64,000 nt of DNA from Elusimicrobiota bacterium (GCA_016212855.1 JACRDP010000029.1:1-64000), one strand, 5' to 3'; counted from the first letter of the stretch, positions 1 through 64,000 are shown. Notes: generated by a model from the sequence alone, not told the origin. A program made the numbers and translations.

Positions 1-62
1 AACAGATTTTCAAACATGATCGGAGTCTCCTTGGCGCGATTCGAGCCAAAGAGTGCTCCGAA

Positions 63-140
63 TTATGTTGCGTCAGGAAGGGCTAGCTTCGTCTAAGAAG
101 CCGTCGAACACAACATAACTGCGGCCGCAACATAACCGCG
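63..140. repeat. Short inverted and direct repeats at the RadC break
   Basis: TTATGTTGCG (63-72) is inverted as CGCAACATAA (126-135). CAACATAACyGCG is also directly repeated at 111-123 and 128-140. The last copy abuts the point where the downstream RadC-like frame begins after a stop. This looks like a recombination scar or a small hairpin site. No integron-type core (GTTRRRY/RYYYAAC pair) is convincing. Confidence 0.45.
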
Positions 141-144
141 CGAG

Positions 145-366
145 GTGTTCCGCGCGGCGATCCTGCTCAACGGCGCGGCTGTAATCGTCTCGCACAATCA
201 TCCGAGCGGGGACCCGTCTCCTTCGGCCGAGGACCGCGAAGCGACGAGGCGGCTACAGCGCGCGGGGGAGCTTCTGGGAATTCCCGTGGCCGACCATGTC
301 GTGCTTGGCGAGGGGGAGGGCGACTCTGTGCGGTTCTTCAGCTTCCGCGAGAGCGGCCTGCTGTAG
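145..366 (+). pseudogene. RadC-like JAMM domain, C-terminal fragment
   Basis: The reading frame carries the second half of a RadC/JAB metalloprotease-like domain, with the JAMM signature HNHPSGDPSPSAED. The residues before it (PRE-VFRAAILLN) match the usual HPREVFRAAILLNA block, but an in-frame TAA at 133-135 cuts the frame immediately before PRE. Only about 75 of the 120 or more residues of the domain remain, so this is probably a truncated relic. The GTG at 145 could still start a peptide. An intact paralogue lies 0.8 kb downstream at 1180. RadC-like proteins of this size are common on plasmids and integrative elements, where their role is unclear. Confidence 0.7.
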
Positions 367-373
367 GACGAAC

Positions 374-565
374 ATGCCTCGCTACTACTGCGACTTCCCG
401 AAAGACGACACAGGCGGCAAGTGCTACATGCCCGCACGCCTGATGCCCAACGGAGGCTTATGCCGTTGTGAATCACACGCGGCGCGGCTCCCATATTGGC
501 CGACGAGTTCGGAATCGGTGTCCGAGACGGCTCCGCCCCAAGCGACGCAGGAGGTCAAGGCCTAA
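374..565 (+). CDS. Small Cys-containing protein, unknown
   Basis: This is a 63-residue frame that starts MPRYYCDFPKDDTGGKCYM. An AGGA sequence about 6 nt upstream of the ATG at 374 supports the start. Four cysteines (two near the N-terminus, two in LCRCES) could bind a metal, but no named family is recognised. It begins 8 nt after the RadC fragment ends, so it may once have been co-transcribed with the complete gene. A perfect palindrome follows it. It could be a chance ORF. Confidence 0.35.
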   Translation: MPRYYCDFPKDDTGGKCYMPARLMPNGGLCRCESHAARLPYWPTSSESVSETAPPQATQEVKA

Positions 566-589
566 CCGCGTGCCGGATGACGCGATAGC

Positions 590-619
590 GGCCCTGCCCG
601 TCCTAGGACGGGCAGGGCC
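590..619. repeat. Perfect 30-bp palindrome
   Basis: Arms GGCCCTGCCCGTCC (590-603) and GGACGGGCAGGGCC (606-619) are separated by TA. The transcript would form a very stable hairpin after the small gene at 374, but no U-run follows. It may be a terminator-like or processing hairpin, or a protein-binding site. Confidence 0.6.
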
Positions 620-645
620 AGCTCGTGCTTCGTGACTCCACGGAG

Positions 646-719
646 TTCGCCCCCTGCGGGGCGCGGATCGGTCCGCGACGCTCCTCCCTGCCGGATCGGC
701 GGCAGGGACCGCGAACTCC
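646..719 (+). repeat. Structured intergenic repeat, copy A
   Basis: This is copy A of a repeat seen three times in the first 3.4 kb. The shared core is CGGTCCGCG..CGCTCC, followed by a hairpin whose arms here are CCCTGCCG and CGGCAGGG, then ACCGCGAACTCC. Flanking ACGGAGTTCG and CGAACTCCGT pair around the whole unit. The hairpin arms differ between copies but stay complementary. Confidence 0.55.
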
Positions 720-757
720 GTTGAAACGAAAAGAGGGGGGACGGCGTAGGTTCTCGT

Positions 758-1183
758 ATGGAACATGAGACCTCCGCTGCGTTTTCGTGGCAGGACTGGG
801 ACTGGCGGCCGCTGGCGCGGCTTATCGTCTGGGTCCTCCTAGCCGCCGCATGGGTGCGCTGGCGAGATGCCCTATCGCAGGACCTGCTGCGGCGGGCTCT
901 CCGCGAAATCGTCCTGGGCTGGTTGCTCTCGTTCGGACTGCTAACCTACGCCCAGGCTCTCATCGCGACCGGAGCCCTGCAGTTCGCCCTAGCTGTCGAT
1001 GAGGCCGCTTACGCGCTTGCGGAGCGGCTTGTACGGCCCTTCGCGGGCCGCGCGCCGTTCGCCGCTAAATTCGTCGCGGCGTTCAGCGTCGAGCTCGTGC
1101 TCGTCCTTGGGTCGGTCCATCTTTGGCGCGCGGCGCACATAAGCGGTCGTATCGCCGCGCTGCTGTGGGAGATCCTTCGATGA
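758..1183 (+). CDS. Membrane protein of unknown function
   Basis: The 141-residue protein has at least three hydrophobic stretches (about residues 20-33, 48-72 and 105-122) separated by Arg-rich segments, consistent with a small inner-membrane protein. No family is recognised. Its stop overlaps the start of the RadC-like gene by 4 nt (ATGA), so the two are translationally coupled. Whatever the RadC-like protein does may therefore be linked to the membrane. The 190-bp region upstream contains repeat copy A and no obvious promoter. Confidence 0.6.
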   Translation: MEHETSAAFSWQDWDWRPLARLIVWVLLAAAWVRWRDALSQDLLRRALREIVLGWLLSFGLLTYAQALIATGALQFALAVDEAAYALAERLVRPFAGRAPFAAKFVAAFSVELVLVLGSVHLWRAAHISGRIAALLWEILR

Positions 1184-1599
1184 TCACGAGTTTGCGGGTC
1201 GTGCGCTCGGGCCTCCCTTCGCGGCAACTTATCCGCTCGGCCGAGGACGCCTATCGGGTTCTGAGCCCGCTGGCGCGCAATCTCGACCGCGAGCACTTCT
1301 GGCGGCTGGACCTCGACTCGCGGCGGCGCCTGATCGGCCTCGAGCTCGTCTCGGTGGGAAGTCTCGACGCATCCATCGTTCACCCGCGCGAGGTATTCAA
1401 AGGTGCCCTGCTCAACAACGCGCACAGCATCATGGTCGCGCACAATCATCCATCGCAGGATCTGCGGCCTAGCCAGGCGGATCGCCGGACCACGCGGCAA
1501 CTGCTGCTCGTCGCCTGCCTGATCCAGGTGGACCTCGTCGACCATCTCATCGTAGGCGACGATCGCTATTTCAGCTTTAAGAAGGCGGGACTGCTCTAG
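1180..1599 (+). CDS. RadC-like JAMM/MPN domain protein
   Basis: This 139-residue protein consists of a single RadC-type JAB domain. The JAMM pattern is complete: HNHPSQDLRPSQAD near residues 88-101 with an upstream Glu in the LIGLELVSVG strand, and the usual C-terminal DHLIVG..YFSFKKAGLL. It lacks the N-terminal helix-hairpin-helix part of full RadC, as element-borne RadC-like proteins often do. The ATG at 1180 was chosen because GGGAG lies about 8 nt upstream and overlaps the end of the membrane-protein gene. The family has the zinc metalloprotease fold; its role on mobile elements is unproven, and the DNA-repair label is doubtful. Confidence 0.85.
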   Translation: MITSLRVVRSGLPSRQLIRSAEDAYRVLSPLARNLDREHFWRLDLDSRRRLIGLELVSVGSLDASIVHPREVFKGALLNNAHSIMVAHNHPSQDLRPSQADRRTTRQLLLVACLIQVDLVDHLIVGDDRYFSFKKAGLL

Positions 1600-1609
1600 A
1601 AAAGGCAAA

Positions 1610-1630
1610 CCCGGCACCGAGAGTGCCGGG
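1610..1630 (+). terminator. Hairpin after the RadC-like gene
   Basis: Stem CCCGGCAC (1610-1617) pairs with GTGCCGGG (1623-1630) across a 5-nt loop, 10 nt after the stop codon. No U-tract follows, so it may stabilise the 3' end rather than terminate transcription. A second palindrome, CTTCGCCTAGGCGAAG, follows near 1664. Confidence 0.5.
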
Positions 1631-1631
1631 T

Positions 1632-2211
1632 CGCCTGTCGAACGAAGCTGCTCCTGGGTGGAAGCTTCGCCTAGGCGAAGTATAAAGCGCGAGCCTTCGT
1701 TCGCGCAAGACCCAATGCTTGCGGTGGATACCGCCGCGACCGTGGACGGCGTGGACAACTCCTCGTGTTGCCCACCCCGCCCACCGCCGCTTGGATTTCT
1801 CCGCCCCTGCCGGGGCGCGCGGACCGGTCCGCGGACGCTCCTCCCTGTCATGCGGACGCCAGGGACCGAGAACTCCACTGTCTCCACCGCTCGGCGGCGG
1901 AGATTTTTTCTGCTTTCTTTGCGCCTTCCCGTCCCGTCCTCCTCCTTTCCGATCTTTTTCATGTCGCCCCTCGCTTCTCGGGACTCCAGGAGCGAAGGCC
2001 TCCTTCTGCGGCATAAACGGTCCTCCCCGCCGGAGATCCGAAAACCTGGCCCAACCCCCGCCTAGCCCCTAGTTTTCGGACAGCTCGCGTGCCGCGAGGC
2101 GGCCAGCCCGGCTGTGCCGGGGGCCGTCTCCAGGGTGGGGCCCCGCCATTTATTCCTCGTCGTTCGGCCTTCCTCGGGTCCCTCGCCCTCCGGGTGCTGC
2201 GGAGGTGCGAC
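1632..2211 (+). other. Long intergenic region before the sigma factor
   Basis: No convincing gene is seen in this 580-nt stretch. It contains repeat copy B (1797-1876) and a hairpin with arms TCCGAAAAC (about 2037) and GTTTTCGGA (about 2071). The open frames here have Arg/Pro/Ser-rich translations typical of GC-rich noncoding DNA. It may be a regulatory leader for the sigma-factor gene. Confidence 0.5.
1797..1876 (+). repeat. Structured intergenic repeat, copy B
   Basis: It resembles copy A over its whole length: TTC(T)CCGCCCCTGCCGGGGCGCG, then GGACCGGTCCGCGGACGCTCC, then a hairpin with arms CCCTG and CAGGG, then GACCGAGAACTCC. The outer GGACCGGTCC is itself a palindrome. Both copies point in the direction of the genes that follow. 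Confidence 0.55.
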
Positions 2212-2814
2212 ATGAAAAAGAACTGCAAGATCGTCGTACGGGACGGGAAGGGGAACGGCCGGGCTTTGAAGTCGGACGCCGTGACGGATGCTCTCAAGTG
2301 CTACTTGGATGGACGCAATCCTGAGGCGCGGTATTTCGCCCTTGGGTTGTGCCGGGACTCGGACGAGGCGGACGAGTTGGTCCAGGAGGCGTGCTACCGG
2401 GCTTTGAAGGCGCGCAAGCGGCACGACGCGACGAAGGCGGTCAAGAGTTGGCTTTTTACCATCCTGCGCAATGTGTTTATGGACTCTCGGCGGCGCAAGG
2501 AGAGGCGGGACGGGGTGTCCTTGGATTATTGCTGTGGCGCGGACGACTCGGCTCCTCTCCATGAGACGCTTCCCGGAATAGACGAGGACATGCTCGGACG
2601 CTTGGAGCGCGCGGAGACTTCGGCCCAGGTGCGCCGGGCGATGGCTCGACTGAGGGCGACGGAGCGCGAAGTCCTCACGCTGTGTGATGCGCGGGGAATG
2701 GCTTACGGCGAGGCGGCTAGAACCCTGGGGGTGCCGGAGAACACTCTGCGTTCGCGGCTTCACCGGGCGCGCTTGAAACTGAGAAAGACGGCGGGCCGGG
2801 TCGGATTGATTTGA
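2212..2814 (+). CDS. ECF-type RNA polymerase sigma factor
   Basis: This 200-residue protein has sigma-70 region 2 (ALGLCRDSDEADELVQEACYRAL..SWLFTILRNVFMDSRRR, about residues 38-95) and region 4 (MARLRATEREVLTLCDARGMAYGEAARTLGVPENTLRSRLHRARLKLR, about 145-192), joined by a short linker with no region 3. Such factors redirect RNA polymerase to a small promoter set. The ATG at 2212 is preceded by GGAGGTG at optimal spacing. No obvious anti-sigma gene is adjacent; the next gene is a DUF6573 protein 18 nt away. Its target promoters are not evident from this window. Confidence 0.9.
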   Translation: MKKNCKIVVRDGKGNGRALKSDAVTDALKCYLDGRNPEARYFALGLCRDSDEADELVQEACYRALKARKRHDATKAVKSWLFTILRNVFMDSRRRKERRDGVSLDYCCGADDSAPLHETLPGIDEDMLGRLERAETSAQVRRAMARLRATEREVLTLCDARGMAYGEAARTLGVPENTLRSRLHRARLKLRKTAGRVGLI

Positions 2815-2831
2815 AACAGGAGGACCGAAAA

Positions 2832-3227
2832 ATGGAAATGAATGAGAAGCCGGAAGAGTTCGAGGTTATCCACGCCTACACGCGGGCCCAGGCCATCGAG
2901 GACGGCGTCTTGGTGGACATGAGCGCTTTGGCGCGCGAGGCGGGTTTTCGTTGGCCCCTGGCGGTCACGCGAAGCGTCTGGGGCGTCATCGAGCCGGACG
3001 ATGCGCTAAAAAGGGAGGGCCAAAGCTACACCGGGCGCGCGTGGGACCTGCTCACCATCCTCCGCGCGGAAATGCGTTCTGCGCGGGACGGGTGCGAGGT
3101 CCGCTTCGCGGCTTACTTCGTGACCGAGCCGGGTATGCCGCCGCGCCAAGTGGCGATGCGCGCGGTCAGCGGTCCGGGCGACGAAGGCGAGCCCGTCATT
3201 ACCGTCATGATGCCGGACGAGGATTAG
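2832..3227 (+). CDS. DUF6573 family protein
   Basis: The 131-residue protein opens EFEVIHAYTRAQAIEDGVLVDMSALAREAGFRWPLAVTRSVW and ends GEPVITVMMPDED, the recognisable pattern of the DUF6573 family found mainly on plasmids and conjugative elements. Its function is unknown. AGGAGG 8 nt before the ATG at 2832 supports this start rather than the TTG at 2811. It is probably co-transcribed with the sigma factor, and a strong terminator follows. Its presence supports the accessory nature of this end of the window. Confidence 0.8.
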   Translation: MEMNEKPEEFEVIHAYTRAQAIEDGVLVDMSALAREAGFRWPLAVTRSVWGVIEPDDALKREGQSYTGRAWDLLTILRAEMRSARDGCEVRFAAYFVTEPGMPPRQVAMRAVSGPGDEGEPVITVMMPDED

Positions 3228-3233
3228 CAAAGA

Positions 3234-3267
3234 GCCGCCCCCGCGGAAAGCGGGGGCGGCCGTTTTT
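3234..3267 (+). terminator. Rho-independent terminator
   Basis: An 11-bp GC stem, GCCGCCCCCGC / GCGGGGGCGGC, with loop GGAAA is followed by CGTTTTT. It ends the sigma factor-DUF6573 operon. Confidence 0.9.
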
Positions 3268-3319
3268 GGCGGGTCGGTCCGCGGCCGCTCCACCTCGGGC
3301 CGTGCCGAGGTCCATTGAA
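3268..3319 (+). repeat. Structured intergenic repeat, copy C (shorter)
   Basis: GGGTCGGTCCGCGGCCGCTCC matches the core of copies A and B. It is followed by a hairpin with arms CCTCGG and CCGAGG and by ATTGAAGC, matching GTTGAAAC after copy A. The sequence of the hairpin arms is different but pairing is kept, which argues for selection on RNA or DNA structure. Confidence 0.45.
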
Positions 3320-3322
3320 GCA

Positions 3323-3351
3323 TTGACTTAGCGACTCTACGAGCCTATGCT
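3323..3351 (+). promoter_or_regulatory. Sigma-70-type promoter for the MFS gene
   Basis: TTGACT (3323-3328), a 17-bp spacer and TATGCT (3346-3351). A start site near 3358 would give a leader of about 90 nt before the ATG at 3450. Confidence 0.65.
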
Positions 3352-3449
3352 AAGGCCGTGAGAACAGCCATAGCGGCGCTCCTCCCTCGCTTTCGCCGTT
3401 CTCGGGCGCAGCCTGAATGAGGCGGTCCAGCGGGTGGGCTAAGACGATC

Positions 3450-4739
3450 ATGACCGGCCTATTCGACGTCAGTTTGGGCCGAGACTTCTGGATGTTTCGC
3501 TTCGGCCAACTCGTCTCGCTGCTGGGCGACGGCTGCGGGATGATCGCTCTGTCGTGGTGGGTGCTGGACAAGTCGGGCTCGGCGGCCCGCATGTCGGCCG
3601 TGCTGGCTCCCGCGATGGCGGTGCGCGTGCTGCTTCTGCCGCTCATGGGACCGTTGGCTGATCGGATTCCGCGCAAGCGTCTGATCCTGATAGCCGACCT
3701 TTGGCGCTTCGTTTTCTCGCTGGCGATCGCGGTGCTGGTCCGGCGCGATCGATTCGACGCCGGCCTCTTGGCCGCGCTCTACGCGCTGAGCGGCGTGGGA
3801 GGCGCGCTGTTCGCCGCGGCTTCCTCGGCGATCGTGCCGCAGCTCGTGGAGCGCGGCTCGCTTCAGAAGGCGATGCGTCAGACTCATGCGGTCGATTCGC
3901 TGGCTAGAGTGGCGGGCGGCATTCTAGGCGGTGTCGTCGTAAGCTTCCTTGGAGTCTTCGGTGCCTTCATCTTTGACGCGCTGTCGTATCTGATCTCGGC
4001 CGTTTCCTGTCTGTGGATCAAGGCCTCGACGCGTCCCGAGCGTGCGGCCGGCCACTCGGCCGGAGGCCTTTGGAGCGATGACCTCGTTGAAGGCTTTCGC
4101 CTCATTTACCGCATTCCGGTCCTTTTCTGGTTGTGCGTAGTAGCGATGTTCATGAATCTCGCACTTTCGCCTATGGCTGTGCTCCTGCCGGTGCTGGCCA
4201 AGCAGGCACGCGGTATGCCCGCCTGGTTTCTAGGAGGGCTCGAAAGCAGCATCAGCCTCGGCGCGATCGTCGGCGCCCTGACGGTGGGATGGGTGCTGAC
4301 GCGACTGCGCGCGCATTGGGTGATCTGTGCCGCGATCGCGATGCTCGGCATCGGGATAATGATCCTGCCGTGGGTCCCCAACGCTCTTCTACCATTGAGC
4401 GTCCTGTTCTGGATCGGCGTGGGTCAGACGTGGGCTGACGTGCCGATCGGCACGCAGCTTTCGTTGACGGTTCCCGATTCGCACCGGGCCCGCGTCGGAG
4501 CGATTATGGGGTTCCTGTGCGGCGGCATCGCGCCGCTTGGTGTAGCAGCAGCTGGGTTTCTGATCTCGTCGTTTGGGCTTACGGCCGCTATGGCCTGCAT
4601 GGGCGCCTCGCTCCTCGCGATGACGCCGCTCCTGCTGTTAGTCCCTCGCTTCGCGGACTTCATGAACGCATCTCCGCTCGAGGCGGAAGGCTTCCTTGCG
4701 CGCCACTATCCCGATGCCCTCGATCCTTTAGCGAAGTAG
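3450..4739 (+). CDS. MFS transporter (EntS/MFS_3-like exporter)
   Basis: This 429-residue integral membrane protein has about 12 hydrophobic segments. It starts with the typical RFGQLVSLLGDGCGMIALSWWVL segment and has GPLADRIPRKRLILIADLWR as the loop 2-3 signature of the major facilitator superfamily. The closest type is the MFS_3 group that exports siderophores, macrolides and other small molecules; the substrate here is unknown. The ATG at 3450 places the first helix at the usual distance, and an in-frame ATG at 3417 is also possible. It is transcribed alone from the promoter at 3323. Confidence 0.85.
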   Translation: MTGLFDVSLGRDFWMFRFGQLVSLLGDGCGMIALSWWVLDKSGSAARMSAVLAPAMAVRVLLLPLMGPLADRIPRKRLILIADLWRFVFSLAIAVLVRRDRFDAGLLAALYALSGVGGALFAAASSAIVPQLVERGSLQKAMRQTHAVDSLARVAGGILGGVVVSFLGVFGAFIFDALSYLISAVSCLWIKASTRPERAAGHSAGGLWSDDLVEGFRLIYRIPVLFWLCVVAMFMNLALSPMAVLLPVLAKQARGMPAWFLGGLESSISLGAIVGALTVGWVLTRLRAHWVICAAIAMLGIGIMILPWVPNALLPLSVLFWIGVGQTWADVPIGTQLSLTVPDSHRARVGAIMGFLCGGIAPLGVAAAGFLISSFGLTAAMACMGASLLAMTPLLLLVPRFADFMNASPLEAEGFLARHYPDALDPLAK

Positions 4740-4764
4740 ACCGGCCGCTTGACCTGGGGTTAGC

Positions 4765-5229
4765 TCAGCCGCCGAGAAGCATGGCGGAAGTGGAATTCTC
4801 TTTCTCCACGATATCAGCAAGTGCGTTCAGATTAATTGCCAGCTGCCAGGCGCGTTCGCTGTACAAGACGACATCGGAATCGAGAAGTTCCTTAACTTCA
4901 TCTCCAATCAGATCGTCCTCCCTCAGGCCCGAGAGAACCGCGTGGACGTTGTGCGTCAAGAAATTGCGTTGACGCTTCAATCCGTCAAGGTGAGGCTGCA
5001 TCTTTTCTAGAAGAGCGTGCTGCTCCAACAGACCGAGGATTTGCCCAAGAGTCGCGCGTTCCGTGTCGGCTGGGATCGAATGGGCTCTCAGATATAGTTT
5101 GAGTCCCGTTTCAAGCCTGCCGGCGGCGAGCACCGCGCGGCCCAAGTGGCGGCAGAATTCATCGTCCGCGCATAAGAACTTAAAGAAAGTCTTGCCGTCT
5201 ACTTGTTCGCCCTTAGGTGTTAAGTTCAT
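4765..5229 (-). CDS. HEPN-like hypothetical protein
   Basis: This 154-residue, mainly helical protein is convergent with the MFS gene. Residues GLKRQRNFLTHNVH contain an Rx4H motif (RNFLTH) as in HEPN-type ribonuclease or toxin domains. The preceding LETGLKLYLRAHSI and LGQILGLLEQHALLEKMQPHLDGL fit the helices of that fold. HEPN proteins often act in defence or toxin-antitoxin pairs, but no antitoxin partner is adjacent. Assignment rests on one short motif and overall helicity, so function stays open. Confidence 0.5.
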   Translation of the reverse strand: MNLTPKGEQVDGKTFFKFLCADDEFCRHLGRAVLAAGRLETGLKLYLRAHSIPADTERATLGQILGLLEQHALLEKMQPHLDGLKRQRNFLTHNVHAVLSGLREDDLIGDEVKELLDSDVVLYSERAWQLAINLNALADIVEKENSTSAMLLGG

Positions 5230-5339
5230 ATGGCCCGCCTCACCGATACGGCGGTTCGCCCATTGTAGAATAGATTCTCGGGCTGATAATTGTCATCGGA
5301 ATTGATGAATCGTCACTGCCAGAGAGCTCTGCCCTTGCA

Positions 5340-5368
5340 TTGACAGTCAGGGATGGCGGGGCTACACT
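5340..5368 (+). promoter_or_regulatory. Sigma-70 promoter for the TPR-toxin gene
   Basis: A perfect TTGACA (5340-5345), 17-bp spacer and TACACT (5363-5368) end 20 nt before the ATG at 5389, giving a very short leader without a clear ribosome-binding site. Confidence 0.75.
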
Positions 5369-5388
5369 GACTCGACGGTGCCAGGCCC

Positions 5389-7107
5389 ATGATTACCACC
5401 CTCCTGTTGGCCTTTGCTCTTTTGTCCGCGTCCCCGGGTACCGCCCAGGATGAAAAGCGACCGCCTGAGTCGCAACCCGCCTTAACGGCTGAGACCGAAG
5501 CCACGAAAGCAGCTCCTGAGTTGGCGCGCCTCGATCAAGTCCTTACGCTCGCGCAGGAGGCCAAACAGCAAGGCCGCCTCGCTCCAGAGCGCTACGAGGG
5601 GTTTCTTAAGCAGTTCCGCGGCTCTCTCGATACGGCCCGAGCGGTCACTCCACCGTCCCCGGCGGCCTCAGCGCTCTATGCGCGCATCCTTGCCCGTCTG
5701 GGTGAGCCCCAGGAGGCCTTGGCGACCCTGACCCCTGCTCTCGAACAAGACCCCGATAACCCTAACCTGCGGGTGGCCCTTGGTCATGTGCGGTATGAAG
5801 AGAAGGACTATCCTGCCGCCCATGCTGAGGCGGAAGCCGTCCTTAAACGTGACCCCACCAACAAAGAGGCGCTTGCCCTAAAATATTTCAGCCGGGGCCG
5901 CACCTCAGGCGTGTCTGGCGCCGCGGGTATCGCCCCCAGCGCGGCGTTGCCGGCCTCCGGTCTGGAAGAGGCCTCCATCCTCCATAATCCGAGGATCGTG
6001 GAAGCAGGGCGGCGTGCCTTGGCCCGGCAAAGCGCCATCAGCCTTACCGACAAAGCGATGGGCCGCCTCAAGATCGATGATCCCCGTGAGGCGCTTCGAT
6101 TTCTCGCCCTGGCTGAAGCGATTGATCCGGGCTTCGCGGATGTACCTATGCAACAGGGCCTTGCCTATCGAGATCTCAAGCAGCATGCCACGGCCGTCGA
6201 GCGCTTTACGCAAGCAGAGGCGCTGTGGCGCGCGAAAGCGACCCCTCGGAGCGTCGAACTGGCGGGGCTCGCCGGAAAGCTGCGTGAAAGCGAAACCGCC
6301 GAGCTGAATCAGAACACGAAGGTGGTGGAGTCGCCAGTCTCGCAGCCCAAGAATTCCTCAACCCCACTGCCCCTGCTTCCTGTCGGACTTTTTACGGCGG
6401 GTGCACTGACGGCCTTCTCTATTTACCGCTCAAGGCAGACAGCGGTGTCCGAGGACGGGTTAAATCCAGAGCCTCAAGTCCCGGACGACAACGCTCACCG
6501 CAATTGGATGACGAGCGCCAAGGTTGCCGGGGTGGCTTTTATCGCCTTGGCGACTTGGGAGTTTGGCCCTGGCGCTCTCGCGGCAGGCCGCGTGCTTCTC
6601 AGCACGATTGGTCCGTCTGCCTCACCGGCCATCGTGCCCGCTGTTGCCGGTTCGGGAACGGGCATAGGCGCCGCGACTGCGATTACAGCGGAAGAGGCAA
6701 TCAAGCTTGGTCTGCCTGTCGCCGTCGGAGCTTATGGGGCGAAAAGGGCCGCTGAGAACCTTTACAGCAAAGCTTCCTCGAACTCCTCGGCGACGCAAGG
6801 CGGAACCAGCCAAGGCGAGCCTGACCGTGACCGATTGTTGAGGAGGGCGCAGGACCCCGACCTCCGTGATTCGATTGACAATCTTTACCGCAAGAACGCT
6901 AAGATTGGATCAGGAAGCTCGATGGACGCTTACCGGTATGAAGCAAAAACAGGCATTAAGCTCTCAAAAAGCGGGCATGGGGAGAAGTTGATCGCCCGAA
7001 GGGACCAGCTGATGCGTGTCCTTCGCAAGCCCGGATTGAGCTCAGTGGATAAACAGATTACGAAGGATCTTTTGATCGATATCCAGAATGCGTTGAGCGG
7101 ATTGTAA
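5389..7107 (+). CDS. Secreted/membrane TPR protein with C-terminal polymorphic toxin-like domain
   Basis: The 572-residue protein has a signal peptide (MITTLLLAFALLSASPGTAQ), TPR-like repeats (about residues 95-290), hydrophobic segments near 325-345 and 375-440, and an 88-residue tail. The tail (DSIDNLYRKNAKIGSGSSMDAYRYEAKTG, then a helical stretch ending LLIDIQNALSGL) resembles C-terminal toxin domains of CdiA/Rhs-type proteins, which share the D..LYR.nAkiGdGgtaDA.R.E..TG pattern. The stop overlaps the next gene (TAATG), and that gene looks like a DUF7674-type immunity protein. I infer a toxin-immunity pair mounted on a TPR carrier. How the toxin would be delivered is not clear. Confidence 0.65.
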   Translation: MITTLLLAFALLSASPGTAQDEKRPPESQPALTAETEATKAAPELARLDQVLTLAQEAKQQGRLAPERYEGFLKQFRGSLDTARAVTPPSPAASALYARILARLGEPQEALATLTPALEQDPDNPNLRVALGHVRYEEKDYPAAHAEAEAVLKRDPTNKEALALKYFSRGRTSGVSGAAGIAPSAALPASGLEEASILHNPRIVEAGRRALARQSAISLTDKAMGRLKIDDPREALRFLALAEAIDPGFADVPMQQGLAYRDLKQHATAVERFTQAEALWRAKATPRSVELAGLAGKLRESETAELNQNTKVVESPVSQPKNSSTPLPLLPVGLFTAGALTAFSIYRSRQTAVSEDGLNPEPQVPDDNAHRNWMTSAKVAGVAFIALATWEFGPGALAAGRVLLSTIGPSASPAIVPAVAGSGTGIGAATAITAEEAIKLGLPVAVGAYGAKRAAENLYSKASSNSSATQGGTSQGEPDRDRLLRRAQDPDLRDSIDNLYRKNAKIGSGSSMDAYRYEAKTGIKLSKSGHGEKLIARRDQLMRVLRKPGLSSVDKQITKDLLIDIQNALSGL

Positions 7108-7520
7108 TGACGAATTTCAAACTAATTCCTGATCGCTCTCCCGAGATCATTTTGAGCGCTTTGCGTAAGAAAGCGCCCGAGTTCTTCACTTCCGATGAAT
7201 ACCTCCGGCTCGCGCGGCTCGATCCAAAGTTCAAAGAAAACCCCGGTCTCATCTGCGCCGCGTTCACAAAGCTGCTATGCGCGAAGCTGGAGAGGCAGGA
7301 AGACGCCGACAAGTATTTTGAAATCATCGAGGAATGGGCATCGAGCAAAGATTCCGAAGTTGAAAACTATCTCGTTACAGAAGTCTTCGAGAACGTTCGC
7401 CTTCCGAAGCTGGGCGAGGCTCGATTCAAGAGCGAATTGGGGCCGATTTCCCGCCAGATTTATGAGCGCTGGATGGAGGACCCGCCCGAGGATCGCATGT
7501 CTAGTCGTAGCGGGAAATAG
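7107..7520 (+). CDS. Probable immunity protein (DUF7674-like)
   Basis: The 137-residue soluble helical protein has no signal peptide. The segment LICAAFTKLLCAKLERQEDADKYFEIIEEWASSKDSEVENYLVTEVFENV is of the kind seen in DUF7674-like proteins, small partners found directly downstream of polymorphic toxins. Its start overlaps the toxin gene stop by one base, ensuring joint production. It would neutralise the toxin tail in the cytoplasm. Family assignment is from memory of the pattern and is moderate. Confidence 0.5.
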   Translation: MTNFKLIPDRSPEIILSALRKKAPEFFTSDEYLRLARLDPKFKENPGLICAAFTKLLCAKLERQEDADKYFEIIEEWASSKDSEVENYLVTEVFENVRLPKLGEARFKSELGPISRQIYERWMEDPPEDRMSSRSGK

Positions 7521-7577
7521 CCGATTAGCTCGGCGCGCGGCTGATAGAGTCGTGAGTGGGAAACGACATAGTAGTCT

Positions 7578-8897
7578 ATGACAGGCCGTATGGAAGCCGA
7601 AAACATTCTCAGTCGTCCTTTATCCGATGCCGAGACCTTGATCGCGGCAGCTAAACCTCTGGAGGACCTGCCTCTTCAGCAGCTCCTCCTTAAGTCGCTG
7701 GCCGGCAAAGGCTTGCGGACCGTCGGGGACTTGGCTGCGACGCCGTTGGGGACTCTCGCGCTAGGCCCTGTCCAGCTACGCCGGGTGAGGCAGGCGCTAC
7801 TCCTGAGCATCGCCGGAGACGACATCCAGGCTCGCCTTGAGGAGGCGAGCCTTATCCGATTGCCGGAGCGTGTCTGTGAATTGCTTGCCTCGCTCGAGGA
7901 GCGCCGCCGCGCTGTCATTGAAAAGGCGCACGGCCTTTGGGATGGGCATCCAGTAGCTCGCGCGCATATCTCAAGGATGCTCGGGATCGCCCAACTCACT
8001 GTCGAAGGCGACATAGTGCAGGGAGAGGCCGACCTTAGAGGGCTGCTCAAGCCGGAGTCCGATAAGTTCAAGCAGGCGCTACGAGCGATCTACCTCAAGC
8101 TGCTTGCCGCGCGACAGGGCATGGCCGGCTTCAACGAATGGCAGGACCCCGCCTCGATTCTCTCCAAAGGGCAGGAATCGGCTTGCCTGGCCTTCGCCTT
8201 CCTTTGCCGCGTCTCGGGAGCCAAACCGGAGCTCCTAGTTTCGGTGGGCCAACAAGAAGTGTGCTACGAGAGTGCCTCGATCAAGTATCGCCACGACCAA
8301 GTCGTCGACGCGACCAGGGCCGCGCTCTTGAAGCTCGGCCGGCCGATGCCGCTGGACATGCTTCAGGCTTGGCTGAAAAAGAAGAAAAACATCGAGACGA
8401 CCACGGACTTCCTACGACGCTGCGTCGAGCTCTCGCGCGACCTTGGCCTCGAGAAAAGCGGCTCGGTCGGACTGCGGAGCTGGACCTACTTCGATGCCCA
8501 TAGCCTGCACGCGATGGCGCAAGCCGCGTTGGTGGCGATCGGAAAGCCCGCGCATCACGAGACTATCGCCGCGAAGGTAGACGAGCTCTACCCGCATCGT
8601 GCGCCCATAAACCCGGTCAGCCTCCACACGATGCTCGCCATCCATAAAGACGAATTCGTGCTGGCGCGGCATGGCGGCATCTTCGGCCTGCCGGAGTGGG
8701 AGGAGCGGGCGGTGACGAGCCTCAAAGACTTCCTGATCGAGTTCCTGCGCGAGATGGACGGCAAGGCCACGCGCCAGGAGATGCTCGCCGCCGCGCAGGC
8801 GAAGGGCTACAAGCCGTCGTCCGTCAGCACCATCCTCCACTTGAACAAGGGGCAGTTCCGGCAAGTGAAGCGGGGGGAGTGGGGGCTCACTCCGTGA
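7578..8897 (+). CDS. HARE-HTH domain protein with RNAP alpha-CTD-like N-terminus
   Basis: This is a 439-residue cytoplasmic protein. Residues about 28-72 (LEDLPLQQLLLKSLAGKGLRTVGDLAATPLGTLALGPVQLRRVRQAL) look like the helix-hairpin-helix fold of RNA polymerase alpha C-terminal domains. Residues about 310-375 (HAMAQAALVAIGKPAHHETIAAKVDELYP...KDEFVLARHGGIFGLPEWE) match the HARE-HTH module of RNAP delta and ASXL proteins. A second similar winged-helix repeat follows to the end. Together these suggest a nucleic-acid or RNA-polymerase-associated regulator. No clear Shine-Dalgarno is visible, and an in-frame ATG at 7590 is an alternative start. Confidence 0.65.
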   Translation: MTGRMEAENILSRPLSDAETLIAAAKPLEDLPLQQLLLKSLAGKGLRTVGDLAATPLGTLALGPVQLRRVRQALLLSIAGDDIQARLEEASLIRLPERVCELLASLEERRRAVIEKAHGLWDGHPVARAHISRMLGIAQLTVEGDIVQGEADLRGLLKPESDKFKQALRAIYLKLLAARQGMAGFNEWQDPASILSKGQESACLAFAFLCRVSGAKPELLVSVGQQEVCYESASIKYRHDQVVDATRAALLKLGRPMPLDMLQAWLKKKKNIETTTDFLRRCVELSRDLGLEKSGSVGLRSWTYFDAHSLHAMAQAALVAIGKPAHHETIAAKVDELYPHRAPINPVSLHTMLAIHKDEFVLARHGGIFGLPEWEERAVTSLKDFLIEFLREMDGKATRQEMLAAAQAKGYKPSSVSTILHLNKGQFRQVKRGEWGLTP

Positions 8898-8904
8898 ACC
8901 GCGC

Positions 8905-9324
8905 TTAGACGCCGCCTCTGCCGCGGAGTAAGGTCCGCAGGCGCTCCAGAAAGGCCGCGATCTCGAAGGGCTTCGAGTAATAGTCGCTGGCTCCGGCTTT
9001 GACCGCGATATCCATATATCCCGGCCCAGTTCTTCCGCTCACCACGATGATGGGCAGTGTCTTCGTACTGGGATGAGATCGAAGTGCCTTCACGAGGACG
9101 ATCCCGCTCATCTTGGGCAGGTCCCAATCGGTAATGATCGCGTCCACCCGGTTGGCGCGCAAATAGTCGAGCGCGGACTCGGCGCTCTCCGCTACGTGAT
9201 AGGTCAGGTCCTGAGCTTGCTGCGCGAAAAGACGTTCGTAGAAGGTCCGCATCAGCATATCGTCTTCGACGATCAGGATGAGAGGGCGGACAGGAACTTT
9301 TGAGCGTGATGATTTGTTCGTCAT
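8905..9324 (-). CDS. Single-domain response regulator
   Basis: The 139-residue protein is a lone receiver domain: acidic pair ED in IVEDD (about residue 20), phosphoacceptor Asp66 in ITDWDLPKMSG, Ser96 in VVSG and Lys118 in YYSKPFE. No output domain is present, so it would act as a CheY-like or phosphorelay intermediate. The ATG at 9324 follows AGAGAG. A copy of the CTGCAT-N5-TTGATC motif lies 43 nt upstream, linking it to the sigma-54-like system at 21.4-24 kb. The hybrid kinase at 10277 is the nearest potential partner. Confidence 0.88.
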   Translation of the reverse strand: MTNKSSRSKVPVRPLILIVEDDMLMRTFYERLFAQQAQDLTYHVAESAESALDYLRANRVDAIITDWDLPKMSGIVLVKALRSHPSTKTLPIIVVSGRTGPGYMDIAVKAGASDYYSKPFEIAAFLERLRTLLRGRGGV

Positions 9325-9366
9325 GGGGATCTCTCTTGCCGCCGTTGGGCGGCGATATCCCCTTGT

Positions 9367-9383
9367 GATCAATTTTCATGCAG
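9367..9383 (-). promoter_or_regulatory. Variant sigma-54-like promoter, copy 1
   Basis: CTGCATGAAAATTGATC reads toward the response-regulator gene. It aligns with the sigma-54 consensus TGGCAyr-N4-TTGCw at G, C, A, Y, R and TTG, but carries TG for GG at -24 and GA for GC at -12. Eight bases after TTGATC, all three copies carry a related RTRTC sequence. The start site would fall near 9356. Confidence 0.6.
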
Positions 9384-9440
9384 TTAGGTGGGACTTTGGA
9401 CCCTGGCCGATGGTCCTACTCTCGCAAGGACCAATGCTCC

Positions 9441-9582
9441 TTTAAGTGTCAAGGTTCCCGGCCTACACTAAGTTAGACGCACCTAACCTGTGTAGTCCGG
9501 GGGATTGGCCCCGGGGTATCCACGATCCGACCTCAATCGGATGAGTCCACGGGAAACGACTAAAATCGTTTCCCGTTTTTTA
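9441..9582 (+). ncRNA. Structured leader RNA with terminator, copy 1 (riboswitch-like)
   Basis: The region shares a long conserved core with 15336-15470 on the other strand: GTTCCCGG, a closing stem GGcCTACA/TGTAGtCC, GGGGrATTGGCCCyGGGG, TATCCACG, and the hairpin ATCCGA-CCTCAA-TCGGAT followed by GAG. It ends in a terminator (GGGAAACGA / TCGTTTCCC, then GTTTTTTATT). It stands upstream of the gene at 9640. The outer stem is GGcCTACA/TGTAGtCC here and GGCTA/TAGCC in the other copy, so pairing is kept while sequence changes. I do not recognise a known riboswitch class. Confidence 0.6.
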
Positions 9583-9639
9583 TTGGACCGGCGCCTTGCC
9601 CGGCGGTAAGAACGGGGACATAGTGGAGGTTAATAGGTT

Positions 9640-10077
9640 ATGGATCGCAGAAGTATCGGCATGTCGGAATCCGTGAGCAAGATTCAACCCGCGCCAACGT
9701 CAGCCGCGGGACAGTTTAACCGTGACCTGCAGCGCGCGGGGCTACCTGATGCAGGGGCAAGCAGCGACCAATGGCGGTATCTATTGACCCTGGTGTGCAC
9801 GGAGTACGCCTATTGCACGATGTACGGCGTCAACATCGTCGACGGGAACATCATCTCGTGCGCGAACATCCAGCGAAGCCTGACGTTCGGCCCTACGACG
9901 GCGGACGCCGCAGCGACACCCGCGTTCGACGAATACTGGCAGGCGCTGCAGACGCTGTGCGGCCGTATCCGTAACGGACACTTGGCTGAGCTGAGGTTCA
10001 ATCGGGGAAAACCGGTGAGCGCGAGGACGAGCGAAGGCGGGCGTCGGTTCAAGCGGCTGCTGCGGACGGATTCTTAA
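9640..10077 (+). CDS. Hypothetical protein under the structured leader
   Basis: This 145-residue cytoplasmic protein has no recognisable family. Its middle (WRYLLTLVCTEYAYCTMYGVNIVDGNIISCANIQ) contains three cysteines, and its C-terminus is basic (RTSEGGRRFKRLLRTDS). GGAGG 10 nt before the ATG at 9640 supports the start. The gene lies directly behind the leader RNA at 9441-9582, whose other copy precedes the radical SAM gene, so the two genes probably share a signal. It may have a role in the same peptide pathway, but nothing in the protein shows it. Confidence 0.6.
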   Translation: MDRRSIGMSESVSKIQPAPTSAAGQFNRDLQRAGLPDAGASSDQWRYLLTLVCTEYAYCTMYGVNIVDGNIISCANIQRSLTFGPTTADAAATPAFDEYWQALQTLCGRIRNGHLAELRFNRGKPVSARTSEGGRRFKRLLRTDS

Positions 10078-10085
10078 GGGGAACG

Positions 10086-10256
10086 TCAGACGACAAGGAT
10101 GTCCCACGAGCCGGCCGGATTCTTCATCACGGCGGTCAGGCGACCTCTGCGAGATAGAATCTCGTCGGGCTTCGCGCGCGCGCAGAATTTCTGGAAGCTT
10201 GCGGCTTTGATTAGGACGCTGCGGAATCTAGTAGTTGCGGCAGGCTCTAGGATCAA
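10086..10256 (-). CDS. Possible small protein after the histidine kinase
   Basis: A frame of about 56 residues (ILEPAATTRFRSVLIKAASF... ending GSWDILVV) follows the histidine-kinase stop by 20 nt, with a TTG start weakly supported by GGAACTC. The residues look more protein-like than the surrounding noncoding frames. It also stays open upstream inside the kinase gene, so the start is uncertain. No homology is recognised. Confidence 0.3.
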   Translation of the reverse strand: MILEPAATTRFRSVLIKAASFQKFCARAKPDEILSRRGRLTAVMKNPAGSWDILVV

Positions 10257-10276
10257 TTGAGTTCCGCAAGGCTGCC

Positions 10277-12376
10277 TCAGGCGTCGTCCCCTGACGCCGG
10301 TGACTTCGGCCCGCCGGGATTTGCGTTCCACGGCGGCACCTTGTCGACTACTCCCCGAAGGTGCTGATAGTTGGCGAACCTTTCCGCCGGGTGTCCCGTT
10401 GCAAGGTAGATTTCGCCAAATCCTAGAGCGTGAATCCGAAGGGATTCCTCGGCGCCGTCGATTCCGTCAGCAAGCTTCGCGTCCACATACACGGGCGTCC
10501 TGAAGTCGATCGCGGCAGCTCCCCGAATGAATGCCTCCGACGAGGAAAACGCTCGAAAGCGTTTGCCGCTCTCGGACGCTTCGTTCTGCCATGTCATTCG
10601 CGTCAGGGGATCATCGTCGATCAATACCGCGTCGAACAAAACTGGGGTGACTATGGCGGGCGAATCGGACTCGCGGATTCGAAATGGAACTAGGCGCGCC
10701 AATTCCTTAGGGAAAAGTCGAATCCCAAGTGTTTTGCAGATCGCCATCACCTCGTCGTCGTCATGACGGCCTGTGACGAGTATGGCCTGGTGGAGTAGGC
10801 CGAGTTCTGTGGCGATATCGAGCCCGGTTTCAGCTCCCTCACCCAGCTCGTAGTCTAGGAGGTAGGTTGCACGTAGGGCCTCAGCCTGATTTTTATTGAC
10901 CCAATTGCGAAGATCGTCAGGCGCGAGGAAGTAACAGGCCCGGATATCCCGGACAACAGCGTTCGCGTCAACCAGGCGCTTTCTCCAAATGTCGTGTATG
11001 TTCGGGTCATCATCCAGAATGACGACGGGTGCTCCCGCAAGTAGGGATACCTCGGTAGCGAACCAGTCTGGAGCGTCCGCGCTCGGGATCAGCAAAGCCA
11101 CGGTGGCGCCCTTCTGGGCGGGGGATTCGATCTCCAGGCGCCCGCCCCAGGATTCGGCGCAGGAGCGGGCGTGATGCAAGCCGCGCCCATGGCCGCCTTC
11201 CTTGCCATAGCTGGCTCCGCGCTGACCTAGCTTCGCCAGTATCTCGGGGGGGATTCCCTTTCCATTGTCCTTGACGCGGACGGAGATTTCGCCGTTCACC
11301 GAGGAAAGAGCTACGCGGACCCAGCCGGGGCCCTTAGCGAGCGCCTCGACGGCATTATTGATGAGATTGGAGAGAACGCGCTGAAACTCCACGCGCTGGA
11401 CTTGGGCGAAGAGGCCGTATGAATCGGAATCGTACTCGACGCCGATCTCCACGCCGGGGCCGAACTCGATCGGCTTAGTGGAGACGACGGAGTCGATGAG
11501 GCTGGAGAGCAACTGAACGGAGGTCGGCCCGCCGTGTTCGAAGGCGCTTGTCTCGCTAGCCAGCGCTTCCTTCCCGGTCTCGGTCGTCCGATAGCGGATC
11601 AGAACGCTGTTGGCGATGCCGCTGAGGCGGCTGATGGCGTTCCGCAGCATGGCGCGCTTCTTCTCCCATTGGGCGGGGTCGTTTGAGACGATCTCAAGGA
11701 CCGCCAAAGGGGAACGTATGTCGTGCGCGACCTGGGCGCTGAAATCGAAGAGGGCGGCGGCCACAGCCTGATTGCGGCTCAACGCTATATGCTCCTGGTT
11801 CTTTCGGCGGAGCTCCTCGAGTTCCGATATGCCTAGCGGCTTTTCGGCGGCTAAGCCTTGTCGGAGGGGATCGAGAATCTCCGCCGCGAATCTCCTTCGC
11901 GCGCGGATCAAGATGGAGATGATCGCCAGTGACAAGATGATCGTGATTCCGAAAATGACGGCTAAGGGGGCGAACGTAGTCCAACCGTTGATGATGAAAA
12001 CGAAATCATGCTGACCCGGTCCCATGGCCTTCCGCCGGACCAACCAACGAAAAATTCCTCCGTCGGTCGCACGGCAAGGGTCCTGGGCTGACGGCGGATA
12101 AATGAGTTCCGCCGCGGCTCCTCGGCAGAGAGCGACAGTGGCCGCATCCGCATTGCGGAGGCCGGTCAATAAGGTCGCCTCGATCAGCGGCCGGTTATCC
12201 TGCTGTATGCCGAGGCTCGCGGTCTCGACCACTCGATCGATGGCGCGGAGTTGCGCTGAGTATTCGTTATGAGCGAGATAGCCGAGGTAGCCGAGTTGAA
12301 GACATAGCACGGTCCCGGTGGCGAGGGCGAGCGGCCGGTTTGCGTTCCGGTCGATCCATTCCTTCAGATCGGTCAT
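10277..12376 (-). CDS. Hybrid sensor histidine kinase with two C-terminal receiver-like domains
   Basis: The 699-residue inner-membrane protein has TM segments near residues 15-36 and 133-157 flanking an approximately 95-residue periplasmic domain. A HisKA box follows with His218 (AQVAHDIRSPL), then an HATPase with N box NLINNAVEAL (337-346) and DNGKGIP (370-376). Two receiver-like domains complete it: one with DDD at 455-457, Asp508 and Lys557; a second degenerate one around DDD 587-589 and Asp632. Its ATG overlaps the stop of the solute-binding-protein gene by 4 nt, so the kinase probably reads ligand occupancy of that protein. Output likely goes to the receiver at 8905 or the activator at 21401. 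Confidence 0.9.
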   Translation of the reverse strand: MTDLKEWIDRNANRPLALATGTVLCLQLGYLGYLAHNEYSAQLRAIDRVVETASLGIQQDNRPLIEATLLTGLRNADAATVALCRGAAAELIYPPSAQDPCRATDGGIFRWLVRRKAMGPGQHDFVFIINGWTTFAPLAVIFGITIILSLAIISILIRARRRFAAEILDPLRQGLAAEKPLGISELEELRRKNQEHIALSRNQAVAAALFDFSAQVAHDIRSPLAVLEIVSNDPAQWEKKRAMLRNAISRLSGIANSVLIRYRTTETGKEALASETSAFEHGGPTSVQLLSSLIDSVVSTKPIEFGPGVEIGVEYDSDSYGLFAQVQRVEFQRVLSNLINNAVEALAKGPGWVRVALSSVNGEISVRVKDNGKGIPPEILAKLGQRGASYGKEGGHGRGLHHARSCAESWGGRLEIESPAQKGATVALLIPSADAPDWFATEVSLLAGAPVVILDDDPNIHDIWRKRLVDANAVVRDIRACYFLAPDDLRNWVNKNQAEALRATYLLDYELGEGAETGLDIATELGLLHQAILVTGRHDDDEVMAICKTLGIRLFPKELARLVPFRIRESDSPAIVTPVLFDAVLIDDDPLTRMTWQNEASESGKRFRAFSSSEAFIRGAAAIDFRTPVYVDAKLADGIDGAEESLRIHALGFGEIYLATGHPAERFANYQHLRGVVDKVPPWNANPGGPKSPASGDDA

Positions 12377-13896
12377 CGCGGCTCGAAGAGCGTGACCCGG
12401 TGGTTGTTCCTGTTGACGAATGTCTCGGAAACCCGCGTCTTGTCGACGTTGTAGGCAACGCCTCGCCCGCTGAAGCCGATGTGGACATAAGGCACTTCAT
12501 TGAGGATTGCCCTAGCTACCTTCGCATAGTGCGCCGCCAGCCGAGGGCGCTCCAAGATCGCCCGGCCTTCCTCGAGCAGGTCCGAGATGCCGTCCCTGTC
12601 CGTCATCGGCGAGAAGATCGCTCCTTTGCGACCGAGAACGTGATAGAGCCCGTCCGGATCGCCGTTGTAGACCGAGAACGTTCCGAAGATGAGGTCCGCC
12701 TCGTGGGTCTTGTAGGACATCTCCTGAATCTTCGTAAAGTCGATCCGGCCCGATTTGTTGGAGAGCTTGACGCTGGCTGCGCCTAAAAGGGCGACGAGCC
12801 AGTCACAGTCGCGGCCGCAGACTAGATAGACAGGCTGCTTTTGCGATGCCTTCAGGAGTTCGGGAATAAACCGGCGTCCTTGGTGGACGAGCTCGCGCGC
12901 CTCCTCGTCCGACAGCCGTCCAGGTTGGAAGGTCAGAAGGCTTTGAGTGTCCCTGATGAGATGCGTCGCCCGCAACTGCGGCGGAAGTCCGTCCGCCTCG
13001 AGGCGATCGTGGATGAGCGCCTGCAGGGCGAGGCGGTGGCGGCGGTCGGAGAATAGCCGCCCCGACAAACCGTTGACCTCAATGTCCACATGGTCCGCTT
13101 CCTGGCTGTAGACGCACCGGATCTTGCCGCGCGTCTCATCCAGGCACTCCGGAAGGTTCGACTTCTCGACGAACACCGCCGCGTCGACGGCCCCAGACTG
13201 GAGACTTTCGTGCAGCTTCTCCGGCGCGGTCACGACGATTTTCAACCGCTCGAAACGGGGCTCTTTTGCAGCGTAGTAGGGATTCGGCGTCAAATACAGC
13301 GTCTTGTCCTTCTCCTCCATCGCGTACGGACCGGTGCCGATTCCGCGGCCGTCGATCAACTTATACGCGGAATAGCGATGACCCGACAGGTACTCCACGC
13401 CGAGGCGGACGGGCTTGTCGAACTCGAGTTCCAACGTATCGTCCGACAGGACTCGAACCCCGGAGATCGTCCCATCTTGAGCGAACGACTGAAACCCCTT
13501 GAGGCCGTAAAGAATGTCGGCCACGGATTGGTTCTTGGACTTCGGCTTCATCCTCAGGCCGTCCTCCCAAGACCTCTTGAAATCGGAGGCGGTCAAGCTG
13601 GAGCCGTCGGAGAACCGGCGGCTCGTGTCAATCTTAAACGTGACGACGCGATAATCCCTGCTGATCTCCCATGATTTGGCACCTAACGGCTCGATCAGCC
13701 CGTTGTTTCCGCGTCTGACCAGCGGCTCGAACTGGTTATCCAACACGACCGCCCCGAAAGCCGAGTGCTGCAACGGGGGCAGCGTCGCGCCCCAGTAGGC
13801 CGGTATGGCGACGGTCAACGATTTATCAGCGGTTTTCATTCCGTATTTCAGCCAGAAAATGATCGCCAAGCTTGCGATGAGCAGTATCGGCGACAA
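12373..13896 (-). CDS. Membrane-anchored peptide/solute-binding protein (SBP_bac_5 family)
   Basis: This 507-residue protein has an N-terminal hydrophobic anchor (SPILLIASLAIIFWLKYGMK) and then a family-5 oligopeptide-binding fold. It shows the typical EPLVRRGNNGLIEPLGAKSWEISRDYRVVTFKI and RFSDGSSLTASDFKRSWE segments. The start is an apparent TTG at 13896; a start further upstream without ATG is possible. No ABC permease or ATPase genes are nearby. The gene is translationally coupled to the hybrid histidine kinase, so the protein probably works as a periplasmic sensor subunit for a peptide or similar ligand rather than for uptake. Confidence 0.85.
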   Translation of the reverse strand: MSPILLIASLAIIFWLKYGMKTADKSLTVAIPAYWGATLPPLQHSAFGAVVLDNQFEPLVRRGNNGLIEPLGAKSWEISRDYRVVTFKIDTSRRFSDGSSLTASDFKRSWEDGLRMKPKSKNQSVADILYGLKGFQSFAQDGTISGVRVLSDDTLELEFDKPVRLGVEYLSGHRYSAYKLIDGRGIGTGPYAMEEKDKTLYLTPNPYYAAKEPRFERLKIVVTAPEKLHESLQSGAVDAAVFVEKSNLPECLDETRGKIRCVYSQEADHVDIEVNGLSGRLFSDRRHRLALQALIHDRLEADGLPPQLRATHLIRDTQSLLTFQPGRLSDEEARELVHQGRRFIPELLKASQKQPVYLVCGRDCDWLVALLGAASVKLSNKSGRIDFTKIQEMSYKTHEADLIFGTFSVYNGDPDGLYHVLGRKGAIFSPMTDRDGISDLLEEGRAILERPRLAAHYAKVARAILNEVPYVHIGFSGRGVAYNVDKTRVSETFVNRNNHRVTLFEPR

Positions 13897-14037
13897 AGTA
13901 CGTACGCTCGTTCGGCGCGGGGGAATGGGGCGGTCCTCTTGGTGGATAGTCGTGCCGTCACGCGTTGACCCTCCGCCGGAGTTGGGCGACTAGCGCCTTG
14001 TCTCCGGCGGAGGGAGTCTCCGCACGATGGACTGGGC

Positions 14038-14190
14038 TCAGCTTCCTTTGCTGTCGGCGCCGCTTCCGGCCAATTGATGGACGGTCACTCCCTTCTGCCC
14101 GATCTGCGCGATGCTGAGCGCGGATTGCGCCGCGAACGCCACCGACGCGATCGGCACAATCGCCAACGCCATAAGCACGAACCGCTTCAT
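14038..14190 (-). CDS. 50-aa secreted peptide coupled to the radical SAM gene
   Basis: This small gene starts 8 nt after the radical SAM stop, with AGGAGG inside the end of that gene. It encodes a classical signal peptide (MKRFVLMALAIVPIASVAFA) and a mature part of about 30 residues beginning AQSALSIAQIGQKGVTVHQL and ending GADSKGS. The mature part has no Cys; it offers Gln, Lys, His and Ser side chains for modification. The tight coupling suggests it is the substrate of the radical SAM/SPASM enzyme, or a pheromone sensed by the SBP-kinase pair encoded next. No family is recognised. Confidence 0.7.
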   Translation of the reverse strand: MKRFVLMALAIVPIASVAFAAQSALSIAQIGQKGVTVHQLAGSGADSKGS

Positions 14191-14198
14191 TCGTTTCC

Positions 14199-15335
14199 TC
14201 ACGATACCTCCTGCACAACACGTTGGGGTTCGACATCAAGCCAGCACCCCGGGTCCTTCTTTAGAAAGCTTCCGGTCGCGGCGAACGATGCGTTCCGGTC
14301 TCCGCCGCATTTGTCGTAATGGACGCACGAGCCGCATCCCTCGATTTCCCGGTTTCGCAAAGCCCGCATGATGGGATGCTTCAAGAAAAGGTTTTCGAGG
14401 CCTTCATCGAGGATATTACCTAATCTGAAATCAGTGCGGCTGGTGACCTTCAAGTTCCCTTTGTAGTCGATGACGAGGCCCTGAAATCCGAGCTTACCGT
14501 TGGCTCCAAGGCTGGGATCGACGAGGTGATAGAGGGGGCCGTTCGTGCTGGTCGAGACGCCTGTCTTTCTGGCCGATTCCAAAATAGTTTGGAAAGCTTG
14601 GCGAAGTTCGTGCGGCGTCAAAGGCCTATCCTCGGAGCTTTCCTCCAACTTCTTGCCGTTACCTTGAGAGATGAAACGCGTGAAGTTCATGCTCGATACG
14701 CGCGTCCTCGCCGCGACATCGAAAAAATCCTTGATCCAAAAAGAAGTCCGGTGCGATAGGGTCGCCAAGAACGTGGCATTCATCTCCGCCCGTTGTAGAT
14801 TCTTGAGTCCGGCAAGGGCCTGGTCGAAGCTGCCGGCTCCCCGGATCAGATCGTGCCGGCCTCTATCGGGGCCGTCCAGCGATATCTGGAAGTCGGCGTT
14901 GTACCGTTTGAACTCGGCGACGAAACCTTCACTTAAGCGCGTCGCGTTGGTGAGGACGGAGACGTTGACGCCGGGCCATCTCGAATTTAACTCCTCCAGT
15001 AGTGGCCAAAAAAGAGGGCTTATCGTGGGTTCTCCGCCGCAGATGACGAAACGCGGCTCTAAATAGAGCTTTGCCGTGAGTTGATCGTATTGGTCGAGGA
15101 TAGATCTCCATCCCGCGAGATCCAAGGCGCCGCTGTTGTTGTGATGAGCATGATAACAATGGGCGCAGGTCAGGTTGCAGGCGTTCGTGACATCGAGCTG
15201 CGTCGTTAGGAACCTCTGGCTTCCCGTAAAGTCCAGAAGCCGCCTTACGATGAAATCCTTCAAAGGAGCGAGCAATGAGCTCTCTCGTTTGATGCGCGCG
15301 TTGTCCTTCTCCAGTTTATGCTGTTCGTTGTGCAT
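14199..15335 (-). CDS. Radical SAM/SPASM peptide-modifying enzyme
   Basis: The 378-residue cytoplasmic enzyme has the CxxxCxxC cluster motif in DVTNACNLTCAHCYH (about residues 51-61), the GGEPTISP segment binding SAM, and a Cys-rich C-terminal SPASM-type half (GCGSCVHYDKCGGDRNA..DPGC) for auxiliary Fe-S clusters. SPASM enzymes typically modify ribosomal peptides. The ATG at 15335 touches the U-run of the leader terminator, leaving no room for a normal ribosome-binding site. A TTG about 25 codons later, behind GAGAG, is an alternative start. The small secreted peptide downstream is the obvious candidate substrate. Confidence 0.88.
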   Translation of the reverse strand: MHNEQHKLEKDNARIKRESSLLAPLKDFIVRRLLDFTGSQRFLTTQLDVTNACNLTCAHCYHAHHNNSGALDLAGWRSILDQYDQLTAKLYLEPRFVICGGEPTISPLFWPLLEELNSRWPGVNVSVLTNATRLSEGFVAEFKRYNADFQISLDGPDRGRHDLIRGAGSFDQALAGLKNLQRAEMNATFLATLSHRTSFWIKDFFDVAARTRVSSMNFTRFISQGNGKKLEESSEDRPLTPHELRQAFQTILESARKTGVSTSTNGPLYHLVDPSLGANGKLGFQGLVIDYKGNLKVTSRTDFRLGNILDEGLENLFLKHPIMRALRNREIEGCGSCVHYDKCGGDRNASFAATGSFLKKDPGCWLDVEPQRVVQEVS

Positions 15336-15470
15336 AAAAAAACCAAAGACCCGAATGCATGAGCATCAGGTCTCTGGTCTCATCCGATTGAGGTCGGATC
15401 GTGGATACCCCAGGGCCAATTCCCCAGGCTACAGAGCGATTATTGAGTTTAGCCCGGGAACTCTTATTAG
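15336..15470 (-). ncRNA. Structured leader RNA with terminator, copy 2
   Basis: Read on the minus strand it contains GTTCCCGGGCTA, then TAGCCTGGGG, ATTGGCCCTGGGG, TATCCACG and the ATCCGA-CCTCAA-TCGGAT hairpin, nearly identical to 9441-9582. The terminator stem is unrelated in sequence (ACCAGAGACC / GGTCTTTGGT, then seven U). It ends exactly at the radical SAM ATG. Conserved aptamer-like core plus divergent terminator is the layout of a transcription-attenuating riboswitch or protein-responsive leader. Confidence 0.65.
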
Positions 15471-15514
15471 ACGAGGGTCTATGGACCTAATCGTGCGTAG
15501 GCCCTTCCGCGAAA

Positions 15515-16999
15515 TCAATTCGAGGCTGTTACCGCGCCGCCTTTCCTCGACCACAACGGCGGCGAGCCCTCGCGTTGCGCCTGTATAAGCGCCTCGTAGA
15601 ACCGCCGGAACCTGACCGGGTCGATTTCGGCTGCGCGCTTGATATCGGCCAGCGCCCGTCCTCGCTGTCCAAGGGTCTCCATGGAAATTCCGCGGTATAG
15701 CAGGGCATCGCTCGACCGGGGATCGGCCTTTATGGCCAAAGTCGTCTCCTTGATCGCCTCCTCCACCTTTCCTGCCCGCGAGAAGACGGCCCCGCGGACC
15801 ATATGAGCCGTCGCGTCGCCGGCATTGCTCTCCAGAGCGCGGTTTGCGTCCTCCAGGGCCTGCTTGTCGTCGCCCTTAGCCAGTCCGCTGCGAGCTCTCT
15901 GGCCGTAGAACCTCTTCTGTGCCTCCTGATAGAGGCTTCCGTAGCGTTCCGGCGAGATCCGCGCGGCCTGCTTGAGGTCCTCGAGTGCTAGATCGTAACG
16001 GCCGCGATCCGACCAATTAAACCTGCCCCGGATGGCGAGTGCGTCCGCATCGCCTGAGTCGCTCTTCAAGGCGCGGTCAGCCCAGGCGAAGGCCTCGTCG
16101 CGGCGGCGCGACTGCATCATGAGCAGAGCCCTCTGGGACAAGGTCGCAGATTGTTCGTGGCTCAAGGCTACCGCCTTCAGGGAATCCTCGTCCGCTCCCT
16201 TGAGATTCCCGGTCATTCCGCGGGCCATCACCCGGGCGTAATAGAGCGGCGCTGAATCGCTGTTTTTCCTGATGGCGCCGCTCAAGACCTGTTCCGCCCG
16301 GACGGGGTCGCCGCGATCGAGTAAGGCGTACCCGTTGGCGAGCGCCGCCCGAGCGCCGGAGGCTGGCTTGAGCGGGCGCGCGCCCGCGACGCGCTCCTTC
16401 TCGAGTTCGATGGACCATTCGCCCTCGTCCATGGACTCCCCGGGCAGCCATTGTCGGCCAAAGAGCTTCCTGCTATCCGTCAGGGTCCGATCGAAGATTC
16501 CCCGGATTTTCTCATCGTGGAGACGCAGCGTTTGTTGATTGCGCACCTCGCGCAAATCCGGATCGTTGGGAAAGCGGTCCAGAGCGTCCATGAAGAGACG
16601 TTCGGCGGCGGGCATGTCTCCGCGGGTCAATGCATCTCGGATGGCGAGCTTGGCGGCGACGGCCTGCGGCTTGGCGGCAGCGGCTTGCGCCTTCTGCACG
16701 ACGGCCTGTGGTCCAGCGGCCGCAGTTTGCGCACTGGCGGCGGCGGCTTGCGCTCCGGCGGCGACGAGACTCCCGGCAACGGACACCTGTGCCTTAGCTG
16801 AATCGGGTTCGCTCGCGCCATCCTTAGGAGCGATCGGCGCGGGACCGGTCGCCTGAGGGGGATCATCTTCCTCAAGGAGCCCGCCCTGAAGATCTGCCGA
16901 ATTAGTGGCGGAAGTGCTTTCCGGGCTTTTTTCTTGACAATAGACGGGGGGAGCGGCGAAAATGGAGCATGAGATCAGGAGAAAGGACGCTCTGACCAT
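15515..16999 (-). CDS. Exported TPR-repeat protein
   Basis: This 494-residue protein starts with a signal peptide (MVRASFLLISCSIFAAPPVYCQ). It has an Ala/Gln-rich low-complexity segment (about residues 70-115, repeats of AAAxxQA) and at least seven TPR units to the C-terminus (for example ADEDSLKAVALSHEQSATLSQRALLMM and GKVEEAIKETTLAIKADPRSSDALLYRG). TPRs mediate protein-protein contact, here in the periplasm. The ATG at 16999 was chosen because it opens the signal peptide and lies 10 nt after a good -10 box. The longer upstream frame would cross the promoter. The partner is unknown. Confidence 0.8.
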   Translation of the reverse strand: MVRASFLLISCSIFAAPPVYCQEKSPESTSATNSADLQGGLLEEDDPPQATGPAPIAPKDGASEPDSAKAQVSVAGSLVAAGAQAAAASAQTAAAGPQAVVQKAQAAAAKPQAVAAKLAIRDALTRGDMPAAERLFMDALDRFPNDPDLREVRNQQTLRLHDEKIRGIFDRTLTDSRKLFGRQWLPGESMDEGEWSIELEKERVAGARPLKPASGARAALANGYALLDRGDPVRAEQVLSGAIRKNSDSAPLYYARVMARGMTGNLKGADEDSLKAVALSHEQSATLSQRALLMMQSRRRDEAFAWADRALKSDSGDADALAIRGRFNWSDRGRYDLALEDLKQAARISPERYGSLYQEAQKRFYGQRARSGLAKGDDKQALEDANRALESNAGDATAHMVRGAVFSRAGKVEEAIKETTLAIKADPRSSDALLYRGISMETLGQRGRALADIKRAAEIDPVRFRRFYEALIQAQREGSPPLWSRKGGAVTASN

Positions 17000-17008
17000 A
17001 CTTCGCGT

Positions 17009-17037
17009 AGTATAACCCCGGTCACCATTATCCGCAA
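17009..17037 (-). promoter_or_regulatory. Sigma-70 promoter giving a near-leaderless mRNA
   Basis: On the minus strand TTGCGG (17037-17032), a 17-bp spacer and TATACT (17014-17009) lie so close to the ATG at 16999 that the transcript would start within a few bases of the start codon. Confidence 0.65.
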
Positions 17038-17152
17038 TGAAGAAACCGCCCAAAAGGCCCCTTAAGTTCACGGGCCTAAAAGATCGATCCGGTACCCTTG
17101 TGGCCCAGGCGTACGAGGCCATGCCCGAGTACAATTCCATTAAGGAAATCAT

Positions 17153-17764
17153 ATGACCATGAACCATATCCGTCTTGTCTCCGCGCTGACGTTGCTGCCG
17201 ATGACGGCGGCGGCCCAGGTTCGGGATGCAGCATCCCTGTTGCGCGGACCGGTCCAAGCTCTGGGACAAGCCGGATTTGCTGGGATGAAGGACATTTCTG
17301 TGTCTGAGCCTCCGAGCGCCTTGTCGGCGTCGCCGGCGGCTGCGCCCGCTGATGAAACCTCGCAGGCGGTCAAAGCCTTGGTCGAAGCTGCCCTAAAGTC
17401 CGGCGGTGACAGGACTTCCTTCGGCGCCATCCTCAGAAAAGTGGGGCTCGTCTTCAACGGTGAAATCGTTCCGGTCAAAGACTTGCAGGTCGCGGAAACA
17501 GACCTGGTCAGACTTTTTTCCGTTACGTCAGTCCGTGGAACAAACGATATTTTTATCGAGACTGTAAAGAAGGTCGGGGGCAAGAAGAAACTCCGGTCGT
17601 ATCTGATCTCACCCGATGGGAAACTTCTCGGGTCAGCTGTCTCATGGAAAGAGAACGGGGCATATCTCACGGACTCGATTCCTGCGGCGGAAGCCGAAGC
17701 CGATTATCGAGAACAGCTCGATTTCTGGATGCGGTACTATCGCGCCAATCTGAAGAAGCCTTAA
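17153..17764 (+). CDS. Exported hypothetical protein
   Basis: The 203-residue protein has a signal peptide (MTMNHIRLVSALTLLPMTAAAQ), an Ala/Pro-rich linker and a conserved-looking globular C-terminal half from about residue 85 (TSFGAILRKVGLVFNGEIVPVKDLQVAETDLVRLF to the end). AGGA 7 nt before the ATG supports the start. No family is recognised. It is convergent with the transferase gene of the peptide operon and divergent from the TPR gene. Confidence 0.65.
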   Translation: MTMNHIRLVSALTLLPMTAAAQVRDAASLLRGPVQALGQAGFAGMKDISVSEPPSALSASPAAAPADETSQAVKALVEAALKSGGDRTSFGAILRKVGLVFNGEIVPVKDLQVAETDLVRLFSVTSVRGTNDIFIETVKKVGGKKKLRSYLISPDGKLLGSAVSWKENGAYLTDSIPAAEAEADYREQLDFWMRYYRANLKKP

Positions 17765-17811
17765 GAGACTCGCCCGTTGAGACCCGCGCGCCTTACCCTT
17801 TTTAGCCGCGG

Positions 17812-18846
17812 TCACGGCACCGAACGTCGGATCTGCGGTCGGCGAAGTTCAAATTCGGCAATCTCCGTTTCTCTCTGCCGTTCGGCAATCCGTGATAGAT
17901 AATCCCTGCAAGCTGTTGGAAGCTTCAATCCTGGGGCCGTCAACCACATGGCCATCGTTTCCAGGCGGAGTCGTTGAGCGTCATCCGTGACAGCGCCTGA
18001 GCCGATGAGATTCTCAGGCGTCTCGCTCCATGAGTCCCAATCGTGAGCCCCCGTATCCGCCGAGAGCCCGCAAGCGACCAAGGCGGCAGGAGCGACCGGA
18101 GCCTTGAACGCGGCCACTGCGTCGTCCAGCCGTTCAAAACCTTCACTGTTGATCGGCTGACGAAGAATCTTCGTCATATAATTCAAGAGCCACGCTGAGA
18201 GCAAATCCGGCTGGGTCGCGGCCCTCGCGACGAGTTCCCGCCGCAATGCCGCCTCGGGGAGGTTTGATAAGACCCACGTCTGAGAGGCGTAATGGTCGAA
18301 AACAGCGGTTTGAAAACCCATAGACTTCGCAAGCTCCCGGAATACTGGCTCGAACGGGTCGTGCATGCGCGCATACCGATAGAAACGGTTCTCGGGCCGG
18401 AAGAGATGCACGAAGATGATCCCCTCCGGCTTCAGCCGGCCGCGCATGTGGGCTATGAATTCGGGATCGAGGACTCCCGGAAGCAGCCCATCCGGCCCAT
18501 AAAGATCGACCCATATCGAGTCGTAGCGTTCCTCCGTTTGCTTGATAAATCGGAACGCATCGTCCGTCACTACTGCGAGATCCCAGTCGCAAGAGGGATG
18601 GCGAGAGGTATCAAGGTCGACGCCCGTCTGGCGGTGGGCTTTGTCGGTGAGCGCGAGTCGGCGAGGGCCCGAGCCGCCGGCGAGGCCCAACGTCAAGGTG
18701 TGGCCGCCGGGTTTCAGTATCCCCGATAAAGCCCAGTCGTCCCAGTAGTAATAGGTCAGAGCCTCACCCGGCGGATAGTAGCTCACCAGCATATCCGCGG
18801 CTTTCGGCTGTTCCGATGTCGACTCGACGATTAAGACGCCGTCCAT
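17812..18846 (-). CDS. Spermidine-synthase-like SAM-dependent transferase
   Basis: The 344-residue cytoplasmic enzyme has a class I Rossmann fold. Motif I is LGLAGGSG (53-60), the acidic residue at the end of strand 2 lies in GVDLD (75-79), and TDDAFRFI and YDSIWVDLYGPDGLLP (108-123) match the spermidine synthase family. AGGAGGAA precedes the ATG at 18846, which overlaps the MFS gene by 16 nt; longer frames lack a ribosome-binding site. It is the last gene of the peptide-ThiF-MFS operon. In microcin C pathways a related-fold enzyme adds an aminocarboxypropyl group to the nucleotide; a similar decorating role is inferred here, but methylation is possible. Confidence 0.75.
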   Translation of the reverse strand: MDGVLIVESTSEQPKAADMLVSYYPPGEALTYYYWDDWALSGILKPGGHTLTLGLAGGSGPRRLALTDKAHRQTGVDLDTSRHPSCDWDLAVVTDDAFRFIKQTEERYDSIWVDLYGPDGLLPGVLDPEFIAHMRGRLKPEGIIFVHLFRPENRFYRYARMHDPFEPVFRELAKSMGFQTAVFDHYASQTWVLSNLPEAALRRELVARAATQPDLLSAWLLNYMTKILRQPINSEGFERLDDAVAAFKAPVAPAALVACGLSADTGAHDWDSWSETPENLIGSGAVTDDAQRLRLETMAMWLTAPGLKLPTACRDYLSRIAERQRETEIAEFELRRPQIRRSVP

Positions 18847-19883
18847 AGAGTTCCTCCTATCACGAACGTTCCGTAAAAACCGAGACCGAGCGCCGCTACG
18901 GGGCTGAATCCGACTCCGGCGAAAAGTCCCGACAGGACGATGCCGCTCGCCAAGCCGCAATACTTCACGCTGAGCGCCTCGTTGAATGTAGCGTCCTTGG
19001 ACAACCATTGGGTCTCCACGTAGCCGAAACTGAGGCCCCAAGAGAAAAGGATGAGAGGGATGAACCACGGCGTCGTAATGAGGAACGCGGCAGGGATGAC
19101 GCTGAACGCGACTAAGAACCATTTTTCGTGGCCTCCGCCTAGGGCTACTGGGAGCCTTGCTCCCAGAGATGCGGATAGCAGAGGGATGCAGGCATAGAGA
19201 CCGACATGCCACCCATCCAGTTGCAATAACCTCAACGCGATGGGGTAGATCATATTGCTGATGGCTCCCATCGCGGCTCCCGCCAGAAAAAGGATGGCCA
19301 GCGTCGTTCGCGCAGATCCATTAGCGCTCGGGCCGGGAGCCGAGGCTTCAAGGGCGGGGGCCGACCGGCTGCTCAGTCTTTGGATCAGGAACGCGAGCAG
19401 TGCCATTCCAATCAAACCCATCGCCGCATTGGGGATGGACCGCAACTGAAGGGATAAGACCGGGCTGGCAACGAGGCTGATGCAAGAGATGCCCCATAAG
19501 ACGGAGTTCCCCTCGGCCAGGCCGCCGGCGCCTTCTTCGGAGAACCAGGACTGCAGGGCGGGAACGAGGAGCGCTTCCATCATCCCCAGCAAGAGGGCAA
19601 GGAGCGAGTATCCGAGCAACCCCAGGCCATGACGCGTCGCCATCGTCACGCATGCGAAGACGAGACCCGTCGCCAGTCCCAGGGCTCCCACTTTGCGGCG
19701 CTTCTCCGTCGCGGCGCGCCAATAGAAGGCGAAGATCGACGGGGCGAACATGAGAGCGGTGAAGATGGTCATGACCAAAAAACCCGGATAGTCCTTCAGC
19801 AGAAGGTCGATGAGACCGAAGCGGTAGATGCCGACGTTCAAAAGGGCGATCGCCAGGACACCAGTCATTCTCATCGGAGTCAT
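18831..19883 (-). CDS. MFS-type exporter of the peptide operon
   Basis: This 350-residue integral membrane protein has about 10-11 hydrophobic helices (for example GVLAIALLNVGIYRFGLIDLLL and LGLATGLVFACVTMATRHG), somewhat short for the 12-TM major facilitator fold. The ATG at 19883 overlaps the E1 gene stop (ATGA) behind GAGGGA, so translation is coupled. In microcin C operons an MFS protein (MccC) exports the modified peptide. By position this protein is inferred to export the product of the two 17-residue peptides. Confidence 0.75.
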   Translation of the reverse strand: MTPMRMTGVLAIALLNVGIYRFGLIDLLLKDYPGFLVMTIFTALMFAPSIFAFYWRAATEKRRKVGALGLATGLVFACVTMATRHGLGLLGYSLLALLLGMMEALLVPALQSWFSEEGAGGLAEGNSVLWGISCISLVASPVLSLQLRSIPNAAMGLIGMALLAFLIQRLSSRSAPALEASAPGPSANGSARTTLAILFLAGAAMGAISNMIYPIALRLLQLDGWHVGLYACIPLLSASLGARLPVALGGGHEKWFLVAFSVIPAAFLITTPWFIPLILFSWGLSFGYVETQWLSKDATFNEALSVKYCGLASGIVLSGLFAGVGFSPVAALGLGFYGTFVIGGTLWTAS

Positions 19884-20959
19884 GCCGTTCCCTCGCAGGT
19901 CCTGCATCCGGGAGTAGGAGGCACTTCCTCGACGCGCAGCGCGCAAGTGTTTAGGTCGAATTCGCCGCGGCGATTGATGAACCGCGGAGCTTCGCATCCC
20001 GTGAGGACTCGGACGATCTCGGGCATCTGAAGAGCCGCCATCGCGACGGTGGCGGGGAGGAAAACGCCGGATTTCATCTCGGAGAGCTTGAGCTTCCCGA
20101 ACGGCGAGACCTTCTTCGCCGTCGTCTTCTCATAACAATGCCAACAGGTCGAGTTGCCGGGGATCAAAGTGGGCGGCACCGACGTCATGTGGCCGTTGTA
20201 GCCGCCCGCGGGGATCAAAGGGATCTTCCGAGGGTAGCACGCGTCGAAAAGCCACCGGCTAGTCTCATCCATCGAGGGGTAGTCGGCGCAGTTGATGACG
20301 AGGTCGACTTTCGGCAAGATTTCACCGAGCCATTCCGCGTCGCGGGTCAGTTTCTCCACATGAGTCGTGACCGCCGTCTCCGGGGAAATATTTTCGATGA
20401 CCGACTTTAGAACCTCGACCTTCAGCTCTCCCACGCGGCCGGCATAGAAGATCTGGCGCCCCAGGTTCCCGATCTCGACGCGATCGTGGTCCACGATCGT
20501 GAGGTTCCCGACTCCTACTCCTGCCAACTGGACCGCCATGTGGGAGCCGCCGCCTCCGGCTCCCACGATCAGGACCCTGCTGCGCAGCAGGCTGTCTTGG
20601 ATGTCTCTGCCCGTCCGGCCCGCGGGCGCGAGCCCGGAAAAATACACGAGTTGTCGTTTCAGCCGGGCCTCATAATTCGGCCCGAACTCCACGTTTGAAT
20701 CCGACGCGGCGTCACGGAAGATGTTGTCGTCAATCAGCCCTCGAAAGAAAGCCTCAAGATCGCTGTGGGTGAGGTCCTGCTTATCGAGTTGCTTCAGGAT
20801 ATCCCCGAGCGCACGTCTTCCATCGGCGAGCGAGACCGCGCGTCCGCCTACCTCGTCGATCGCATAGGTGACCACCTCGGCCCTATGACAGCAGTAGAAC
20901 CGCATGGATGAAGGGCCGGCGTCGATGAGCGTTATGTGCTCCCGCATGATCGGATGCAT
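19880..20959 (-). CDS. MccB/ThiF-like E1 peptide-activating enzyme
   Basis: The 359-residue size is close to MccB (about 350). An N-terminal domain of about 115 residues could be the peptide clamp. The E1 fold has the nucleotide motif LIVGAGGGGSH (131-140), IVDHDRVEIGNLGRQIF (D157, D159, N165, R168) and a zinc tetrad of two CxxC pairs (C272/C275 and C352/C355). In MccB this fold adenylates the C-terminal residue of a heptapeptide. AAGGAG precedes the ATG at 20959. Upstream on the same strand lie the two tiny peptide genes, separated by a 14-bp hairpin as in mcc operons. The precursors end in Val, not the Asn of microcin C, so the chemistry may differ. Confidence 0.82.
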   Translation of the reverse strand: MHPIMREHITLIDAGPSSMRFYCCHRAEVVTYAIDEVGGRAVSLADGRRALGDILKQLDKQDLTHSDLEAFFRGLIDDNIFRDAASDSNVEFGPNYEARLKRQLVYFSGLAPAGRTGRDIQDSLLRSRVLIVGAGGGGSHMAVQLAGVGVGNLTIVDHDRVEIGNLGRQIFYAGRVGELKVEVLKSVIENISPETAVTTHVEKLTRDAEWLGEILPKVDLVINCADYPSMDETSRWLFDACYPRKIPLIPAGGYNGHMTSVPPTLIPGNSTCWHCYEKTTAKKVSPFGKLKLSEMKSGVFLPATVAMAALQMPEIVRVLTGCEAPRFINRRGEFDLNTCALRVEEVPPTPGCRTCEGTA

Positions 20960-20982
20960 GTTTATTCTCCTTTCCGCCGTTT

Positions 20983-21015
20983 GCCGCCCGCTCCACTTGG
21001 CGTGGAGCGGGCGGC
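20983..21015 (-). terminator. Attenuator-like hairpin between peptide and E1 genes
   Basis: A perfect 14-bp stem (GCCGCCCGCTCCAC / GTGGAGCGGGCGGC) closes a 5-nt loop, with no U-run after it. It sits after the first-named peptide gene and before the E1 ribosome-binding site. It could limit read-through or protect the 3' end, giving more peptide mRNA than enzyme mRNA. Confidence 0.65.
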
Positions 21016-21031
21016 TGTCGGCAGGTACGGG

Positions 21032-21085
21032 TTAGACGCCCTTGACGAGGTCGAGGCGGCGGGCGGCGGTCTTGATGAGCTTCAT
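21032..21085 (-). CDS. 17-aa precursor peptide, copy 1
   Basis: The product is MKLIKTAARRLDLVKGV. AAAGGAG lies 7 nt before the ATG at 21085. It shares MKLIKT at the start, LD in the middle and KGV at the end with the second copy 76 nt upstream. Leu3, Thr6 and Val17 use different synonymous codons in the two copies, which points to selection on the peptide. It directly precedes the MccB-like gene. It is inferred to be a ribosomally made signal or toxin precursor modified at its C-terminus; it could also be a regulatory leader peptide. Confidence 0.75.
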   Translation of the reverse strand: MKLIKTAARRLDLVKGV

Positions 21086-21161
21086 TTTGTTCTCCTTTGA
21101 GGCGTTGGTTGCGGCGGTCGCACGACTTGGCGCTTGCGCGCTGGCCCTGAGCGTCTCTGGA

Positions 21162-21215
21162 TTACACGCCCTTGATGATGTCGAGGGCGGCGGTCTGAGT
21201 CTTGATCAGCTTCAT
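21162..21215 (-). CDS. 17-aa precursor peptide, copy 2
   Basis: The product is MKLIKTQTAALDIIKGV, with GGAGG 6 nt before the ATG at 21215. An in-frame ATG at 21290 would add 25 charged residues. That codon lies between the promoter motif and the expected start site, and the addition has no counterpart in copy 1, so the short form is preferred. Eleven of 17 residues match copy 1. The amphipathic pattern (KLIK...LDIIKG) would suit a membrane-active or secreted signalling peptide. Confidence 0.75.
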   Translation of the reverse strand: MKLIKTQTAALDIIKGV

Positions 21216-21292
21216 GGTTTCCTCCGTTCGCGTCGATTTGTCTTTGCGGGTTTGATCCCGCCCCGATTCTTCATCGGCTGACACCCTCATGT

Positions 21293-21309
21293 GATCAATT
21301 TTTATGCAG
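21293..21309 (-). promoter_or_regulatory. Variant sigma-54-like promoter, copy 2
   Basis: CTGCATAAAAATTGATC points toward the peptide-E1-MFS-transferase operon. The TG-N10-GA spacing equals the GG-N10-GC spacing of sigma-54 promoters. Transcription would start near 21282, about 67 nt before the first peptide ATG. GTGTCAG lies 8 nt after TTGATC, the same as in copy 3. Confidence 0.65.
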
Positions 21310-21400
21310 TAGCACAGTCGAAGCGGTTTCCTCGCGGAAAAATGGTTCCTACGATCCCGACCGGCGAAACAGGGGTAATTTCCTGTAGAATTACAATCTA

Positions 21401-22756
21401 ATGAGAAAGCTCAAGGTCTTGGTCGTCGAGGACGATCCTCTCGCGCGCGAACTCGTGAAGGGAGAGTTGCGGGAGCACGAGGTGGATTTCGCCGCGGATC
21501 TGGCCTCCGGCCGCAAGAAGATCGCCGCTCGCCGCAATGACATCTGCTTCATTGATCTCAAGCTCGGCGCCAAGGATGACAAGTCCGGGCTGGAGCTGGT
21601 CCCTTTGGCGGCCAAGGCGGGGGCGTACTGCGTGGTGATGTCCGGCCACGACTCGGAGGCGGTGGTCGAGCGCGCCTATGAGCTCGGCTGCGACGACTTC
21701 TACGCCAAGGGCAACGAAGAGGAGAACGTGAGCGCGGTCGTCGCGCGCTTCCTGCGTAAACGCCCGGAGGACGGCGAGGACCGTCTGTTTAAGGACCTCT
21801 TCATCACGGAGGATGCAGCCACGCGCGCAAGCGTCACCGAGACGCTTAAGTACGCCGCCTCGGAGTTGCCGGTCATCATCCTGGGGCCCTCCGGCACCGG
21901 GAAGACGAGCCTGGCAGAAGTCATCCACGGCCGCTCCGGCCGGAGCGGCCAGTTCGTCGCGATCAACTGTGCCGACTACACGGAAGATCTCTTGGAAGCC
22001 GAGTTGTTCGGATACCGCAAAGGGGCGTTCACCGGCGCCGGCGATGGACGCAAGGGCAAACTCCTCCTGGCGGACGGGGGGACCCTTTTCCTCGATGAGA
22101 TCGGCTCGATGAGCCTCAAGATGCAGAACAAGCTCCTCAAGGCCATTGAGGAGAAGGCCTTTCATCCCCTCGGATCGGACAGCGCCGTGAAGTCCCGATT
22201 CCGCATCGTCAGCGCGACTTTGGAGAACCTTCAGAACCTCGTCAAAAAGGGACGCCTCCGCTTCGACTTCCTCCAGCGCGTCCAGGGCGTGACGATCGAA
22301 CTGAAGCCCTTGGCTCGGCGAAAGGACGACATCCTCCCGCTGATCTCCTTCTTCAACCGCGGCGGACTGCGCCTGTCCTTTACGGCGGACGCAAAGCAGC
22401 TACTTTTGCGCCACGATTGGCAGGGCAACGTCCGGGAGCTCAAGAAGTTCGTGGACCTGGCGGCGGGCGGCGAGTCCGGGCGCGTCACCGCCGATGCGGC
22501 GCGCCAGCTTTTGGCGACGACCCGCGCCGGCCAGTCCTCCGACGAGTTCCTCACCGAGCAGCAGTATCACTATATCCTCGAAAACGGCCTCTACGCCGCA
22601 GTCAAGCGCTTCGAGGATGGGGCCATCCAACGCAGCCTGACGGACAACGAGGGCCGCAAGACCAAGGTGATGGCCGACCTGAAGATAGACACCGGCCTCC
22701 TCTACCAGTCTCTGAAGAGGACGGGGAAACATCGGAGCAAGACCAATGGCGACTGA
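21401..22756 (+). CDS. NtrC-family response regulator (sigma-54 activator)
   Basis: The 451-residue protein has a receiver domain (VVEDDP; phosphoacceptor Asp52 in CFIDLKLG). Its AAA+ domain has Walker A GPSGTGKTS (162-170), the sigma-54-contact loop GAFTGA (208-213) inside ELFGYRKGAFTGAGDGRKG, Walker B GGTLFLDEIG and the HDWQGNVRELKKF segment. A C-terminal Fis-like helix-turn-helix follows (about 410-445). It would hydrolyse ATP to open sigma-54 promoters. It is divergent from the peptide operon and forms an operon with the two following genes, including a sigma-54 paralogue. A -10-like TAGAAT about 10 nt before the ATG and no Shine-Dalgarno suggest a leaderless mRNA. Confidence 0.93.
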   Translation: MRKLKVLVVEDDPLARELVKGELREHEVDFAADLASGRKKIAARRNDICFIDLKLGAKDDKSGLELVPLAAKAGAYCVVMSGHDSEAVVERAYELGCDDFYAKGNEEENVSAVVARFLRKRPEDGEDRLFKDLFITEDAATRASVTETLKYAASELPVIILGPSGTGKTSLAEVIHGRSGRSGQFVAINCADYTEDLLEAELFGYRKGAFTGAGDGRKGKLLLADGGTLFLDEIGSMSLKMQNKLLKAIEEKAFHPLGSDSAVKSRFRIVSATLENLQNLVKKGRLRFDFLQRVQGVTIELKPLARRKDDILPLISFFNRGGLRLSFTADAKQLLLRHDWQGNVRELKKFVDLAAGGESGRVTADAARQLLATTRAGQSSDEFLTEQQYHYILENGLYAAVKRFEDGAIQRSLTDNEGRKTKVMADLKIDTGLLYQSLKRTGKHRSKTNGD

Positions 22757-22955
22757 TCTCGCCGCCGAACTGGTCGATTTGCGCCACGACATCAACGCCA
22801 AGTGCCCCAACCTCAAGACGGCGGCGGCGCAGCTGCGGGGCGAAGTTACGGACAAGGAGCTTAAGCTCGTGCGGCTGATGGAAGAGCAGGCGCGCTCATT
22901 GACCGAACGGATCGCCGCTTATGGAGCGATGCTGCGCGACGGCCGCCGGAAATGA
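22746..22955 (+). CDS. 69-aa protein with a histidine-kinase-like RHDIN box
   Basis: This small helical protein overlaps the activator gene by 11 nt and the sigma-54 gene by 4 nt. LVDLRHDINAKCPNLKTAAAQLRG resembles the phosphoacceptor helix of kinases (typically LRHDINNPL), and the rest (KLVRLMEEQARSLTERIAAYGAML) would form the second helix of a dimerisation hairpin. No ATPase domain follows. It may be a stand-alone phosphotransfer or dimerisation module that links the receivers of this region to the hybrid kinase, or a decoy. The His is at about residue 14. Confidence 0.6.
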   Translation: MATDLAAELVDLRHDINAKCPNLKTAAAQLRGEVTDKELKLVRLMEEQARSLTERIAAYGAMLRDGRRK

Positions 22956-24001
22956 AGTTCCGGTCCGGTACCTCGAGTCGCACCAGCGTCCAAGTCGGCA
23001 TCAAGCTCGCCCGTCTTTTGGAACTACCCGAGGGGGACTTCGCGGGCCGCGTGCGGGAACTAGAGGCTGATGTCCTATTCCAGCGCCTCCTTCACGCCAA
23101 GGTGATCTCGGTCCAGCCTTACGCCGGCGCGGGCTTCATGGTGCAGCGGTTCGGCGGGTGGGGGCTGAGCACGGCGAGCGACGGCGTCGCGGCGCTCGAC
23201 GGACAAGGTGATCTCGCCAAACTTATCCAGAAGGTCGGTGAGAAGCACTTCCAAGAATTCTTCTTGAGCGACGAGGGCTACACGGACGATGAGCGCGCGC
23301 GGATGTGCAAGATATCGAAAGAAGAGGCCGGTCGGCTGAGGGAGCTCGTCAACAGCCTCTACGTCCAGGCCGAGTTCGACGGCGCTTCGACCGCCGCCGC
23401 GCCCGCGAAGACTTACAGCGCGGTCGCGGGGATCACAGTGGACGACGGAAAGCCCGGCCTCGCATTCTTTAATCGCCAGATTTGGAAGGGGCGCTACCAA
23501 GTCAACGAGGAAAAGAGCCGCCGGATGCTCGATTCCCTTCCGGCCGCGGAAGCGCGTCGCTTGGTGGGTTTCCTGCGTGAACTGGGCCTGCTTGACCGCC
23601 GAAAGAGCACGCTCTACCGCGTGCTCGAGGCGCTGATCGAGACCCAAGCGCCGTTCTTCATCAGTGGAGATCCGGACCAGCGTCGCCCGTTGACCCAACG
23701 CGATCTTTCGGACAGGCTCGACATATCGCCGAGCGTCCTCAACCGCCTGATATCAAATAAGTCGATCCAGCTTCCTTGGGGGCTTGAAGCGCCGATGAAG
23801 ACGCTGGTTCCGAGCCGTAAGTCCTTGATCCGGGATCGCCTCCTCGATCTCGTGCGCCAATACCCGGCCGCGACTGATGAGGAACTGGGCCGCAAGATCG
23901 ACCGGCTCTACCGTGTCCGGCTTTCCCTCCGATCCATCGCGCAGTATCGCACCGAACTCGGTCTCGGCAACCTTCGCAAGCGTCAGCAGACGTCCACCTA
24001 A
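22952..24001 (+). CDS. Divergent sigma-54 (RpoN) paralogue
   Basis: The C-terminal half of this 349-residue protein follows RpoN closely: the core-binding end (LDRRKSTLYRVLEALIETQAPFFISGDPDQRRPLTQRDLSDRLDISPSVLNRLISNKSIQLPWG, about 214-277), then a helical DNA-binding part. That part ends with a changed RpoN box, SLRSIAQYRTEL..LRKRQ (325-345), where canonical factors have ARRTVAKYRE. The N-terminus (GIKLARLLELPEGDFAGRVRELEADVLFQRLL) resembles a region I without its Gln-rich repeats. It is shorter than the usual 450-500 residues. Encoded with its own activator, it is inferred to recognise the TG-N10-GA promoters nearby. Confidence 0.85.
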   Translation: MKFRSGTSSRTSVQVGIKLARLLELPEGDFAGRVRELEADVLFQRLLHAKVISVQPYAGAGFMVQRFGGWGLSTASDGVAALDGQGDLAKLIQKVGEKHFQEFFLSDEGYTDDERARMCKISKEEAGRLRELVNSLYVQAEFDGASTAAAPAKTYSAVAGITVDDGKPGLAFFNRQIWKGRYQVNEEKSRRMLDSLPAAEARRLVGFLRELGLLDRRKSTLYRVLEALIETQAPFFISGDPDQRRPLTQRDLSDRLDISPSVLNRLISNKSIQLPWGLEAPMKTLVPSRKSLIRDRLLDLVRQYPAATDEELGRKIDRLYRVRLSLRSIAQYRTELGLGNLRKRQQTST

Positions 24002-24062
24002 GCGCCGCCCGGCGCTTCGCGTCCAATCGCGCCGCTTCCCGTGGCCGTGCTGTCGGCCTCAA

Positions 24063-24079
24063 CTGCATATAAATTGATC
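24063..24079 (+). promoter_or_regulatory. Variant sigma-54-like promoter, copy 3
   Basis: CTGCATATAAATTGATC points toward the gene at 24311 and the transfer operon behind it. GTGTCAGGG follows 8 nt later, as at copy 2. Start of transcription is expected near 24090. Confidence 0.6.
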
Positions 24080-24310
24080 CCCGGTGGGTGTCAGGGTGAC
24101 GCGCTTCGGGATTAGTCGGACCCGATGAGAGCGGAGGTGAAGTCCTCCGGCTCCCGAAAAGGGAGGCGCCGCCCGCCCCCTGGATCTTCCAGGCTTGGCG
24201 GGAACGGCCACGAGCGCGGTCCTTACAAGGCGCATTCGGCAACGCCGAACGCCTCAAATAACCGCTGAGCCCACCGAGAACCGGACGCCAAGTGAAGGGA
24301 TGGTGCCTTC
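24080..24310 (+). other. Structured leader before the transfer region
   Basis: The 230-nt leader holds several hairpins: CGGAGG/CCTCCG near 24131, CTCCC/GGGAG near 24153, and TTCGGC/GCCGAA near 24234. A frame of 47 codons (24125-24268; basic and Gly-rich, starting MRAEVKSSGSRKG) is present but has no ribosome-binding site, so I do not call it a gene. Confidence 0.4.
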
Positions 24311-25054
24311 GTGGCCCACTTGCACAATGCCGTCGTCGTTGCCTCTGCCGTTGCCTCCGCCGCTGTCGCTGATTCCACCCGGGACGTCGAACTCGCCCAC
24401 CGTGCGGCGGCGCTCCTGGTCCGCCTCAAACCTTGCCTCGACCCCGAGAAGGTCGTTCACGAGTTGCTCCGCCAGCAGCGAGTGGAGAAGCTGTCGCGCG
24501 AGTCCCGCAACCTCAACCATTGGAGCGAGCACGCGCCGAAGTTCCTGGCCCTGATCGTTCGACAGGCGCGCCTCGATCGTCTGCGCCGTTACCAGGAAGC
24601 CGAGGCCTTCTACAAGGCCAGGCACCGCGAGATCGTTCGGTTCGCGCGGGTGATCATCGGCGACTCCGCAGCGGCTGAGATCGTAGCCTCCGACACCTAC
24701 CGGGAACTCCTTGAGGGTGCCGCGAGCATCCCGGGTTTCTTCACGGCGCTTGTCTGCAACGCTCGGGACTACATGAAAGGAGAAGTCTATCGGCGCGAGA
24801 AGTTCGTGCCGCAGGACGAGGCCTTCACCGCGAGTTTCGGCAGCGCCGACGTGGAAGGCGCCGAAGCAGAAGTCCCTTCGTTTGAACCTATCTCCCAGCG
24901 TCTGGATGACCAGGACCCGCTCGAAATCCTGCTCGCTCGCGAAGAGAAAGAGGAGCGCAAGCGGATGCTGAAGAACGCCAAGCAGGACCCGCGCTGGCGC
25001 TTCTTTAAGCGCAAGAAGTGGGCGCAGCCTCTGTTGGGAAATGTGCCGAATTGA
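24311..25054 (+). CDS. Helical protein with possible sigma region 2-like segment
   Basis: This 247-residue cytoplasmic protein is mainly helical. The segment HREIVRFARVIIGDSAAAEIVASDTYRELLEGAASIPGFFTALVCNARDYMKGEVYRRE has the spacing of sigma-70 region 2 (divergent), but no region 4 follows. The C-terminus is Lys/Arg-rich (MLKNAKQDPRWRFFKRKKW). The start is a GTG at 24311; the upstream frame is closed. It is the first gene downstream of the third sigma-54-like promoter and precedes the DNA-transfer genes, so it may be a regulator or processing factor of transfer. Function is unproven. Confidence 0.5.
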   Translation: MAHLHNAVVVASAVASAAVADSTRDVELAHRAAALLVRLKPCLDPEKVVHELLRQQRVEKLSRESRNLNHWSEHAPKFLALIVRQARLDRLRRYQEAEAFYKARHREIVRFARVIIGDSAAAEIVASDTYRELLEGAASIPGFFTALVCNARDYMKGEVYRREKFVPQDEAFTASFGSADVEGAEAEVPSFEPISQRLDDQDPLEILLAREEKEERKRMLKNAKQDPRWRFFKRKKWAQPLLGNVPN

Positions 25055-25192
25055 CCGGCTCGTTCGATAGGTAAGTGCCGGGTCGATTTGCGGGCAGTCG
25101 GGTAGCCAGTCCGAACCAAACGGGGGAGCAAGCTTCCCCACCTGCCCTGCAAGTTTGGCCCTAAAGATCGCGAATAGCAAGGAGAGACGAGT

Positions 25193-25405
25193 ATGGACGA
25201 GTCCACGGAAACCGCGACCGCCGCGCGCGGCGGTCGGCCCCCGAAGACGGTGGCGATCACGGTGAACCTGCCGGTGGCGGACCACGAAACCCTCGCCAAG
25301 GCGGGCATCAAGAAGATGCGCCTGACGGGCGAGGACGTGACGCGCGATCGGCTGATCTCCGAGGCGATCCAGCACTACGCCAAGAGCCTGAGCGCGGCGG
25401 AATAG
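25193..25405 (+). CDS. Small ribbon-helix-helix-like DNA-binding protein
   Basis: The 70-residue protein has AAGGAGAG in front of the ATG. The basic GRPPKT segment is followed by a strand (VAITVNLPVADHETL) and two helices ending DRLISEAIQHYAKSL, the order of CopG/Arc-type ribbon-helix-helix proteins. Such proteins often bind oriT or repress transfer genes. The candidate oriT repeat lies 126 nt downstream, so a relaxosome accessory role is plausible. Confidence 0.6.
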   Translation: MDESTETATAARGGRPPKTVAITVNLPVADHETLAKAGIKKMRLTGEDVTRDRLISEAIQHYAKSLSAAE

Positions 25406-25530
25406 GTGAAGCACCCCTCGGGCGGGTCCTCGGGCATGTCCGAGGGGGGATGCGGAAGGGCCGTGAGCGGGAAATCACGGATATTGCTGCCAAACCTTGC
25501 CCTCTTCGTCCGCGCCGTTGGCGCGTTCGC

Positions 25531-25587
25531 CTCCTGACCCCTCCCTCCCAACCACAAAAGAGTGGTGTGGGATGAAGGGGTCAGGAG
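25531..25587. repeat. Large inverted repeat, candidate oriT
   Basis: Outer arms CTCCTGACCCCT (25531-25542) and AGGGGTCAGGAG (25576-25587) are perfect. Inner arms CCCAACCAC (25547-25555) and GTGGTGTGGG (25562-25571) pair with one bulge around AAAAGA. A two-tier hairpin of this kind, between a small DNA-binding protein and transfer genes, is typical of origins of transfer. No nick site can be assigned. Confidence 0.5.
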
Positions 25588-25766
25588 GACAGAGGGCAAA
25601 AGGCAGCAACAGAGAAAAAGAAAGAAAAACAACAACAGCAACAACAACAGAAACGGAAAACAGAAACAGAAAAACAAACAGAGAACGGAAAGGAAAACAG
25701 AAGGGAAAAGACGGAAGAAACGGAAAACAGAGAACGGAAGAACAGCAACGGCAGGAGAGGGAGAAC
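25582..25766 (+). other. 185-nt thymine-free tract
   Basis: From 25582 to 25766 the plus strand has no T at all; it is built of A, G and C (runs like AACAACAACAG and GGAAAACAG). The translation of the open frame is Lys/Asn/Gln/Arg-rich and low-complexity, so it is unlikely to be coding. It ends in GGAGAGGGAG, the ribosome-binding site of the next gene. It could be an unstructured mRNA leader, or a strand-asymmetric DNA-unwinding or transfer site beside the inverted repeat. Confidence 0.8.
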
Positions 25767-25770
25767 TCGA

Positions 25771-26583
25771 GTGACGATTAAGACGACGGCGGATGTACGG
25801 CGCGGGGAAATTCAGCTCACGGCGCGAGACATGAAGATGCTCGCGGCGCTCGAGAAGTGGATCGTGCTCGGCATCGGCCAGATGGTGGGGCTGGGCCTGG
25901 AGCCGACGCTGGACGAGGCCGAGCTCATTGAGCGCTTCTTCAATAAGATGGAGCGGGAGGACTATAAGCTCGGCGTCTTCAACCGCGTCCACGCGCTGGA
26001 GGCCCAAGGCTATATCAATGGGCACTCCTTCCTGCGCCAGCCGAAGGCCTACACGCTGACCGAGCGGGGCTTCAACGCCCTGCGCGACGAGCAGGTGGAA
26101 CATCGTCCCGAGATCCGCGACTTCGTGAGCGAGGCCATGATTCGCCACGAGCTGAAGGCCTCCGCCGTGGGCTTGGTCCTTACGGAAGTCATGGGACTTC
26201 CCGCCGCCCGCCAGCACCCGAAGGCCGTCTGGACGCACACGGGCGGCCGCCGGCGCCTCGTGGTCGAGGGAGCTTCCGACCTTTGGATCGAGTCGCCCGA
26301 GCCCAAGGCGATCGAGGTCGAACTGACGCAGAAGTCCAAGGGACGCTACGAGGAGATCTTCGAGACCTACCGCCGCCGCCTGACGGGCGGCGGCGTGGTC
26401 CTCTACCTTACGGGCTGGCCGGGAGGGGATGCCGTCATCCTTAAGAACGCCCGCGCGCAGCGCGCGCCTTTCGTCTACGCCTGCGGCTTGGACGAGTTCC
26501 GCCGGTCGGCGGGACGCTGCGTGTTCCAGGGCGCGGTCGAAAGCCGTTCCATCGCGCTGAGCGCGGCCGGAGCCGCGCGATGA
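25771..26583 (+). CDS. Replication-relaxation family protein
   Basis: The 270-residue protein has an N-terminal winged-helix region (LTARDMKMLAALEKWIVLGIGQM...RVHALEAQGYINGHSFLRQPKAYTLTERGFNAL). A later segment resembles a nuclease fold (ASDLWIESPEPKAIEVELTQKSKGRYEEIFETYRRRL), the layout of Replic_Relax proteins of conjugative elements. The GTG at 25771 follows GGAGAGGGAG. The stop overlaps the virD4-like start. It may nick or bind the transfer origin, but no catalytic Tyr/His3 relaxase motif is visible. Confidence 0.65.
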   Translation: MTIKTTADVRRGEIQLTARDMKMLAALEKWIVLGIGQMVGLGLEPTLDEAELIERFFNKMEREDYKLGVFNRVHALEAQGYINGHSFLRQPKAYTLTERGFNALRDEQVEHRPEIRDFVSEAMIRHELKASAVGLVLTEVMGLPAARQHPKAVWTHTGGRRRLVVEGASDLWIESPEPKAIEVELTQKSKGRYEEIFETYRRRLTGGGVVLYLTGWPGGDAVILKNARAQRAPFVYACGLDEFRRSAGRCVFQGAVESRSIALSAAGAAR

Positions 26584-28331
26584 GTCCCTGGTCCTTCCTC
26601 GCCGTCATGATCGTGATGCTGGCGGGCCTGGCAGGCCTGCGCAGCGAGCGCCGAGCCCTCGGCGGCGCGCTGACGGGGCTGGCCGTCGCCCTGTTCGTCG
26701 CCCTCATGCCGTGGCGGACCGTGGACTGGTTGAGTGGCGCGCACCGCGGCTTCGGGCGCTGGTTCGAGCCGCGCCGGCACGTCGTTCGGCTAGGCTGGAC
26801 GGCGGCGTCGGCCTGCTTCGGCGCGGCGGTAGGGCTTGGGGCCGCCGGAGCGAAGGGCTCCGTCCAGGACGCGAAGGACTGGGAGACGCCCGCGGATTCC
26901 AAGGCCGTGGACGAAGAACTCGGGCACCGGCTGCGGCTCGGCCGGGGCGACGAGACCTTCCTGGGCCTGACGAGCGCCAAGCGCAGGATCAGCCTCACCG
27001 CGCGCGAGCGCGAGGGGCATATGCAGGTCGTGGGCCCGACGCGCTCGGGAAAGTCCCAGCTCCTCCTGGCGCTCGCCGCGCAGGACATGAAGGCCGGTCT
27101 GCCGCTCTTCTTTATGGAAGCCAAAGGCGACCGGGGGGACTTCGACCAGTTCCTTAAGACCGCCTCTATCGCCGGACGGCTCGACTCCGTGCGCTACTTC
27201 AACCCGCAAGACGACCGATCCATGACCTTTAACCCGATCCGGCCTGTCTCAGGCCAGGACGCGACCGCCGTGGCGAACCAGATCGCCCGCGCCATCGGCC
27301 GCGAGCCCACTTCCTCGGGCGAGGGGCAGGACTACTACCGCGCCGTGGACTACGCCAAGGTGCAGACCATGGCCGAGGTTTTCTGCGCGACCGGTCGGGC
27401 CTTCACGCTGCGGGACTGCTACTACTACTTCGCCTTCCCGGAGGCCCGCACTGAGGCCTTCAAGTTGTGCCGCGACCGGCGCCTGGCCGAGCTCGCCGAT
27501 TCGGAGTTCAAGGCCAACCCCGATTCGAGCGGCCTCACCTCGGCGCTGCGCCCTTGGACGACCGGCCCCTTGGGCGAGCTCCTCAACAGCTACGCGCCCC
27601 AGATCCGCCTGGAGGATGTCTTCGAGCGCGGCCACGCCGCCTACTTCGCGGTCCCCGTGGGCCATCTCCAGGTCCTCGCCAACCCGCTCGGCCGCATGGT
27701 GATCTCGGGGCTCCTATCCGTGGCCGCCGCGCGCCAGCGCACGGAGCCGAAGCCGGGGCCCGCCACCGTGATCCTCGATGAGTTCGCCGAGTTCGCGACG
27801 CCGGTCTTCGCCTCCTTCGTGGCGACGGTCGGCTCGGCCAAGCTGCGCACGATCCTTTCGCATCAGGACCTGGGCCAGCTCAAGCGCGTGGAAGGGATGG
27901 ATGTCGCGGCCTTCGAGTCCGTCGTCTTCAACAACACCTCCGGCTGCAAGGTCTGCTTCCGTTCGCCCAACCCGGAAGACGCGGAGTTCTGGGCCTCGAC
28001 CCTCGGAACCCGTACGACGACGAGTGACACGGAGCGCGTCGAGAGCGCGCTCCTGGGCGACCACCGGACCGGCGACCGCTCGCGGCGCGAGGTGGAGCGC
28101 TTCAAGGTCCACCCCAACCAGCTCAAGTCGCTGGAGCCCGGCACGGCGCTCGTGCTCTCGCCCGGCCGTGCCGAGTGCTTGGTCCGCACCGCGCGCGTGC
28201 GCGAGGTCGCGCGACCGCTTTCCGTCCCACCGCTGCGACCGGTAGCCCTCGACACGGAGAAGGGTCTCGATTTGCGCGCGGCCGTTCCTGATTACGGCGC
28301 TCAACACGAATTCCCGGAGGTGAAGTCTTGA
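26580..28331 (+). CDS. virD4: Type IV coupling protein (VirD4/TraD-like)
   Basis: The 583-residue inner-membrane ATPase has hydrophobic segments at about residues 5-17, 27-44 and 73-92, then a hexameric motor domain. Walker A is VVGPTRSGKSQLL (about 149-161) and Walker B ATVILDEFAEFA (about 395-406); the usual TILSHQDLGQL segment follows. It would bring the nucleoprotein substrate to the secretion channel. Translational overlap on both sides (ATGA with the preceding gene, TTGA with the next) places it in one operon with the type IV secretion genes. Confidence 0.92.
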   Translation: MSPWSFLAVMIVMLAGLAGLRSERRALGGALTGLAVALFVALMPWRTVDWLSGAHRGFGRWFEPRRHVVRLGWTAASACFGAAVGLGAAGAKGSVQDAKDWETPADSKAVDEELGHRLRLGRGDETFLGLTSAKRRISLTAREREGHMQVVGPTRSGKSQLLLALAAQDMKAGLPLFFMEAKGDRGDFDQFLKTASIAGRLDSVRYFNPQDDRSMTFNPIRPVSGQDATAVANQIARAIGREPTSSGEGQDYYRAVDYAKVQTMAEVFCATGRAFTLRDCYYYFAFPEARTEAFKLCRDRRLAELADSEFKANPDSSGLTSALRPWTTGPLGELLNSYAPQIRLEDVFERGHAAYFAVPVGHLQVLANPLGRMVISGLLSVAAARQRTEPKPGPATVILDEFAEFATPVFASFVATVGSAKLRTILSHQDLGQLKRVEGMDVAAFESVVFNNTSGCKVCFRSPNPEDAEFWASTLGTRTTTSDTERVESALLGDHRTGDRSRREVERFKVHPNQLKSLEPGTALVLSPGRAECLVRTARVREVARPLSVPPLRPVALDTEKGLDLRAAVPDYGAQHEFPEVKS

Positions 28332-30862
28332 AGAAACTCGTCCTCGTCGTCCTAGCCGCCGCGGCGGCCTCGTCCGCCCGGGCCGCCACTTATGTGGAGC
28401 AGGCGACCTTCAGCGTGGCCGCTTCGACGATCGCGGGCCTCGACCGCGACTCCGTGGGCAATCTCTATGTCCTCATGATGGCGCCGGGAGCGACGACCTA
28501 CTCGGTGACGGCCTATCGCACGCCGAGCCTCGATCCGCTCTTCAATTTCAACACAGGCGTCCGCTCTCCTCTCGCCTTCGCGGTCGAGCCCTCAGGCGTC
28601 GTCAACGTGCTGGACGGAGGCAACGACATCACGCTCAAGCGCTTCCTTAACACGGGTTACTTCCTCGGACAGTCGACTTATTCCCTGGGGCCCTATATCA
28701 GCTCGTCGAGCCTCCTGTCGGCCGCGTTCGACAAGACCAACGCCCGGCTTCTGCTCGCCTTCCAGAACGTAAGGAGCTACTACTGCGTCCAGTGCGTGGG
28801 TTGCCCTTGTCCGCCGAGCGGGCTCAAGGGCTACGTCAACTCGTACGACTTCTCGGGAAACCTGCTGAATCAAGTCGAGATGCCCGGCATCAGCGCCACG
28901 CCGGCCAGTTGCTACACGCCCTCCAAGATCGCCGTCGGGCTCCAAGGCGAGCTCGTCGTCGCCGACGACGCCTGCCAGCAGCTTCTGCGTTACTCGGCGC
29001 TTGGGCTGTTGGAGAGCCAGACTCCGGCCTCGCGTTTCGGCAACCTGCTGAATCCCCGGGGCCTGTGGCTGGACGGAGACTCCTCGGCGTACGTAAGCCA
29101 GATGACGTGCGGGCCCGGCGGCTGTCCCATGAGCGTGGTTAAGATCTCGCCGGACGGCGACTTGGTGACGACGGTGACCGCGGATTCAGCTATCGGCTGC
29201 GGCTGGGACGGGCGCATCCTCTACCTGACTTCCGCGGGTCGAGCGCCCATGCGCCGCATGATCCTCAACGAGGCGCCCACCGTCCCCGCGCCGTCGGCGC
29301 CGCGCGGGGCGGTGGTCCAGCACTCCTCGGCCGCGTGGCTGCGCTGGCAGTCCTCTTCAGATAGCGAGGGCGACCCGCTCCTCTACACGCTTGAGCTCGG
29401 CACCTCACCCTTCGTGCTGCGGAGCACCGGAACCTCCGAGACGCCGGACTTCGTGACGGCGCCGCTCGCCTTCGGCACGACCTACTACTGGCGCGTGACC
29501 GCGCGGGACTCCTACCTGGGCCTACCGCTCCAGAGCCGAGCCTCCTCGGTCGAAAACTTCGTCCTCGGGCTCACGAATGCCGCGCCCGGCGCTTTCGCCG
29601 TCGTCCAAGGCACGGGCACGATGCTGACGCGGGATAACACCGTGCTCCTCACTTGGACGCAGGCGGCGGACCCGGACGGCGACGTGCCCGTATACGAGGT
29701 GTCCTGGCGCCGCCATGACCAGGCTTTGCCGGCGATCACGACCACGACCGCCTCCGCCGTGACCATGGGCTGCCTCGCCTTCGGCTCGACCTACTATTGG
29801 TCGGTCCGCGCCCGAGACGACTATCAAGCCGAGAGCTTCATGAGCGGAGGAGTCGTGCAGAGCTATACACCGATTCTCCGCAACACGCCGCCCACCGTGC
29901 CGGTCTACGTCTCGACGAGCGCCATCTCGACGCGCGAGAGCCGCTATGAGCTTCGCTGGCTTGAATCTGAAGACGCCGATGAAGACCCGGTGAACTATCG
30001 GCTCTACCTCTCGACCGATCCCGCGGTCCCGGTGCTCGTCCAAGACGGCCCGCTGACCTCCTATCTGCTGGACCTCGCCTACGGTACGACGTTCTATTGG
30101 CGGGTTGTCGCCGCCGACGTAGTGGGGGGCGTGGCCGACGCGGGGACGCGGACTTTCACCGCGACCTTCCTTAATGACCCGCCCGATCCTCTGCGCCTGA
30201 CCGCGCCCTTCATGGCCGCGCCGACGGTCAAGACTATGCGCGACGGCGTAGAAGTCTCCTGGGAGCGCGTGACGAACCCGCAGGGTGATCCGATCTACTA
30301 CACGGCCTTCCTGGGCCGCTCGCCCCTGGCGCTCGACGCGGTCGCGCGCGTCGATCAGCCCGCCGGCGCGGGCACGGCCGCGCTGCGAGCCGTGGCCCTG
30401 GGCGTCAAGCCCCAGGCCGAGGCGCAGGTGGATGGAAACACGGTTCGCCTGCGTCTCAGCGGCCTCGACTACTACCGCAGCTACTACTTCAAGGTCACGG
30501 CCGAGAATCCGTACGGGGCCGCGAGCCAGACGCCGCTGCAGACTTTCAGCTTGGCCTCGGTCGACAGCTTCCCGCGCGTCTATAACTATCCCAATCCGTT
30601 CAGCCCGGGGCGCGGGGGAACGAACGTCGTCTTCAACGCGCCAGCCTCCGGCTATTCCCGCGCCGTGCTGACGATCTATTCCGAGTTCGGTCGGAAGCTC
30701 TACGAGCGCGACTGCGGCCGCGTGACGCCCGGCATCAGCTCGATCCGCTTCGACGGCCGCGACCAGCACGGCCAACCTCTCTTGAACGGCAGCTACGTAG
30801 GCCGCGTACGCTTTGAAGGACCTTCCGAGACGGCGACATTCTTCCTCCTGGTGGTGAAATGA
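28328..30862 (+). CDS. Large surface protein: FN3-like repeats and YPNPF/FlgD-type C-terminus
   Basis: This 844-residue protein starts at a TTG overlapping the virD4 stop behind GGAGG. A signal peptide (MKKLVLVVLAAAAASSARA) is followed by a propeller-like region with a Cys cluster (YYCVQCVGCPCPPSG). Four fibronectin-III-like units share a T-Y/F-Y-W-R/S-V strand (for example FGTTYYWRVTA). A final domain starts YNYPNPFSPGRGGTNVVF and ends NGSYVGRVRFEG, the FlgD-like/CTD pattern seen in type IX substrates and FlgD. It probably sits on the cell surface. Its place inside a conjugation operon suggests an adhesin for mating-pair contact; this is inference. Confidence 0.75.
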   Translation: MKKLVLVVLAAAAASSARAATYVEQATFSVAASTIAGLDRDSVGNLYVLMMAPGATTYSVTAYRTPSLDPLFNFNTGVRSPLAFAVEPSGVVNVLDGGNDITLKRFLNTGYFLGQSTYSLGPYISSSSLLSAAFDKTNARLLLAFQNVRSYYCVQCVGCPCPPSGLKGYVNSYDFSGNLLNQVEMPGISATPASCYTPSKIAVGLQGELVVADDACQQLLRYSALGLLESQTPASRFGNLLNPRGLWLDGDSSAYVSQMTCGPGGCPMSVVKISPDGDLVTTVTADSAIGCGWDGRILYLTSAGRAPMRRMILNEAPTVPAPSAPRGAVVQHSSAAWLRWQSSSDSEGDPLLYTLELGTSPFVLRSTGTSETPDFVTAPLAFGTTYYWRVTARDSYLGLPLQSRASSVENFVLGLTNAAPGAFAVVQGTGTMLTRDNTVLLTWTQAADPDGDVPVYEVSWRRHDQALPAITTTTASAVTMGCLAFGSTYYWSVRARDDYQAESFMSGGVVQSYTPILRNTPPTVPVYVSTSAISTRESRYELRWLESEDADEDPVNYRLYLSTDPAVPVLVQDGPLTSYLLDLAYGTTFYWRVVAADVVGGVADAGTRTFTATFLNDPPDPLRLTAPFMAAPTVKTMRDGVEVSWERVTNPQGDPIYYTAFLGRSPLALDAVARVDQPAGAGTAALRAVALGVKPQAEAQVDGNTVRLRLSGLDYYRSYYFKVTAENPYGAASQTPLQTFSLASVDSFPRVYNYPNPFSPGRGGTNVVFNAPASGYSRAVLTIYSEFGRKLYERDCGRVTPGISSIRFDGRDQHGQPLLNGSYVGRVRFEGPSETATFFLLVVK

Positions 30863-32739
30863 TGACGAACATCCTCTTCAACTTCCTCATGCTCTACCTC
30901 GGCGCGCGGCCGCTCTACGCCGCGTCCACGATCGTGAGCCAGAGCCCCGGCGCGCAGGGCGCGGCGCTCGGCCGCGCCGCCGTGGCCGTGATACAGGACC
31001 CAACCGCGCTTCACACGAACCCGGCCGGACTCGCGGGCGCGGGGGGAGCCGTGACCGGCGAGCACCTTTTCCTATATGACGGTGCACGCTACGACTACAT
31101 CGGCCTGACCGTGCCCTCGCGCCTGGGGACCTTCGGCATGGGAGCCGTCCAACTCTACCGCGGCGGCATCACCGCGCGCGCCGCGATTGACGACCCGGGC
31201 TATCAGGTGACTGCCTCGCAGGCCGACTACAGAGCGGGCCTCGCGAAGAACTTCGGCGACCATTGGGCGGCCGGCGGCACCTTCAACATGCTCAGCTCGA
31301 ACCTCGCGGGCTTCAAGGACCGCGGCTTCGGCGCGGACGCGGGCGCGCGATACGAGTCCCGTAGTGACGACCTATGGCTTCTGGGGCGGCCGTCTTGGTC
31401 GGCGGGCGCCGTCATCAAGAATCTGGTCGCGCCGCGCCTCAAGCTTGACTCGGACCCCGAGGTCCTGCCGCGCGAGCTGCGCGGCGGCGTGAGCGTCTCC
31501 TTCGACGGCTTCTCGCGGGTGTCCCTTAACGCGGGCTCGATCCGCAAGGACCGGGCGATGCTGGGCGTGGGCCTGAGCAAGCTCGTGGGGGAGACCGAAC
31601 TTCGCCTGGGTCTCGGCGCTTCCTACACGCTTCAGGACGTGCTGACCTTGCGCCTCGGCCTCGACGAGGGCTTCGCCGTCGGCGCGGGCTTCAAGACCGC
31701 CGACGGACGCTTCGGCGTGGACTACGCGCTCGAGGACCGGCCTCTCGCCAAGAACCATCGCTTCACGCTCACCTACCGCTTCCTTAGATCCGCGACCGTT
31801 CCGGCCGCCCCGGCGGCGGAGGTCCAAGACGAGGAGTATACCCGCGCCAAGGGGCGCGCTGAAGGGCTCGGCGCCGAGGCCTTCACGCGGGGCCAGGAAC
31901 TGTTCAAGGCCCAGCACTACGAGGAGGCGGTCGAGAGCCTGGCCTCGGCGGCGCTGCTCAAGCCCGAGGATCGCGAAGCGCGCGAGTTGTACCGCCGCTC
32001 GATCGAGGTGCGCCAGCGCGAGGACGTTCGGCTCCTGCGCCTGCAACTCGATCAGCAGGCCATGGCCGGTGATACGGCGGAGACTTATCGCATGCTCGCC
32101 AAGCTCCTACGCTACAAGACCGCGGACCGCGAATACCTTCTCGACCTGGCGCGGCGCATCGCCGAGAAGCTGGACGCCGGCGCTCGCGATGCGGTCTCGG
32201 CTGAGCTCGTTTCCGCCGGGGCGGAAGAGGTCCGCGCAGGTCTGGCGCGCGGATTCGATGCTGAGGCTATCGGCGACGCGGAATGGATCGAGTCCGTGGC
32301 GGCGAGCACCCAGGCGGCGAACTCCGCGCGCAAGTTGGGCGTCGAGACGGCGCGGCTGGCCAAGGAGCACCGTGCGCGGCTTGAACGAACCATCGGAAGC
32401 GCCCGCAAGTCCGGACAGCACGGACGGGCGCTGCTCGCGGCGTTTTCGCTGTCGCGTTCCTATCCGGGCGATGCTGCGGCGGCCCGAACCCTCGACGCGG
32501 CGCGGCGCGACTACGCGGCCATGCTGCAGTTGAGCGACAAGGACCGAATCTACGTCCGAAAGCTTTATTACCTCGCGGCCGTGGCCTGGACGAAGAAGGA
32601 CGCGGAGCGGGCGCGCGACCTGCTCGACGAGCTGCGGCGGCGCGACGCGACGGACGCGGACGCGGCGGCGCTCATGGACGCGATGGTCCGCGCGGGCGCC
32701 GTCTACGAGACGTTCGATGATAACGGAGGTGCACAGTGA
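30859..32739 (+). CDS. PorV/UPF0164-like outer-membrane barrel fused to a TPR domain
   Basis: The 626-residue protein has a signal peptide (NILFNFLMLYLGARPLYA). Residues about 20-315 have the PorV-type barrel pattern: GAQGAALGRAAVAVIQDPTALHTNPAGLA at the start, then alternating strands up to HRFTLTYRF. A linker leads to a helical TPR half (AFTRGQELFKAQHYEEAVESLASAALLKPEDREARELYRRS). It is coupled to the YPNPF protein by ATGA overlap. PorV proteins bind CTD-bearing cargo at the outer membrane, so the pair could display the surface protein or form an outer-membrane part of the transfer apparatus. Confidence 0.75.
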   Translation: MMTNILFNFLMLYLGARPLYAASTIVSQSPGAQGAALGRAAVAVIQDPTALHTNPAGLAGAGGAVTGEHLFLYDGARYDYIGLTVPSRLGTFGMGAVQLYRGGITARAAIDDPGYQVTASQADYRAGLAKNFGDHWAAGGTFNMLSSNLAGFKDRGFGADAGARYESRSDDLWLLGRPSWSAGAVIKNLVAPRLKLDSDPEVLPRELRGGVSVSFDGFSRVSLNAGSIRKDRAMLGVGLSKLVGETELRLGLGASYTLQDVLTLRLGLDEGFAVGAGFKTADGRFGVDYALEDRPLAKNHRFTLTYRFLRSATVPAAPAAEVQDEEYTRAKGRAEGLGAEAFTRGQELFKAQHYEEAVESLASAALLKPEDREARELYRRSIEVRQREDVRLLRLQLDQQAMAGDTAETYRMLAKLLRYKTADREYLLDLARRIAEKLDAGARDAVSAELVSAGAEEVRAGLARGFDAEAIGDAEWIESVAASTQAANSARKLGVETARLAKEHRARLERTIGSARKSGQHGRALLAAFSLSRSYPGDAAAARTLDAARRDYAAMLQLSDKDRIYVRKLYYLAAVAWTKKDAERARDLLDELRRRDATDADAAALMDAMVRAGAVYETFDDNGGAQ

Positions 32740-33044
32740 GCAAGAAGATGACGGGCGCGGCCCTGGCGGCCGCGAGCATGACGATGACGGCGACGCAGGC
32801 CTTCGCGCAGTACGGCGGCAACGAGGGGCAGGTCGGCAACTTCCTCAACGGATCGGCCAACTGGCTCATCACGATCCTGGGGCCCGGTGTGTTTCTGCTG
32901 GGGCTCATCTGGGTCGGTATCAGCCTCGCGGCCGGCGACCAGGACGCAATGCGCAAGGGCGGCTTCGTGGTGGGCGGGGGAGCGCTGATCTTCCTCGCGC
33001 CCTCGCTCATGGCGCTGCTCAAGCGCCTGGCGGGCGGGTTCTGA
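32736..33044 (+). CDS. virB2: VirB2/TrbC-like pilin
   Basis: The 102-residue protein has a signal peptide (KKMTGAALAAASMTMTATQAFA) and two hydrophobic helices (WLITILGPGVFLLGLIWVGISLAAG and GFVVGGGALIFLAPSLMALLK) joined by the short charged loop DQDAMRKG, the form of conjugative pilin subunits. The GTG start overlaps the previous stop behind GGAGGTG. It would be processed and assembled into the transfer pilus. Confidence 0.85.
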   Translation: MSKKMTGAALAAASMTMTATQAFAQYGGNEGQVGNFLNGSANWLITILGPGVFLLGLIWVGISLAAGDQDAMRKGGFVVGGGALIFLAPSLMALLKRLAGGF

Positions 33045-33121
33045 GAAACGGGACGGAGTACCAGAGCGCGGGGGAGATCCTTGCGCCCTGGATGCGAAAA
33101 CTGAACGAACGGAGGGACCGC

Positions 33122-33553
33122 ATGGAGAAGGAAGGACAGACGGGCGGGACGCTGCCGGGCATGGAGGGCGGCGGCGCGCCCATCGGCGAGGAGAACTCGG
33201 TGCGCCTGATCGGGCGGCTGACGCGCAAGCCGCTAATGGTGGAGGTGACGGGGACCCACAAGAAGGCGATCTTCACGCTGGCGGTGACGCGCAGCTACCG
33301 CGACGGGGAGAACCGTTCCATCAAGCAGAAGGCCTTCGTGCCGGTCGTGGCCTGGCGTGCGCTGGCCGCGCAGGTCGAGAGGCTCGGCAAGGACAGCGCG
33401 ATGCTCGTCGAGGGGCATCTGCGCACTTGGTCGGACCCGAAGGGCAAGAACTTCCGCTGGGAAGTGGCGGCGGAAGTCCTCGAGGTTCTCGAGCGCCGCG
33501 AGTCTCCGTCGGACGATCGCTCGCAAAGACAGGAGCCGGCGGCGAACGCCTGA
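33122..33553 (+). CDS. ssb: Single-stranded DNA-binding protein
   Basis: The 143-residue protein has an OB-fold SSB domain (about residues 25-125: ENSVRLIGRLTRKPLMVEVTGTHKKAIFTLAVTRSYRDGENRSIKQKAFVPVVAWRALAAQVERLGKDSAMLVEGHL). Its Gly-rich N-terminal extension and the lack of the acidic DDDIPF tip are unlike chromosomal SSB. GGAGG 7 nt before the ATG at 33122 sets the start. It would coat transferred single-stranded DNA in the recipient or during plasmid-like replication of the element. Confidence 0.85.
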   Translation: MEKEGQTGGTLPGMEGGGAPIGEENSVRLIGRLTRKPLMVEVTGTHKKAIFTLAVTRSYRDGENRSIKQKAFVPVVAWRALAAQVERLGKDSAMLVEGHLRTWSDPKGKNFRWEVAAEVLEVLERRESPSDDRSQRQEPAANA

Positions 33554-33614
33554 ACACGGTCCCGGCCGGCTCGCGGCGAGAGAAGCCGCGGGCCGGGCGG
33601 GCCACGATCTAATC

Positions 33615-33914
33615 ATGGAAAACGTCCGAGTCTATCGCAGCGTTAACGCAGGCGACCGCTTCTTCGGCCTGGAGTTGGCCGATGGAGCGCTGCTACTGCT
33701 CGTTTTCTTCCTCGCGTTCAGTTTCAACCGCGAGGGGTTGTTCGGCAACGGACTCGTTCTGTTGCTGGCGTACTTCGGAATCCGCGCGCTCAAGCGCAAT
33801 AAGCCGGAAGGGTATGTGCTGGACCTTACGCGCTACGTCCTTGGGAGTCGGTTCAAGTCCGTAGGATCGTTCGATGAAGCTGAGACGATGGACGAAAAGG
33901 GGTCTCCAAAATGA
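33615..33914 (+). CDS. virB3: VirB3/TraL-like inner-membrane protein
   Basis: The 99-residue protein has two adjacent hydrophobic segments (LELADGALLLLVFFLAFSF and GNGLVLLLAYFGIRAL) and a C-terminal KPEGYVLDLTRYVLG as in TraL/VirB3 proteins, which help seat VirB4 at the membrane. It lies in the order B2-B3-B4. The assignment rests on size, topology and position. Confidence 0.65.
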   Translation: MENVRVYRSVNAGDRFFGLELADGALLLLVFFLAFSFNREGLFGNGLVLLLAYFGIRALKRNKPEGYVLDLTRYVLGSRFKSVGSFDEAETMDEKGSPK

Positions 33915-34159
33915 CCGCGACACTGAAAGCCCGGCCGATCCGCTCCGCGAGCACTCGCAACTCCTCCTTCCGCATCGACGCACAAAAAGAGGATGTGAAG
34001 ACGATCACAGCTGAGGAGAAGTGGTCTGGCAGCTTTAAGTCTCGGAACGACGCGAGGCTGACGATCAACACGGGGTACCTCCTGCATGGGCCTCTACCTA
34101 TAGCGAGCTTTTCCACTATTTTCGAAGAGTTTTCGCAGTCGCGACGGAGGATCGTTTGA
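33911..34159 (+). CDS. 82-aa protein between VirB3 and VirB4
   Basis: It overlaps both neighbours (ATGA at 33911 and TTGA at 34156), so it is probably a real gene of the operon. It is soluble and basic with no recognised family (RSASTRNSSFRIDAQKEDVKTITAEEKW). It could be a VirB4 accessory or a detached N-terminal piece of VirB4. Confidence 0.5.
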   Translation: MTATLKARPIRSASTRNSSFRIDAQKEDVKTITAEEKWSGSFKSRNDARLTINTGYLLHGPLPIASFSTIFEEFSQSRRRIV

Positions 34160-36594
34160 ACAGAGTCGAGCTAGGTCTCACCGCCCTGCGCCAGGCGATC
34201 CACGGGCCCAAGGTCCCGCCGCTCGCACAGTTCCTCAACCTCTGGAGCCTCGGCGACGGCGTACTGATCGGCGTGGACCTCTCGATGTCCTCGGCCCACG
34301 AGCTTGAGCTCGACAGCCTGCGTTTGGCCGATCCGGCGCGCACGGACCTCTTCGAGACGCAGGCGAGGGCGTTCCTCAACGCGCTCCCGGCCGACGCTAC
34401 GCTCCAGTTCGTCGTCCAGGTGCGAAAAGGCGACCCTGACGCGATCGGTGCCTTCCGCGGGTCGAACGCGCACCCGGACGCGGACGCACTGTCGCGCCTC
34501 GTCATCGAGAAGAAGAGCGAGGCCCTGGAGCGCAAGTTCCTCCAACGCCGCCGCTGCCTGCTTTTCGTGACCAGCCACCCCAAGGACGGGCTCGTGCCGA
34601 TCTCGCCCATCATCCCGCGCTTCAAGCGCCCGTTGCGCCAGGTCGCTGCGTCTTTCGACGCGCTGCGCCGCAGAGAGCACGAGGCGCTCGACCAGATCGT
34701 GTCCGAGCGTCTACACAATCTCGGGCTCAAGTCCCGCCGGCTCGACTCGCAGGAACTGCTCGACCTCGCCTACCGGCACTTGAACCCGGCCAAGAGCGAT
34801 GGCCTGACGCTCTCCCGCGTCTCGCCCCAGCGGACGCTGCGCGAGCAAGCCGCCGCTACCCCGCTGCGCGAGGAGTTCGACCATGTGCGTGTGGGCGACT
34901 CCTACTTCCGCGGAGTGAGCCTGCTTCGCCTGCCCGAGACGGCCCACCCGGGCTACGCCTGGCGTCTGCTCGACAGCCTATGGCCCGATTGCGACTTGAA
35001 CCTGACAGTCCACACGCTCGACGCGGAGAAGGCGGTCACAAGCCTCAAGCTCAAGAACAACATCACCCGCACGCTCGCGTTCTCGGCGATGAGCAAGAAC
35101 TACGAGGCGGAGCGCAAGCACCAGGAGCTTGACGAGCTCCTGACCGAGATCCGCGCCACGGCCCAGCGTCTGTTCCGCTTCTCGCTCTCGGTGCTGGTGC
35201 GAGCGGAGGACCCTGAGACCTTGCGCGACAAGACTGCGGCAGTGTTGGGCTCCTTCCACGACTTCGCCTCGGCCGAGGGCTTGGCCGACGATATGAATCA
35301 CTTCCGCCTATTTCTCAACTCAGTCCCCGGCCACGCACGCCTCAACAATCGCCAGTTCTACATTCAGACCGATGCCCTGTCCGGCTTCCTGCCGCTGTCG
35401 GGTTCCTGGCGGGGCAGCCGGCAGAAGAAGATGCTCTTCGAGACGCCGCTGGGCGAGCTCGTCGGCCTCGACCCCTTCGACGACGACCTTCCCGCCAAGC
35501 ACGGGCTCATCCTCGGCACCACGGGCTCGGGCAAGAGCTTCACGACGAACTACATCCTCAGCGCCTACTTGGCCGAGTCCCCGGAGAACCACGTCGTCGT
35601 CATCGACGTGGGCGGCTCGTACCGCAAGCTCGCCCGCGCCTTCGGCGGCGAGTACCTGGAGGTGGAGCTGTCGGATAAGTTCGGCTTCAATCCCTTCCCT
35701 CCGCGCTCGGAGATCGCGCCTGAGGGGGAGTTCGACGGGGACGCCGTGGCCTACCTCTCGCTGCTCATCTCGCGGATGTGCCTCAAGGCCGGGGAGAGCG
35801 TGAGCACGACGGAGAAGGCCTTCCTCGAGACCGCCATCAAGGCGGCCTACGCGGGCAAGGAGGAGGTGACGCTCTCGGACGTGCGCCGGGAGTTGGGTCG
35901 TCTCGCGGGCGAGCGGCCGAAGGCCAAGGCCTACGCCGACGCCTTGGAGCTGTGGACGTCGGGCATGTACGGCCGGCTCTTCGACCGCAAGGGGCGGCTC
36001 GACCTCAAGAACCGGCTCGTCGTCTTCGACCTTCAGAACCTGGAGAACCACCCCGACCTGCAGGGCGTGTACTTCTTCGTCATCCGCTCGGTCATCTGGG
36101 CCAAGCTGCAGAACCGCCGCTTGAAGAAGATCATCGCGATCGACGAGGGCTGGAAGTTCTTCAACGACGACGTTGGCTCGGAGCTCATCGAGAACCTCTA
36201 CCGAACGGCGCGCAAGTTCAACGGGGCGATCTTCTCCATATCGCAGTCGCCCAAGGACTTTCTCGACACGAAGGCCGCCAACGCGATCATCGCGAATTCC
36301 TACGTGAAGTACGTCCTCAAGCTCGCCAAGGGCCACGAGCTGCTGTCGCAGTTCGACTTGAACGCGAACGAAGTGGAGGCGGTGAAGCTCCTCCAATCCA
36401 AGCCCCGCGTCTTCTCGGACCTGTTCGTGAAGTTCGGAAGCCGCGCCGTCGTCGCCCGCGTCGAGCCGTGTCCGCTCGACTACTGGATCTGCACTACGGA
36501 CGCCAAGGACCACGTGACCGAGGAGAACGTGCGCGCGGAAAACCCGGGCCTGTCCGAGACGGACATCCTGCTTAAGCTCGCGGAGGGAAAGTGA
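34156..36594 (+). CDS. virB4: VirB4/TraC-type secretion ATPase
   Basis: The 812-residue cytoplasmic ATPase starts at a TTG overlapping the previous stop. The N-terminal half has the VirB4 fold; the motor half has Walker A LGTTGSGKSFTTNY (about 454-467), VVVIDVGGSYRKL, and Walker B KKIIAIDEGWKF (about 656-667), followed by FSISQSPKDFL. It powers pilus assembly and substrate transfer. It is the best-conserved gene of the system and the best marker for placing this secretion system phylogenetically. Confidence 0.95.
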   Translation: MNRVELGLTALRQAIHGPKVPPLAQFLNLWSLGDGVLIGVDLSMSSAHELELDSLRLADPARTDLFETQARAFLNALPADATLQFVVQVRKGDPDAIGAFRGSNAHPDADALSRLVIEKKSEALERKFLQRRRCLLFVTSHPKDGLVPISPIIPRFKRPLRQVAASFDALRRREHEALDQIVSERLHNLGLKSRRLDSQELLDLAYRHLNPAKSDGLTLSRVSPQRTLREQAAATPLREEFDHVRVGDSYFRGVSLLRLPETAHPGYAWRLLDSLWPDCDLNLTVHTLDAEKAVTSLKLKNNITRTLAFSAMSKNYEAERKHQELDELLTEIRATAQRLFRFSLSVLVRAEDPETLRDKTAAVLGSFHDFASAEGLADDMNHFRLFLNSVPGHARLNNRQFYIQTDALSGFLPLSGSWRGSRQKKMLFETPLGELVGLDPFDDDLPAKHGLILGTTGSGKSFTTNYILSAYLAESPENHVVVIDVGGSYRKLARAFGGEYLEVELSDKFGFNPFPPRSEIAPEGEFDGDAVAYLSLLISRMCLKAGESVSTTEKAFLETAIKAAYAGKEEVTLSDVRRELGRLAGERPKAKAYADALELWTSGMYGRLFDRKGRLDLKNRLVVFDLQNLENHPDLQGVYFFVIRSVIWAKLQNRRLKKIIAIDEGWKFFNDDVGSELIENLYRTARKFNGAIFSISQSPKDFLDTKAANAIIANSYVKYVLKLAKGHELLSQFDLNANEVEAVKLLQSKPRVFSDLFVKFGSRAVVARVEPCPLDYWICTTDAKDHVTEENVRAENPGLSETDILLKLAEGK

Positions 36595-37295
36595 GGAACA
36601 AGATCATCTTGGCGTCGGCCCTGTTGCTCCTGTGGGGGCAGCCCGCGCACGCGCTCATCTTCGACACGGCCATGTCCGGACTTCAGTATGCCGAGCAGAA
36701 GGCCTATCAGGCCTTCATGAAGCTCAAGGTCATCGAGCAGATCAGGGTCATGAAGCAGAACTACGACGCCTCCGTGCGCTACTACAAGGAGTTCGAGCGC
36801 TTGAACAGCGGCAAAGGACTCCTTCAAAACGTGGGGGACATGCTCAAGACCACGGCCGAGCAGATGGGTGACGAGCTCAGGAGCAATGTGGATCGAGACT
36901 TCATCAACACTTACAACACCGACACGAAGGTGGACCGGTTTTTCGGCAGCATCGACCGCAGCATAGCCAATAACATGCGCTACGCCGGCGACGGCCTGGC
37001 CGATGTGATCTCGGGGCGCAAGGTGGGCGTCCAGATCGCGCAGCAGGCCAAGGGCCTTTCGCCCAAGGACGCCGCCAACCTCTCGGCCAAAGCCGCAGGA
37101 TTGCAGATCCAGATGATGGCCCAGCTCCACGAGGACAACCTGCGCCTCATAGAAATCTCGTCAATGCGTTTGGCGGCCGATATGCGCCAGCAGCAGGGCG
37201 AGCAAAAGCTCATCGATAGCATCCGTAAGAGCGTCGATAAACGGGCGCCGGGAGCCTTGCCCCGAAAGACCGAGAAAGAAGGAGGCGACCAGTGA
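36591..37295 (+). CDS. VirB5/TrbJ-like periplasmic protein
   Basis: The 234-residue protein has a signal peptide (RNKIILASALLLLWGQPAHA) and a long helical coiled body rich in Gln/Met/Lys, as in VirB5/TrbJ minor pilins. The GTG start overlaps the virB4 stop. Function is inferred from position between VirB4 and VirB6 and from the helical, secreted character. Confidence 0.65.
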   Translation: MRNKIILASALLLLWGQPAHALIFDTAMSGLQYAEQKAYQAFMKLKVIEQIRVMKQNYDASVRYYKEFERLNSGKGLLQNVGDMLKTTAEQMGDELRSNVDRDFINTYNTDTKVDRFFGSIDRSIANNMRYAGDGLADVISGRKVGVQIAQQAKGLSPKDAANLSAKAAGLQIQMMAQLHEDNLRLIEISSMRLAADMRQQQGEQKLIDSIRKSVDKRAPGALPRKTEKEGGDQ

Positions 37296-38296
37296 ACACG
37301 GGACTACTGTTAGACATCACGCTGATTCCGACGAAGCTCGCGGGCTTGGCCGCCGTGAGCAAGACTCTCGCGGTGGCGGGCCTGGGGTTCCTTATCCCGT
37401 TCACCATCCTCGAGATGAACGTCCGTTCGCTCCAGAGCAAGGAGTTCCCGAGCTATAGCGGCCTCATGACGCGGGTGCTCGTCGCGAGCATGTGCCTCAT
37501 CGCCTACAAGGGCATGTTCGGCTTCATCCTCAAGCTCTCGCAGGTCATGTCCTTCGCGATCTTGAGCGAGGAGCAGTGGGGGAACTTCCTCGCGCAAAGC
37601 CTCAAGGGCAGCGACTCGACCTATCCGACCTTGATGATCCTCATCAAGAACGTGGCCTCGATCCAGGGCCTGCTGCTCTTTCTGAGCAGCCTGCTGACGA
37701 TGGTCGTCCGAGAAGTCGTCATCATGCTGCAAGTCTGCTTCTTAAGCCTCCTCTACGCCTTCGGGCCGCTGGCGCTCGCCTGCGCGGTCAACGAGAAGAC
37801 CCTTCAGGTGACGCGCGGCTGGATCACCAACACCTTCCAGGTGGCGTTCTGGAGCTTCTTCCTTCGCCTGGCGGTGCGCGTGTGGCTGACGCTCGCCCCC
37901 ATGAGCGGTTCGACCGGCGCCGGGATGGCCGACGACTACATCGGAGTCCTGACGGTGAACGTGACCTTCCTCATCTTGATCCTGGGCACGCCGCTCCTGA
38001 CCGCGCGTCTCCTGTCGGGCGAGAACATCGCTGCCTTTGGCGAAGCCGCGATGGGCGCCGTTCAGACCATCGTCGTCGCCCGGAAGATGGGTGTGGCGAC
38101 CTCGATCAGCAAGGAGATCAGCGGCTACCGCAAGGCCAAGGCCGACGGGAAGGGCAAGCAGCCGTACTTTCAGCATCCGATCCCCTCGACTATGAGCCGG
38201 ACCTACGAGGCGATGTTTGGCCGTAAGAAACCGGCCGCGCCGGAGACGGCCAAGCCCGCCGCGTCTTCGGCGGCCCCGAGAGGCAAAGGCGCTTGA
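37292..38296 (+). CDS. virB6: VirB6/TrbL-like polytopic inner-membrane protein
   Basis: The 334-residue protein has at least six hydrophobic helices (for example LAAVSKTLAVAGLGFLIPFTI, MTRVLVASMCLIAYKGMFGFIL and VVIMLQVCFLSLLYAFGPLALACAV). A hydrophilic C-terminal tail of about 65 residues ends in Pro/Ala repeats. This is the VirB6/TrbL form, part of the inner-membrane channel. The GTG start overlaps the VirB5 stop and the end overlaps the VirB8 start. Confidence 0.8.
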   Translation: MNTGLLLDITLIPTKLAGLAAVSKTLAVAGLGFLIPFTILEMNVRSLQSKEFPSYSGLMTRVLVASMCLIAYKGMFGFILKLSQVMSFAILSEEQWGNFLAQSLKGSDSTYPTLMILIKNVASIQGLLLFLSSLLTMVVREVVIMLQVCFLSLLYAFGPLALACAVNEKTLQVTRGWITNTFQVAFWSFFLRLAVRVWLTLAPMSGSTGAGMADDYIGVLTVNVTFLILILGTPLLTARLLSGENIAAFGEAAMGAVQTIVVARKMGVATSISKEISGYRKAKADGKGKQPYFQHPIPSTMSRTYEAMFGRKKPAAPETAKPAASSAAPRGKGA

Positions 38297-38943
38297 AGAC
38301 CAGCACTCCCATTGCCGAGACGCTTCCCCTGGGCCGCCCGGCCTACTACGAGGTCTGGGGCGGTCTCGAGAGCGCCAATAAGGCGCTCTGGACCGCGCTG
38401 TGGCTCGCGATCACCGTGGCGATTCTGGCGCTGGCCCTGGTGCGCGTCCAGTCGCGCCGTCCTCCCGTCGTCATCAAGGTGGACGGCAGCGGACAGTCGG
38501 TGACGCTGACTGGCGTCGACCGCGAGCCGCCGGTGGGCGAGGCTGAAGTGCGCAACTTCCTCTCGCTCTTCGAGCGTTTCTTCATCGAGCTCAACGCCTA
38601 CACCTACGATGCTGACCTGCGCCTGGCCTTCACGATGATGACGACGGAATACCAGTCCAAGGCCAACGACCTGCTCAAGCGGGAAAACATCATCGAGAAT
38701 CTAAAGGCAAACCAGACCAAGACGACGCTCTTTCTGACCGAGCTTCGCGTTCTGCGCGACACGCCGCAGGTCTTCGAGTGCAAGGTGAAGGGCTACCGCC
38801 AAGTGGGCTCCTACAAGCCCGACGCGACGGCGGGCGAGGTGGTCTTCGAGCATGACATCGTGCTCCTCAAGGTCCCGCGCTCGCAGCAGTCGCCGTACGG
38901 CATCCTCGTCCAGGACTTTCATGAGAGCGTCTTTAAGAGATAA
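38293..38943 (+). CDS. VirB8/TraE-like assembly protein
   Basis: The 216-residue bitopic protein has one TM helix (ALWTALWLAITVAILALALVRV, about residues 32-53) and a periplasmic domain (VRNFLSLFERFFIELNAYTYDADLRLAFTMMTTEYQSKANDLLKRENIIENLKANQTKTTLFL) of the TraE/VirB8 type. The start is TTG, overlapping the VirB6 stop. VirB8 nucleates assembly of the channel. Confidence 0.75.
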   Translation: MKTSTPIAETLPLGRPAYYEVWGGLESANKALWTALWLAITVAILALALVRVQSRRPPVVIKVDGSGQSVTLTGVDREPPVGEAEVRNFLSLFERFFIELNAYTYDADLRLAFTMMTTEYQSKANDLLKRENIIENLKANQTKTTLFLTELRVLRDTPQVFECKVKGYRQVGSYKPDATAGEVVFEHDIVLLKVPRSQQSPYGILVQDFHESVFKR

Positions 38944-39739
38944 CGCTCCGGCGTTCCTTCTGGTGCTGGCGAGCGCGATCCTCGTGGTCGCGTTCAGCAT
39001 GCCCATCGGCGCGGAACGCCTGGCGCGTACGCAGTACCAGCGCATGGAGGGCTTCGTCGGCTCGTTCGAGACGGCAAGGGAGCCGGCGGCCGGCGCGGCG
39101 GGCGTGCCTACCTCCGGCACGGAGACCTGGGGCCTCATGGCTCAGGCCGTGCGCCAGAAGTATTCCCCGATCGAGGCCAACGCGCTCCTGTCTCGCGTCG
39201 AAACGCTGACGAAGGCAAAGAAGGCCGATGAGAAGGAGGCTTTCCGCCTCGAACGCGTCAAGGCGCGTAAGCTCATCGCATTGAAGGCCGCGCCCGTCGT
39301 GGCCGTAAGTTCCGCCTCGGTCAAGCCGGAGGTGCGCGTCCCGGTTGTCGCAGCGACTCCCGCGCCTGAAACCTCCGACTCGGTGGGCGAGATCTATGAG
39401 AACGACCCTGCGAAGTATTCGCTGGACGCGAGCGCCGCGCAAGGAACGATCGCTCTGCGCCTTAAAGGATTGAGCCGCTCGGGCAGCCGCTATGTTCTAA
39501 AAGTCGCCGTGACCAACCGGGGCGGCGACGACTTCTTCGTTCGCGAGTTCGCGCTGCGAGACGGCCAAGAGATCATCGGCTCGAAGTCGCTCGTCCGTCT
39601 CTTTGTCGAGCCGGGCCGCACGCGGGAAGGTTTTGTCGTCTTCGAGAAGCCTCGGACCGGGGCCGTCGTCCATGTCGCGCTAAAGGAGGATAAGGAGAAG
39701 GGACGAATCGTCGAGTTGGCCGTCCCCTATCCGTTCTAG
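38921..39739 (+). CDS. VirB9-position periplasmic protein
   Basis: The 272-residue protein has an N-terminal anchor (APAFLLVLASAILVVAFSMPIGA), a helical middle and a beta-rich C-terminal domain of about 110 residues (GTIALRLKGLSRSGSRYVLKVAVTNRGGDDFFVREFALRDG...VHVALKEDKEKGRIVELAVPYPF). The immunoglobulin-like C-terminus and place after VirB8 fit VirB9/TraK, but sequence resemblance is weak. The ATG at 38921 lies within the end of the VirB8 gene behind AGGA. Confidence 0.5.
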   Translation: MRASLRDNAPAFLLVLASAILVVAFSMPIGAERLARTQYQRMEGFVGSFETAREPAAGAAGVPTSGTETWGLMAQAVRQKYSPIEANALLSRVETLTKAKKADEKEAFRLERVKARKLIALKAAPVVAVSSASVKPEVRVPVVAATPAPETSDSVGEIYENDPAKYSLDASAAQGTIALRLKGLSRSGSRYVLKVAVTNRGGDDFFVREFALRDGQEIIGSKSLVRLFVEPGRTREGFVVFEKPRTGAVVHVALKEDKEKGRIVELAVPYPF

Positions 39740-39742
39740 AAC

Positions 39743-40141
39743 ATGAACCACGCAGCACTGCCGCCGTTTCTGCCGCCCATGCCCGTACTCAGGCCCCTGC
39801 CGTCAAGGCCAGAGGCCAAGCCGGTCGTCGTCCCGCTGTTCCGCTTCGACTTCAAGCGGCGCTACGAGGGGATCTTCACCAATCGGCACGACAGGTTCGT
39901 GCTCCGCGACGAGCACGTGGAGGAGCTCAAGCGCGTCATGAAGGACTACAACCGCGAGCGGCCGCGGCTTATGGCGGCGCTGAGCGCCTCGGACATCATC
40001 AACGCCGCGCTCGACTTCGCCTTTGAGCATCCGGTCGCCTTGGCCCGGCTGGGCCAACCGGAAGAGTACCGCGACGCGCTGGCCCGCGAAGTGTACCGCA
40101 AAGCCTACTTTCACTTCGCCTTCAATGACCTGCTTCCCTAA
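39743..40141 (+). CDS. Hypothetical protein in the transfer operon
   Basis: This 132-residue soluble protein starts with a Pro-rich segment, followed by RFDFKRRYEGIFTNRHDRFVLRDEHVEELKRVMKDYNRERPRLMAALSASDIINAALDFAF. The middle looks like a helical DNA- or protein-binding module. No signal peptide is present. It overlaps the VirB10-like gene by 17 nt. No family is recognised. Confidence 0.6.
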   Translation: MNHAALPPFLPPMPVLRPLPSRPEAKPVVVPLFRFDFKRRYEGIFTNRHDRFVLRDEHVEELKRVMKDYNRERPRLMAALSASDIINAALDFAFEHPVALARLGQPEEYRDALAREVYRKAYFHFAFNDLLP

Positions 40142-40805
40142 GCTGCTGGCGGCGGTCCTGCTTGCGGCGGCGCCCGTCTCGGCCCAGGAGACGGTCGTCA
40201 GCCGCGCATTCCGCGAGAAGAAGGGGGAATCAGGGCCACCGGCTAAGTTCACGAGCGTAACGCAGAAGACGACGACCAAGGCGAACTACTTCCTGCCGAC
40301 CGGGTTCACTTTTCCGGTGCGGCTCGAGAACGCTGTCTACTCGTACAACGTGGAGACCCCGGCGATCGCCACCGTCGAGCGCGACGTGGTCTATCTGCGG
40401 CGCGTCGTGATACCGGCGGGTACGCGCGCCATCGGCACCGTGGCCGTCCTCAAAAGCAACGACCGTGTCCTTATCAACTTCCATACGCTCGTCTTCGAGA
40501 CGGGAGACGAGGTGAAGCTTTCGGGCATGGCGCTGGCCCTAGACGGGTCGGCGGGCTTGAAGGGGAAGGTCGAGACGCACAAGGACGCGGCGGTCGCGAA
40601 CACCGTGCTGCGCTCCTTCGTCAACGGGACGCAGTCCGCCCTGGAGATGAGCGGGGTCAGCCCCATCGCCTCCTCGGCGACGCAGGGGATCACTCAGGAG
40701 GCGGTCAAGGAACTGGACGTCCAGCGCCAAGAAGTGACGCAGAGCATTACGATCGAGGCCGAGACGGGACTGCGGATCTATATCCCGCAGAGACTTGAGT
40801 TCTAA
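40125..40805 (+). CDS. virB10: VirB10/TrbI-like C-terminal domain protein
   Basis: The 226-residue protein starts with a signal peptide (FPKLLAAVLLAAAPVSA) and consists almost only of the TrbI/VirB10 beta-barrel domain: FPVRLENAVYSYNVETPAIATVERDVVYLRRVVIPAGTRAIGTVAVLKSNDRVLINFHTLVFETGDEVKLSGMAL. Standard VirB10 has an inner-membrane helix and Pro-rich arm spanning the periplasm; those are missing, so this one would not bridge both membranes. The ATG at 40125 is inside the preceding gene. Confidence 0.75.
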   Translation: MTCFPKLLAAVLLAAAPVSAQETVVSRAFREKKGESGPPAKFTSVTQKTTTKANYFLPTGFTFPVRLENAVYSYNVETPAIATVERDVVYLRRVVIPAGTRAIGTVAVLKSNDRVLINFHTLVFETGDEVKLSGMALALDGSAGLKGKVETHKDAAVANTVLRSFVNGTQSALEMSGVSPIASSATQGITQEAVKELDVQRQEVTQSITIEAETGLRIYIPQRLEF

Positions 40806-40813
40806 GGGGGCTA

Positions 40814-41182
40814 ATGAACGAGACCGACTTCAAGGCACTTCGCATCACGCAGGAGGCGGTCCTTCGCCTCATAGACCAAGTGGCCGAACGGAGCACGTCG
40901 GAGAAGGAGCCTGAGTTCTTATTCGCCGCGGAAGTGGCCAAGCTCCTGCGCATCTCGACTTGGCACTTCTACCATGTCTATTCGTCGCTGGGGCTCGTTC
41001 CCGATCGCCGCTTCGGGCGGAAGCTACGCTTCAAGAAGACGCAGATCATGCAACTTCTGGCCCAGGACCCGCCGCGCCGCGGACGACCCCCCAAGCGGAT
41101 TGCTATCCGTCAGCCGGAATTCTCGCTGCGTCCCGGTCATTCGGATGAAAAACCGGGAACTTTTTCGAGGGTGAGCGCGTAA
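40814..41182 (+). CDS. Excisionase-like helix-turn-helix protein
   Basis: The 122-residue protein has an HTH_17-type segment (FLFAAEVAKLLRISTWHFYHVYSSLGLVPDRRFGRKLRFKKTQIMQLL, about residues 36-83) followed by an AT-hook-like basic tail (PPRRGRPPKR). AGGGGGC precedes the ATG. It lies directly before the integrase gene, the usual place for a recombination directionality factor. Confidence 0.7.
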   Translation: MNETDFKALRITQEAVLRLIDQVAERSTSEKEPEFLFAAEVAKLLRISTWHFYHVYSSLGLVPDRRFGRKLRFKKTQIMQLLAQDPPRRGRPPKRIAIRQPEFSLRPGHSDEKPGTFSRVSA

Positions 41183-41188
41183 GGTCTT

Positions 41189-42253
41189 ATGGCGAAAAAA
41201 GTTACCGCCGGAAAGCTGGAAGTTGATTTCACACATGACGGGCGTCGCTACCGGGGATTCGTCCCCGTGGCGACGCTCGCCTCCCTTCTCACGGGCTCAG
41301 TGCCCGGTGAGGAGGACGCGAACTTGGGCAAGGCGGGGCCGCTACTCTTCACGAGCTTCGTGGAGGACTTCTACCTCCCCCGGAACTCGAAGCCCAATAA
41401 GAAGCCGAGCGCCTACGAGTCCGACCTTTGTTCGGTCCGGGCCCTCAAGACCTTCTTCGTCGGCAAGTTCCTCCACGAGATCACCAAAGGAATGCGCGAG
41501 GATTTCAAGCAGCAGCGCCTGACCGGCGTCCTTTCAAAGAAGGGGGAGATCTGCTCTAACAACACCGTCAACCGCGAGCTCTCATGCCTCAGTCAGATAT
41601 TGGAGTACGGGGTTGAAGTTGATTATGTGAAGGAAAACCCCCTCGAAGGACTCAAGCGCTTGCCTGTCGTCCATCGCTCCATGTTCTGGCTGACCAAGGA
41701 GAAATTCGACAAGAATTTTCTCCCGGCCGTGATGAAGCATAAGCACGGCGCATTCCGGGACCTCTTCGAGTTCGCCACCTACACCGGCGGTCGCTTGAAC
41801 GAAGTGCTCCAGGCCCACAAGGATGATATCAACTGGGACCGGGCGGAACTGCGCCTCCTCACCCTCAAGCGGCGGACTACGCTAAAGGTCCATCGCTATC
41901 TCTCGATCAAAGAGATCGGTCCGCGGCTGGAGGATCTTCTGCGGCGGCTCAAGCCGCACCCGGAGAGCGGCTACTTCTTTACTAAGCGAAACGGGGAACC
42001 GTGTAACAGCGACCACATCGACCATGTGTTCGGGACGGTCCGCGACTTGGCGGGGCTCAAGGAGAACCGCTTCCACGACCTGCGGCATACCTACGCCATG
42101 CACCGCGCCATGACGCACGTCACCTTCCGGCAGCTGCAGATCGAGTTGGGGCACGCCTCGCCGCAGTCGATCCAGGCCTACCTGGACCAGGCGGTTCGCT
42201 TCGACCCGAAGCAGTCTTTGTTCCACCACGAGAAGCCCGAGGAAGGTCGCTGA
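41189..42253 (+). CDS. int: Tyrosine recombinase (integrase)
   Basis: This 354-residue recombinase has a SAM-like core-binding domain (about residues 55-150) and a catalytic domain with Arg in YTGGRLNEVL, the HDLRHTYA box, His in LGHASPQS and a probable nucleophile Tyr in IQAYLDQAV. It would integrate and excise the element. The nearby tRNA-Tyr 3' end (0.9 kb downstream) is a natural target for such enzymes. Confidence 0.9.
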   Translation: MAKKVTAGKLEVDFTHDGRRYRGFVPVATLASLLTGSVPGEEDANLGKAGPLLFTSFVEDFYLPRNSKPNKKPSAYESDLCSVRALKTFFVGKFLHEITKGMREDFKQQRLTGVLSKKGEICSNNTVNRELSCLSQILEYGVEVDYVKENPLEGLKRLPVVHRSMFWLTKEKFDKNFLPAVMKHKHGAFRDLFEFATYTGGRLNEVLQAHKDDINWDRAELRLLTLKRRTTLKVHRYLSIKEIGPRLEDLLRRLKPHPESGYFFTKRNGEPCNSDHIDHVFGTVRDLAGLKENRFHDLRHTYAMHRAMTHVTFRQLQIELGHASPQSIQAYLDQAVRFDPKQSLFHHEKPEEGR

Positions 42254-42255
42254 CC

Positions 42256-42426
42256 ATGGAGCGGCTCTTTAAGAACGGCTGCGGCCGCTGGCAATTCGGC
42301 GGCATCGAGGCCGGCGCGCGCGGCTACTTCCTGCTCGACACGGACACGACTGCGATTCTCTACCTCTGCGAGGGGATGAGGGCTCGGCTACCCGAGGGCG
42401 GTCGGTCGCGGGGCGGCATGATTTAG
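42256..42426 (+). CDS. Small protein after the integrase
   Basis: This 56-residue frame starts MERLFKNGCGRWQFGGIEAG and contains FLLDTDTTAILYLCEG. AGGAAGG about 11 nt upstream, inside the integrase end, supports translation. It starts 2 nt after the integrase stop. No family is recognised. Confidence 0.5.
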   Translation: MERLFKNGCGRWQFGGIEAGARGYFLLDTDTTAILYLCEGMRARLPEGGRSRGGMI

Positions 42427-42489
42427 TCGTCTCGCGCGCCGGGCATTAGCCTCGCGTGTTCGGGATTCTCCTGCTATAGTTCCGGGGTC

Positions 42490-42957
42490 ATGTCCTTAAG
42501 CTCGACGGCCAAAGGCTATATCGCGGAGAAGATCATCGGAAACTTGATCCTCACCGCCTCCCAGGGGGTGCTGGTCCCTTATCTTCCGGTGATTGACGAC
42601 GCCGGCGTGGACCTGATCGTGTACAGCAAGCGTCGCAACCGCGTGCTCCGGCTCCAGGTCAAGAGCCGATTTTCGACCCTCCGGCGCCATCCGAACAACG
42701 TCCACTTCGAGGTCCGCCGGAAGGTTTTCCGCGCGTCCCAGAACCTCTTCATCGTCTGTACATTTATTGACGCAGCCTCCAACGTCCCGTCCTGCAGTTG
42801 GCTCATCCCGTCCGTCGCTTTCGGACGCGGGGCGCGGTGGTCGGCAAAGAAGTTGGTCATCCGCCCCAGCGTCGCCGTCGCCAGCCGCGATCGTTGGTCA
42901 GCGTACCGCTGTTTGACCCCGACGACCCTGATTCGAGGACTCAGCAACCGCATCTAA
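42490..42957 (+). CDS. PD-(D/E)xK nuclease-like protein
   Basis: The 155-residue protein contains DDAGVDLIVYSKRRNRVLRLQVKSR (about residues 36-60), the D...QxK core of restriction-endonuclease-like folds, close in form to DUF4365/PDDEXK-type proteins. No partner methylase is next to it. It is the last gene before the tRNA-Tyr and may mark the right end of the accessory DNA. Confidence 0.6.
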   Translation: MSLSSTAKGYIAEKIIGNLILTASQGVLVPYLPVIDDAGVDLIVYSKRRNRVLRLQVKSRFSTLRRHPNNVHFEVRRKVFRASQNLFIVCTFIDAASNVPSCSWLIPSVAFGRGARWSAKKLVIRPSVAVASRDRWSAYRCLTPTTLIRGLSNRI

Positions 42958-43017
42958 TCCCAGGGTGGAACAGGCCCCGGAAAACTGCCACTGATCCGGA
43001 GCGCCGTCAAAAATTCT

Positions 43018-43040
43018 TGTCGAGATGAGTGTCGAGATGA
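43018..43040. repeat. Tandem TGTCGAGATGA repeat, possible attachment site
   Basis: TGTCGAGATGA occurs at 43018-43028 and 43030-43040, between the last accessory gene and the tRNA terminator. Such short tandem repeats can be integrase arm-binding sites. No second copy was noticed elsewhere in the window. Confidence 0.35.
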
Positions 43041-43043
43041 CGC

Positions 43044-43090
43044 CAAAAACCAACAAAAAACCGCAAACTCGAACAAAGCCGAGTTTGCGG
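43044..43090 (-). terminator. Terminator of tRNA-Tyr
   Basis: On the minus strand CCGCAAACTCGG and CGAGTTTGCGG pair around CTTTGTT, followed by TTTTTTGTTGGTTTTTGG. Confidence 0.85.
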
Positions 43091-43116
43091 TAATCGTCGA
43101 TTTCTCGACGAGAAAA

Positions 43117-43202
43117 TGGTGGTAGCGACAGGATTCGAACCTGTGTAGGCTATTGCCGCCGGTTTTACAGACCGGTGCTTTTGACCGCTCAGCCACGCTA
43201 CC
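43117..43202 (-). tRNA. tRNA-Tyr (GTA), class II, CCA encoded
   Basis: Acceptor GGTAGCG/CGCTACC, anticodon arm CCGGT-CTGTAAA-ACCGG with anticodon GTA, a long variable arm typical of tRNA-Tyr, T arm CAGGTTCGAATCCTG and a genomic CCA. The 3' end faces the accessory region, so it is the likely insertion target of the element. Confidence 0.95.
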
Positions 43203-43219
43203 GAACGTCACGACGAGGC

Positions 43220-43248
43220 ATTATGCCAGTTTGCCGTGATGGCCGCAA
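43220..43248 (-). promoter_or_regulatory. Promoter of tRNA-Tyr
   Basis: On the minus strand TTGCGG (43248-43243), a 17-bp spacer and CATAAT (43225-43220) lie 17 nt before the tRNA. Confidence 0.6.
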
Positions 43249-43257
43249 GGAGAGGGC

Positions 43258-43286
43258 TTGACGGGGACGGCGTCCGAGGGTACGCT
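43258..43286 (+). promoter_or_regulatory. Promoter giving a leaderless mRNA
   Basis: TTGACG (43258-43263), 17-bp spacer and TACGCT (43281-43286) end 8 nt before the ATG at 43295, so the mRNA would begin at or near the start codon. Confidence 0.65.
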
Positions 43287-43294
43287 TCCTCATT

Positions 43295-44428
43295 ATGACG
43301 CGAAGCCTATCGGCCGCCCTCCTGCTGTTCGTCCTCGCCGTGCCCGCTCCGTGCCGCGACGCGTCGGGGCTCAAGTCGCTCGATAAGGCCCTGCGCAAGG
43401 GCGTGGCGCCGCTGGCCGCGAACCTCAAGGGCAAGGTGTGCGTGCTCGACTTCTCCGAGCTCGCCGACGGCGCCTACACCTCCGAGTTCGGCCAGAAGGT
43501 CGCCGAGCTCGTCTCCAACCGACTCGTCAACCGCCCCAAGCGAGGCTACGCGGTGATGGAGCGGCGCGAGCTGATCAAGATCCTGCGCGACTCGATCGCG
43601 ATGGTGGGCGACGACGCCGAGGCGATGAAGAACCTGCAGAGGCAGGGCGGCATGGACGCGCTCGTCTCCGGCACCTACTCCGAGTCCGGCGGCGAGATCG
43701 CGATCGACCTGAAGGCCGTCGACGCGAAAAACGGGGTCCTGCTCGCCTCGTCTTCGGTCCGCCTCAAGAGCGCAGAAGGCCTCGACAAGATGCGCGCGCA
43801 TCGCTTCAAGGGCTCCGCTCCGGCCGAGGCCGAGGCGCCCGCTCCCGCCGCGCCCGCCGCTGCCGCGCCGCCGGCGGCGTCCTCTCCTGACGGCGCGAGA
43901 GGCCCGGCCGATCCGCTCGAGCTCGAGGTCGGCGTCTTCTACGAGGGCGGTGACGGGAAGCTGTACCCGCTGCGCGAGGGCATGGTGCTCAATTCGAAGG
44001 ACAACTACGCGCTGTATCTGAAGCCTCGCTCGGGCAGCTACGTGTACGTCTATCAGGTGGACGCGGCGAAGAAGGCGTTCCGACTTTTCCCGAACCCGCA
44101 GTTTTCGAAAGCGGAGAACCCGCTCGCCGGGGGCAGGGAGCAGTGGATTCCCGACGGCAAAGACTACCTCTTCCTCGACGAGACGCGCGGGAGCGAGGAG
44201 ATCTTCGTGTTCGCGACGCGCGGCCCGTCGCCGGCGCTCGAGAAGATCACCGAAGCCGAAACGGATTCGATCCAAACCGCGATCCGCACGATGGGCGTCG
44301 CCGGCCGCCGCGGCGGCGAGGCCCCGGCCCGCGCGCGCGGGACGAGCGGCGCGGCGATGGACCTGGTCACGCGCAAGCTCGCGGCTCAGGGAGACTTTTA
44401 CTACAAGGTCTCGTTCATCCATAAATAG
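43295..44428 (+). CDS. Exported FlgO-like/DUF4384 protein
   Basis: This 377-residue protein has a signal peptide (MTRSLSAALLLFVLAVPAPC). A FlgO/CsgG-like domain (about residues 45-170: KVCVLDFSELADGAYTSEFGQKVAELVSNRLV..YAVMERRELIKILRD) is followed by an Ala/Pro linker. A DUF4384 domain (about 205-315: LELEVGVFYEGGDGKLYPLREGMVLNSKDNYALYLKPRSGSYVYVYQVDAAKKAFRLFPN) completes it. DUF4384 often occurs with caspase-like or kinase proteins in stress or cell-death systems; here the next gene, 2 nt away, encodes a CHAT protease. Confidence 0.8.
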   Translation: MTRSLSAALLLFVLAVPAPCRDASGLKSLDKALRKGVAPLAANLKGKVCVLDFSELADGAYTSEFGQKVAELVSNRLVNRPKRGYAVMERRELIKILRDSIAMVGDDAEAMKNLQRQGGMDALVSGTYSESGGEIAIDLKAVDAKNGVLLASSSVRLKSAEGLDKMRAHRFKGSAPAEAEAPAPAAPAAAAPPAASSPDGARGPADPLELEVGVFYEGGDGKLYPLREGMVLNSKDNYALYLKPRSGSYVYVYQVDAAKKAFRLFPNPQFSKAENPLAGGREQWIPDGKDYLFLDETRGSEEIFVFATRGPSPALEKITEAETDSIQTAIRTMGVAGRRGGEAPARARGTSGAAMDLVTRKLAAQGDFYYKVSFIHK

Positions 44429-44430
44429 CC

Positions 44431-46887
44431 ATGTCCCCGGTCCTCGCGCTCCTGCTCGCGTTGCCGGCCGCCGCGGCGGACCGGACCGAGGCCCTTAAGA
44501 TCGCGGGCGCCCGCGTCCTGCCCAACGACTATCGCGGCGCGGTCGCTCTTCTCGAACCCGCGCTGCGCGACGCCCGGCGCGAGAAGAACTGGCAAGACGC
44601 GCGGGTGCTCAGCAAGCGTCTCGGCGACGTGTACTGGCTGCCGCTGTCGGATTTTCCGCGCGCCTACGAGTCCTACCTGATCACGCGCGAGGCCGACCGG
44701 GCGCTGGGCGACCGCAAGGCGGAGGCCGAGATCCTCGACAGCCTCGCCAAGCTCACCGCCGTGTTCGGCGATTTCGCCAAGGCGGCCGCGCTGTACGAGG
44801 ACGCGGCGGCGTTGGCCGGCGCGGCCGGCGACGCGGCGGCGCGAGAGCGCCACCTGAAATCGAGCGCCCATTTCCAGGGTATCCTGAACAGCCTCGACGA
44901 AGGGACGACGCTCAAGCGGGACGCGCCGCCGTTGCCGGGCCCGTCCGCGACTCCTGCGGAGCGGCGCGCCGCCGCCGACGGCTTGCTCGCCGCCGGCCGG
45001 ACGAAGGACGCGCGCGCGATCTACGAGAGTCTCGATGACCTGGCCGGCGTCGGGAGCTGCCTGATGGCCGATAAGGACTACGCGGGCGCCGACGCGCGCT
45101 ACGCCGCGCACAACGCGCGTTACGAGGCCATGAAGCCCGGACCCGGTTGGCGCCCGCTCATCGACTACGGCCGCGGCGAAGCGCTCGAAAGGCAGGGCAA
45201 ACTCCGCGAGGCCGCCGCGTTCTACCGTTTGGCTTGGGAACGCGCCCAGAAGAAGCACGCTCGCTGGAAGCTTGACAGCAACGACTCTTACTTCATCTTC
45301 GGCGTCGATCCGGCGGAAGCTTTGACGCGCGTCGCGGAGCCGGAGGAGGCCTTCTACTACGCCGACCTGGGCCGCGCCCGCGTGCTCGCGAAGACGCTCG
45401 GCGCGCGCCGTGGGACGCGCCTGGCGCCGCTGCCCCCCGCGCTCGCGCGCCGCGAGACCTCGCTGCAGCGGCGTCTCGACGAAGCGCGCCGGCGGCGTGA
45501 GGCCGCTTTCGATCGGCGCGATCGCGGCGAGGTCGAGCGCGTGGACCGCGAGATCGAGGAGGGGCCGGGCCGGGAAATCGAGGAGCTCGCCGTGGAGATT
45601 CGCCGCGTCCGTCCCGACTACGCCGCCGCGCGCTATCCGCGTCCGCTCCACGCCGCCGACATCCCGCTCGAGAAGGACGAAGTCCTGCTCGAATACGAAG
45701 TCACGGAGTCTTCGGCCCGCGTGTTCGTCGTGAGAGGCGGCAAGGTCGCCGCGGTCCGGGCGATTCCCGCGACGCGGGGCGAATTGACGCGGCTCGTGCG
45801 CGCCTACCGGAGCTTCTTCGACGGCGTCGCGGGAACCGAGGATCTCGCGCGCTTCGACGCGACGGTGGGCAAGACGCTCGGCGACCTGCTTCTGCGCCCG
45901 GTGCTCGGCGACCTTCCCAAGGACGCGAAACTCATCGTCGTGCCCGACGAAGTCCTGTCGGTGCTGCCATTCGAGGCGCTCGTCCTCGAGGCCCCGGAGC
46001 GCCCCCTGATGCCCGCGGGGCGCCGCGGCCCCGCCCCTGCCGGCGTGCGCTACGCGGGCGATGAGTACGACATCGCCTACGCGCCGTCGGCGGCGGCGCT
46101 CGCGTTCCGGCGCGCGCTCAAGACGCCCCAACGCGCCTCGAACGCGCTGTTCGTGCTGGCCGACCCGATCTTCGATCCGTCGGACCCTCGCGCGCGCGGC
46201 GTCGCCGTGCGCTCCGAGATGAGGCGCGAGGTCGCCGACGCTGTGTTCCGCAGCATGGGCGCCGGAGGAAAGCGGAGGGGAGCCGCGGAGAAGGCCGCGT
46301 CGGCCGAGACGGCCGTTTTCCCGCGGCTCGACAAGACCGCCTTGCTCTCCGACGCGCTGGAACGCAGGATATTCGCCGGCAAGGGGACGCTCGCCTTCCT
46401 GGGCGCGGACGCGACCGAGGCGGCGGTCAAGTCCGAGGACCTCTCGCGCTACCGCTATCTCGTCTTCGCGACGCACGGCATACTCGACGGGTCGGCGCCG
46501 TACCTGCGCGAGCCCGCGCTCGTCCTGGGCCAGACCGGCGGGGGCGCGGAGGACGGCTTCCTGACGATGGGGGAGGTCGCCAAACTCAAGCTCAACGCGG
46601 ATCTGGTCGCCCTGACCGCCTGCCAGACCGGCCTCGGCCGCGCGATCCGCGGCGAGGGCAACCTCGGCCTCGTGCGGGCCTTTCAGCAGGCGGGGGCGGA
46701 CTCGGTGCTCGTAAGCCTATGGAGCGTGTCCGAAGATTCGACGACCGAACTCGCCCGCGACTTCTTCGCGCGCCTCGAGCGGGGCCTGACCCCGCGCGCG
46801 GCCCTGCGCGAGGCGCGCGCCGAGCTGAGGCGCCAAGGCTACGAGCATCCCTTCTACTGGGCGCCGTTCGTGCTCGTGGGAGATTAG
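44431..46887 (+). CDS. Exported TPR-CHAT protease-like protein
   Basis: The 818-residue protein has a signal peptide (SPVLALLLALPAAAA), TPR-like helices (about residues 20-300) and a C-terminal CHAT domain with the caspase-type dyad: His in YLVFATHGILDG and Cys in LTACQTGLG, then GNLGLVRAFQQAGADSVLVSLWSV. CHAT domains are cysteine peptidases of the separase-caspase group. A secreted form would act in the periplasm. It forms an operon with the DUF4384 gene and converges on the cytochrome maturation genes with a 4-nt overlap. Confidence 0.85.
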   Translation: MSPVLALLLALPAAAADRTEALKIAGARVLPNDYRGAVALLEPALRDARREKNWQDARVLSKRLGDVYWLPLSDFPRAYESYLITREADRALGDRKAEAEILDSLAKLTAVFGDFAKAAALYEDAAALAGAAGDAAARERHLKSSAHFQGILNSLDEGTTLKRDAPPLPGPSATPAERRAAADGLLAAGRTKDARAIYESLDDLAGVGSCLMADKDYAGADARYAAHNARYEAMKPGPGWRPLIDYGRGEALERQGKLREAAAFYRLAWERAQKKHARWKLDSNDSYFIFGVDPAEALTRVAEPEEAFYYADLGRARVLAKTLGARRGTRLAPLPPALARRETSLQRRLDEARRRREAAFDRRDRGEVERVDREIEEGPGREIEELAVEIRRVRPDYAAARYPRPLHAADIPLEKDEVLLEYEVTESSARVFVVRGGKVAAVRAIPATRGELTRLVRAYRSFFDGVAGTEDLARFDATVGKTLGDLLLRPVLGDLPKDAKLIVVPDEVLSVLPFEALVLEAPERPLMPAGRRGPAPAGVRYAGDEYDIAYAPSAAALAFRRALKTPQRASNALFVLADPIFDPSDPRARGVAVRSEMRREVADAVFRSMGAGGKRRGAAEKAASAETAVFPRLDKTALLSDALERRIFAGKGTLAFLGADATEAAVKSEDLSRYRYLVFATHGILDGSAPYLREPALVLGQTGGGAEDGFLTMGEVAKLKLNADLVALTACQTGLGRAIRGEGNLGLVRAFQQAGADSVLVSLWSVSEDSTTELARDFFARLERGLTPRAALREARAELRRQGYEHPFYWAPFVLVGD

Positions 46888-48716
46888 CGCGCTTCGCGCT
46901 CGATCCAGAAGCGCGGAGGCAGGTAGCCGAGCGCGATCAGCGCCAGCTGGCTCGCGGTGAAGGCGGAAAGCCACCAGAAAGCCGCGTCCATGAAGCCGTA
47001 GGAGTGCAGGCCGATGCCGAGCATGTTGACGCCGAACCAGGACAGGCTCACGATGATGTTGCCGAAGACGGCCATGAGCATGATGCCGCGCTCGCGCACG
47101 AAGCCTCCCCAGCGGGCGTGCAGGATCAGCGCGTTCCACAGCACGATGAGCAACGCTCCGTTTTCCTTGGGGTCCCAGCCCCAGAAGCGGCCCCAGCTTT
47201 GATCGGCCCAGATGCCGCCGAGGACCGTGCCCACGAAGCTGAAGAGCAGGCTGAAGGCGATGACGCCGTAGGCCAGGGACGACAGCGCCCGCGAGGCCTC
47301 CGGGTCGGGCTTGACCATGATGTGGCGCCGCACGACCCACGCGATGCCGAGCAGGCCCGCCAGGTAGGTCGAGCTGTAACCGATGGTGATGGCGACGACG
47401 TGAGTGGCCAGCCAGAAGTTCGAATCGAGAACGGCCCTCATCATTTCCATCGTGTCGCCGGTGGCGCTCAGATGATGGGCGATGAGCAAGGTGGAAAATC
47501 CGATGGCGGCGGCGCCCGCGACGGCGAAACCTTTGCGGTGGATGCGCTCGGCGACGAGCCCGAGCAACGCGGAGGCCCAGCCGACGAAGACCGCCGATGA
47601 ATAGAGATTGGTGACCGGCGGGCGTCCCTGAAGAACGGTGCGCGCCAGCAGCCCCAAGGTATGCACGAGGAAGGCGGCCCAGGCCAGCGCGCGCGCGGCG
47701 GCCGCGACGTCCTCCCGGCGCGCCGCCCAGGCGGCGAAGACCAGCAGGAGCGCCGTCAGGTACAACGCCATGCCGGAGATGAAGGGCGCGCAGTCGTTGA
47801 ACAGCGTCTCGGCGCGGGCCGCGCGCGCGGCCTCGGGCCGGTAACGGGCGACCCAGCCCGCATGTTCCGCCAGCGCGGCATTGAACGCGGCGGCGTCGCC
47901 CGCGCGGTAGGCGCGTCCCATCAGGGCGAACGAGGCCAGGCCGGGGTGGGGGGTTTGCGCGCTCATCGGATCAGACAAGGCCTCGCCGATGTTGGTCCAG
48001 TCATCGGCGGCTGCGCCTTCCCTCGGCGGGAGAGCCTTGAATGCGCCGGCCTGCGCCAGGAATTTGTAGGTCTGGAGCATTTCCGACAGCGCCTTCATGG
48101 TCCGGATATCCTTGTCGGTGGGCTTGGCCGAGTGGAAGGCGCGCATGGCGACCGGCATCAAAGCGCTGAACGCGGCCAGTTCCATCACGGGATCGCCTTG
48201 GCCGGAGACCATGAACGTATTCTTGATTCGTTCGTATAAAGTCAGCCGGCTGTTGAGATTGAGCAAGGCGGTTTGGAAGCGCGTGCGCCGGCCGCTCTCG
48301 ATCTTGTCGGCGGCGGCGGCCTGGTTTTGGACCTCGTCGCGCTTGGGCTCGATCTGCCAGTAGGGGAAGTAGCGGCTCTTGCCCTGCGGCAGGCCGAGCA
48401 GGCCGAGGACCTCGGGATCATCCACGACGAAGGCGGGGTAGGTGTCCGCGTAATCGGGCTTGAACGCGCTGTCGAGAAGCCACTTCGTCGCCGAGATGGT
48501 TTTCCCGTCGAAGCGCACGCTTTGCTTGCTGCGAATCGAGAGCAGGGCGCTGCGCGCGAAGCTGTCGATCGGCTTGACGCGACCGCCCTCGAGGACGGGC
48601 AGGCGGGCGAAGGCGGAGAAATCGAAATCGGATTTAGGCGCGGGGACCAGGCCCGGCCAGGCGGCCAGAAGCAACGCGCCGATGAAGACCGCGGCCTGAA
48701 GGCGCTTGACGCTCAT
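46884..48716 (-). CDS. ccsA: Cytochrome c maturation protein CcsA/ResC-like
   Basis: The 610-residue protein has an N-terminal TM helix and a hydrophilic domain of about 270 residues. At least seven helices follow, containing the tryptophan-rich haem-handling motif WGRFWGWDPKENGALLIVLWNALILHARWGG (about residues 500-530). With ResB it transports haem and ligates it to c-type apocytochromes (system II). The many multihaem proteins upstream in the same direction are its substrates. It overlaps the resB gene by 4 nt. Confidence 0.9.
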   Translation of the reverse strand: MSVKRLQAAVFIGALLLAAWPGLVPAPKSDFDFSAFARLPVLEGGRVKPIDSFARSALLSIRSKQSVRFDGKTISATKWLLDSAFKPDYADTYPAFVVDDPEVLGLLGLPQGKSRYFPYWQIEPKRDEVQNQAAAADKIESGRRTRFQTALLNLNSRLTLYERIKNTFMVSGQGDPVMELAAFSALMPVAMRAFHSAKPTDKDIRTMKALSEMLQTYKFLAQAGAFKALPPREGAAADDWTNIGEALSDPMSAQTPHPGLASFALMGRAYRAGDAAAFNAALAEHAGWVARYRPEAARAARAETLFNDCAPFISGMALYLTALLLVFAAWAARREDVAAAARALAWAAFLVHTLGLLARTVLQGRPPVTNLYSSAVFVGWASALLGLVAERIHRKGFAVAGAAAIGFSTLLIAHHLSATGDTMEMMRAVLDSNFWLATHVVAITIGYSSTYLAGLLGIAWVVRRHIMVKPDPEASRALSSLAYGVIAFSLLFSFVGTVLGGIWADQSWGRFWGWDPKENGALLIVLWNALILHARWGGFVRERGIMLMAVFGNIIVSLSWFGVNMLGIGLHSYGFMDAAFWWLSAFTASQLALIALGYLPPRFWIEREAR

Positions 48717-49867
48717 GCGACCCTCTCACCGAGCGACTTGCGCAGCATCACGCCGAAGTGCCAGAGCAGGCCCAAAGACACCAGCAGGCATGAGAGGTAG
48801 GGCAAGGTCCACGCGGGGTTGCGCACGACCTGAAGCACGGAGAGCGTGTCGTTCTTGCCGAAGCTCGCCTGGTAGAAGGTCAGCCCGCCGTGGCGCAGGG
48901 GGGAGTTCATGTAGATCAGGACCTCGCGGTCGTCGCCGGCGGCGGCGTCCTGCAGACGCACGAGGCTCGAGAAGTTCTTGGGGATGTCCGTGCCGGGGTA
49001 AACATCGTGACGGAAATCCTTGAGCGTGAGCGAAAACGGGTGCCGGTACTGGCGCAGGCGCAGGGCCAGCTTCCATTCTCGCCCCTCCAGGCTGAAGCCC
49101 TGCGGCGCGCCCAAGGCGTTCGACAGGAGATAGACTCCGAGGCTTTTTCCGTCTTTGAGCACGGGTTCGATCACGGCGACGGCCGTGTTCTGCTCGCCGT
49201 CGGCGGTCACCGGATGCTGCGGCTCGAAAGACATGCCGGCGCCGATGCCCGCGGTGACGATGGATGGGGCGGCGGCGCCGCGCATCGTGAGCGCCGCGTT
49301 GTCGTGGTATTCACGAACGCGCAAAGTGAAGGGGAGCGCCGCGTCGGTTATCTCGGCGCGCGTCTTCAGGAGGCTGTCGGGAATGCCGATCTCGTCGTTG
49401 AAGACCTTGTCGGTCTCATCGACGACGACGACCTCCATGCGGCGGTAGTCCTCGCTGAAGCCCTTCGTCTGGCCTTCCTCGATCGCCATGTTGCTTTCGA
49501 CCTGGAAGAGGGCGGTCGCGAACTCGCCGATGAAGAGCAGGGCGAGGCCGATGTGCACGATCCAGAGACCGCCCTTGCGCCACGAAAGTTCCAGTTTGCG
49601 GAACTGGGCGAAGATGAGGTTGAGCAGGAGGATTCCGCCGACCATCCCGCCGCCCGGGAAGATCGGCAGGCGCAGCGCGGAGCCCGCCGGGGACCACCAG
49701 ACGATGAAGGAGCGGATGTAGCGCTCCACGGCGAGATGGATGCCGAGGTTCACCTGCGCCAAGGTGCAGGCGACGACCAGCGCCATCAGTAAGGCGAGGC
49801 AGAGGATGGTCAGCTTCAGCGAGCTGAGAGCGTCGATCAGGCGGGCGAGGGGGTCAGCGCGGCGCAT
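48713..49867 (-). CDS. resB: Cytochrome c maturation protein ResB
   Basis: The 384-residue protein has the ResB layout: TM helices near residues 18-40, 73-90, 100-120 and 350-372 and a large periplasmic loop, with conserved SLKLTILCLALLMALVVACTLAQ, FRKLELSWRKGGLWIVHIGLALLFIGEF and the C-terminal HGGLTFYQASFGKNDTLSVLQVVRNPAW. It is partner of CcsA. The start overlaps the end of the lipoprotein gene. Confidence 0.9.
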   Translation of the reverse strand: MRRADPLARLIDALSSLKLTILCLALLMALVVACTLAQVNLGIHLAVERYIRSFIVWWSPAGSALRLPIFPGGGMVGGILLLNLIFAQFRKLELSWRKGGLWIVHIGLALLFIGEFATALFQVESNMAIEEGQTKGFSEDYRRMEVVVVDETDKVFNDEIGIPDSLLKTRAEITDAALPFTLRVREYHDNAALTMRGAAAPSIVTAGIGAGMSFEPQHPVTADGEQNTAVAVIEPVLKDGKSLGVYLLSNALGAPQGFSLEGREWKLALRLRQYRHPFSLTLKDFRHDVYPGTDIPKNFSSLVRLQDAAAGDDREVLIYMNSPLRHGGLTFYQASFGKNDTLSVLQVVRNPAWTLPYLSCLLVSLGLLWHFGVMLRKSLGERVA

Positions 49868-50429
49868 CGGCTTTCAATCCCTTGATGATGGACAAGAAGC
49901 CCGGGCGCGCGGTCTCGGTCGCCGCGGCGTCTCCCTTGAGCTTGAAAAACCAAGTCATGCCGCCGGTGTTGACGACGGCGGCGATCAGGCGCGCGCGAAC
50001 CTCGCCCGTGCCGGTGAAGTCATAGATCGCCGCGGGGCCGGCCTTCGTGCCGAGCGTCGTGCGCGCGGCGGCCATGCCCGCCTCATCGGTCGCGGGCAGG
50101 CCGATTTGCCCGCGCCAGCGGTTGGCGTTGGCGAGTTCGCCGCCGGAATCGCCGGGAAGGGCGACCACGGTGGCCTCCGTCTTGAGCCCGCCGGGGGGCA
50201 CGAAGGTCGCCAGGCGCATGCCGTCGCCGGGGAGCTCCTTCCAGCCGGACGGAAGCGTCCAGGCGAGCCCGCGGGTCTTTTCGGAAGGCGCCGCGAGTTC
50301 CGGCGGCAACGTCATGGGGGCGGCCGAGGATTCCGGTTTCGGCACGCGCGCGTGCGTCACGGCTTCGTCCCGGCAGGCCGCCGTCGCCAGCGCCGCGCCG
50401 AGGACGAGCCAGGTGAAGCGGAGTCTCAT
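49854..50429 (-). CDS. Lipoprotein of unknown function
   Basis: The 191-residue protein has a lipobox LATAAC at residue 19 and a globular domain (LAWTLPSGWKELPGDGMRLATFVPPG...AAIYDFTGTGEVRARLIAAVVNTGGMTWFFKLKGD) that looks like periplasmic proteins measuring PsbP-like folds. Its place between the pentahaem and resB genes suggests help in cytochrome assembly. This is inference. Confidence 0.7.
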   Translation of the reverse strand: MRLRFTWLVLGAALATAACRDEAVTHARVPKPESSAAPMTLPPELAAPSEKTRGLAWTLPSGWKELPGDGMRLATFVPPGGLKTEATVVALPGDSGGELANANRWRGQIGLPATDEAGMAAARTTLGTKAGPAAIYDFTGTGEVRARLIAAVVNTGGMTWFFKLKGDAAATETARPGFLSIIKGLKADAPR

Positions 50430-50442
50430 GACGGAGATACTA

Positions 50443-51162
50443 TCATTTCGCCTTATTCGCGTCGTGCGCCGAGAGAGCGCGGGCGGCCGCGATGGCTTTT
50501 TTCGTGAGTGCCTGGGACTTTTCGAGAACGCCCTTCAGCGTGAAGGTGTGCCAGTCGCGCAGGAGTTCGCCGCGTTCCTTCTCGAGCCTGGCGAACGTCT
50601 CCTTGGCCTCGGCGGCGTCGCCGGAGCGGCCGATCTGGGTTCCGAGACGCTCCACCGCCGCCGAAGCGTTGTTGAGCGCCATCAGCGCGGGTCGCGCGCC
50701 CATCGGCTTGCGGTGGCAGAGCGAGCAGGTATTTTCCAGATGCTTCGGGCTCAGGATCTCGTTGGCCATCGAGCCGTGGCAGGTGACGCAGTTCGGGCCC
50801 TTGCCGGAGCGCATCAGCTCTTTGTGGTGGGCGCTCTTGCGGAAGGCCTGGAGCTCCTCCGTGTGGCACGCTCCGCAGGTCTCGGGGACCTTGGTGAAAT
50901 AGATCGGGCTGGCGGGGTCCGAGGAGGGCAACAGGCCTTTGTGCGCGTTCGGGCCGGACTGCGTCGGGTCGCCGCCGTGGCAGCTGTGGCAGGACACGCC
51001 GGCCTTGCCGTGCGCGGACTGCTCCCACTGCGCGTAGTCGTGTTCGCGATCGAGCGGGAGCACGGCCTTGCGATGGCAGTCGATGCAGCTGTCCGCCGCG
51101 CGCGCGGGGGCGGCAACCAGGATCAGCGCGATCAAAGCCACCATCATGCGGAGCGGGTTCAT
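50443..51162 (-). CDS. Periplasmic pentahaem cytochrome c
   Basis: The 239-residue protein has a signal peptide (MNPLRMMVALIALILVAAPARA) and five CxxCH sites (CIDCH, CHSCH, CGACH, CVTCH, CSLCH) in the first 150 residues, then a helical C-terminal part without haem sites. It probably shuttles electrons from NapC/NirT across the periplasm. AGGGAGGACC precedes the ATG at 51162. Confidence 0.85.
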   Translation of the reverse strand: MNPLRMMVALIALILVAAPARAADSCIDCHRKAVLPLDREHDYAQWEQSAHGKAGVSCHSCHGGDPTQSGPNAHKGLLPSSDPASPIYFTKVPETCGACHTEELQAFRKSAHHKELMRSGKGPNCVTCHGSMANEILSPKHLENTCSLCHRKPMGARPALMALNNASAAVERLGTQIGRSGDAAEAKETFARLEKERGELLRDWHTFTLKGVLEKSQALTKKAIAAARALSAHDANKAK

Positions 51163-51359
51163 TTCGGTCCTCCCTGCCGCAGCCACAGCACGATGGCCGC
51201 GAGGTCATATAAATAGATGAGAATGCCCAGGGCGAACAGCGGCAAAGCGCCCGAGAAGAACGCCATCATCGACAACGGCGTCGTCCGGTGCAGGCAGACC
51301 GTGGCGAGGACGAAGCCGAGGAAGGAACAGGCGAGCGCGATCTTTCGCCGGGTGTTCAT
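51159..51359 (-). CDS. Small two-helix membrane protein
   Basis: The 66-residue protein has two hydrophobic helices (IALACSFLGFVLATVCL and AFFSGALPLFALGILIYLYDLAAIVLWL). ATGA overlaps on both sides couple it to the NapC/NirT gene and the pentahaem gene, so it is probably a small accessory subunit of that electron-transfer unit. Confidence 0.7.
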   Translation of the reverse strand: MNTRRKIALACSFLGFVLATVCLHRTTPLSMMAFFSGALPLFALGILIYLYDLAAIVLWLRQGGPK

Positions 51360-51892
51360 TTGTCTTTCCCCACATGCGACGGATGCACGGGGCCGTGGCA
51401 GTCGACGCACTTCAGCTCGTCGGTGCGCAGCGCCTCGAGGATCTCTTTATGCGACTCGGCCTTGACGAAGGACCGGGCCCCGTCGTGGCACTGCAGGCAG
51501 TGCGCGTTGGGGAACGGCTTGTAGAGGGCGATCTTGCGCGGCTTGCCGAAGTAGTAGTGGACCATGTGCTTGAGCCCGTTGGCCTTGGCCTTGGCGGGAC
51601 CGAACAGGTCGTAGTCGGCGTGGCAGGTATAGCACTGGTTGTGATTGATGCGGCGGTACTGGTAGTGCTTGGCCGCGAGCAGGTCGCTGTCGGGCGCCTT
51701 GAGCCCCTCGACGTAAGGCGTCATCACGTGGCAGGACGCACAGAACTCGAGGCTTTTCGAGCGCTCGAAGGCGACCTCCGCCGTCACCGCGCTGTAGAGG
51801 ACCGGCACGATGATGATGAACAGCGCCAGAAAGGCGTGGCGCCAGAGCCTGTTTTTGGTCTCTTCGTCGACGGGAATCATGTCCGCGGGCAT
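51356..51892 (-). CDS. NapC/NirT-type tetrahaem quinol dehydrogenase
   Basis: The 178-residue protein has one N-terminal TM helix (ALFIIIVPVLYSAVTAEVAFERS) and four haem sites (CASCH, CYTCH, CLQCH, CVDCH) spaced as in NapC/NirT/NrfH. It takes electrons from menaquinol and hands them to periplasmic cytochromes, like CymA feeding MtrA in Shewanella. Confidence 0.88.
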   Translation of the reverse strand: MPADMIPVDEETKNRLWRHAFLALFIIIVPVLYSAVTAEVAFERSKSLEFCASCHVMTPYVEGLKAPDSDLLAAKHYQYRRINHNQCYTCHADYDLFGPAKAKANGLKHMVHYYFGKPRKIALYKPFPNAHCLQCHDGARSFVKAESHKEILEALRTDELKCVDCHGPVHPSHVGKDK

Positions 51893-51905
51893 GGAATTTC
51901 TCTCG

Positions 51906-52865
51906 TCACCGCCGCCGCTGCCGGGCCAGGTAGCGGGACAGGTCCTCGATTTCGTGGTCCTTGAGCTGGCCTTTGTAGGCCGGCATGGTGGAATCGGGAT
52001 TGAATTGGGCGGGATCTTGGATGTATTTTTGAATGTGCGCCTTATCGCGCATCGCGCCGATCTCGGAGAGATCGGGGGCGAGGTCGCCGCCCTCGCCGCG
52101 TATTCTGTGACAGGCGGAGCAGTTCTCGGCGAACAACTTGGGCGCGGCCGGGGTGAAGGGGTCGTTGGGATTGTAGGAGCGGATGTAGGCCGTCAACGCC
52201 GAGACCTCGTCGTCAAGCAAGTTCATCTTGGGCATGCGCGAGCCGGGGGTGCCGGCCTGGGGATCGCGTAGATGCTTGGAGAGCCACTCGTCGGTCGTGG
52301 CGTCGGAGAGGCGGTCCAAGGCGGGGCCCACGCGGCCGCCTTCATTCTTGATCTGGTGGCAGTAGGCGCAGCTGAGCTGCGCGTAGAGGCGCTTGCCCGC
52401 GATCACATCGGGGCGTTTCTCTTCGGCGGGGTTGGCCAGCGGGCTTTTGGAGGCGGCCCAGGTCAGGCCGGCGTAGACGCACAGACCGAAAATCCCGAGC
52501 CCGGTCCACAGCGGACGATCAAAAGGATGGCGCTCGGGTCCACGGTCGAGAAAGGGCACGAGGAACAGCACGCCCAAAAGCGCTCCGGGCAGGATGATCG
52601 CGGCCACGGCCTCCATCGAGCCGGGGAAGAACTTCAAAGCCTGGAACAGGAACAGGAAGTACCACTCGGGCCGGGGGGTGTAGTTGGTGTCCGTCGGATC
52701 GGCCAGTCCCTCCAGATGCGGAGGATGGAACGCGGCGAGATAGACGAGGAGCGCGAACACCAGGCAGGCGGCGATCGTATCGAGCAGGACGACATCGGGA
52801 AAGAAGGGGACGCCCTTTTCCTTGAGCTCCTTGTACTTCTTGCGGTACTCCTCGTGCCAGTTCAC
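51906..52865 (-). CDS. Cytochrome b subunit IV fused to a dihaem cytochrome c
   Basis: Residues about 1-150 of this 319-residue protein match subunit IV/PetD (FFPDVVLLDTIAACLVFALLVYLAAF, the PEWYFLFLFQALKFFPG box, and a third helix). Residues about 160-319 carry two CxxCH sites (CAYCH and CSACH) in cytochrome c domains. Such fusions replace cytochrome f or c1 in bc complexes of several phyla. It overlaps the cytochrome b6 gene by 4 nt. Confidence 0.9.
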   Translation of the reverse strand: MNWHEEYRKKYKELKEKGVPFFPDVVLLDTIAACLVFALLVYLAAFHPPHLEGLADPTDTNYTPRPEWYFLFLFQALKFFPGSMEAVAAIILPGALLGVLFLVPFLDRGPERHPFDRPLWTGLGIFGLCVYAGLTWAASKSPLANPAEEKRPDVIAGKRLYAQLSCAYCHQIKNEGGRVGPALDRLSDATTDEWLSKHLRDPQAGTPGSRMPKMNLLDDEVSALTAYIRSYNPNDPFTPAAPKLFAENCSACHRIRGEGGDLAPDLSEIGAMRDKAHIQKYIQDPAQFNPDSTMPAYKGQLKDHEIEDLSRYLARQRRR

Positions 52866-53545
52866 GGCGCGACCTGCTTGCCGGCGCGCTTAGGCGTTTC
52901 GGAGATGCCGTTCCAGATCACGAGAAAGAGGTGAACGCCGATGGCGCCGGCGATGAGGGCGGGCAGAACCAGGACATGGATGGCGTAAAAACGCGTCAAG
53001 GTCGCGGCACCCATGTCCTCGCCGCCGAGACGAATCTTGGAGATGTACGGGCCGAACACGGGGGTTTGTCCCGCGATGTTGCCGCCGACCACGGTGGCCC
53101 AGTACGCCTTCTGGTCCCAGGGCAGGAGATAGCCGGTAAAGCTGAAGCCGAGCACGAGCAGGAACAGGCCGACGCCGACCATCCAGGTCAGTTCGCGCGG
53201 ATACTTATAGGCGCCCATGAAGTAGGTGCGCATCATGTGCAGGGCCGTGAGCACGACCATGAAGGTCGCCCCCCAATGGTGCAGTCCGTGCACCAGTCGT
53301 CCCAGCAGGACGTGGTCGTCGATGAAGCGGACCGAGTCGTAAGCGTGATCGGGAGAGGGGGCGTAGCTCATCGCGAGTAAAGCGCCGGTGATGAACTGGA
53401 TGGTGAAGATCATCAAGGTCGCGCTGCCCAAAGTGTACAGCCAGGCCGCCGGGCCCTTGGCGTGGGGCACCTTGCGGGCGAACAAGGTCTCCCAAATCTT
53501 GTCGATGCCCGCGCGCTCGCACAGCCAGAGATAGACCGCGCTCAT
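52862..53545 (-). CDS. petB: Cytochrome b6-type subunit
   Basis: The 227-residue protein has four TM helices with bis-His haem ligation (HGLHHWGATFMVVLTALHMMRTY and FYAIHVLVLPALIAGAIGVHLFLV) and the quinol-site region GFSFTGYLLPWDQKAYWA. With subunit IV and the Rieske protein it forms a quinol:cytochrome c oxidoreductase. Confidence 0.93.
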   Translation of the reverse strand: MSAVYLWLCERAGIDKIWETLFARKVPHAKGPAAWLYTLGSATLMIFTIQFITGALLAMSYAPSPDHAYDSVRFIDDHVLLGRLVHGLHHWGATFMVVLTALHMMRTYFMGAYKYPRELTWMVGVGLFLLVLGFSFTGYLLPWDQKAYWATVVGGNIAGQTPVFGPYISKIRLGGEDMGAATLTRFYAIHVLVLPALIAGAIGVHLFLVIWNGISETPKRAGKQVAP

Positions 53546-54063
53546 GCGTGCTCCTGCTTCTTCGGAAGGATCAGGAGCTGGCCGTTTTCCAGCTTCGTCT
53601 CATAGCGGTCGAGCGGCCGCGGCGGCGGGCCGCCCAGGACCTTGCCGTTGATGTCGAAGGAGGCGGTGTGGCACGGGCATAGGAATTTCTTTTCCTCCGC
53701 GTGCCAGCGGAAAGGGCAGCCGAGGTGGGTGCAGCGCGGATCGAAGGCCGTGAAATCCTTGCCGTTTTCGGTGACGACCCAGGCCGAGGAGCGGCTCTCG
53801 GAGGTGATCCAGGAGTCGCGTTTGCGCTGGGTGTACTCGACGAGGACCGGGGCGCCCGGCTTGAAGCTCCCCGCGCGTCCCAGATCGACCCAGGAGCCGA
53901 CCTTCTTGCGCAGGGCCGGCGAGATGAAGTAGCCCAGGCCCACGCCCGCGAGGACCGCTCCGATCAGGCCGCCGAGAACGGCCGCCGCGCGGGACAGGAA
54001 CGCGCGGCGGCCGATCGCTTCGGGGGTCTCCGGTTGGGGAGAACCGCCCTCGCAGCAGCTCAC
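53542..54063 (-). CDS. Rieske iron-sulfur protein
   Basis: The 173-residue protein has a Tat-like start (RRAFLSRAAAVLGGLIGAVLAGVGLGYF) and the [2Fe-2S] motifs CTHLGCPF and CPCHTASF with both His ligands. It is the high-potential arm of the bc complex. It overlaps cytochrome b6 by 4 nt and the small cytochrome c gene by 4 nt. Confidence 0.93.
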   Translation of the reverse strand: MSCCEGGSPQPETPEAIGRRAFLSRAAAVLGGLIGAVLAGVGLGYFISPALRKKVGSWVDLGRAGSFKPGAPVLVEYTQRKRDSWITSESRSSAWVVTENGKDFTAFDPRCTHLGCPFRWHAEEKKFLCPCHTASFDINGKVLGGPPPRPLDRYETKLENGQLLILPKKQEHA

Positions 54064-54422
54064 GGCTTCGCCGCGGCCTTGGCCTCTGCGGACCGGAGGC
54101 TCTGGATGTAGTTGATCAGGTCGGCCACGTCGAGCCCGGCCAGCTTCGCCTTGAAGGCCGGCATCTTCTTGCCTTTTCCATCGAGGATGGCTTTCGTGAA
54201 CTCCGCGTCCTCTTCCTTGGTGCGCTTCTCACCCAGGAGGTCGAGGTCCTTGGCTTCGACCTTGAACATCTTGGCCATCTTGGCGTTGCCGCGGGCGTCT
54301 TTGCCGTGGCAGGAGGCGCACTTCCCGGCGTAGAACTTATCCGCAGTGGGCTTTTCATCCGCCGCGAGGGCGGGGGCGCACAGCGAGGCGATCGTCACGG
54401 CCGTCATGAGGGCGATTTTCAT
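54060..54422 (-). CDS. Small monohaem cytochrome c
   Basis: The 120-residue protein has a signal peptide (MKIALMTAVTIASLCAPALA) and one CASCH site with a downstream Met ligand candidate (KKMPAFKAKLAGLDVADLINYIQSL), the class I cytochrome c form. First gene of the bc operon; likely its soluble electron acceptor. Confidence 0.88.
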   Translation of the reverse strand: MKIALMTAVTIASLCAPALAADEKPTADKFYAGKCASCHGKDARGNAKMAKMFKVEAKDLDLLGEKRTKEEDAEFTKAILDGKGKKMPAFKAKLAGLDVADLINYIQSLRSAEAKAAAKP

Positions 54423-54457
54423 GGAAGTCTCTCCTTTACGTCGTGACTGATTATGCC

Positions 54458-56425
54458 TTAGAACTTAGCCGACACACCAACCTGCGTGACGCTGGCCCGT
54501 CCGCTGTTGTTGGAATCGTATTTATCCACCCAGTCGTCGACGCGGTAGCTGGCGCGCGCAGTCAGGTGCTTGTACTTGGCCGGCGTGAACTCAAGCGCCG
54601 CTCCGCCGCGCGCGATGCGCACGTCGCCCGGCGTGATGTCTCCGAGAAACTGCCCGGGATCGGTCCGCGGCTGCATGTCCAGAGGGGTGGCGACCGTCGA
54701 CCACGTGTAGCTGCCGTTGGCCTTGACGACGAAGCCTTTGGGCAGGTTCACGCGGGCGTGCAAGCCGGTCGTCGTGTTGTTCTGGCGGTTGTACATGCCG
54801 CCCACATGCTCGAAGCCGGTGAGCGCGGGGTTGACGAGCGCGTTGGTGGCGCCGAACCAGCCGTTGCTCGTGCGGCGAGTCGTCTCATAGGAGGCGTCGG
54901 CCCCCACGAAGACCCGGTTCTCCGCTTCCCAGTCGAGCCCGGTGCGGTAGGCGTTGCGGGTGAGGTGGTAATTGGTGAGCTCGATGGCGTTGTGCTCTTT
55001 GAGATACAAGGCCATCGCGTAGAGCTCCAGATGCCCAGGCAAGGGGACGTTCACGGTGAGGCTCGCCTCGTCTCCCTGCGTCGGCATATTGACGAAAGCG
55101 GCGCGGTTGGTCTTCATCTTCTTATAGTCCGCGTCGACCTCGATGTCGAGGGGCAGGTCGGCCTTCATGCCGGCGTTGAAGGTGTGCTTGACGTCGTCGG
55201 TGGCGACGCTGTTGGCGTTCTGCCCGGCGTAGACGTAGGTGCCGTCGGAGTACACGGCGGCGCCGAAGATCTCCGCCGGGGCGTCGCGCCGGTGCGTGAC
55301 CTCGACCTTGTAGCCGGCCTTGAGCAGGACGGGTTTGACCGGGCGGTAGCTGAGCGCGAAGTCGCCCTTGGCGGTCATTTTGTCGAGCTGGTGGGTATTG
55401 GCGGGCGGATTGTTTGAGACGACGTTGATGAAGGTCTTGTTCTCATCGACTTCGAAGACGCGGCCGTAGAGGCGGGCCGTCAAGGAGAGCTTGTCGGTCG
55501 CCTTGTAGGCCGCGTTGAACGCGGCCACGGCGGCGTTGAACCGGTACTGGTTGAAGAGGTTTTCCCGTTGGCGGCCGGTCAGTGCCCCGGTGAAGGCGAG
55601 ATCCTTGCTCGCGTTGTAGCGAAAACGCATCTCCGCCGCGGTCATCTCCGTCCGCGGGAGGGAGGGCCGGAAGGCCTGGTTCGCCGTCGCCGGATTGAAT
55701 TTGACGATGACGGACTCATCCTTGAACTCGCGGCGTATGAGGTCCAGGCTCATCGCCCCGTCGGCGGTCACGTCGTGACCCACGCCCAACGCGATCTCAT
55801 TGGTGGTGTTGTCGACGCTGGCTTCGGCGAAGTAGAGGATGCCGCCGGTATACAGGCCGTTCGGCGCGGAACCCTTCTTATAAACGCTCCAATACTGGAG
55901 CGAAAGCCAGCGCGCCGAGTTCTGGGAATCGAACACCGCGAGGTTGATCTCGGATTCGGTGCGCTTGTAGAGCATGTTCGTGTCGGCTCCGAACAGCTGC
56001 TTCGAGAGGGCCGTCGGAATTTTGACGAACTGGCCGTTGACGATGATTCCGAAGTCCGTCATGTTCTGGCGGTGAGTCATGCGGTCGAGCTTCGCGCTGG
56101 CCTTGAACCAGTCGCCGAGATCGACGTGCACCGAGCCGTTCTCCTCGCCGCTTCCGATGTCGTTGAAGTCGAGGTCGATGAGACCCTTGGCGCCCTGATT
56201 GTTCAGCCACAGGTCGCCTTCGCCGACGAAGTATTGCTTGCCGTTGTATTCCTGGACCTGCCCTTTGCTTCCCTTGATGTCCAGGTCCACGTAACGGACG
56301 CCGCCGCCGTACTCGGCCGAGGCGGATTCTTCCGCTCGAACGGGCAGGGCGCACAAGCCGACCAAAAGTCCCGTCATCAGTAAGGTGTTCATTGGAATCC
56401 TCTGGGAGACGAATCGAGTGTTCAT
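54458..56425 (-). CDS. MtrB/PioB-like outer-membrane barrel
   Basis: The 655-residue protein has a signal peptide (MNTLLMTGLLVGLCALPVRA) and a long series of amphipathic strands ending in F (VGVSAKF), as in the MtrB/PioB family. This porin holds the decahaem cytochrome so electrons can cross the outer membrane. The N-terminal CxxC of Shewanella MtrB is absent. The ATG at 56425 begins 5 nt after the decahaem stop; an in-frame ATG at 56392 with a better ribosome-binding site is an alternative. Confidence 0.82.
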   Translation of the reverse strand: MNTRFVSQRIPMNTLLMTGLLVGLCALPVRAEESASAEYGGGVRYVDLDIKGSKGQVQEYNGKQYFVGEGDLWLNNQGAKGLIDLDFNDIGSGEENGSVHVDLGDWFKASAKLDRMTHRQNMTDFGIIVNGQFVKIPTALSKQLFGADTNMLYKRTESEINLAVFDSQNSARWLSLQYWSVYKKGSAPNGLYTGGILYFAEASVDNTTNEIALGVGHDVTADGAMSLDLIRREFKDESVIVKFNPATANQAFRPSLPRTEMTAAEMRFRYNASKDLAFTGALTGRQRENLFNQYRFNAAVAAFNAAYKATDKLSLTARLYGRVFEVDENKTFINVVSNNPPANTHQLDKMTAKGDFALSYRPVKPVLLKAGYKVEVTHRRDAPAEIFGAAVYSDGTYVYAGQNANSVATDDVKHTFNAGMKADLPLDIEVDADYKKMKTNRAAFVNMPTQGDEASLTVNVPLPGHLELYAMALYLKEHNAIELTNYHLTRNAYRTGLDWEAENRVFVGADASYETTRRTSNGWFGATNALVNPALTGFEHVGGMYNRQNNTTTGLHARVNLPKGFVVKANGSYTWSTVATPLDMQPRTDPGQFLGDITPGDVRIARGGAALEFTPAKYKHLTARASYRVDDWVDKYDSNNSGRASVTQVGVSAKF

Positions 56426-56429
56426 ATGA

Positions 56430-57428
56430 CTAGTCCTTCAGCCGGGCCTTGCGGTCCGAGCCGTGGATTTCTTTGTGGCAGTCCATGCAGCTGCCGCGCT
56501 GCTCCTCGCGGCTGAGAGCGACGCCGGTGAAGCCGTTCTGCGTCGTGGTATGCGGGAACTTGTGGCAGGTCAGGCACAGGTAGGGGGGGGCCTGCTTGAG
56601 AAGCTTGTCGTTGGCCGAGCCGTGGGGCATGTGGCAGTTCGTGCAGCTGTCGGCCACGGGGGGATGCTCGTTGGCGAAGGGGCCGACCTTCTCGGCATGG
56701 CACTTCGCGCACAGCTCCTCGGACGAGTCCGCCTTGAGGTTCCCGTCGATGCCGCCGTGCGGATTGTGGCAGGACACGCAGCCCATCTTGCCCTCCGGCA
56801 ACGGGTGGTGCGAGGCGAGGCGCATGTCCGCTTTCTGCTTCTTGTGGCACTTGAGACAGGTCTCGGTCTGAATCTTCTCTTCGAAGACCGCGTTCGCCTT
56901 CAGCGACGTGCGCCCCTGCCCTTCGTGCACGCTGTGGCACTGCAGGCAGCTCAAGCCGTTCTGAGCGTGGTGGCTCGTCTTCCACATCATCACGTTCTTG
57001 TTCGTGTGACAGCTGAGGCAGAGGTCGGCGGCCTCGCCGGCTTCGAGCTTCTTGGGGTTGCGAATCAGGGCCGGGTCGCCGCTTTCGGCGTGAAGACTGC
57101 CGGCGCCGTGGCAGGACTCGCAGGAATTAGCCAGCTTGGACTGCGACTGGGACTTGCGACCGTGGAACGTTTTGCCGAAGCTTTCATCCTTGTCGGCGTG
57201 GCAGGTCGCGCAGGCCGCCCGCCCGACCATCGTGGCGCCGGCGGCGCTCGCGGCCGGAGACTTCGCCTTAGCGGCGGCCGGGGCAGCGGCGTCGGGAATG
57301 CGTTCCTTCACGGTCGTCGTGGAGGCGGCCGGTTCGGCCGCAAGGGCGACCGAGGCGATCAGTATCGATGTTAGCGCCGCCACGACGAGCCCGGCCCGGC
57401 GGTTTCGAAGACGGTTGAGAGTAGCCAT
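56430..57428 (-). CDS. Decahaem cytochrome c (MtrA/DmsE/PioA type)
   Basis: The 332-residue protein has a signal peptide (RRAGLVVAALTSILIASVALA) and exactly ten CxxCH motifs from CATCH (near residue 75) to CMDCH near the end, with the even spacing of DmsE/MtrA. It would form the wire inside the MtrB-like barrel. AGGAG precedes the ATG at 57428. An FNR-type box lies about 95 nt upstream, consistent with induction under oxygen limitation. Confidence 0.9.
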   Translation of the reverse strand: MATLNRLRNRRAGLVVAALTSILIASVALAAEPAASTTTVKERIPDAAAPAAAKAKSPAASAAGATMVGRAACATCHADKDESFGKTFHGRKSQSQSKLANSCESCHGAGSLHAESGDPALIRNPKKLEAGEAADLCLSCHTNKNVMMWKTSHHAQNGLSCLQCHSVHEGQGRTSLKANAVFEEKIQTETCLKCHKKQKADMRLASHHPLPEGKMGCVSCHNPHGGIDGNLKADSSEELCAKCHAEKVGPFANEHPPVADSCTNCHMPHGSANDKLLKQAPPYLCLTCHKFPHTTTQNGFTGVALSREEQRGSCMDCHKEIHGSDRKARLKD

Positions 57429-57518
57429 ATGATCTCCTCGTGTAGGTGCGGTCGATCTTCCTGCGGTCATGATAACGAGCATATTGCTTTCGCGCTATGA
57501 GCTCCGGCAACGATTCCC

Positions 57519-57532
57519 TTGATAAAAATCAA
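57519..57532 (-). promoter_or_regulatory. Perfect FNR/CRP-type box
   Basis: TTGAT-AAAA-ATCAA is a perfect match to the FNR palindrome. It lies between the Crp/Fnr-family gene and the decahaem gene it probably controls. Confidence 0.8.
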
Positions 57533-57545
57533 AAGCCTAACTCTT

Positions 57546-58247
57546 CTAACTCACCGGCTCGTGCAGGCACGCCGACAGGCGCAGGCGGTCCTCATTGAGG
57601 ACGCGCACGCGCCGACCGGAAACCGCGATGACATTCTTCACGCAGAAAGCCGAAAGCGCCCGGCTGACGGCCTCGGGCGTCGTTCCTAAAACTTGTGCGA
57701 GTTCGGTGCGGGATTCGGCCAGAACGAACTCGCCCTTGGGAGTCAGATCGAGGCCGGGCGCCTGCAAGGACTTGAGCAGGCGGGCGGCCATGCGCGTATT
57801 GATCGTGCAGGCGGAGAGGCAGTGCATGTAGTCTTCGGCGCGGCCGAGCTCGACGGCGAAACGCTGGGCGAGCAGGCGGTTGAGATTCGGATTGCGGCCG
57901 AAAAACTTCCAGAAGCGGTCGGACGAGAGGAAGCCGATCTCGGATTCTTCCATGACCTCCCCGGTGCACGCGTACGCCCTTTCCGCGAAAAAAGCCCGGT
58001 CCCCCAGAAAATCCGGTCCATGCGCGATCCGGACGATCTGGCATCTTCCCGAGTGGTCTTCCTTGATGAGCTTGACCCGGCCGCTGACGATGAAGTGCAG
58101 CCCGAGAGGCTCGCGTCCTTGGTAAAACAGGGCGTTTCCGGGGCGGTAGGTTCGCGCGTCCACCAATTCTTGAAAGCGCCGCCAATCCTCCCGGCTGAAA
58201 TCCCGCAGAAGCGGGATAGCCTGCAGCGGCTTGATCGAGGGTCTCAT
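57546..58247 (-). CDS. Crp/Fnr-family transcriptional regulator
   Basis: The 233-residue protein has a cyclic-nucleotide-binding-like domain (about residues 10-130: NALFYQGREPLGLHFIVSGRVKLIKEDHSGRCQIVRIAHGPDFLGDRAFF), a dimer helix and a Crp-type winged helix (LAESRTELAQVLGTTPEAVSRALSAF). The recognition helix ETPEAVSR-like sequence fits TTGAT half sites. No N-terminal Cys cluster for an Fe-S centre is present, so it is closer to haem- or ligand-sensing Crp/Fnr members. It starts inside the end of the cytochrome gene behind GGAGGG. Confidence 0.88.
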   Translation of the reverse strand: MRPSIKPLQAIPLLRDFSREDWRRFQELVDARTYRPGNALFYQGREPLGLHFIVSGRVKLIKEDHSGRCQIVRIAHGPDFLGDRAFFAERAYACTGEVMEESEIGFLSSDRFWKFFGRNPNLNRLLAQRFAVELGRAEDYMHCLSACTINTRMAARLLKSLQAPGLDLTPKGEFVLAESRTELAQVLGTTPEAVSRALSAFCVKNVIAVSGRRVRVLNEDRLRLSACLHEPVS

Positions 58248-58702
58248 GGACCCTCCGGACGAATCCGGGCGCGTTCGTTCTGGATTTCCTCGTAGAGCGC
58301 CTTGAGCTCGGCGGTCTTGGCCTTGAAGCCGGCGGCGTCCTTGACCTTGCGGATCTTCGCGTCGTAAGTCAGGAACTCGATCGCCGCCTTGGCCTCCGGC
58401 ACGCCGATGGCCGCGGCCGCGTTCGACTTGCTGCGCGCGTGCATGCGTTTGACGGAGCGCCTCCAATCCTCGCGCGAGACGAGGGGGGAATTGACGGCCC
58501 GCGCCAAGGTGTGGCAGGAGGAGCAGGCCTTGACGAAAATCCGGTAGTTCTTCTGCTGCTCCTCCGGGTAGGCGGACACGTCGATCTCTTTCGGTCCCAG
58601 GTCGCGGTAGTCCTTCGCCGCGAGCTGCTCGGCGGTGAAACGCTGATCCGCGCGCGCGGAGGCCGGGAGGACGAGCAGCGACAGGAAGAGGAAGATGTTC
58701 AT
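58244..58702 (-). CDS. Monohaem c-type cytochrome
   Basis: The 152-residue protein has a signal peptide (MNIFLFLSLLVLPASARA) and one CSSCH site in FVKACSSCHTLARAVNSPLV, then a charged helical tail. It overlaps hemA (4 nt) and the Crp/Fnr gene (4 nt), so haem supply, cytochrome and regulator are expressed together. Confidence 0.8.
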   Translation of the reverse strand: MNIFLFLSLLVLPASARADQRFTAEQLAAKDYRDLGPKEIDVSAYPEEQQKNYRIFVKACSSCHTLARAVNSPLVSREDWRRSVKRMHARSKSNAAAAIGVPEAKAAIEFLTYDAKIRKVKDAAGFKAKTAELKALYEEIQNERARIRPEGP

Positions 58703-59757
58703 ACCGGCGAACCCTCCCGCTGCGGCCGCGCGGCTCGCGGCGCTTTGTCGGCTTCCAGCGCGCAGTCGGCGGCGGCCCGCGCGGCGAGGAGCTCCGCGCG
58801 ATCCTTCTCGGCGTGCTTGCCCTCCATGCTGGCGAAGATCATGCGTTTGAGGTCGTCGAGATCGTAGAGGTACACCGACTCGAGCTTGGCGCAGGCCGGC
58901 TCGACGTTGCGCGGCACGCCGAGGTCGACGAGGAACAGGGGCTTGCCGCCGCGCCGGCGCGCGTGGGCCAGGAAGTCCGCGGTGAGCAGCCGCTCGCTCG
59001 CCGACGTGGAGAAAACCGCGACTTCGACCTCGTTGAGGAGCGCCAGCCCGGCTTCGAGCCCGACGGCCGTGCCGCCGAGCTTCTCGGCGACGGCCTCGGC
59101 GTTCTCGAGGGTCCGGTTGGCGACGACGATGCGGTCGAATTTCTTCGCGGCCAGGTGGCGGACCACCGCCTCCGCCGTCTGCCCCGCGCCGAACACGAGG
59201 ATCTTGCCTCCCGCCGCGTCGCCGAAGATGCGCTTGGCCATCAAGGCGGTGGCGCCGCCGATGGAATGGATGCCGTTCTGGATGCCGGTCGCGGAGCGCA
59301 CGTCCTTGCCCGAGGCGATCGACGATTGGAACGCGCGGTTGAGGATGCGGCCGGTGAAGCCGCCGGCGAGCGCGGCCTGGTACGCCTTCTTGACCTGGGC
59401 CAGGATCTCGCTTTCGCCGATGATCCAGGAGTCGAGGCCCGCGGCGACGCGAAAGAGATGCCGCAGCGCATCGGCGCCTTCGTGCTCATATAAGGACGAC
59501 TGGATTCCGGCGCCGGCCCGGCGCGCGAACCACGCGCTGACCTCCTCGCGGCCGCGGCGCGGATCCGCGCACACCGCGAAGATGTCCACGCGGCTGCACG
59601 TGGATAGGACGACGACTTCCTCCAGCGGCACGAGCGCTTTGAGTTCTTCGAGCATCTTGGGAAGATCCGGGGAGGAGACCACCGCCTTTTCTCGCGAGGC
59701 GACGGGCGCGTTGAGGTGGTTGAGTCCCACGACGAAGATTCGCTCAGAGGGCTTCAT
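58699..59757 (-). CDS. hemA: Glutamyl-tRNA reductase
   Basis: The 352-residue protein has the catalytic Cys in VVLSTCSRVDIFAV (about residue 50), the SWIIGESEILAQVKKAY segment and a Rossmann NADPH domain (GKILVFGAGQTAEAVVRHLAAKKFDRIVVANRT). It makes glutamate-1-semialdehyde, the first committed step of haem synthesis. It is shorter than usual at the C-terminal dimerisation domain. Placement in the cytochrome operon fits the high haem demand. GTG at 59763 is an alternative start. Confidence 0.93.
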   Translation of the reverse strand: MKPSERIFVVGLNHLNAPVASREKAVVSSPDLPKMLEELKALVPLEEVVVLSTCSRVDIFAVCADPRRGREEVSAWFARRAGAGIQSSLYEHEGADALRHLFRVAAGLDSWIIGESEILAQVKKAYQAALAGGFTGRILNRAFQSSIASGKDVRSATGIQNGIHSIGGATALMAKRIFGDAAGGKILVFGAGQTAEAVVRHLAAKKFDRIVVANRTLENAEAVAEKLGGTAVGLEAGLALLNEVEVAVFSTSASERLLTADFLAHARRRGGKPLFLVDLGVPRNVEPACAKLESVYLYDLDDLKRMIFASMEGKHAEKDRAELLAARAAADCALEADKAPRAARPQREGSPV

Positions 59758-59821
59758 GACCACTTACTGTAGCAACAAATAAGCCAAACAAGATGGCCAT
59801 ACAAATACTCCAAAAGTGATG

Positions 59822-59839
59822 TGGCCGTAATGTTGCCTG
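59822..59839 (+). promoter_or_regulatory. Shared 18-bp upstream motif, copy 1
   Basis: TGGCCGTAATGTTGCCTG lies 27 nt before the radical SAM ATG. The same motif (TGGCCGnnnTGTTGCCTG) occurs twice, divergently, between the YwiC-like and nifJ genes. Confidence 0.6.
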
Positions 59840-59848
59840 CCGCCAGTC

Positions 59849-61006
59849 ATGACCACTTCCCCCCAACACCCGGCCGCGCTCCCCGCTCCTTTCGACTTTT
59901 CACAGGCGCCCCTGCTCGTCATCTGGGAATCGACCCGTTCCTGCGCCTTGGCCTGCGATCATTGCCGGGCCGACGCGGACACGACGCAGCACCCAAATGA
60001 GCTGACCACCGCCGAGGGGAAAAACCTGATCGACCAGGTCAAGGCGATGGGGACGCCGATCATGATTCTTTCCGGGGGCGATCCGCTCAACCGCAAAGAT
60101 TTGGAGGAGCTCATTCGTTACGGCAAGTCCGTCGGTCTGCGCATGGGTACCATCCCCGCCGCGACGCCGAACCTGACGCGCGAGCGTCTGGCCTCTTTGA
60201 AGGAGGCGGGGGTCGACCAGATCGCGTTCAGCCTCGACGGCGCGACCGCCGCGTCGCACGACGCGTTCCGGCGCACCCCGGGGACGTTCGACACGGTTTT
60301 GCGCGCCGCCCGCCAGGCCCGGGAGCTGGGGATTCCCATCCAGATCAATTCGTGCTTCGGCGCCTGGAACTGGCGCGAGTTCGATGCCCTGGCCGCGCTC
60401 GTCTCGACGCTTGACATCGCGTTCTGGGAGGTTTTCTTTTTGATCCCGGTCGGACGCGGCGCCAAGCTGGGCGGCCTGACCCCGGCTCAGTTCGAGGAGG
60501 GCTTCGCCAAGCTGCGCCGGATGACCCGGGAGAAGCCCTTCGTCGTCAAGCTGACCGAGGGCCAGCACTTCCGGCGCTTCGTTCTTCAGCAGGAGGCCGC
60601 CGGCGGCTCCGGCGTCGCCGGGCGCGTCGAGCACGCCGTGGCCCGCCAAGCCAGCCTGCGCGCGGGCCTGCGCCTGCCCAAGCGGGCCGTCAACGCCGCC
60701 GACGGGTTTATGTTCGTCGATCATCTCGGCGACATCTGCCCCTCGGGCTTTCTGCCGGTGCGGCGCGGCAATATCCGCGAGGACGGCCTGGCGGATATTT
60801 ATCGCTACGACGAACTATTCCGCGGCCTGCGCGACCACTCGCGGCTGAAGGGGAAATGCGGAGTCTGCGAGTACCGCGAGGTGTGCGGAGGGTCGCGCGC
60901 CCGCTCCTGGGCGGTGACCGGCGACGCGTGGGCTTCGGACGAGTCCTGCGCCTACGAGCCTCAGGGGTTGAGCTTGGCGTCTTCGAGCAGCACCGGGAAC
61001 TTGTAG
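59849..61006 (+). CDS. Radical SAM/SPASM protein (haem-modification-like family)
   Basis: The 385-residue protein has CxxxCxxC in STRSCALACDHCRAD (about residues 31-42), the GGDPLNRKDL SAM segment, and a C-terminal Cys-rich SPASM region (CGVCEYREVCGGSRARSWAVTGDAWASDESC). It resembles the NirJ/AhbD-like group (TIGR04053 type) acting on haem-related substrates, in keeping with hemA next to it. Its 3' end overlaps the convergent OB-fold gene by 46 nt. Confidence 0.8.
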   Translation: MTTSPQHPAALPAPFDFSQAPLLVIWESTRSCALACDHCRADADTTQHPNELTTAEGKNLIDQVKAMGTPIMILSGGDPLNRKDLEELIRYGKSVGLRMGTIPAATPNLTRERLASLKEAGVDQIAFSLDGATAASHDAFRRTPGTFDTVLRAARQARELGIPIQINSCFGAWNWREFDALAALVSTLDIAFWEVFFLIPVGRGAKLGGLTPAQFEEGFAKLRRMTREKPFVVKLTEGQHFRRFVLQQEAAGGSGVAGRVEHAVARQASLRAGLRLPKRAVNAADGFMFVDHLGDICPSGFLPVRRGNIREDGLADIYRYDELFRGLRDHSRLKGKCGVCEYREVCGGSRARSWAVTGDAWASDESCAYEPQGLSLASSSSTGNL

Positions 61007-61635
61007 CGTCCGCCCAGATCCTTGTCGAGCGTGATCTTGCCGCGGAGCGTGACGACCTTCCCGGCGACGAGGGTCTCCTTGGTCGTGACGGTCAAGTCAT
61101 TGTCGCCGGCCTTCGCGTCGCCCGTGCCGTCGCGCAGGTGCGCCCAGTTGAGGCCCATGACCTCGGGCGTGACCTTCACGACCTTAGCCCGGAGGACGAT
61201 CTCCTTGCCTTTGAGTTCAGTCCTGAGCGCGTAGAGCTCCGCGACCGTGCGCGCGGCGGGGCCGGAGGCCTTATCCACCTTGATCGGGCCGAGGTCGGGG
61301 ACCGTGACCTTCGCGCCGTGGCCGGAGGGCATGCCGTGCGCCCGCGCCGACGGAGCTTCGAGCGAGCCGAAGACGATGTTGTCGAAGGTGCGCTTCAGGG
61401 TTTTGCTCTCGAAATTCTGCATGTTGACCGAGCCGTAGACGCGGATCTTCGCGCCCTTCGCGACCGTGGTCTTGCTGACCGCGGCCCACTTTTTGCCCAC
61501 GGCGGTGTCGAGCCGGAGATAGGTGTAGGACTCGGCGTCGATCGTTTCCAGGACGGTTCCGGACAGATCGATCGCGGCGGCGGGGCGGGCGAAAGCGAGC
61601 AGGCATGCGAGCACGAGAAGAGTCCGTCGTTTCAT
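60961..61635 (-). CDS. Exported OB-fold (tRNA_anti-like) protein
   Basis: The 224-residue protein has a signal peptide (MKRRTLLVLACLLAFARPAAA) and two OB-type segments (LSGTVLETIDAESYTYLRLDTAVGKKWAAVSKTTVAKGAKIRVYG; LKGKEIVLRAKVVKVTPEVMGLNWAHLRDGTG..TTKETLVAGKVVTLRGKITLDKDLG) as in periplasmic nucleotide-binding-like proteins found near cytochrome genes. The first gene in its operon is the YwiC-like one, with a 4-nt overlap. Confidence 0.75.
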   Translation of the reverse strand: MKRRTLLVLACLLAFARPAAAIDLSGTVLETIDAESYTYLRLDTAVGKKWAAVSKTTVAKGAKIRVYGSVNMQNFESKTLKRTFDNIVFGSLEAPSARAHGMPSGHGAKVTVPDLGPIKVDKASGPAARTVAELYALRTELKGKEIVLRAKVVKVTPEVMGLNWAHLRDGTGDAKAGDNDLTVTTKETLVAGKVVTLRGKITLDKDLGGRYKFPVLLEDAKLNP

Positions 61636-62417
61636 ATTGATCCTTGTCGCGACATGACGGACATGACGATAACAAATAGCGCGGAGTAAGCGACCTCCAT
61701 GTAGCCGAGGGCGCGGAAGTCGGCGCGTTGAGGCGCGCGGCCGCCGCGCGCGGCGGTCTTCGCGAAGGCGAGCGCGAAGGGGACGGCCGCCAACACCGGC
61801 AGCCCGCCGCAGACCGTCCAGGCGACGACGCCGGCCAACGCCGCCGCGTGATAGCCCAGCGAAAGCCGGCGCATGCGCGCCAGCCCGGGCAGAAGCGCGG
61901 CGTCCATGGCGGCGCGGTGTTGGAGAGCGGCCATCTTGATGTAGAAGATGGGTCCAAGGAAAAAGACCGAGCACAGCAGCCACAACGTCCAGGCGCGGGC
62001 ATCGAGCGCGCCGGACGCCGCGTAATACGCGGCGGGCGCGGTCAGGCACAGGGTCACGACGCCGGAAGCTTCGTTGAGCGCGTCGAAGCGGCGGCCGGCC
62101 CGGGTGGCCGCCAGGTTCGCGGCCAGCATCGCGCCGGCGGGGATGGCGAAGAACAGAAGATTCGGGCGTCCCATCAGCGCGATGAGCGGCAGGAAGCCGG
62201 CCGTCGCCGACGCGGCATACAAAGCCAGCCAGCGCAGGGCCCGGCGGTCGTCGCGGCTCGCGAGCAAAGCTTGAAGCGGAGTGCGCAGGAGGAACGCCGC
62301 CAGCGCGCCGAGCGCGAACAGGCCGGCCGCGGCCGGGGAGAACCCGGGCGCGGCGGAGAATCCGATCAGAAGCGGCGCCAGGACGATGGCCCAGGCGCCG
62401 TGTTCGCGGGGGAGCAT
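61632..62417 (-). CDS. YwiC-like integral membrane protein
   Basis: The 261-residue protein begins MLPREHGAWAIVLAPLLIGF, the hallmark of the YwiC-like family, and has about eight hydrophobic helices. In other bacteria such genes lie near nitrate respiration genes, but the role is unknown. The ATG at 62417 follows the shared 18-bp motif by 10 nt on its strand. Confidence 0.85.
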   Translation of the reverse strand: MLPREHGAWAIVLAPLLIGFSAAPGFSPAAAGLFALGALAAFLLRTPLQALLASRDDRRALRWLALYAASATAGFLPLIALMGRPNLLFFAIPAGAMLAANLAATRAGRRFDALNEASGVVTLCLTAPAAYYAASGALDARAWTLWLLCSVFFLGPIFYIKMAALQHRAAMDAALLPGLARMRRLSLGYHAAALAGVVAWTVCGGLPVLAAVPFALAFAKTAARGGRAPQRADFRALGYMEVAYSALFVIVMSVMSRQGSI

Positions 62418-62426
62418 AGCCTTCGG

Positions 62427-62465
62427 CAGGCAACATTCCGGCCATGCTGGCCGCTTTGTTGCCTG
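62427..62465. promoter_or_regulatory. Shared 18-bp motif, copies 2 and 3 as an inverted pair
   Basis: CAGGCAACATTCCGGCCA (62427-62444, minus-strand copy 2) and TGGCCGCTTTGTTGCCTG (62448-62465, plus-strand copy 3) form an inverted repeat with a 3-bp centre, serving the divergent YwiC-like and nifJ genes. Confidence 0.65.
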
Positions 62466-62478
62466 GCCGAGAGAGCCT

Positions 62479-64000
62479 ATGCCCACGCCATTTCAGATCG
62501 TCGATGCCAACGAAGCGGTCGCGGATGTCGCGTACCGCTTGAGCGAAGTCGTCGCCATCTATCCCATCACTCCCTCTTCGGCGATGGGGGAATGGGCCGA
62601 TCAATGGGCCTCGGAGGGGCGCGGAAACATCTGGGGCGACGTGCCCTCGGTCTTGGAGATGCAAAGCGAAGGGGGGGCGGCCGGCGCCATACACGGCGCG
62701 CTGCAGGCCGGGTCGCTCGCGACCACGTTCACCGCGTCGCAGGGCCTCCTTCTGATGATCCCCAATATGTACAAGATCGCCGGAGAGCTGACCCCGGCCG
62801 TGTTCCACGTCGCGGCCCGCTCGCTGGCGACGCACGCGTTGTCCATCTTCGGCGATCACGGAGACGTCATGGCCGCGCGCGCGACGGGCTGGGCCATGCT
62901 CGCATCCAATTCCGTGCAGGAGGCCGGCGACTTCGCTCTGATCGCGCACGCCGCGACGCTCGAGACGCGCGTGCCGTTCGTGCACTTCTTCGACGGTTTC
63001 CGCACCAGCCACGAGATCAATAAGATTTCGACCTTGCCCGACGCGGTTGTGCGCGAACTGATCGACGAATCCTTCGTCGAGGCGCATCGCGCGCGCGCGC
63101 TGACGCCGGACCGCCCGGTTCTGCGCGGAACCGCCCAGAATCCCGACGTCTATTTCCAATCGCGCGAGGCGGCCAATCCGTTCTATGACGCGGTGCCCGG
63201 CGTGGTGCAGACGACGATGGATCGCTTCGCGAAGCTCACCGGCCGGGCCTACAAGATTTACGAATACCACGGCGCCGCCGACGCCGACCGGGTCGTCGTC
63301 GTCATGGGCTCCGGCGCGGAGACGCTCCACGCGACCGTCGACGCGCTCAACGCCGGGGGCGCGAAGACCGGCGTGCTGAAGGTCCGGCTCTACCGCCCGT
63401 TTGACGCGACCTTGTTCTGCGCCGCGTTGCCGAAAACCACTGAAATGATCGCCGTGCTCGACCGCACGAAGGAGCCGGGGAGCGCGGGCGAGCCGTTGTT
63501 CCTCGATGCCGTCGCCTCGCTGCAGCGCGGCGGGCGTTCCGATCTTCGCGTCATCGGCGGCATCTACGGTCTTTCCTCGAAGGAATTCACGCCCGCGATG
63601 GCCAAGGCCGTCTTCGACGAGTTGGCCGGGCCCGCGCCGAAGCCGCGCTTCACGGTCGGCATCGAGGACGACGTCACGCATCTGAGCCTGACGTACGATC
63701 CCGCCTGGTCCGTCGAAGGCGATGAGGTCGTGCGCGCTGTGTTCTACGGCCTCGGCTCCGACGGGACCGTGGGCGCCAACAAGAACACCATCCATATCAT
63801 CGGCGATCACACCGAGTCTTTCGTTCAGGCCTACTTCGTCTACGATTCCAAGAAGTCGGGGGCGATGACGGTGTCGCATCTGCGCTTCGGCCCCAATCCG
63901 ATTCGCGCGCCGTATCTCATCGAGCAGGCGGGCTTCCTCGGCTGCCACCAGACTTCCTTCGTCGGCCGTTACAAAATGCTGCGCATGCTCGCCCCGGGCG
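62479..64000 (+). CDS. nifJ: Pyruvate:ferredoxin oxidoreductase, N-terminal part
   Basis: At least 507 residues are present, running off the window end. The frame starts MPTPFQIVDANEAVADVAYRLSEVVAIYPITPSSAMGEWAD, the pyrimidine-binding domain I of homodimeric PFOR, followed by domain II (DRVVVVMGSGAETLHATVDALNAGGAKTGVLKVRLYRPF) and the GIYGLSSKEFTPAMAKAVFDEL segment of domain III. The enzyme oxidises pyruvate to acetyl-CoA with reduction of ferredoxin, indicating anaerobic metabolism. The full protein is about 1,180 residues. Confidence 0.95.
   Translation, partial: MPTPFQIVDANEAVADVAYRLSEVVAIYPITPSSAMGEWADQWASEGRGNIWGDVPSVLEMQSEGGAAGAIHGALQAGSLATTFTASQGLLLMIPNMYKIAGELTPAVFHVAARSLATHALSIFGDHGDVMAARATGWAMLASNSVQEAGDFALIAHAATLETRVPFVHFFDGFRTSHEINKISTLPDAVVRELIDESFVEAHRARALTPDRPVLRGTAQNPDVYFQSREAANPFYDAVPGVVQTTMDRFAKLTGRAYKIYEYHGAADADRVVVVMGSGAETLHATVDALNAGGAKTGVLKVRLYRPFDATLFCAALPKTTEMIAVLDRTKEPGSAGEPLFLDAVASLQRGGRSDLRVIGGIYGLSSKEFTPAMAKAVFDELAGPAPKPRFTVGIEDDVTHLSLTYDPAWSVEGDEVVRAVFYGLGSDGTVGANKNTIHIIGDHTESFVQAYFVYDSKKSGAMTVSHLRFGPNPIRAPYLIEQAGFLGCHQTSFVGRYKMLRMLAPG

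Follow-up and report, generated by a model that had tools for sequence, protein, structure and literature searches.

2'-dG-II riboswitches of Elusimicrobiota and their association with peptide, peptide-binding protein and histidine kinase operons

The 2'-dG-II riboswitches (RF03165) form a class that has been placed in Bacteroidetes, and few downstream genes have so far been listed for it: a receiver domain, phospholipase D, ComEC and endonuclease I (PMC8872408). The ligand pocket is made up of U22, U49, C51, A52, C78 and C79, and C51 is the residue that selects nucleosides (PMC8872408). The 2'-dG-III riboswitch turns a nucleoside hydrolase ON, and like other variants of the guanine family it is built on the same scaffold, with a J2/3 that differs among the classes (PMC9295807). 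The two leaders described here have this scaffold as well, and they score as 2'-dG-II. Peptide quorum sensing is known from streptococci, where Rgg/SHP systems occur with RaS-RiPPs, and from enterococci, where PrgZ binds a pheromone. As in those systems, one of our leaders is followed by a short variable peptide, a radical SAM (rSAM) maturase and a peptide-binding protein, but the apparent receiver here is an SBP together with a membrane histidine kinase, the maturase may be an rSAM or a YcaO protein, and expression is predicted to be gated by a nucleoside riboswitch. The rSAM/SPASM RiPP families of NCBIfam likewise combine a radical SAM domain with a peptide beside the enzyme, but the rSAM described here falls far below their cut-offs and thus belongs to a family without a model.

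The DNA analysed, hereafter the window, is a stretch of 64,000 nucleotides from an Elusimicrobiota bacterium (GCA_016212855.1, JACRDP010000029.1:1-64000). Two regions in it (9488-9549 and 15375-15436) share a core of 62 nt in opposite orientation with 90% identity, and the sequence ATTGGCCCyGGGGTATCCACG and the hairpin ATCCGA-CCTCAA-TCGGAT, from which a sequence-only reading had recognised a structured leader in two copies, are found in copy A and copy B alike. That reading was also right that pairing is kept in a changed outer stem, as P1 is CCUGUG/CACGGG in copy A and CUCUG/CAGAG in copy B, with one pair fully compensated (G-C to C-G) and another changed from U.G to U-A. The leaders are more stable than their dinucleotide shuffles (z -3.3 for A and -4.9 for B), and none of the 200 shuffles was as stable. 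Each copy has a different intrinsic terminator just before an open reading frame, and of the two target genes one does encode a radical SAM enzyme of the peptide type, both as had been claimed (Table 1).

The interpretation as a riboswitch with transcription attenuators thus stands, but the class, which had been taken as unknown, does not. A search of RNA family databases, which the same reading had suggested as a check, matched both copies to RF03165 over the full-length model (1-71), with E-values against Rfam of 3.8e-19 and 4.2e-17 for the two copies and scores above the curated threshold of 60 bits, and a class of its own is thereby ruled out. For both copies, a lower-scoring match from the Rfam clan that holds RF03165 (CL00123) was dropped. 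The copies have the three-way junction, the pocket residues and the L2/L3 sequences of 2'-dG-II, and judged by these matches both leaders are members of that known class. Weak matches of the leaders to sul1, sX14, Yfr10 and miRNAs are below threshold and due to chance.

Table 1. Features of the two leaders and the adjoining genes, with positions in the window.
Feature	Position	Strand	Evidence
Stand-alone receiver (response regulator), divergent from copy A	8905..9372	-	PF00072, E 7.4e-24
Copy A GGNCC-type operator half-sites, putative (GGACTTTGGACCC ... GGTCC ... GGACC)	9386..9434	+	motif analysis of 112 upstream regions
Copy A -10-like element TACACT of presumed promoter	9464..9469	+	inferred from sequence, shared TAnACT motif
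Copy A 2'-dG-II aptamer (P1, J1/2, P2, L2, J2/3, P3, L3, J3/1)	9485..9555	+	RF03165, 80.2 bits
Copy A intrinsic terminator ACGGGAAACGA/TCGTTTCCCGT + U-run; 5' arm is the P1 3' strand	9549..9582	+	
Copy A target, 145-aa protein (c17)	9640..10077	+	ORF behind copy A
Sensor histidine kinase	10277..12376	-	PF02518, E 1e-20
SBP_bac_5 oligopeptide-binding-type protein	12373..13896	-	PF00496, E 1.3e-28
Candidate precursor peptide, 54 aa, hydrophobic leader, variable C-terminus	14038..14202	-	GTG overlaps rSAM stop
Radical SAM enzyme, SPASM-like C-terminus, 378 aa as open frame	14199..15335	-	PF04055, E 5.1e-19
Copy B intrinsic terminator AGACCAGAGACCTGA/TCGGGTCTTTGGTTT + U-run; 5' arm includes the P1 3' strand	15336..15380	-	
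Copy B 2'-dG-II aptamer	15369..15439	-	RF03165, 73.8 bits
Copy B -10-like element TAAACT of presumed promoter	15446..15451	-	inferred from sequence, shared TAnACT motif
Copy B putative operator AGGGCCTACGCACGATTAGGTCCATAGACCCT	15474..15507	-	fits TAGGYCCnnnGRCCCTT motif of 105/112 upstream regions

Compared with its reported place in Bacteroidetes, the class is phylum-wide here. This genome has six RF03165 copies, and at least one match over threshold was found in 70 of 295 sampled genomes of the phylum, with up to nine in a single genome. The sampling covered two phyla; in Bdellovibrionota, which also bears the four-gene module described below, none of 144 genomes had a match over threshold, a match of 26.5 bits lying below it. 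Viral contigs were searched with the exact core pattern, a strict one, and gave no match. In all, 120 loci were fetched, being the best-scoring ones and not a random sample, and a pattern located 120 aptamers, the window contributing two.

Both the further copies and the covariation that the sequence-only reading had looked for in related genomes are there. In 100 unique ungapped aptamers the pairs of the three-way junction P1-P2-P3 are formed in 91.5% of cells, compared with a mean of 73.5% and a maximum of 75.0% in shuffled alignments, a control that preserves column composition but not relatedness, so that the significance of the 91.5% is somewhat overstated. Compensatory cells number 385, and the covariation of P2 and P3 is convincing because many pairs in these helices are compensated. 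The pocket residues reported for 2'-dG-II correspond, in a mapping onto alignment columns made in this analysis, to columns 9, 35, 37, 38, 63 and 64, and these are 100% T, T, C, A, C and C. The bases of the L2-L3 kissing loop are kept as well (L2 GG in columns 23-24 100%, L3 CC in 47-48 at least 99%, AA in 51-52 100%), and the contact is predicted. Because the class matches and the reported pocket residues are invariant, the predicted ligand of both copies is 2'-deoxyguanosine, a nucleoside, in place of the SAM or nucleotides suggested earlier.

In each copy one strand is common to the aptamer and the terminator, whose stem starts at aptamer nt 65 in copy A and nt 60 in copy B, and on paper the two folds are therefore mutually exclusive. 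Folding with P1 enforced reduces the terminator stem to a hairpin set apart from the U-run. Of 114 aptamers, 89 are followed by a terminator-like hairpin, compared with 26 of 305 control windows, and the stem begins within aptamer nt 59-71 (J3/1-P1 3' strand) in 86 of the 89 loci and inside P1 in 73. Since the P1 3' strand doubles as the 5' arm of the terminator and each fold excludes the other, ligand binding should turn expression ON; a separate antiterminator using the P1 3' strand was not seen. The terminator fold is the free-energy minimum and is favoured by about 10 (A) and 14 (B) kcal/mol, and ON control must then be kinetic, taking place during transcription. Many terminator-less loci stand at the head of genes of a ComEC-like metallo-beta-lactamase (MBL) family. 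In eight ComEC-like loci the pocket strand and P3 5' strand (ATCCACCTCC) are antisense to the ribosome-binding site GGAGGTGGAT in runs of 10-12 bp, a pairing with a frequency of at most 0.01 in shuffles, and for these we propose an ON layout at the level of translation, where the anti-SD would be the ligand-binding strand itself.

The DNA upstream of the aptamers also has a common design. Across 112 distinct upstream regions there are 287 occurrences of GGNCC, where shuffles gave 80 expected and 105 at most, and 105 of these regions have the palindromic motif TaGGcCctanGgCCCtt, mostly starting about 50-56 nt before the aptamer. Another half-site lies upstream of the motif, and near the aptamer there is a -10-like element, TAnACT. 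The palindrome is probably the site of an activator. It is an element separate from the riboswitch, because in one relative (L165) this operator precedes peptide and rSAM genes of the kind found here, with no aptamer. In this genome a strict operator pattern found a single site, no more than its reversed-pattern control; for a genome-wide test here the pattern is overly strict and the motif itself overly loose. Among relatives the strict pattern gave four sites: two at riboswitches, one at the aptamer-less L165, and the fourth on another contig bearing the same promoter copy, the two copies being identical over about 109 nt and lying on two contigs of one genome.

The genes behind copy B come in the order rSAM, peptide, SBP_bac_5 and histidine kinase. 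Among named relatives of the rSAM gene, the nearest is from an Elusimicrobia MAG (71% identical), and SPASM-type NCBIfam families (TIGR04340 ACGX, mycofactocin, ranthipeptide PapB, GrrM) are relatives that all score below cut-off; none of the NCBIfam scores listed reaches the cut-off of a curated rSAM maturase family, the best being 112.6 where 400 is required. Its ATG at 15335 comes directly after the U-run and has no SD, and homologues suggest that the true start may be a TTG at 15275. Peptides with a similar leader adjoin homologous rSAM genes in other loci. The solved structures nearest to the SBP are peptide-binding proteins, including the pheromone receptor PrgZ. Read from its sequence, the kinase has two TM segments flanking an extracytoplasmic loop of ~100 aa and a REC-like C-terminus, and it falls into one cluster with kinases from 22 further riboswitch operons. 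This set of four genes recurs in unchanged order in other Elusimicrobiota loci, with a riboswitch match in three (L059, L175, L177) and with none in three others (L037, L174, L176), so the module can do without the riboswitch as an integral part. In Bdellovibrionota, three loci (L038-L040) contain the module too, with no riboswitch match, and the coding sequence just upstream of it there resembles the C-terminus of an NtrC-type regulator. In another genome (G145) a second SBP copy lies behind a riboswitch-bearing rSAM locus (L052).

Genes downstream of the riboswitches were called with a simple codon-usage caller and then grouped by BLAST; the most divergent SBP group (c5) was joined by profile comparison (E 1.5e-7). 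Among 105 downstream operons, recognised short peptide groups occur in 29, a histidine kinase of one cluster in 23 and an SBP_bac_5-type protein in 24. SBP and kinase are found together in 21, and in 20 of these with a peptide; 12 of the 20 have a radical SAM enzyme, 6 a YcaO protein and 2 neither. In these peptides the hydrophobic leader is conserved and the C-terminus varies, as is typical of both RiPP precursors and peptide pheromones. A maturase beside such a peptide, as is seen here, is what marks a RiPP system, and modification of the peptide is predicted. The SBP would be a peptide receptor linked to the kinase. Targets reported for 2'-dG-II recur in part, namely a ComEC-like MBL protein (15 operons), a PLD-domain protein and receiver proteins, and phosphatases are found as well; compared with the reported list, the targets here are mostly exported proteins and peptide/SBP/kinase operons, and two kinds of ON platform are proposed.

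We think it probable that these are operons gated ON by 2'-deoxyguanosine that make and sense a modified peptide signal. The 71-nt aptamer would fold as RNA polymerase leaves the promoter, and 2'-deoxyguanosine, if present, would be captured in the three-way junction and keep P1 closed, leaving the P1 3' strand unavailable, so that the terminator could not form and the gene would be read. With no ligand, the P1 3' strand would pair downstream, the terminator would form and transcription would stop. Copy B would in this way gate an operon encoding an rSAM maturase, its short peptide of the exported type, an SBP that binds peptides and a sensor histidine kinase, and copy A a small associated protein of 145 aa. 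The peptide would be modified by the rSAM or YcaO protein and leave the cell, and the SBP would capture the released peptide and inform the kinase. The 2'-deoxyguanosine could come from extracellular or prey DNA, or from intracellular breakdown of dGTP, and the regulon of mostly exported proteins would also answer to a DNA-binding regulator.

The same riboswitch, likewise ON, could instead control an antibacterial RiPP, a bacteriocin, with SBP and kinase serving immunity or stress sensing. Two-component systems are common in bacteriocin clusters, and this explanation would suit the exported-protein regulon, in which 47 of the 65 first genes with 200 aa or more, compared with 10 of 38 window genes, encode signal-like proteins, as well as the PLD-domain protein and an exported HExxH protein family present in 13 operons, in 8 of them with an exported c7/c13/c26 partner. 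It is nevertheless unlikely in our judgement, as neither a dedicated exporter nor an ABC immunity pump was recognised in the riboswitch operons, the constant partners of the peptide are a peptide-binding protein and a kinase, and the pheromone receptor PrgZ is among the nearest solved relatives of the SBP.

Three other explanations concern the switch itself or its association with the operons. The aptamer might bind another purine in this phylum (guanosine, guanine or a nucleotide), so that the class label misnames the ligand; guanine-family aptamers are indeed retuned by small changes, with variants for 2'-dG, guanine or xanthine, and 2'-dG-III has a similar affinity for guanosine (PMC9295807), but all known 2'-dG-II pocket positions, including the nucleoside-selecting C51 (PMC8872408), are invariant here, and we hold this to be improbable. 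That the ligand favours termination, making an OFF switch, is in our view very improbable. Most guanine riboswitches are OFF switches and the terminator fold is the more stable one, but P1 and terminator have a strand in common, in copies A and B as in 86 of 89 terminator-bearing loci, and this speaks against it, as do the translational layout, which is ON too, and the fact that no separate antiterminator with the P1 3' strand was seen. We give the least credence to the idea that the peptide operons accompany the riboswitch as one mobile or amplified lineage with no functional link. The copies do come from genomes of one phylum, and the pair of promoters identical over about 109 nt also speaks for this idea, but the downstream genes belong to many unrelated families, the maturases are swapped, the peptide C-termini vary and the aptamers differ by many compensatory changes.

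If the peptide is indeed made and sensed under 2'-deoxyguanosine control, a wider picture is conceivable, which we put forward tentatively, as possible rather than probable: that deoxyguanosine, a product of DNA breakdown, gates cell-cell communication. The 2'-dG-II riboswitches and the common operator would define a RiPP-type peptide-signal regulon with swappable rSAM and YcaO maturases, an SBP receptor, a histidine kinase and exported nuclease-, protease- and ComEC-like proteins, a competence-like or scavenging-like programme triggered by DNA turnover. The sensing of a DNA breakdown product would then be linked to secreted enzymes and ComEC-like proteins in mostly uncultured bacteria, and, if the module is a signalling system, peptide communication would be gated by a riboswitch and its maturase exchangeable between two enzyme superfamilies. 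What appears new in the present gene content is that peptide/SBP/kinase operons are targets of 2'-dG-II, the RNA class itself being known. The literature searched, which did not extend to Weinberg et al. 2017 and Matyjasik & Batey 2019, yielded no account of this link to peptide/SBP/kinase operons, nor of a spread through the phylum or of ON layouts of the two kinds. For a class with so short a list of targets, the phylum-wide, multi-copy occurrence gives a biological home, and several copies per genome across the phylum make for a concrete, testable 2'-dG-II regulon.

The protein behind copy A belongs to a family (c17) with no match in Pfam or NCBIfam and a best PHROGs E-value of 0.22, which is not meaningful. 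The family lies behind a riboswitch in four genomes and adjoins the peptide/SBP/kinase module in three. Its relatives in L084, L144 and L149 follow a riboswitch too, and in L084 and L144 they are found beside or inside the module. For the receiver gene divergent from copy A, a homologue with 65% identity occupies the corresponding position in a further genome of this genus (L179).

Eighteen peptides of 62-82 aa, grouped by BLAST as cluster c2, are the first genes in loci L046-L095, each with the 2'-dG-II riboswitch immediately upstream, and they combine a common leader resembling KDKIIAAFLVSxGxFS with hypervariable C-termini. In genome G222, a stretch of about 109 nt that covers the operator and promoter is identical in loci L165 (G222:C66, around 1500) and L166 (G222:C67, around 70), on two contigs whose sequences diverge past it; one copy precedes a c2-type peptide and an rSAM gene, without the 2'-dG-II aptamer.

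The rSAM-peptide-SBP-kinase module is also found without the riboswitch in Bdellovibrionota (L038, L039 and L040, about 8000-12700), and the gene ahead of it looks like an NtrC-type regulator. The NtrC-like open frame tabulated below might be a candidate output component of the peptide system, and the three genes listed with it are perhaps a further small biosynthetic cluster.

Other genes of the window
Feature	Position	Strand
ThiF/E1-like enzyme, membrane-transporter-like protein and spermidine-synthase-like protein, consecutive	17812-20959	-
Open frame, reads like a receiver + AAA+ (NtrC-like) regulator	21401-22756	+

At loci L041, L042, L096, L101, L113, L135, L138 and L155, the riboswitch heads genes for an exported HExxH protein (weak Pfam match to Tox-MPTase2, under the cut-off) and, ahead of it, a member of an exported partner family (c7/c13/c26); this pair may represent a protease with a cognate inhibitor. 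At ComEC-like MBL genes (L047, L071, L106, L108, L114, L134, L156 and L157), the 2'-dG-II leader lacks a terminator, and in all eight loci the Shine-Dalgarno sequence is exactly antisense to the J2/3 strand of the leader.
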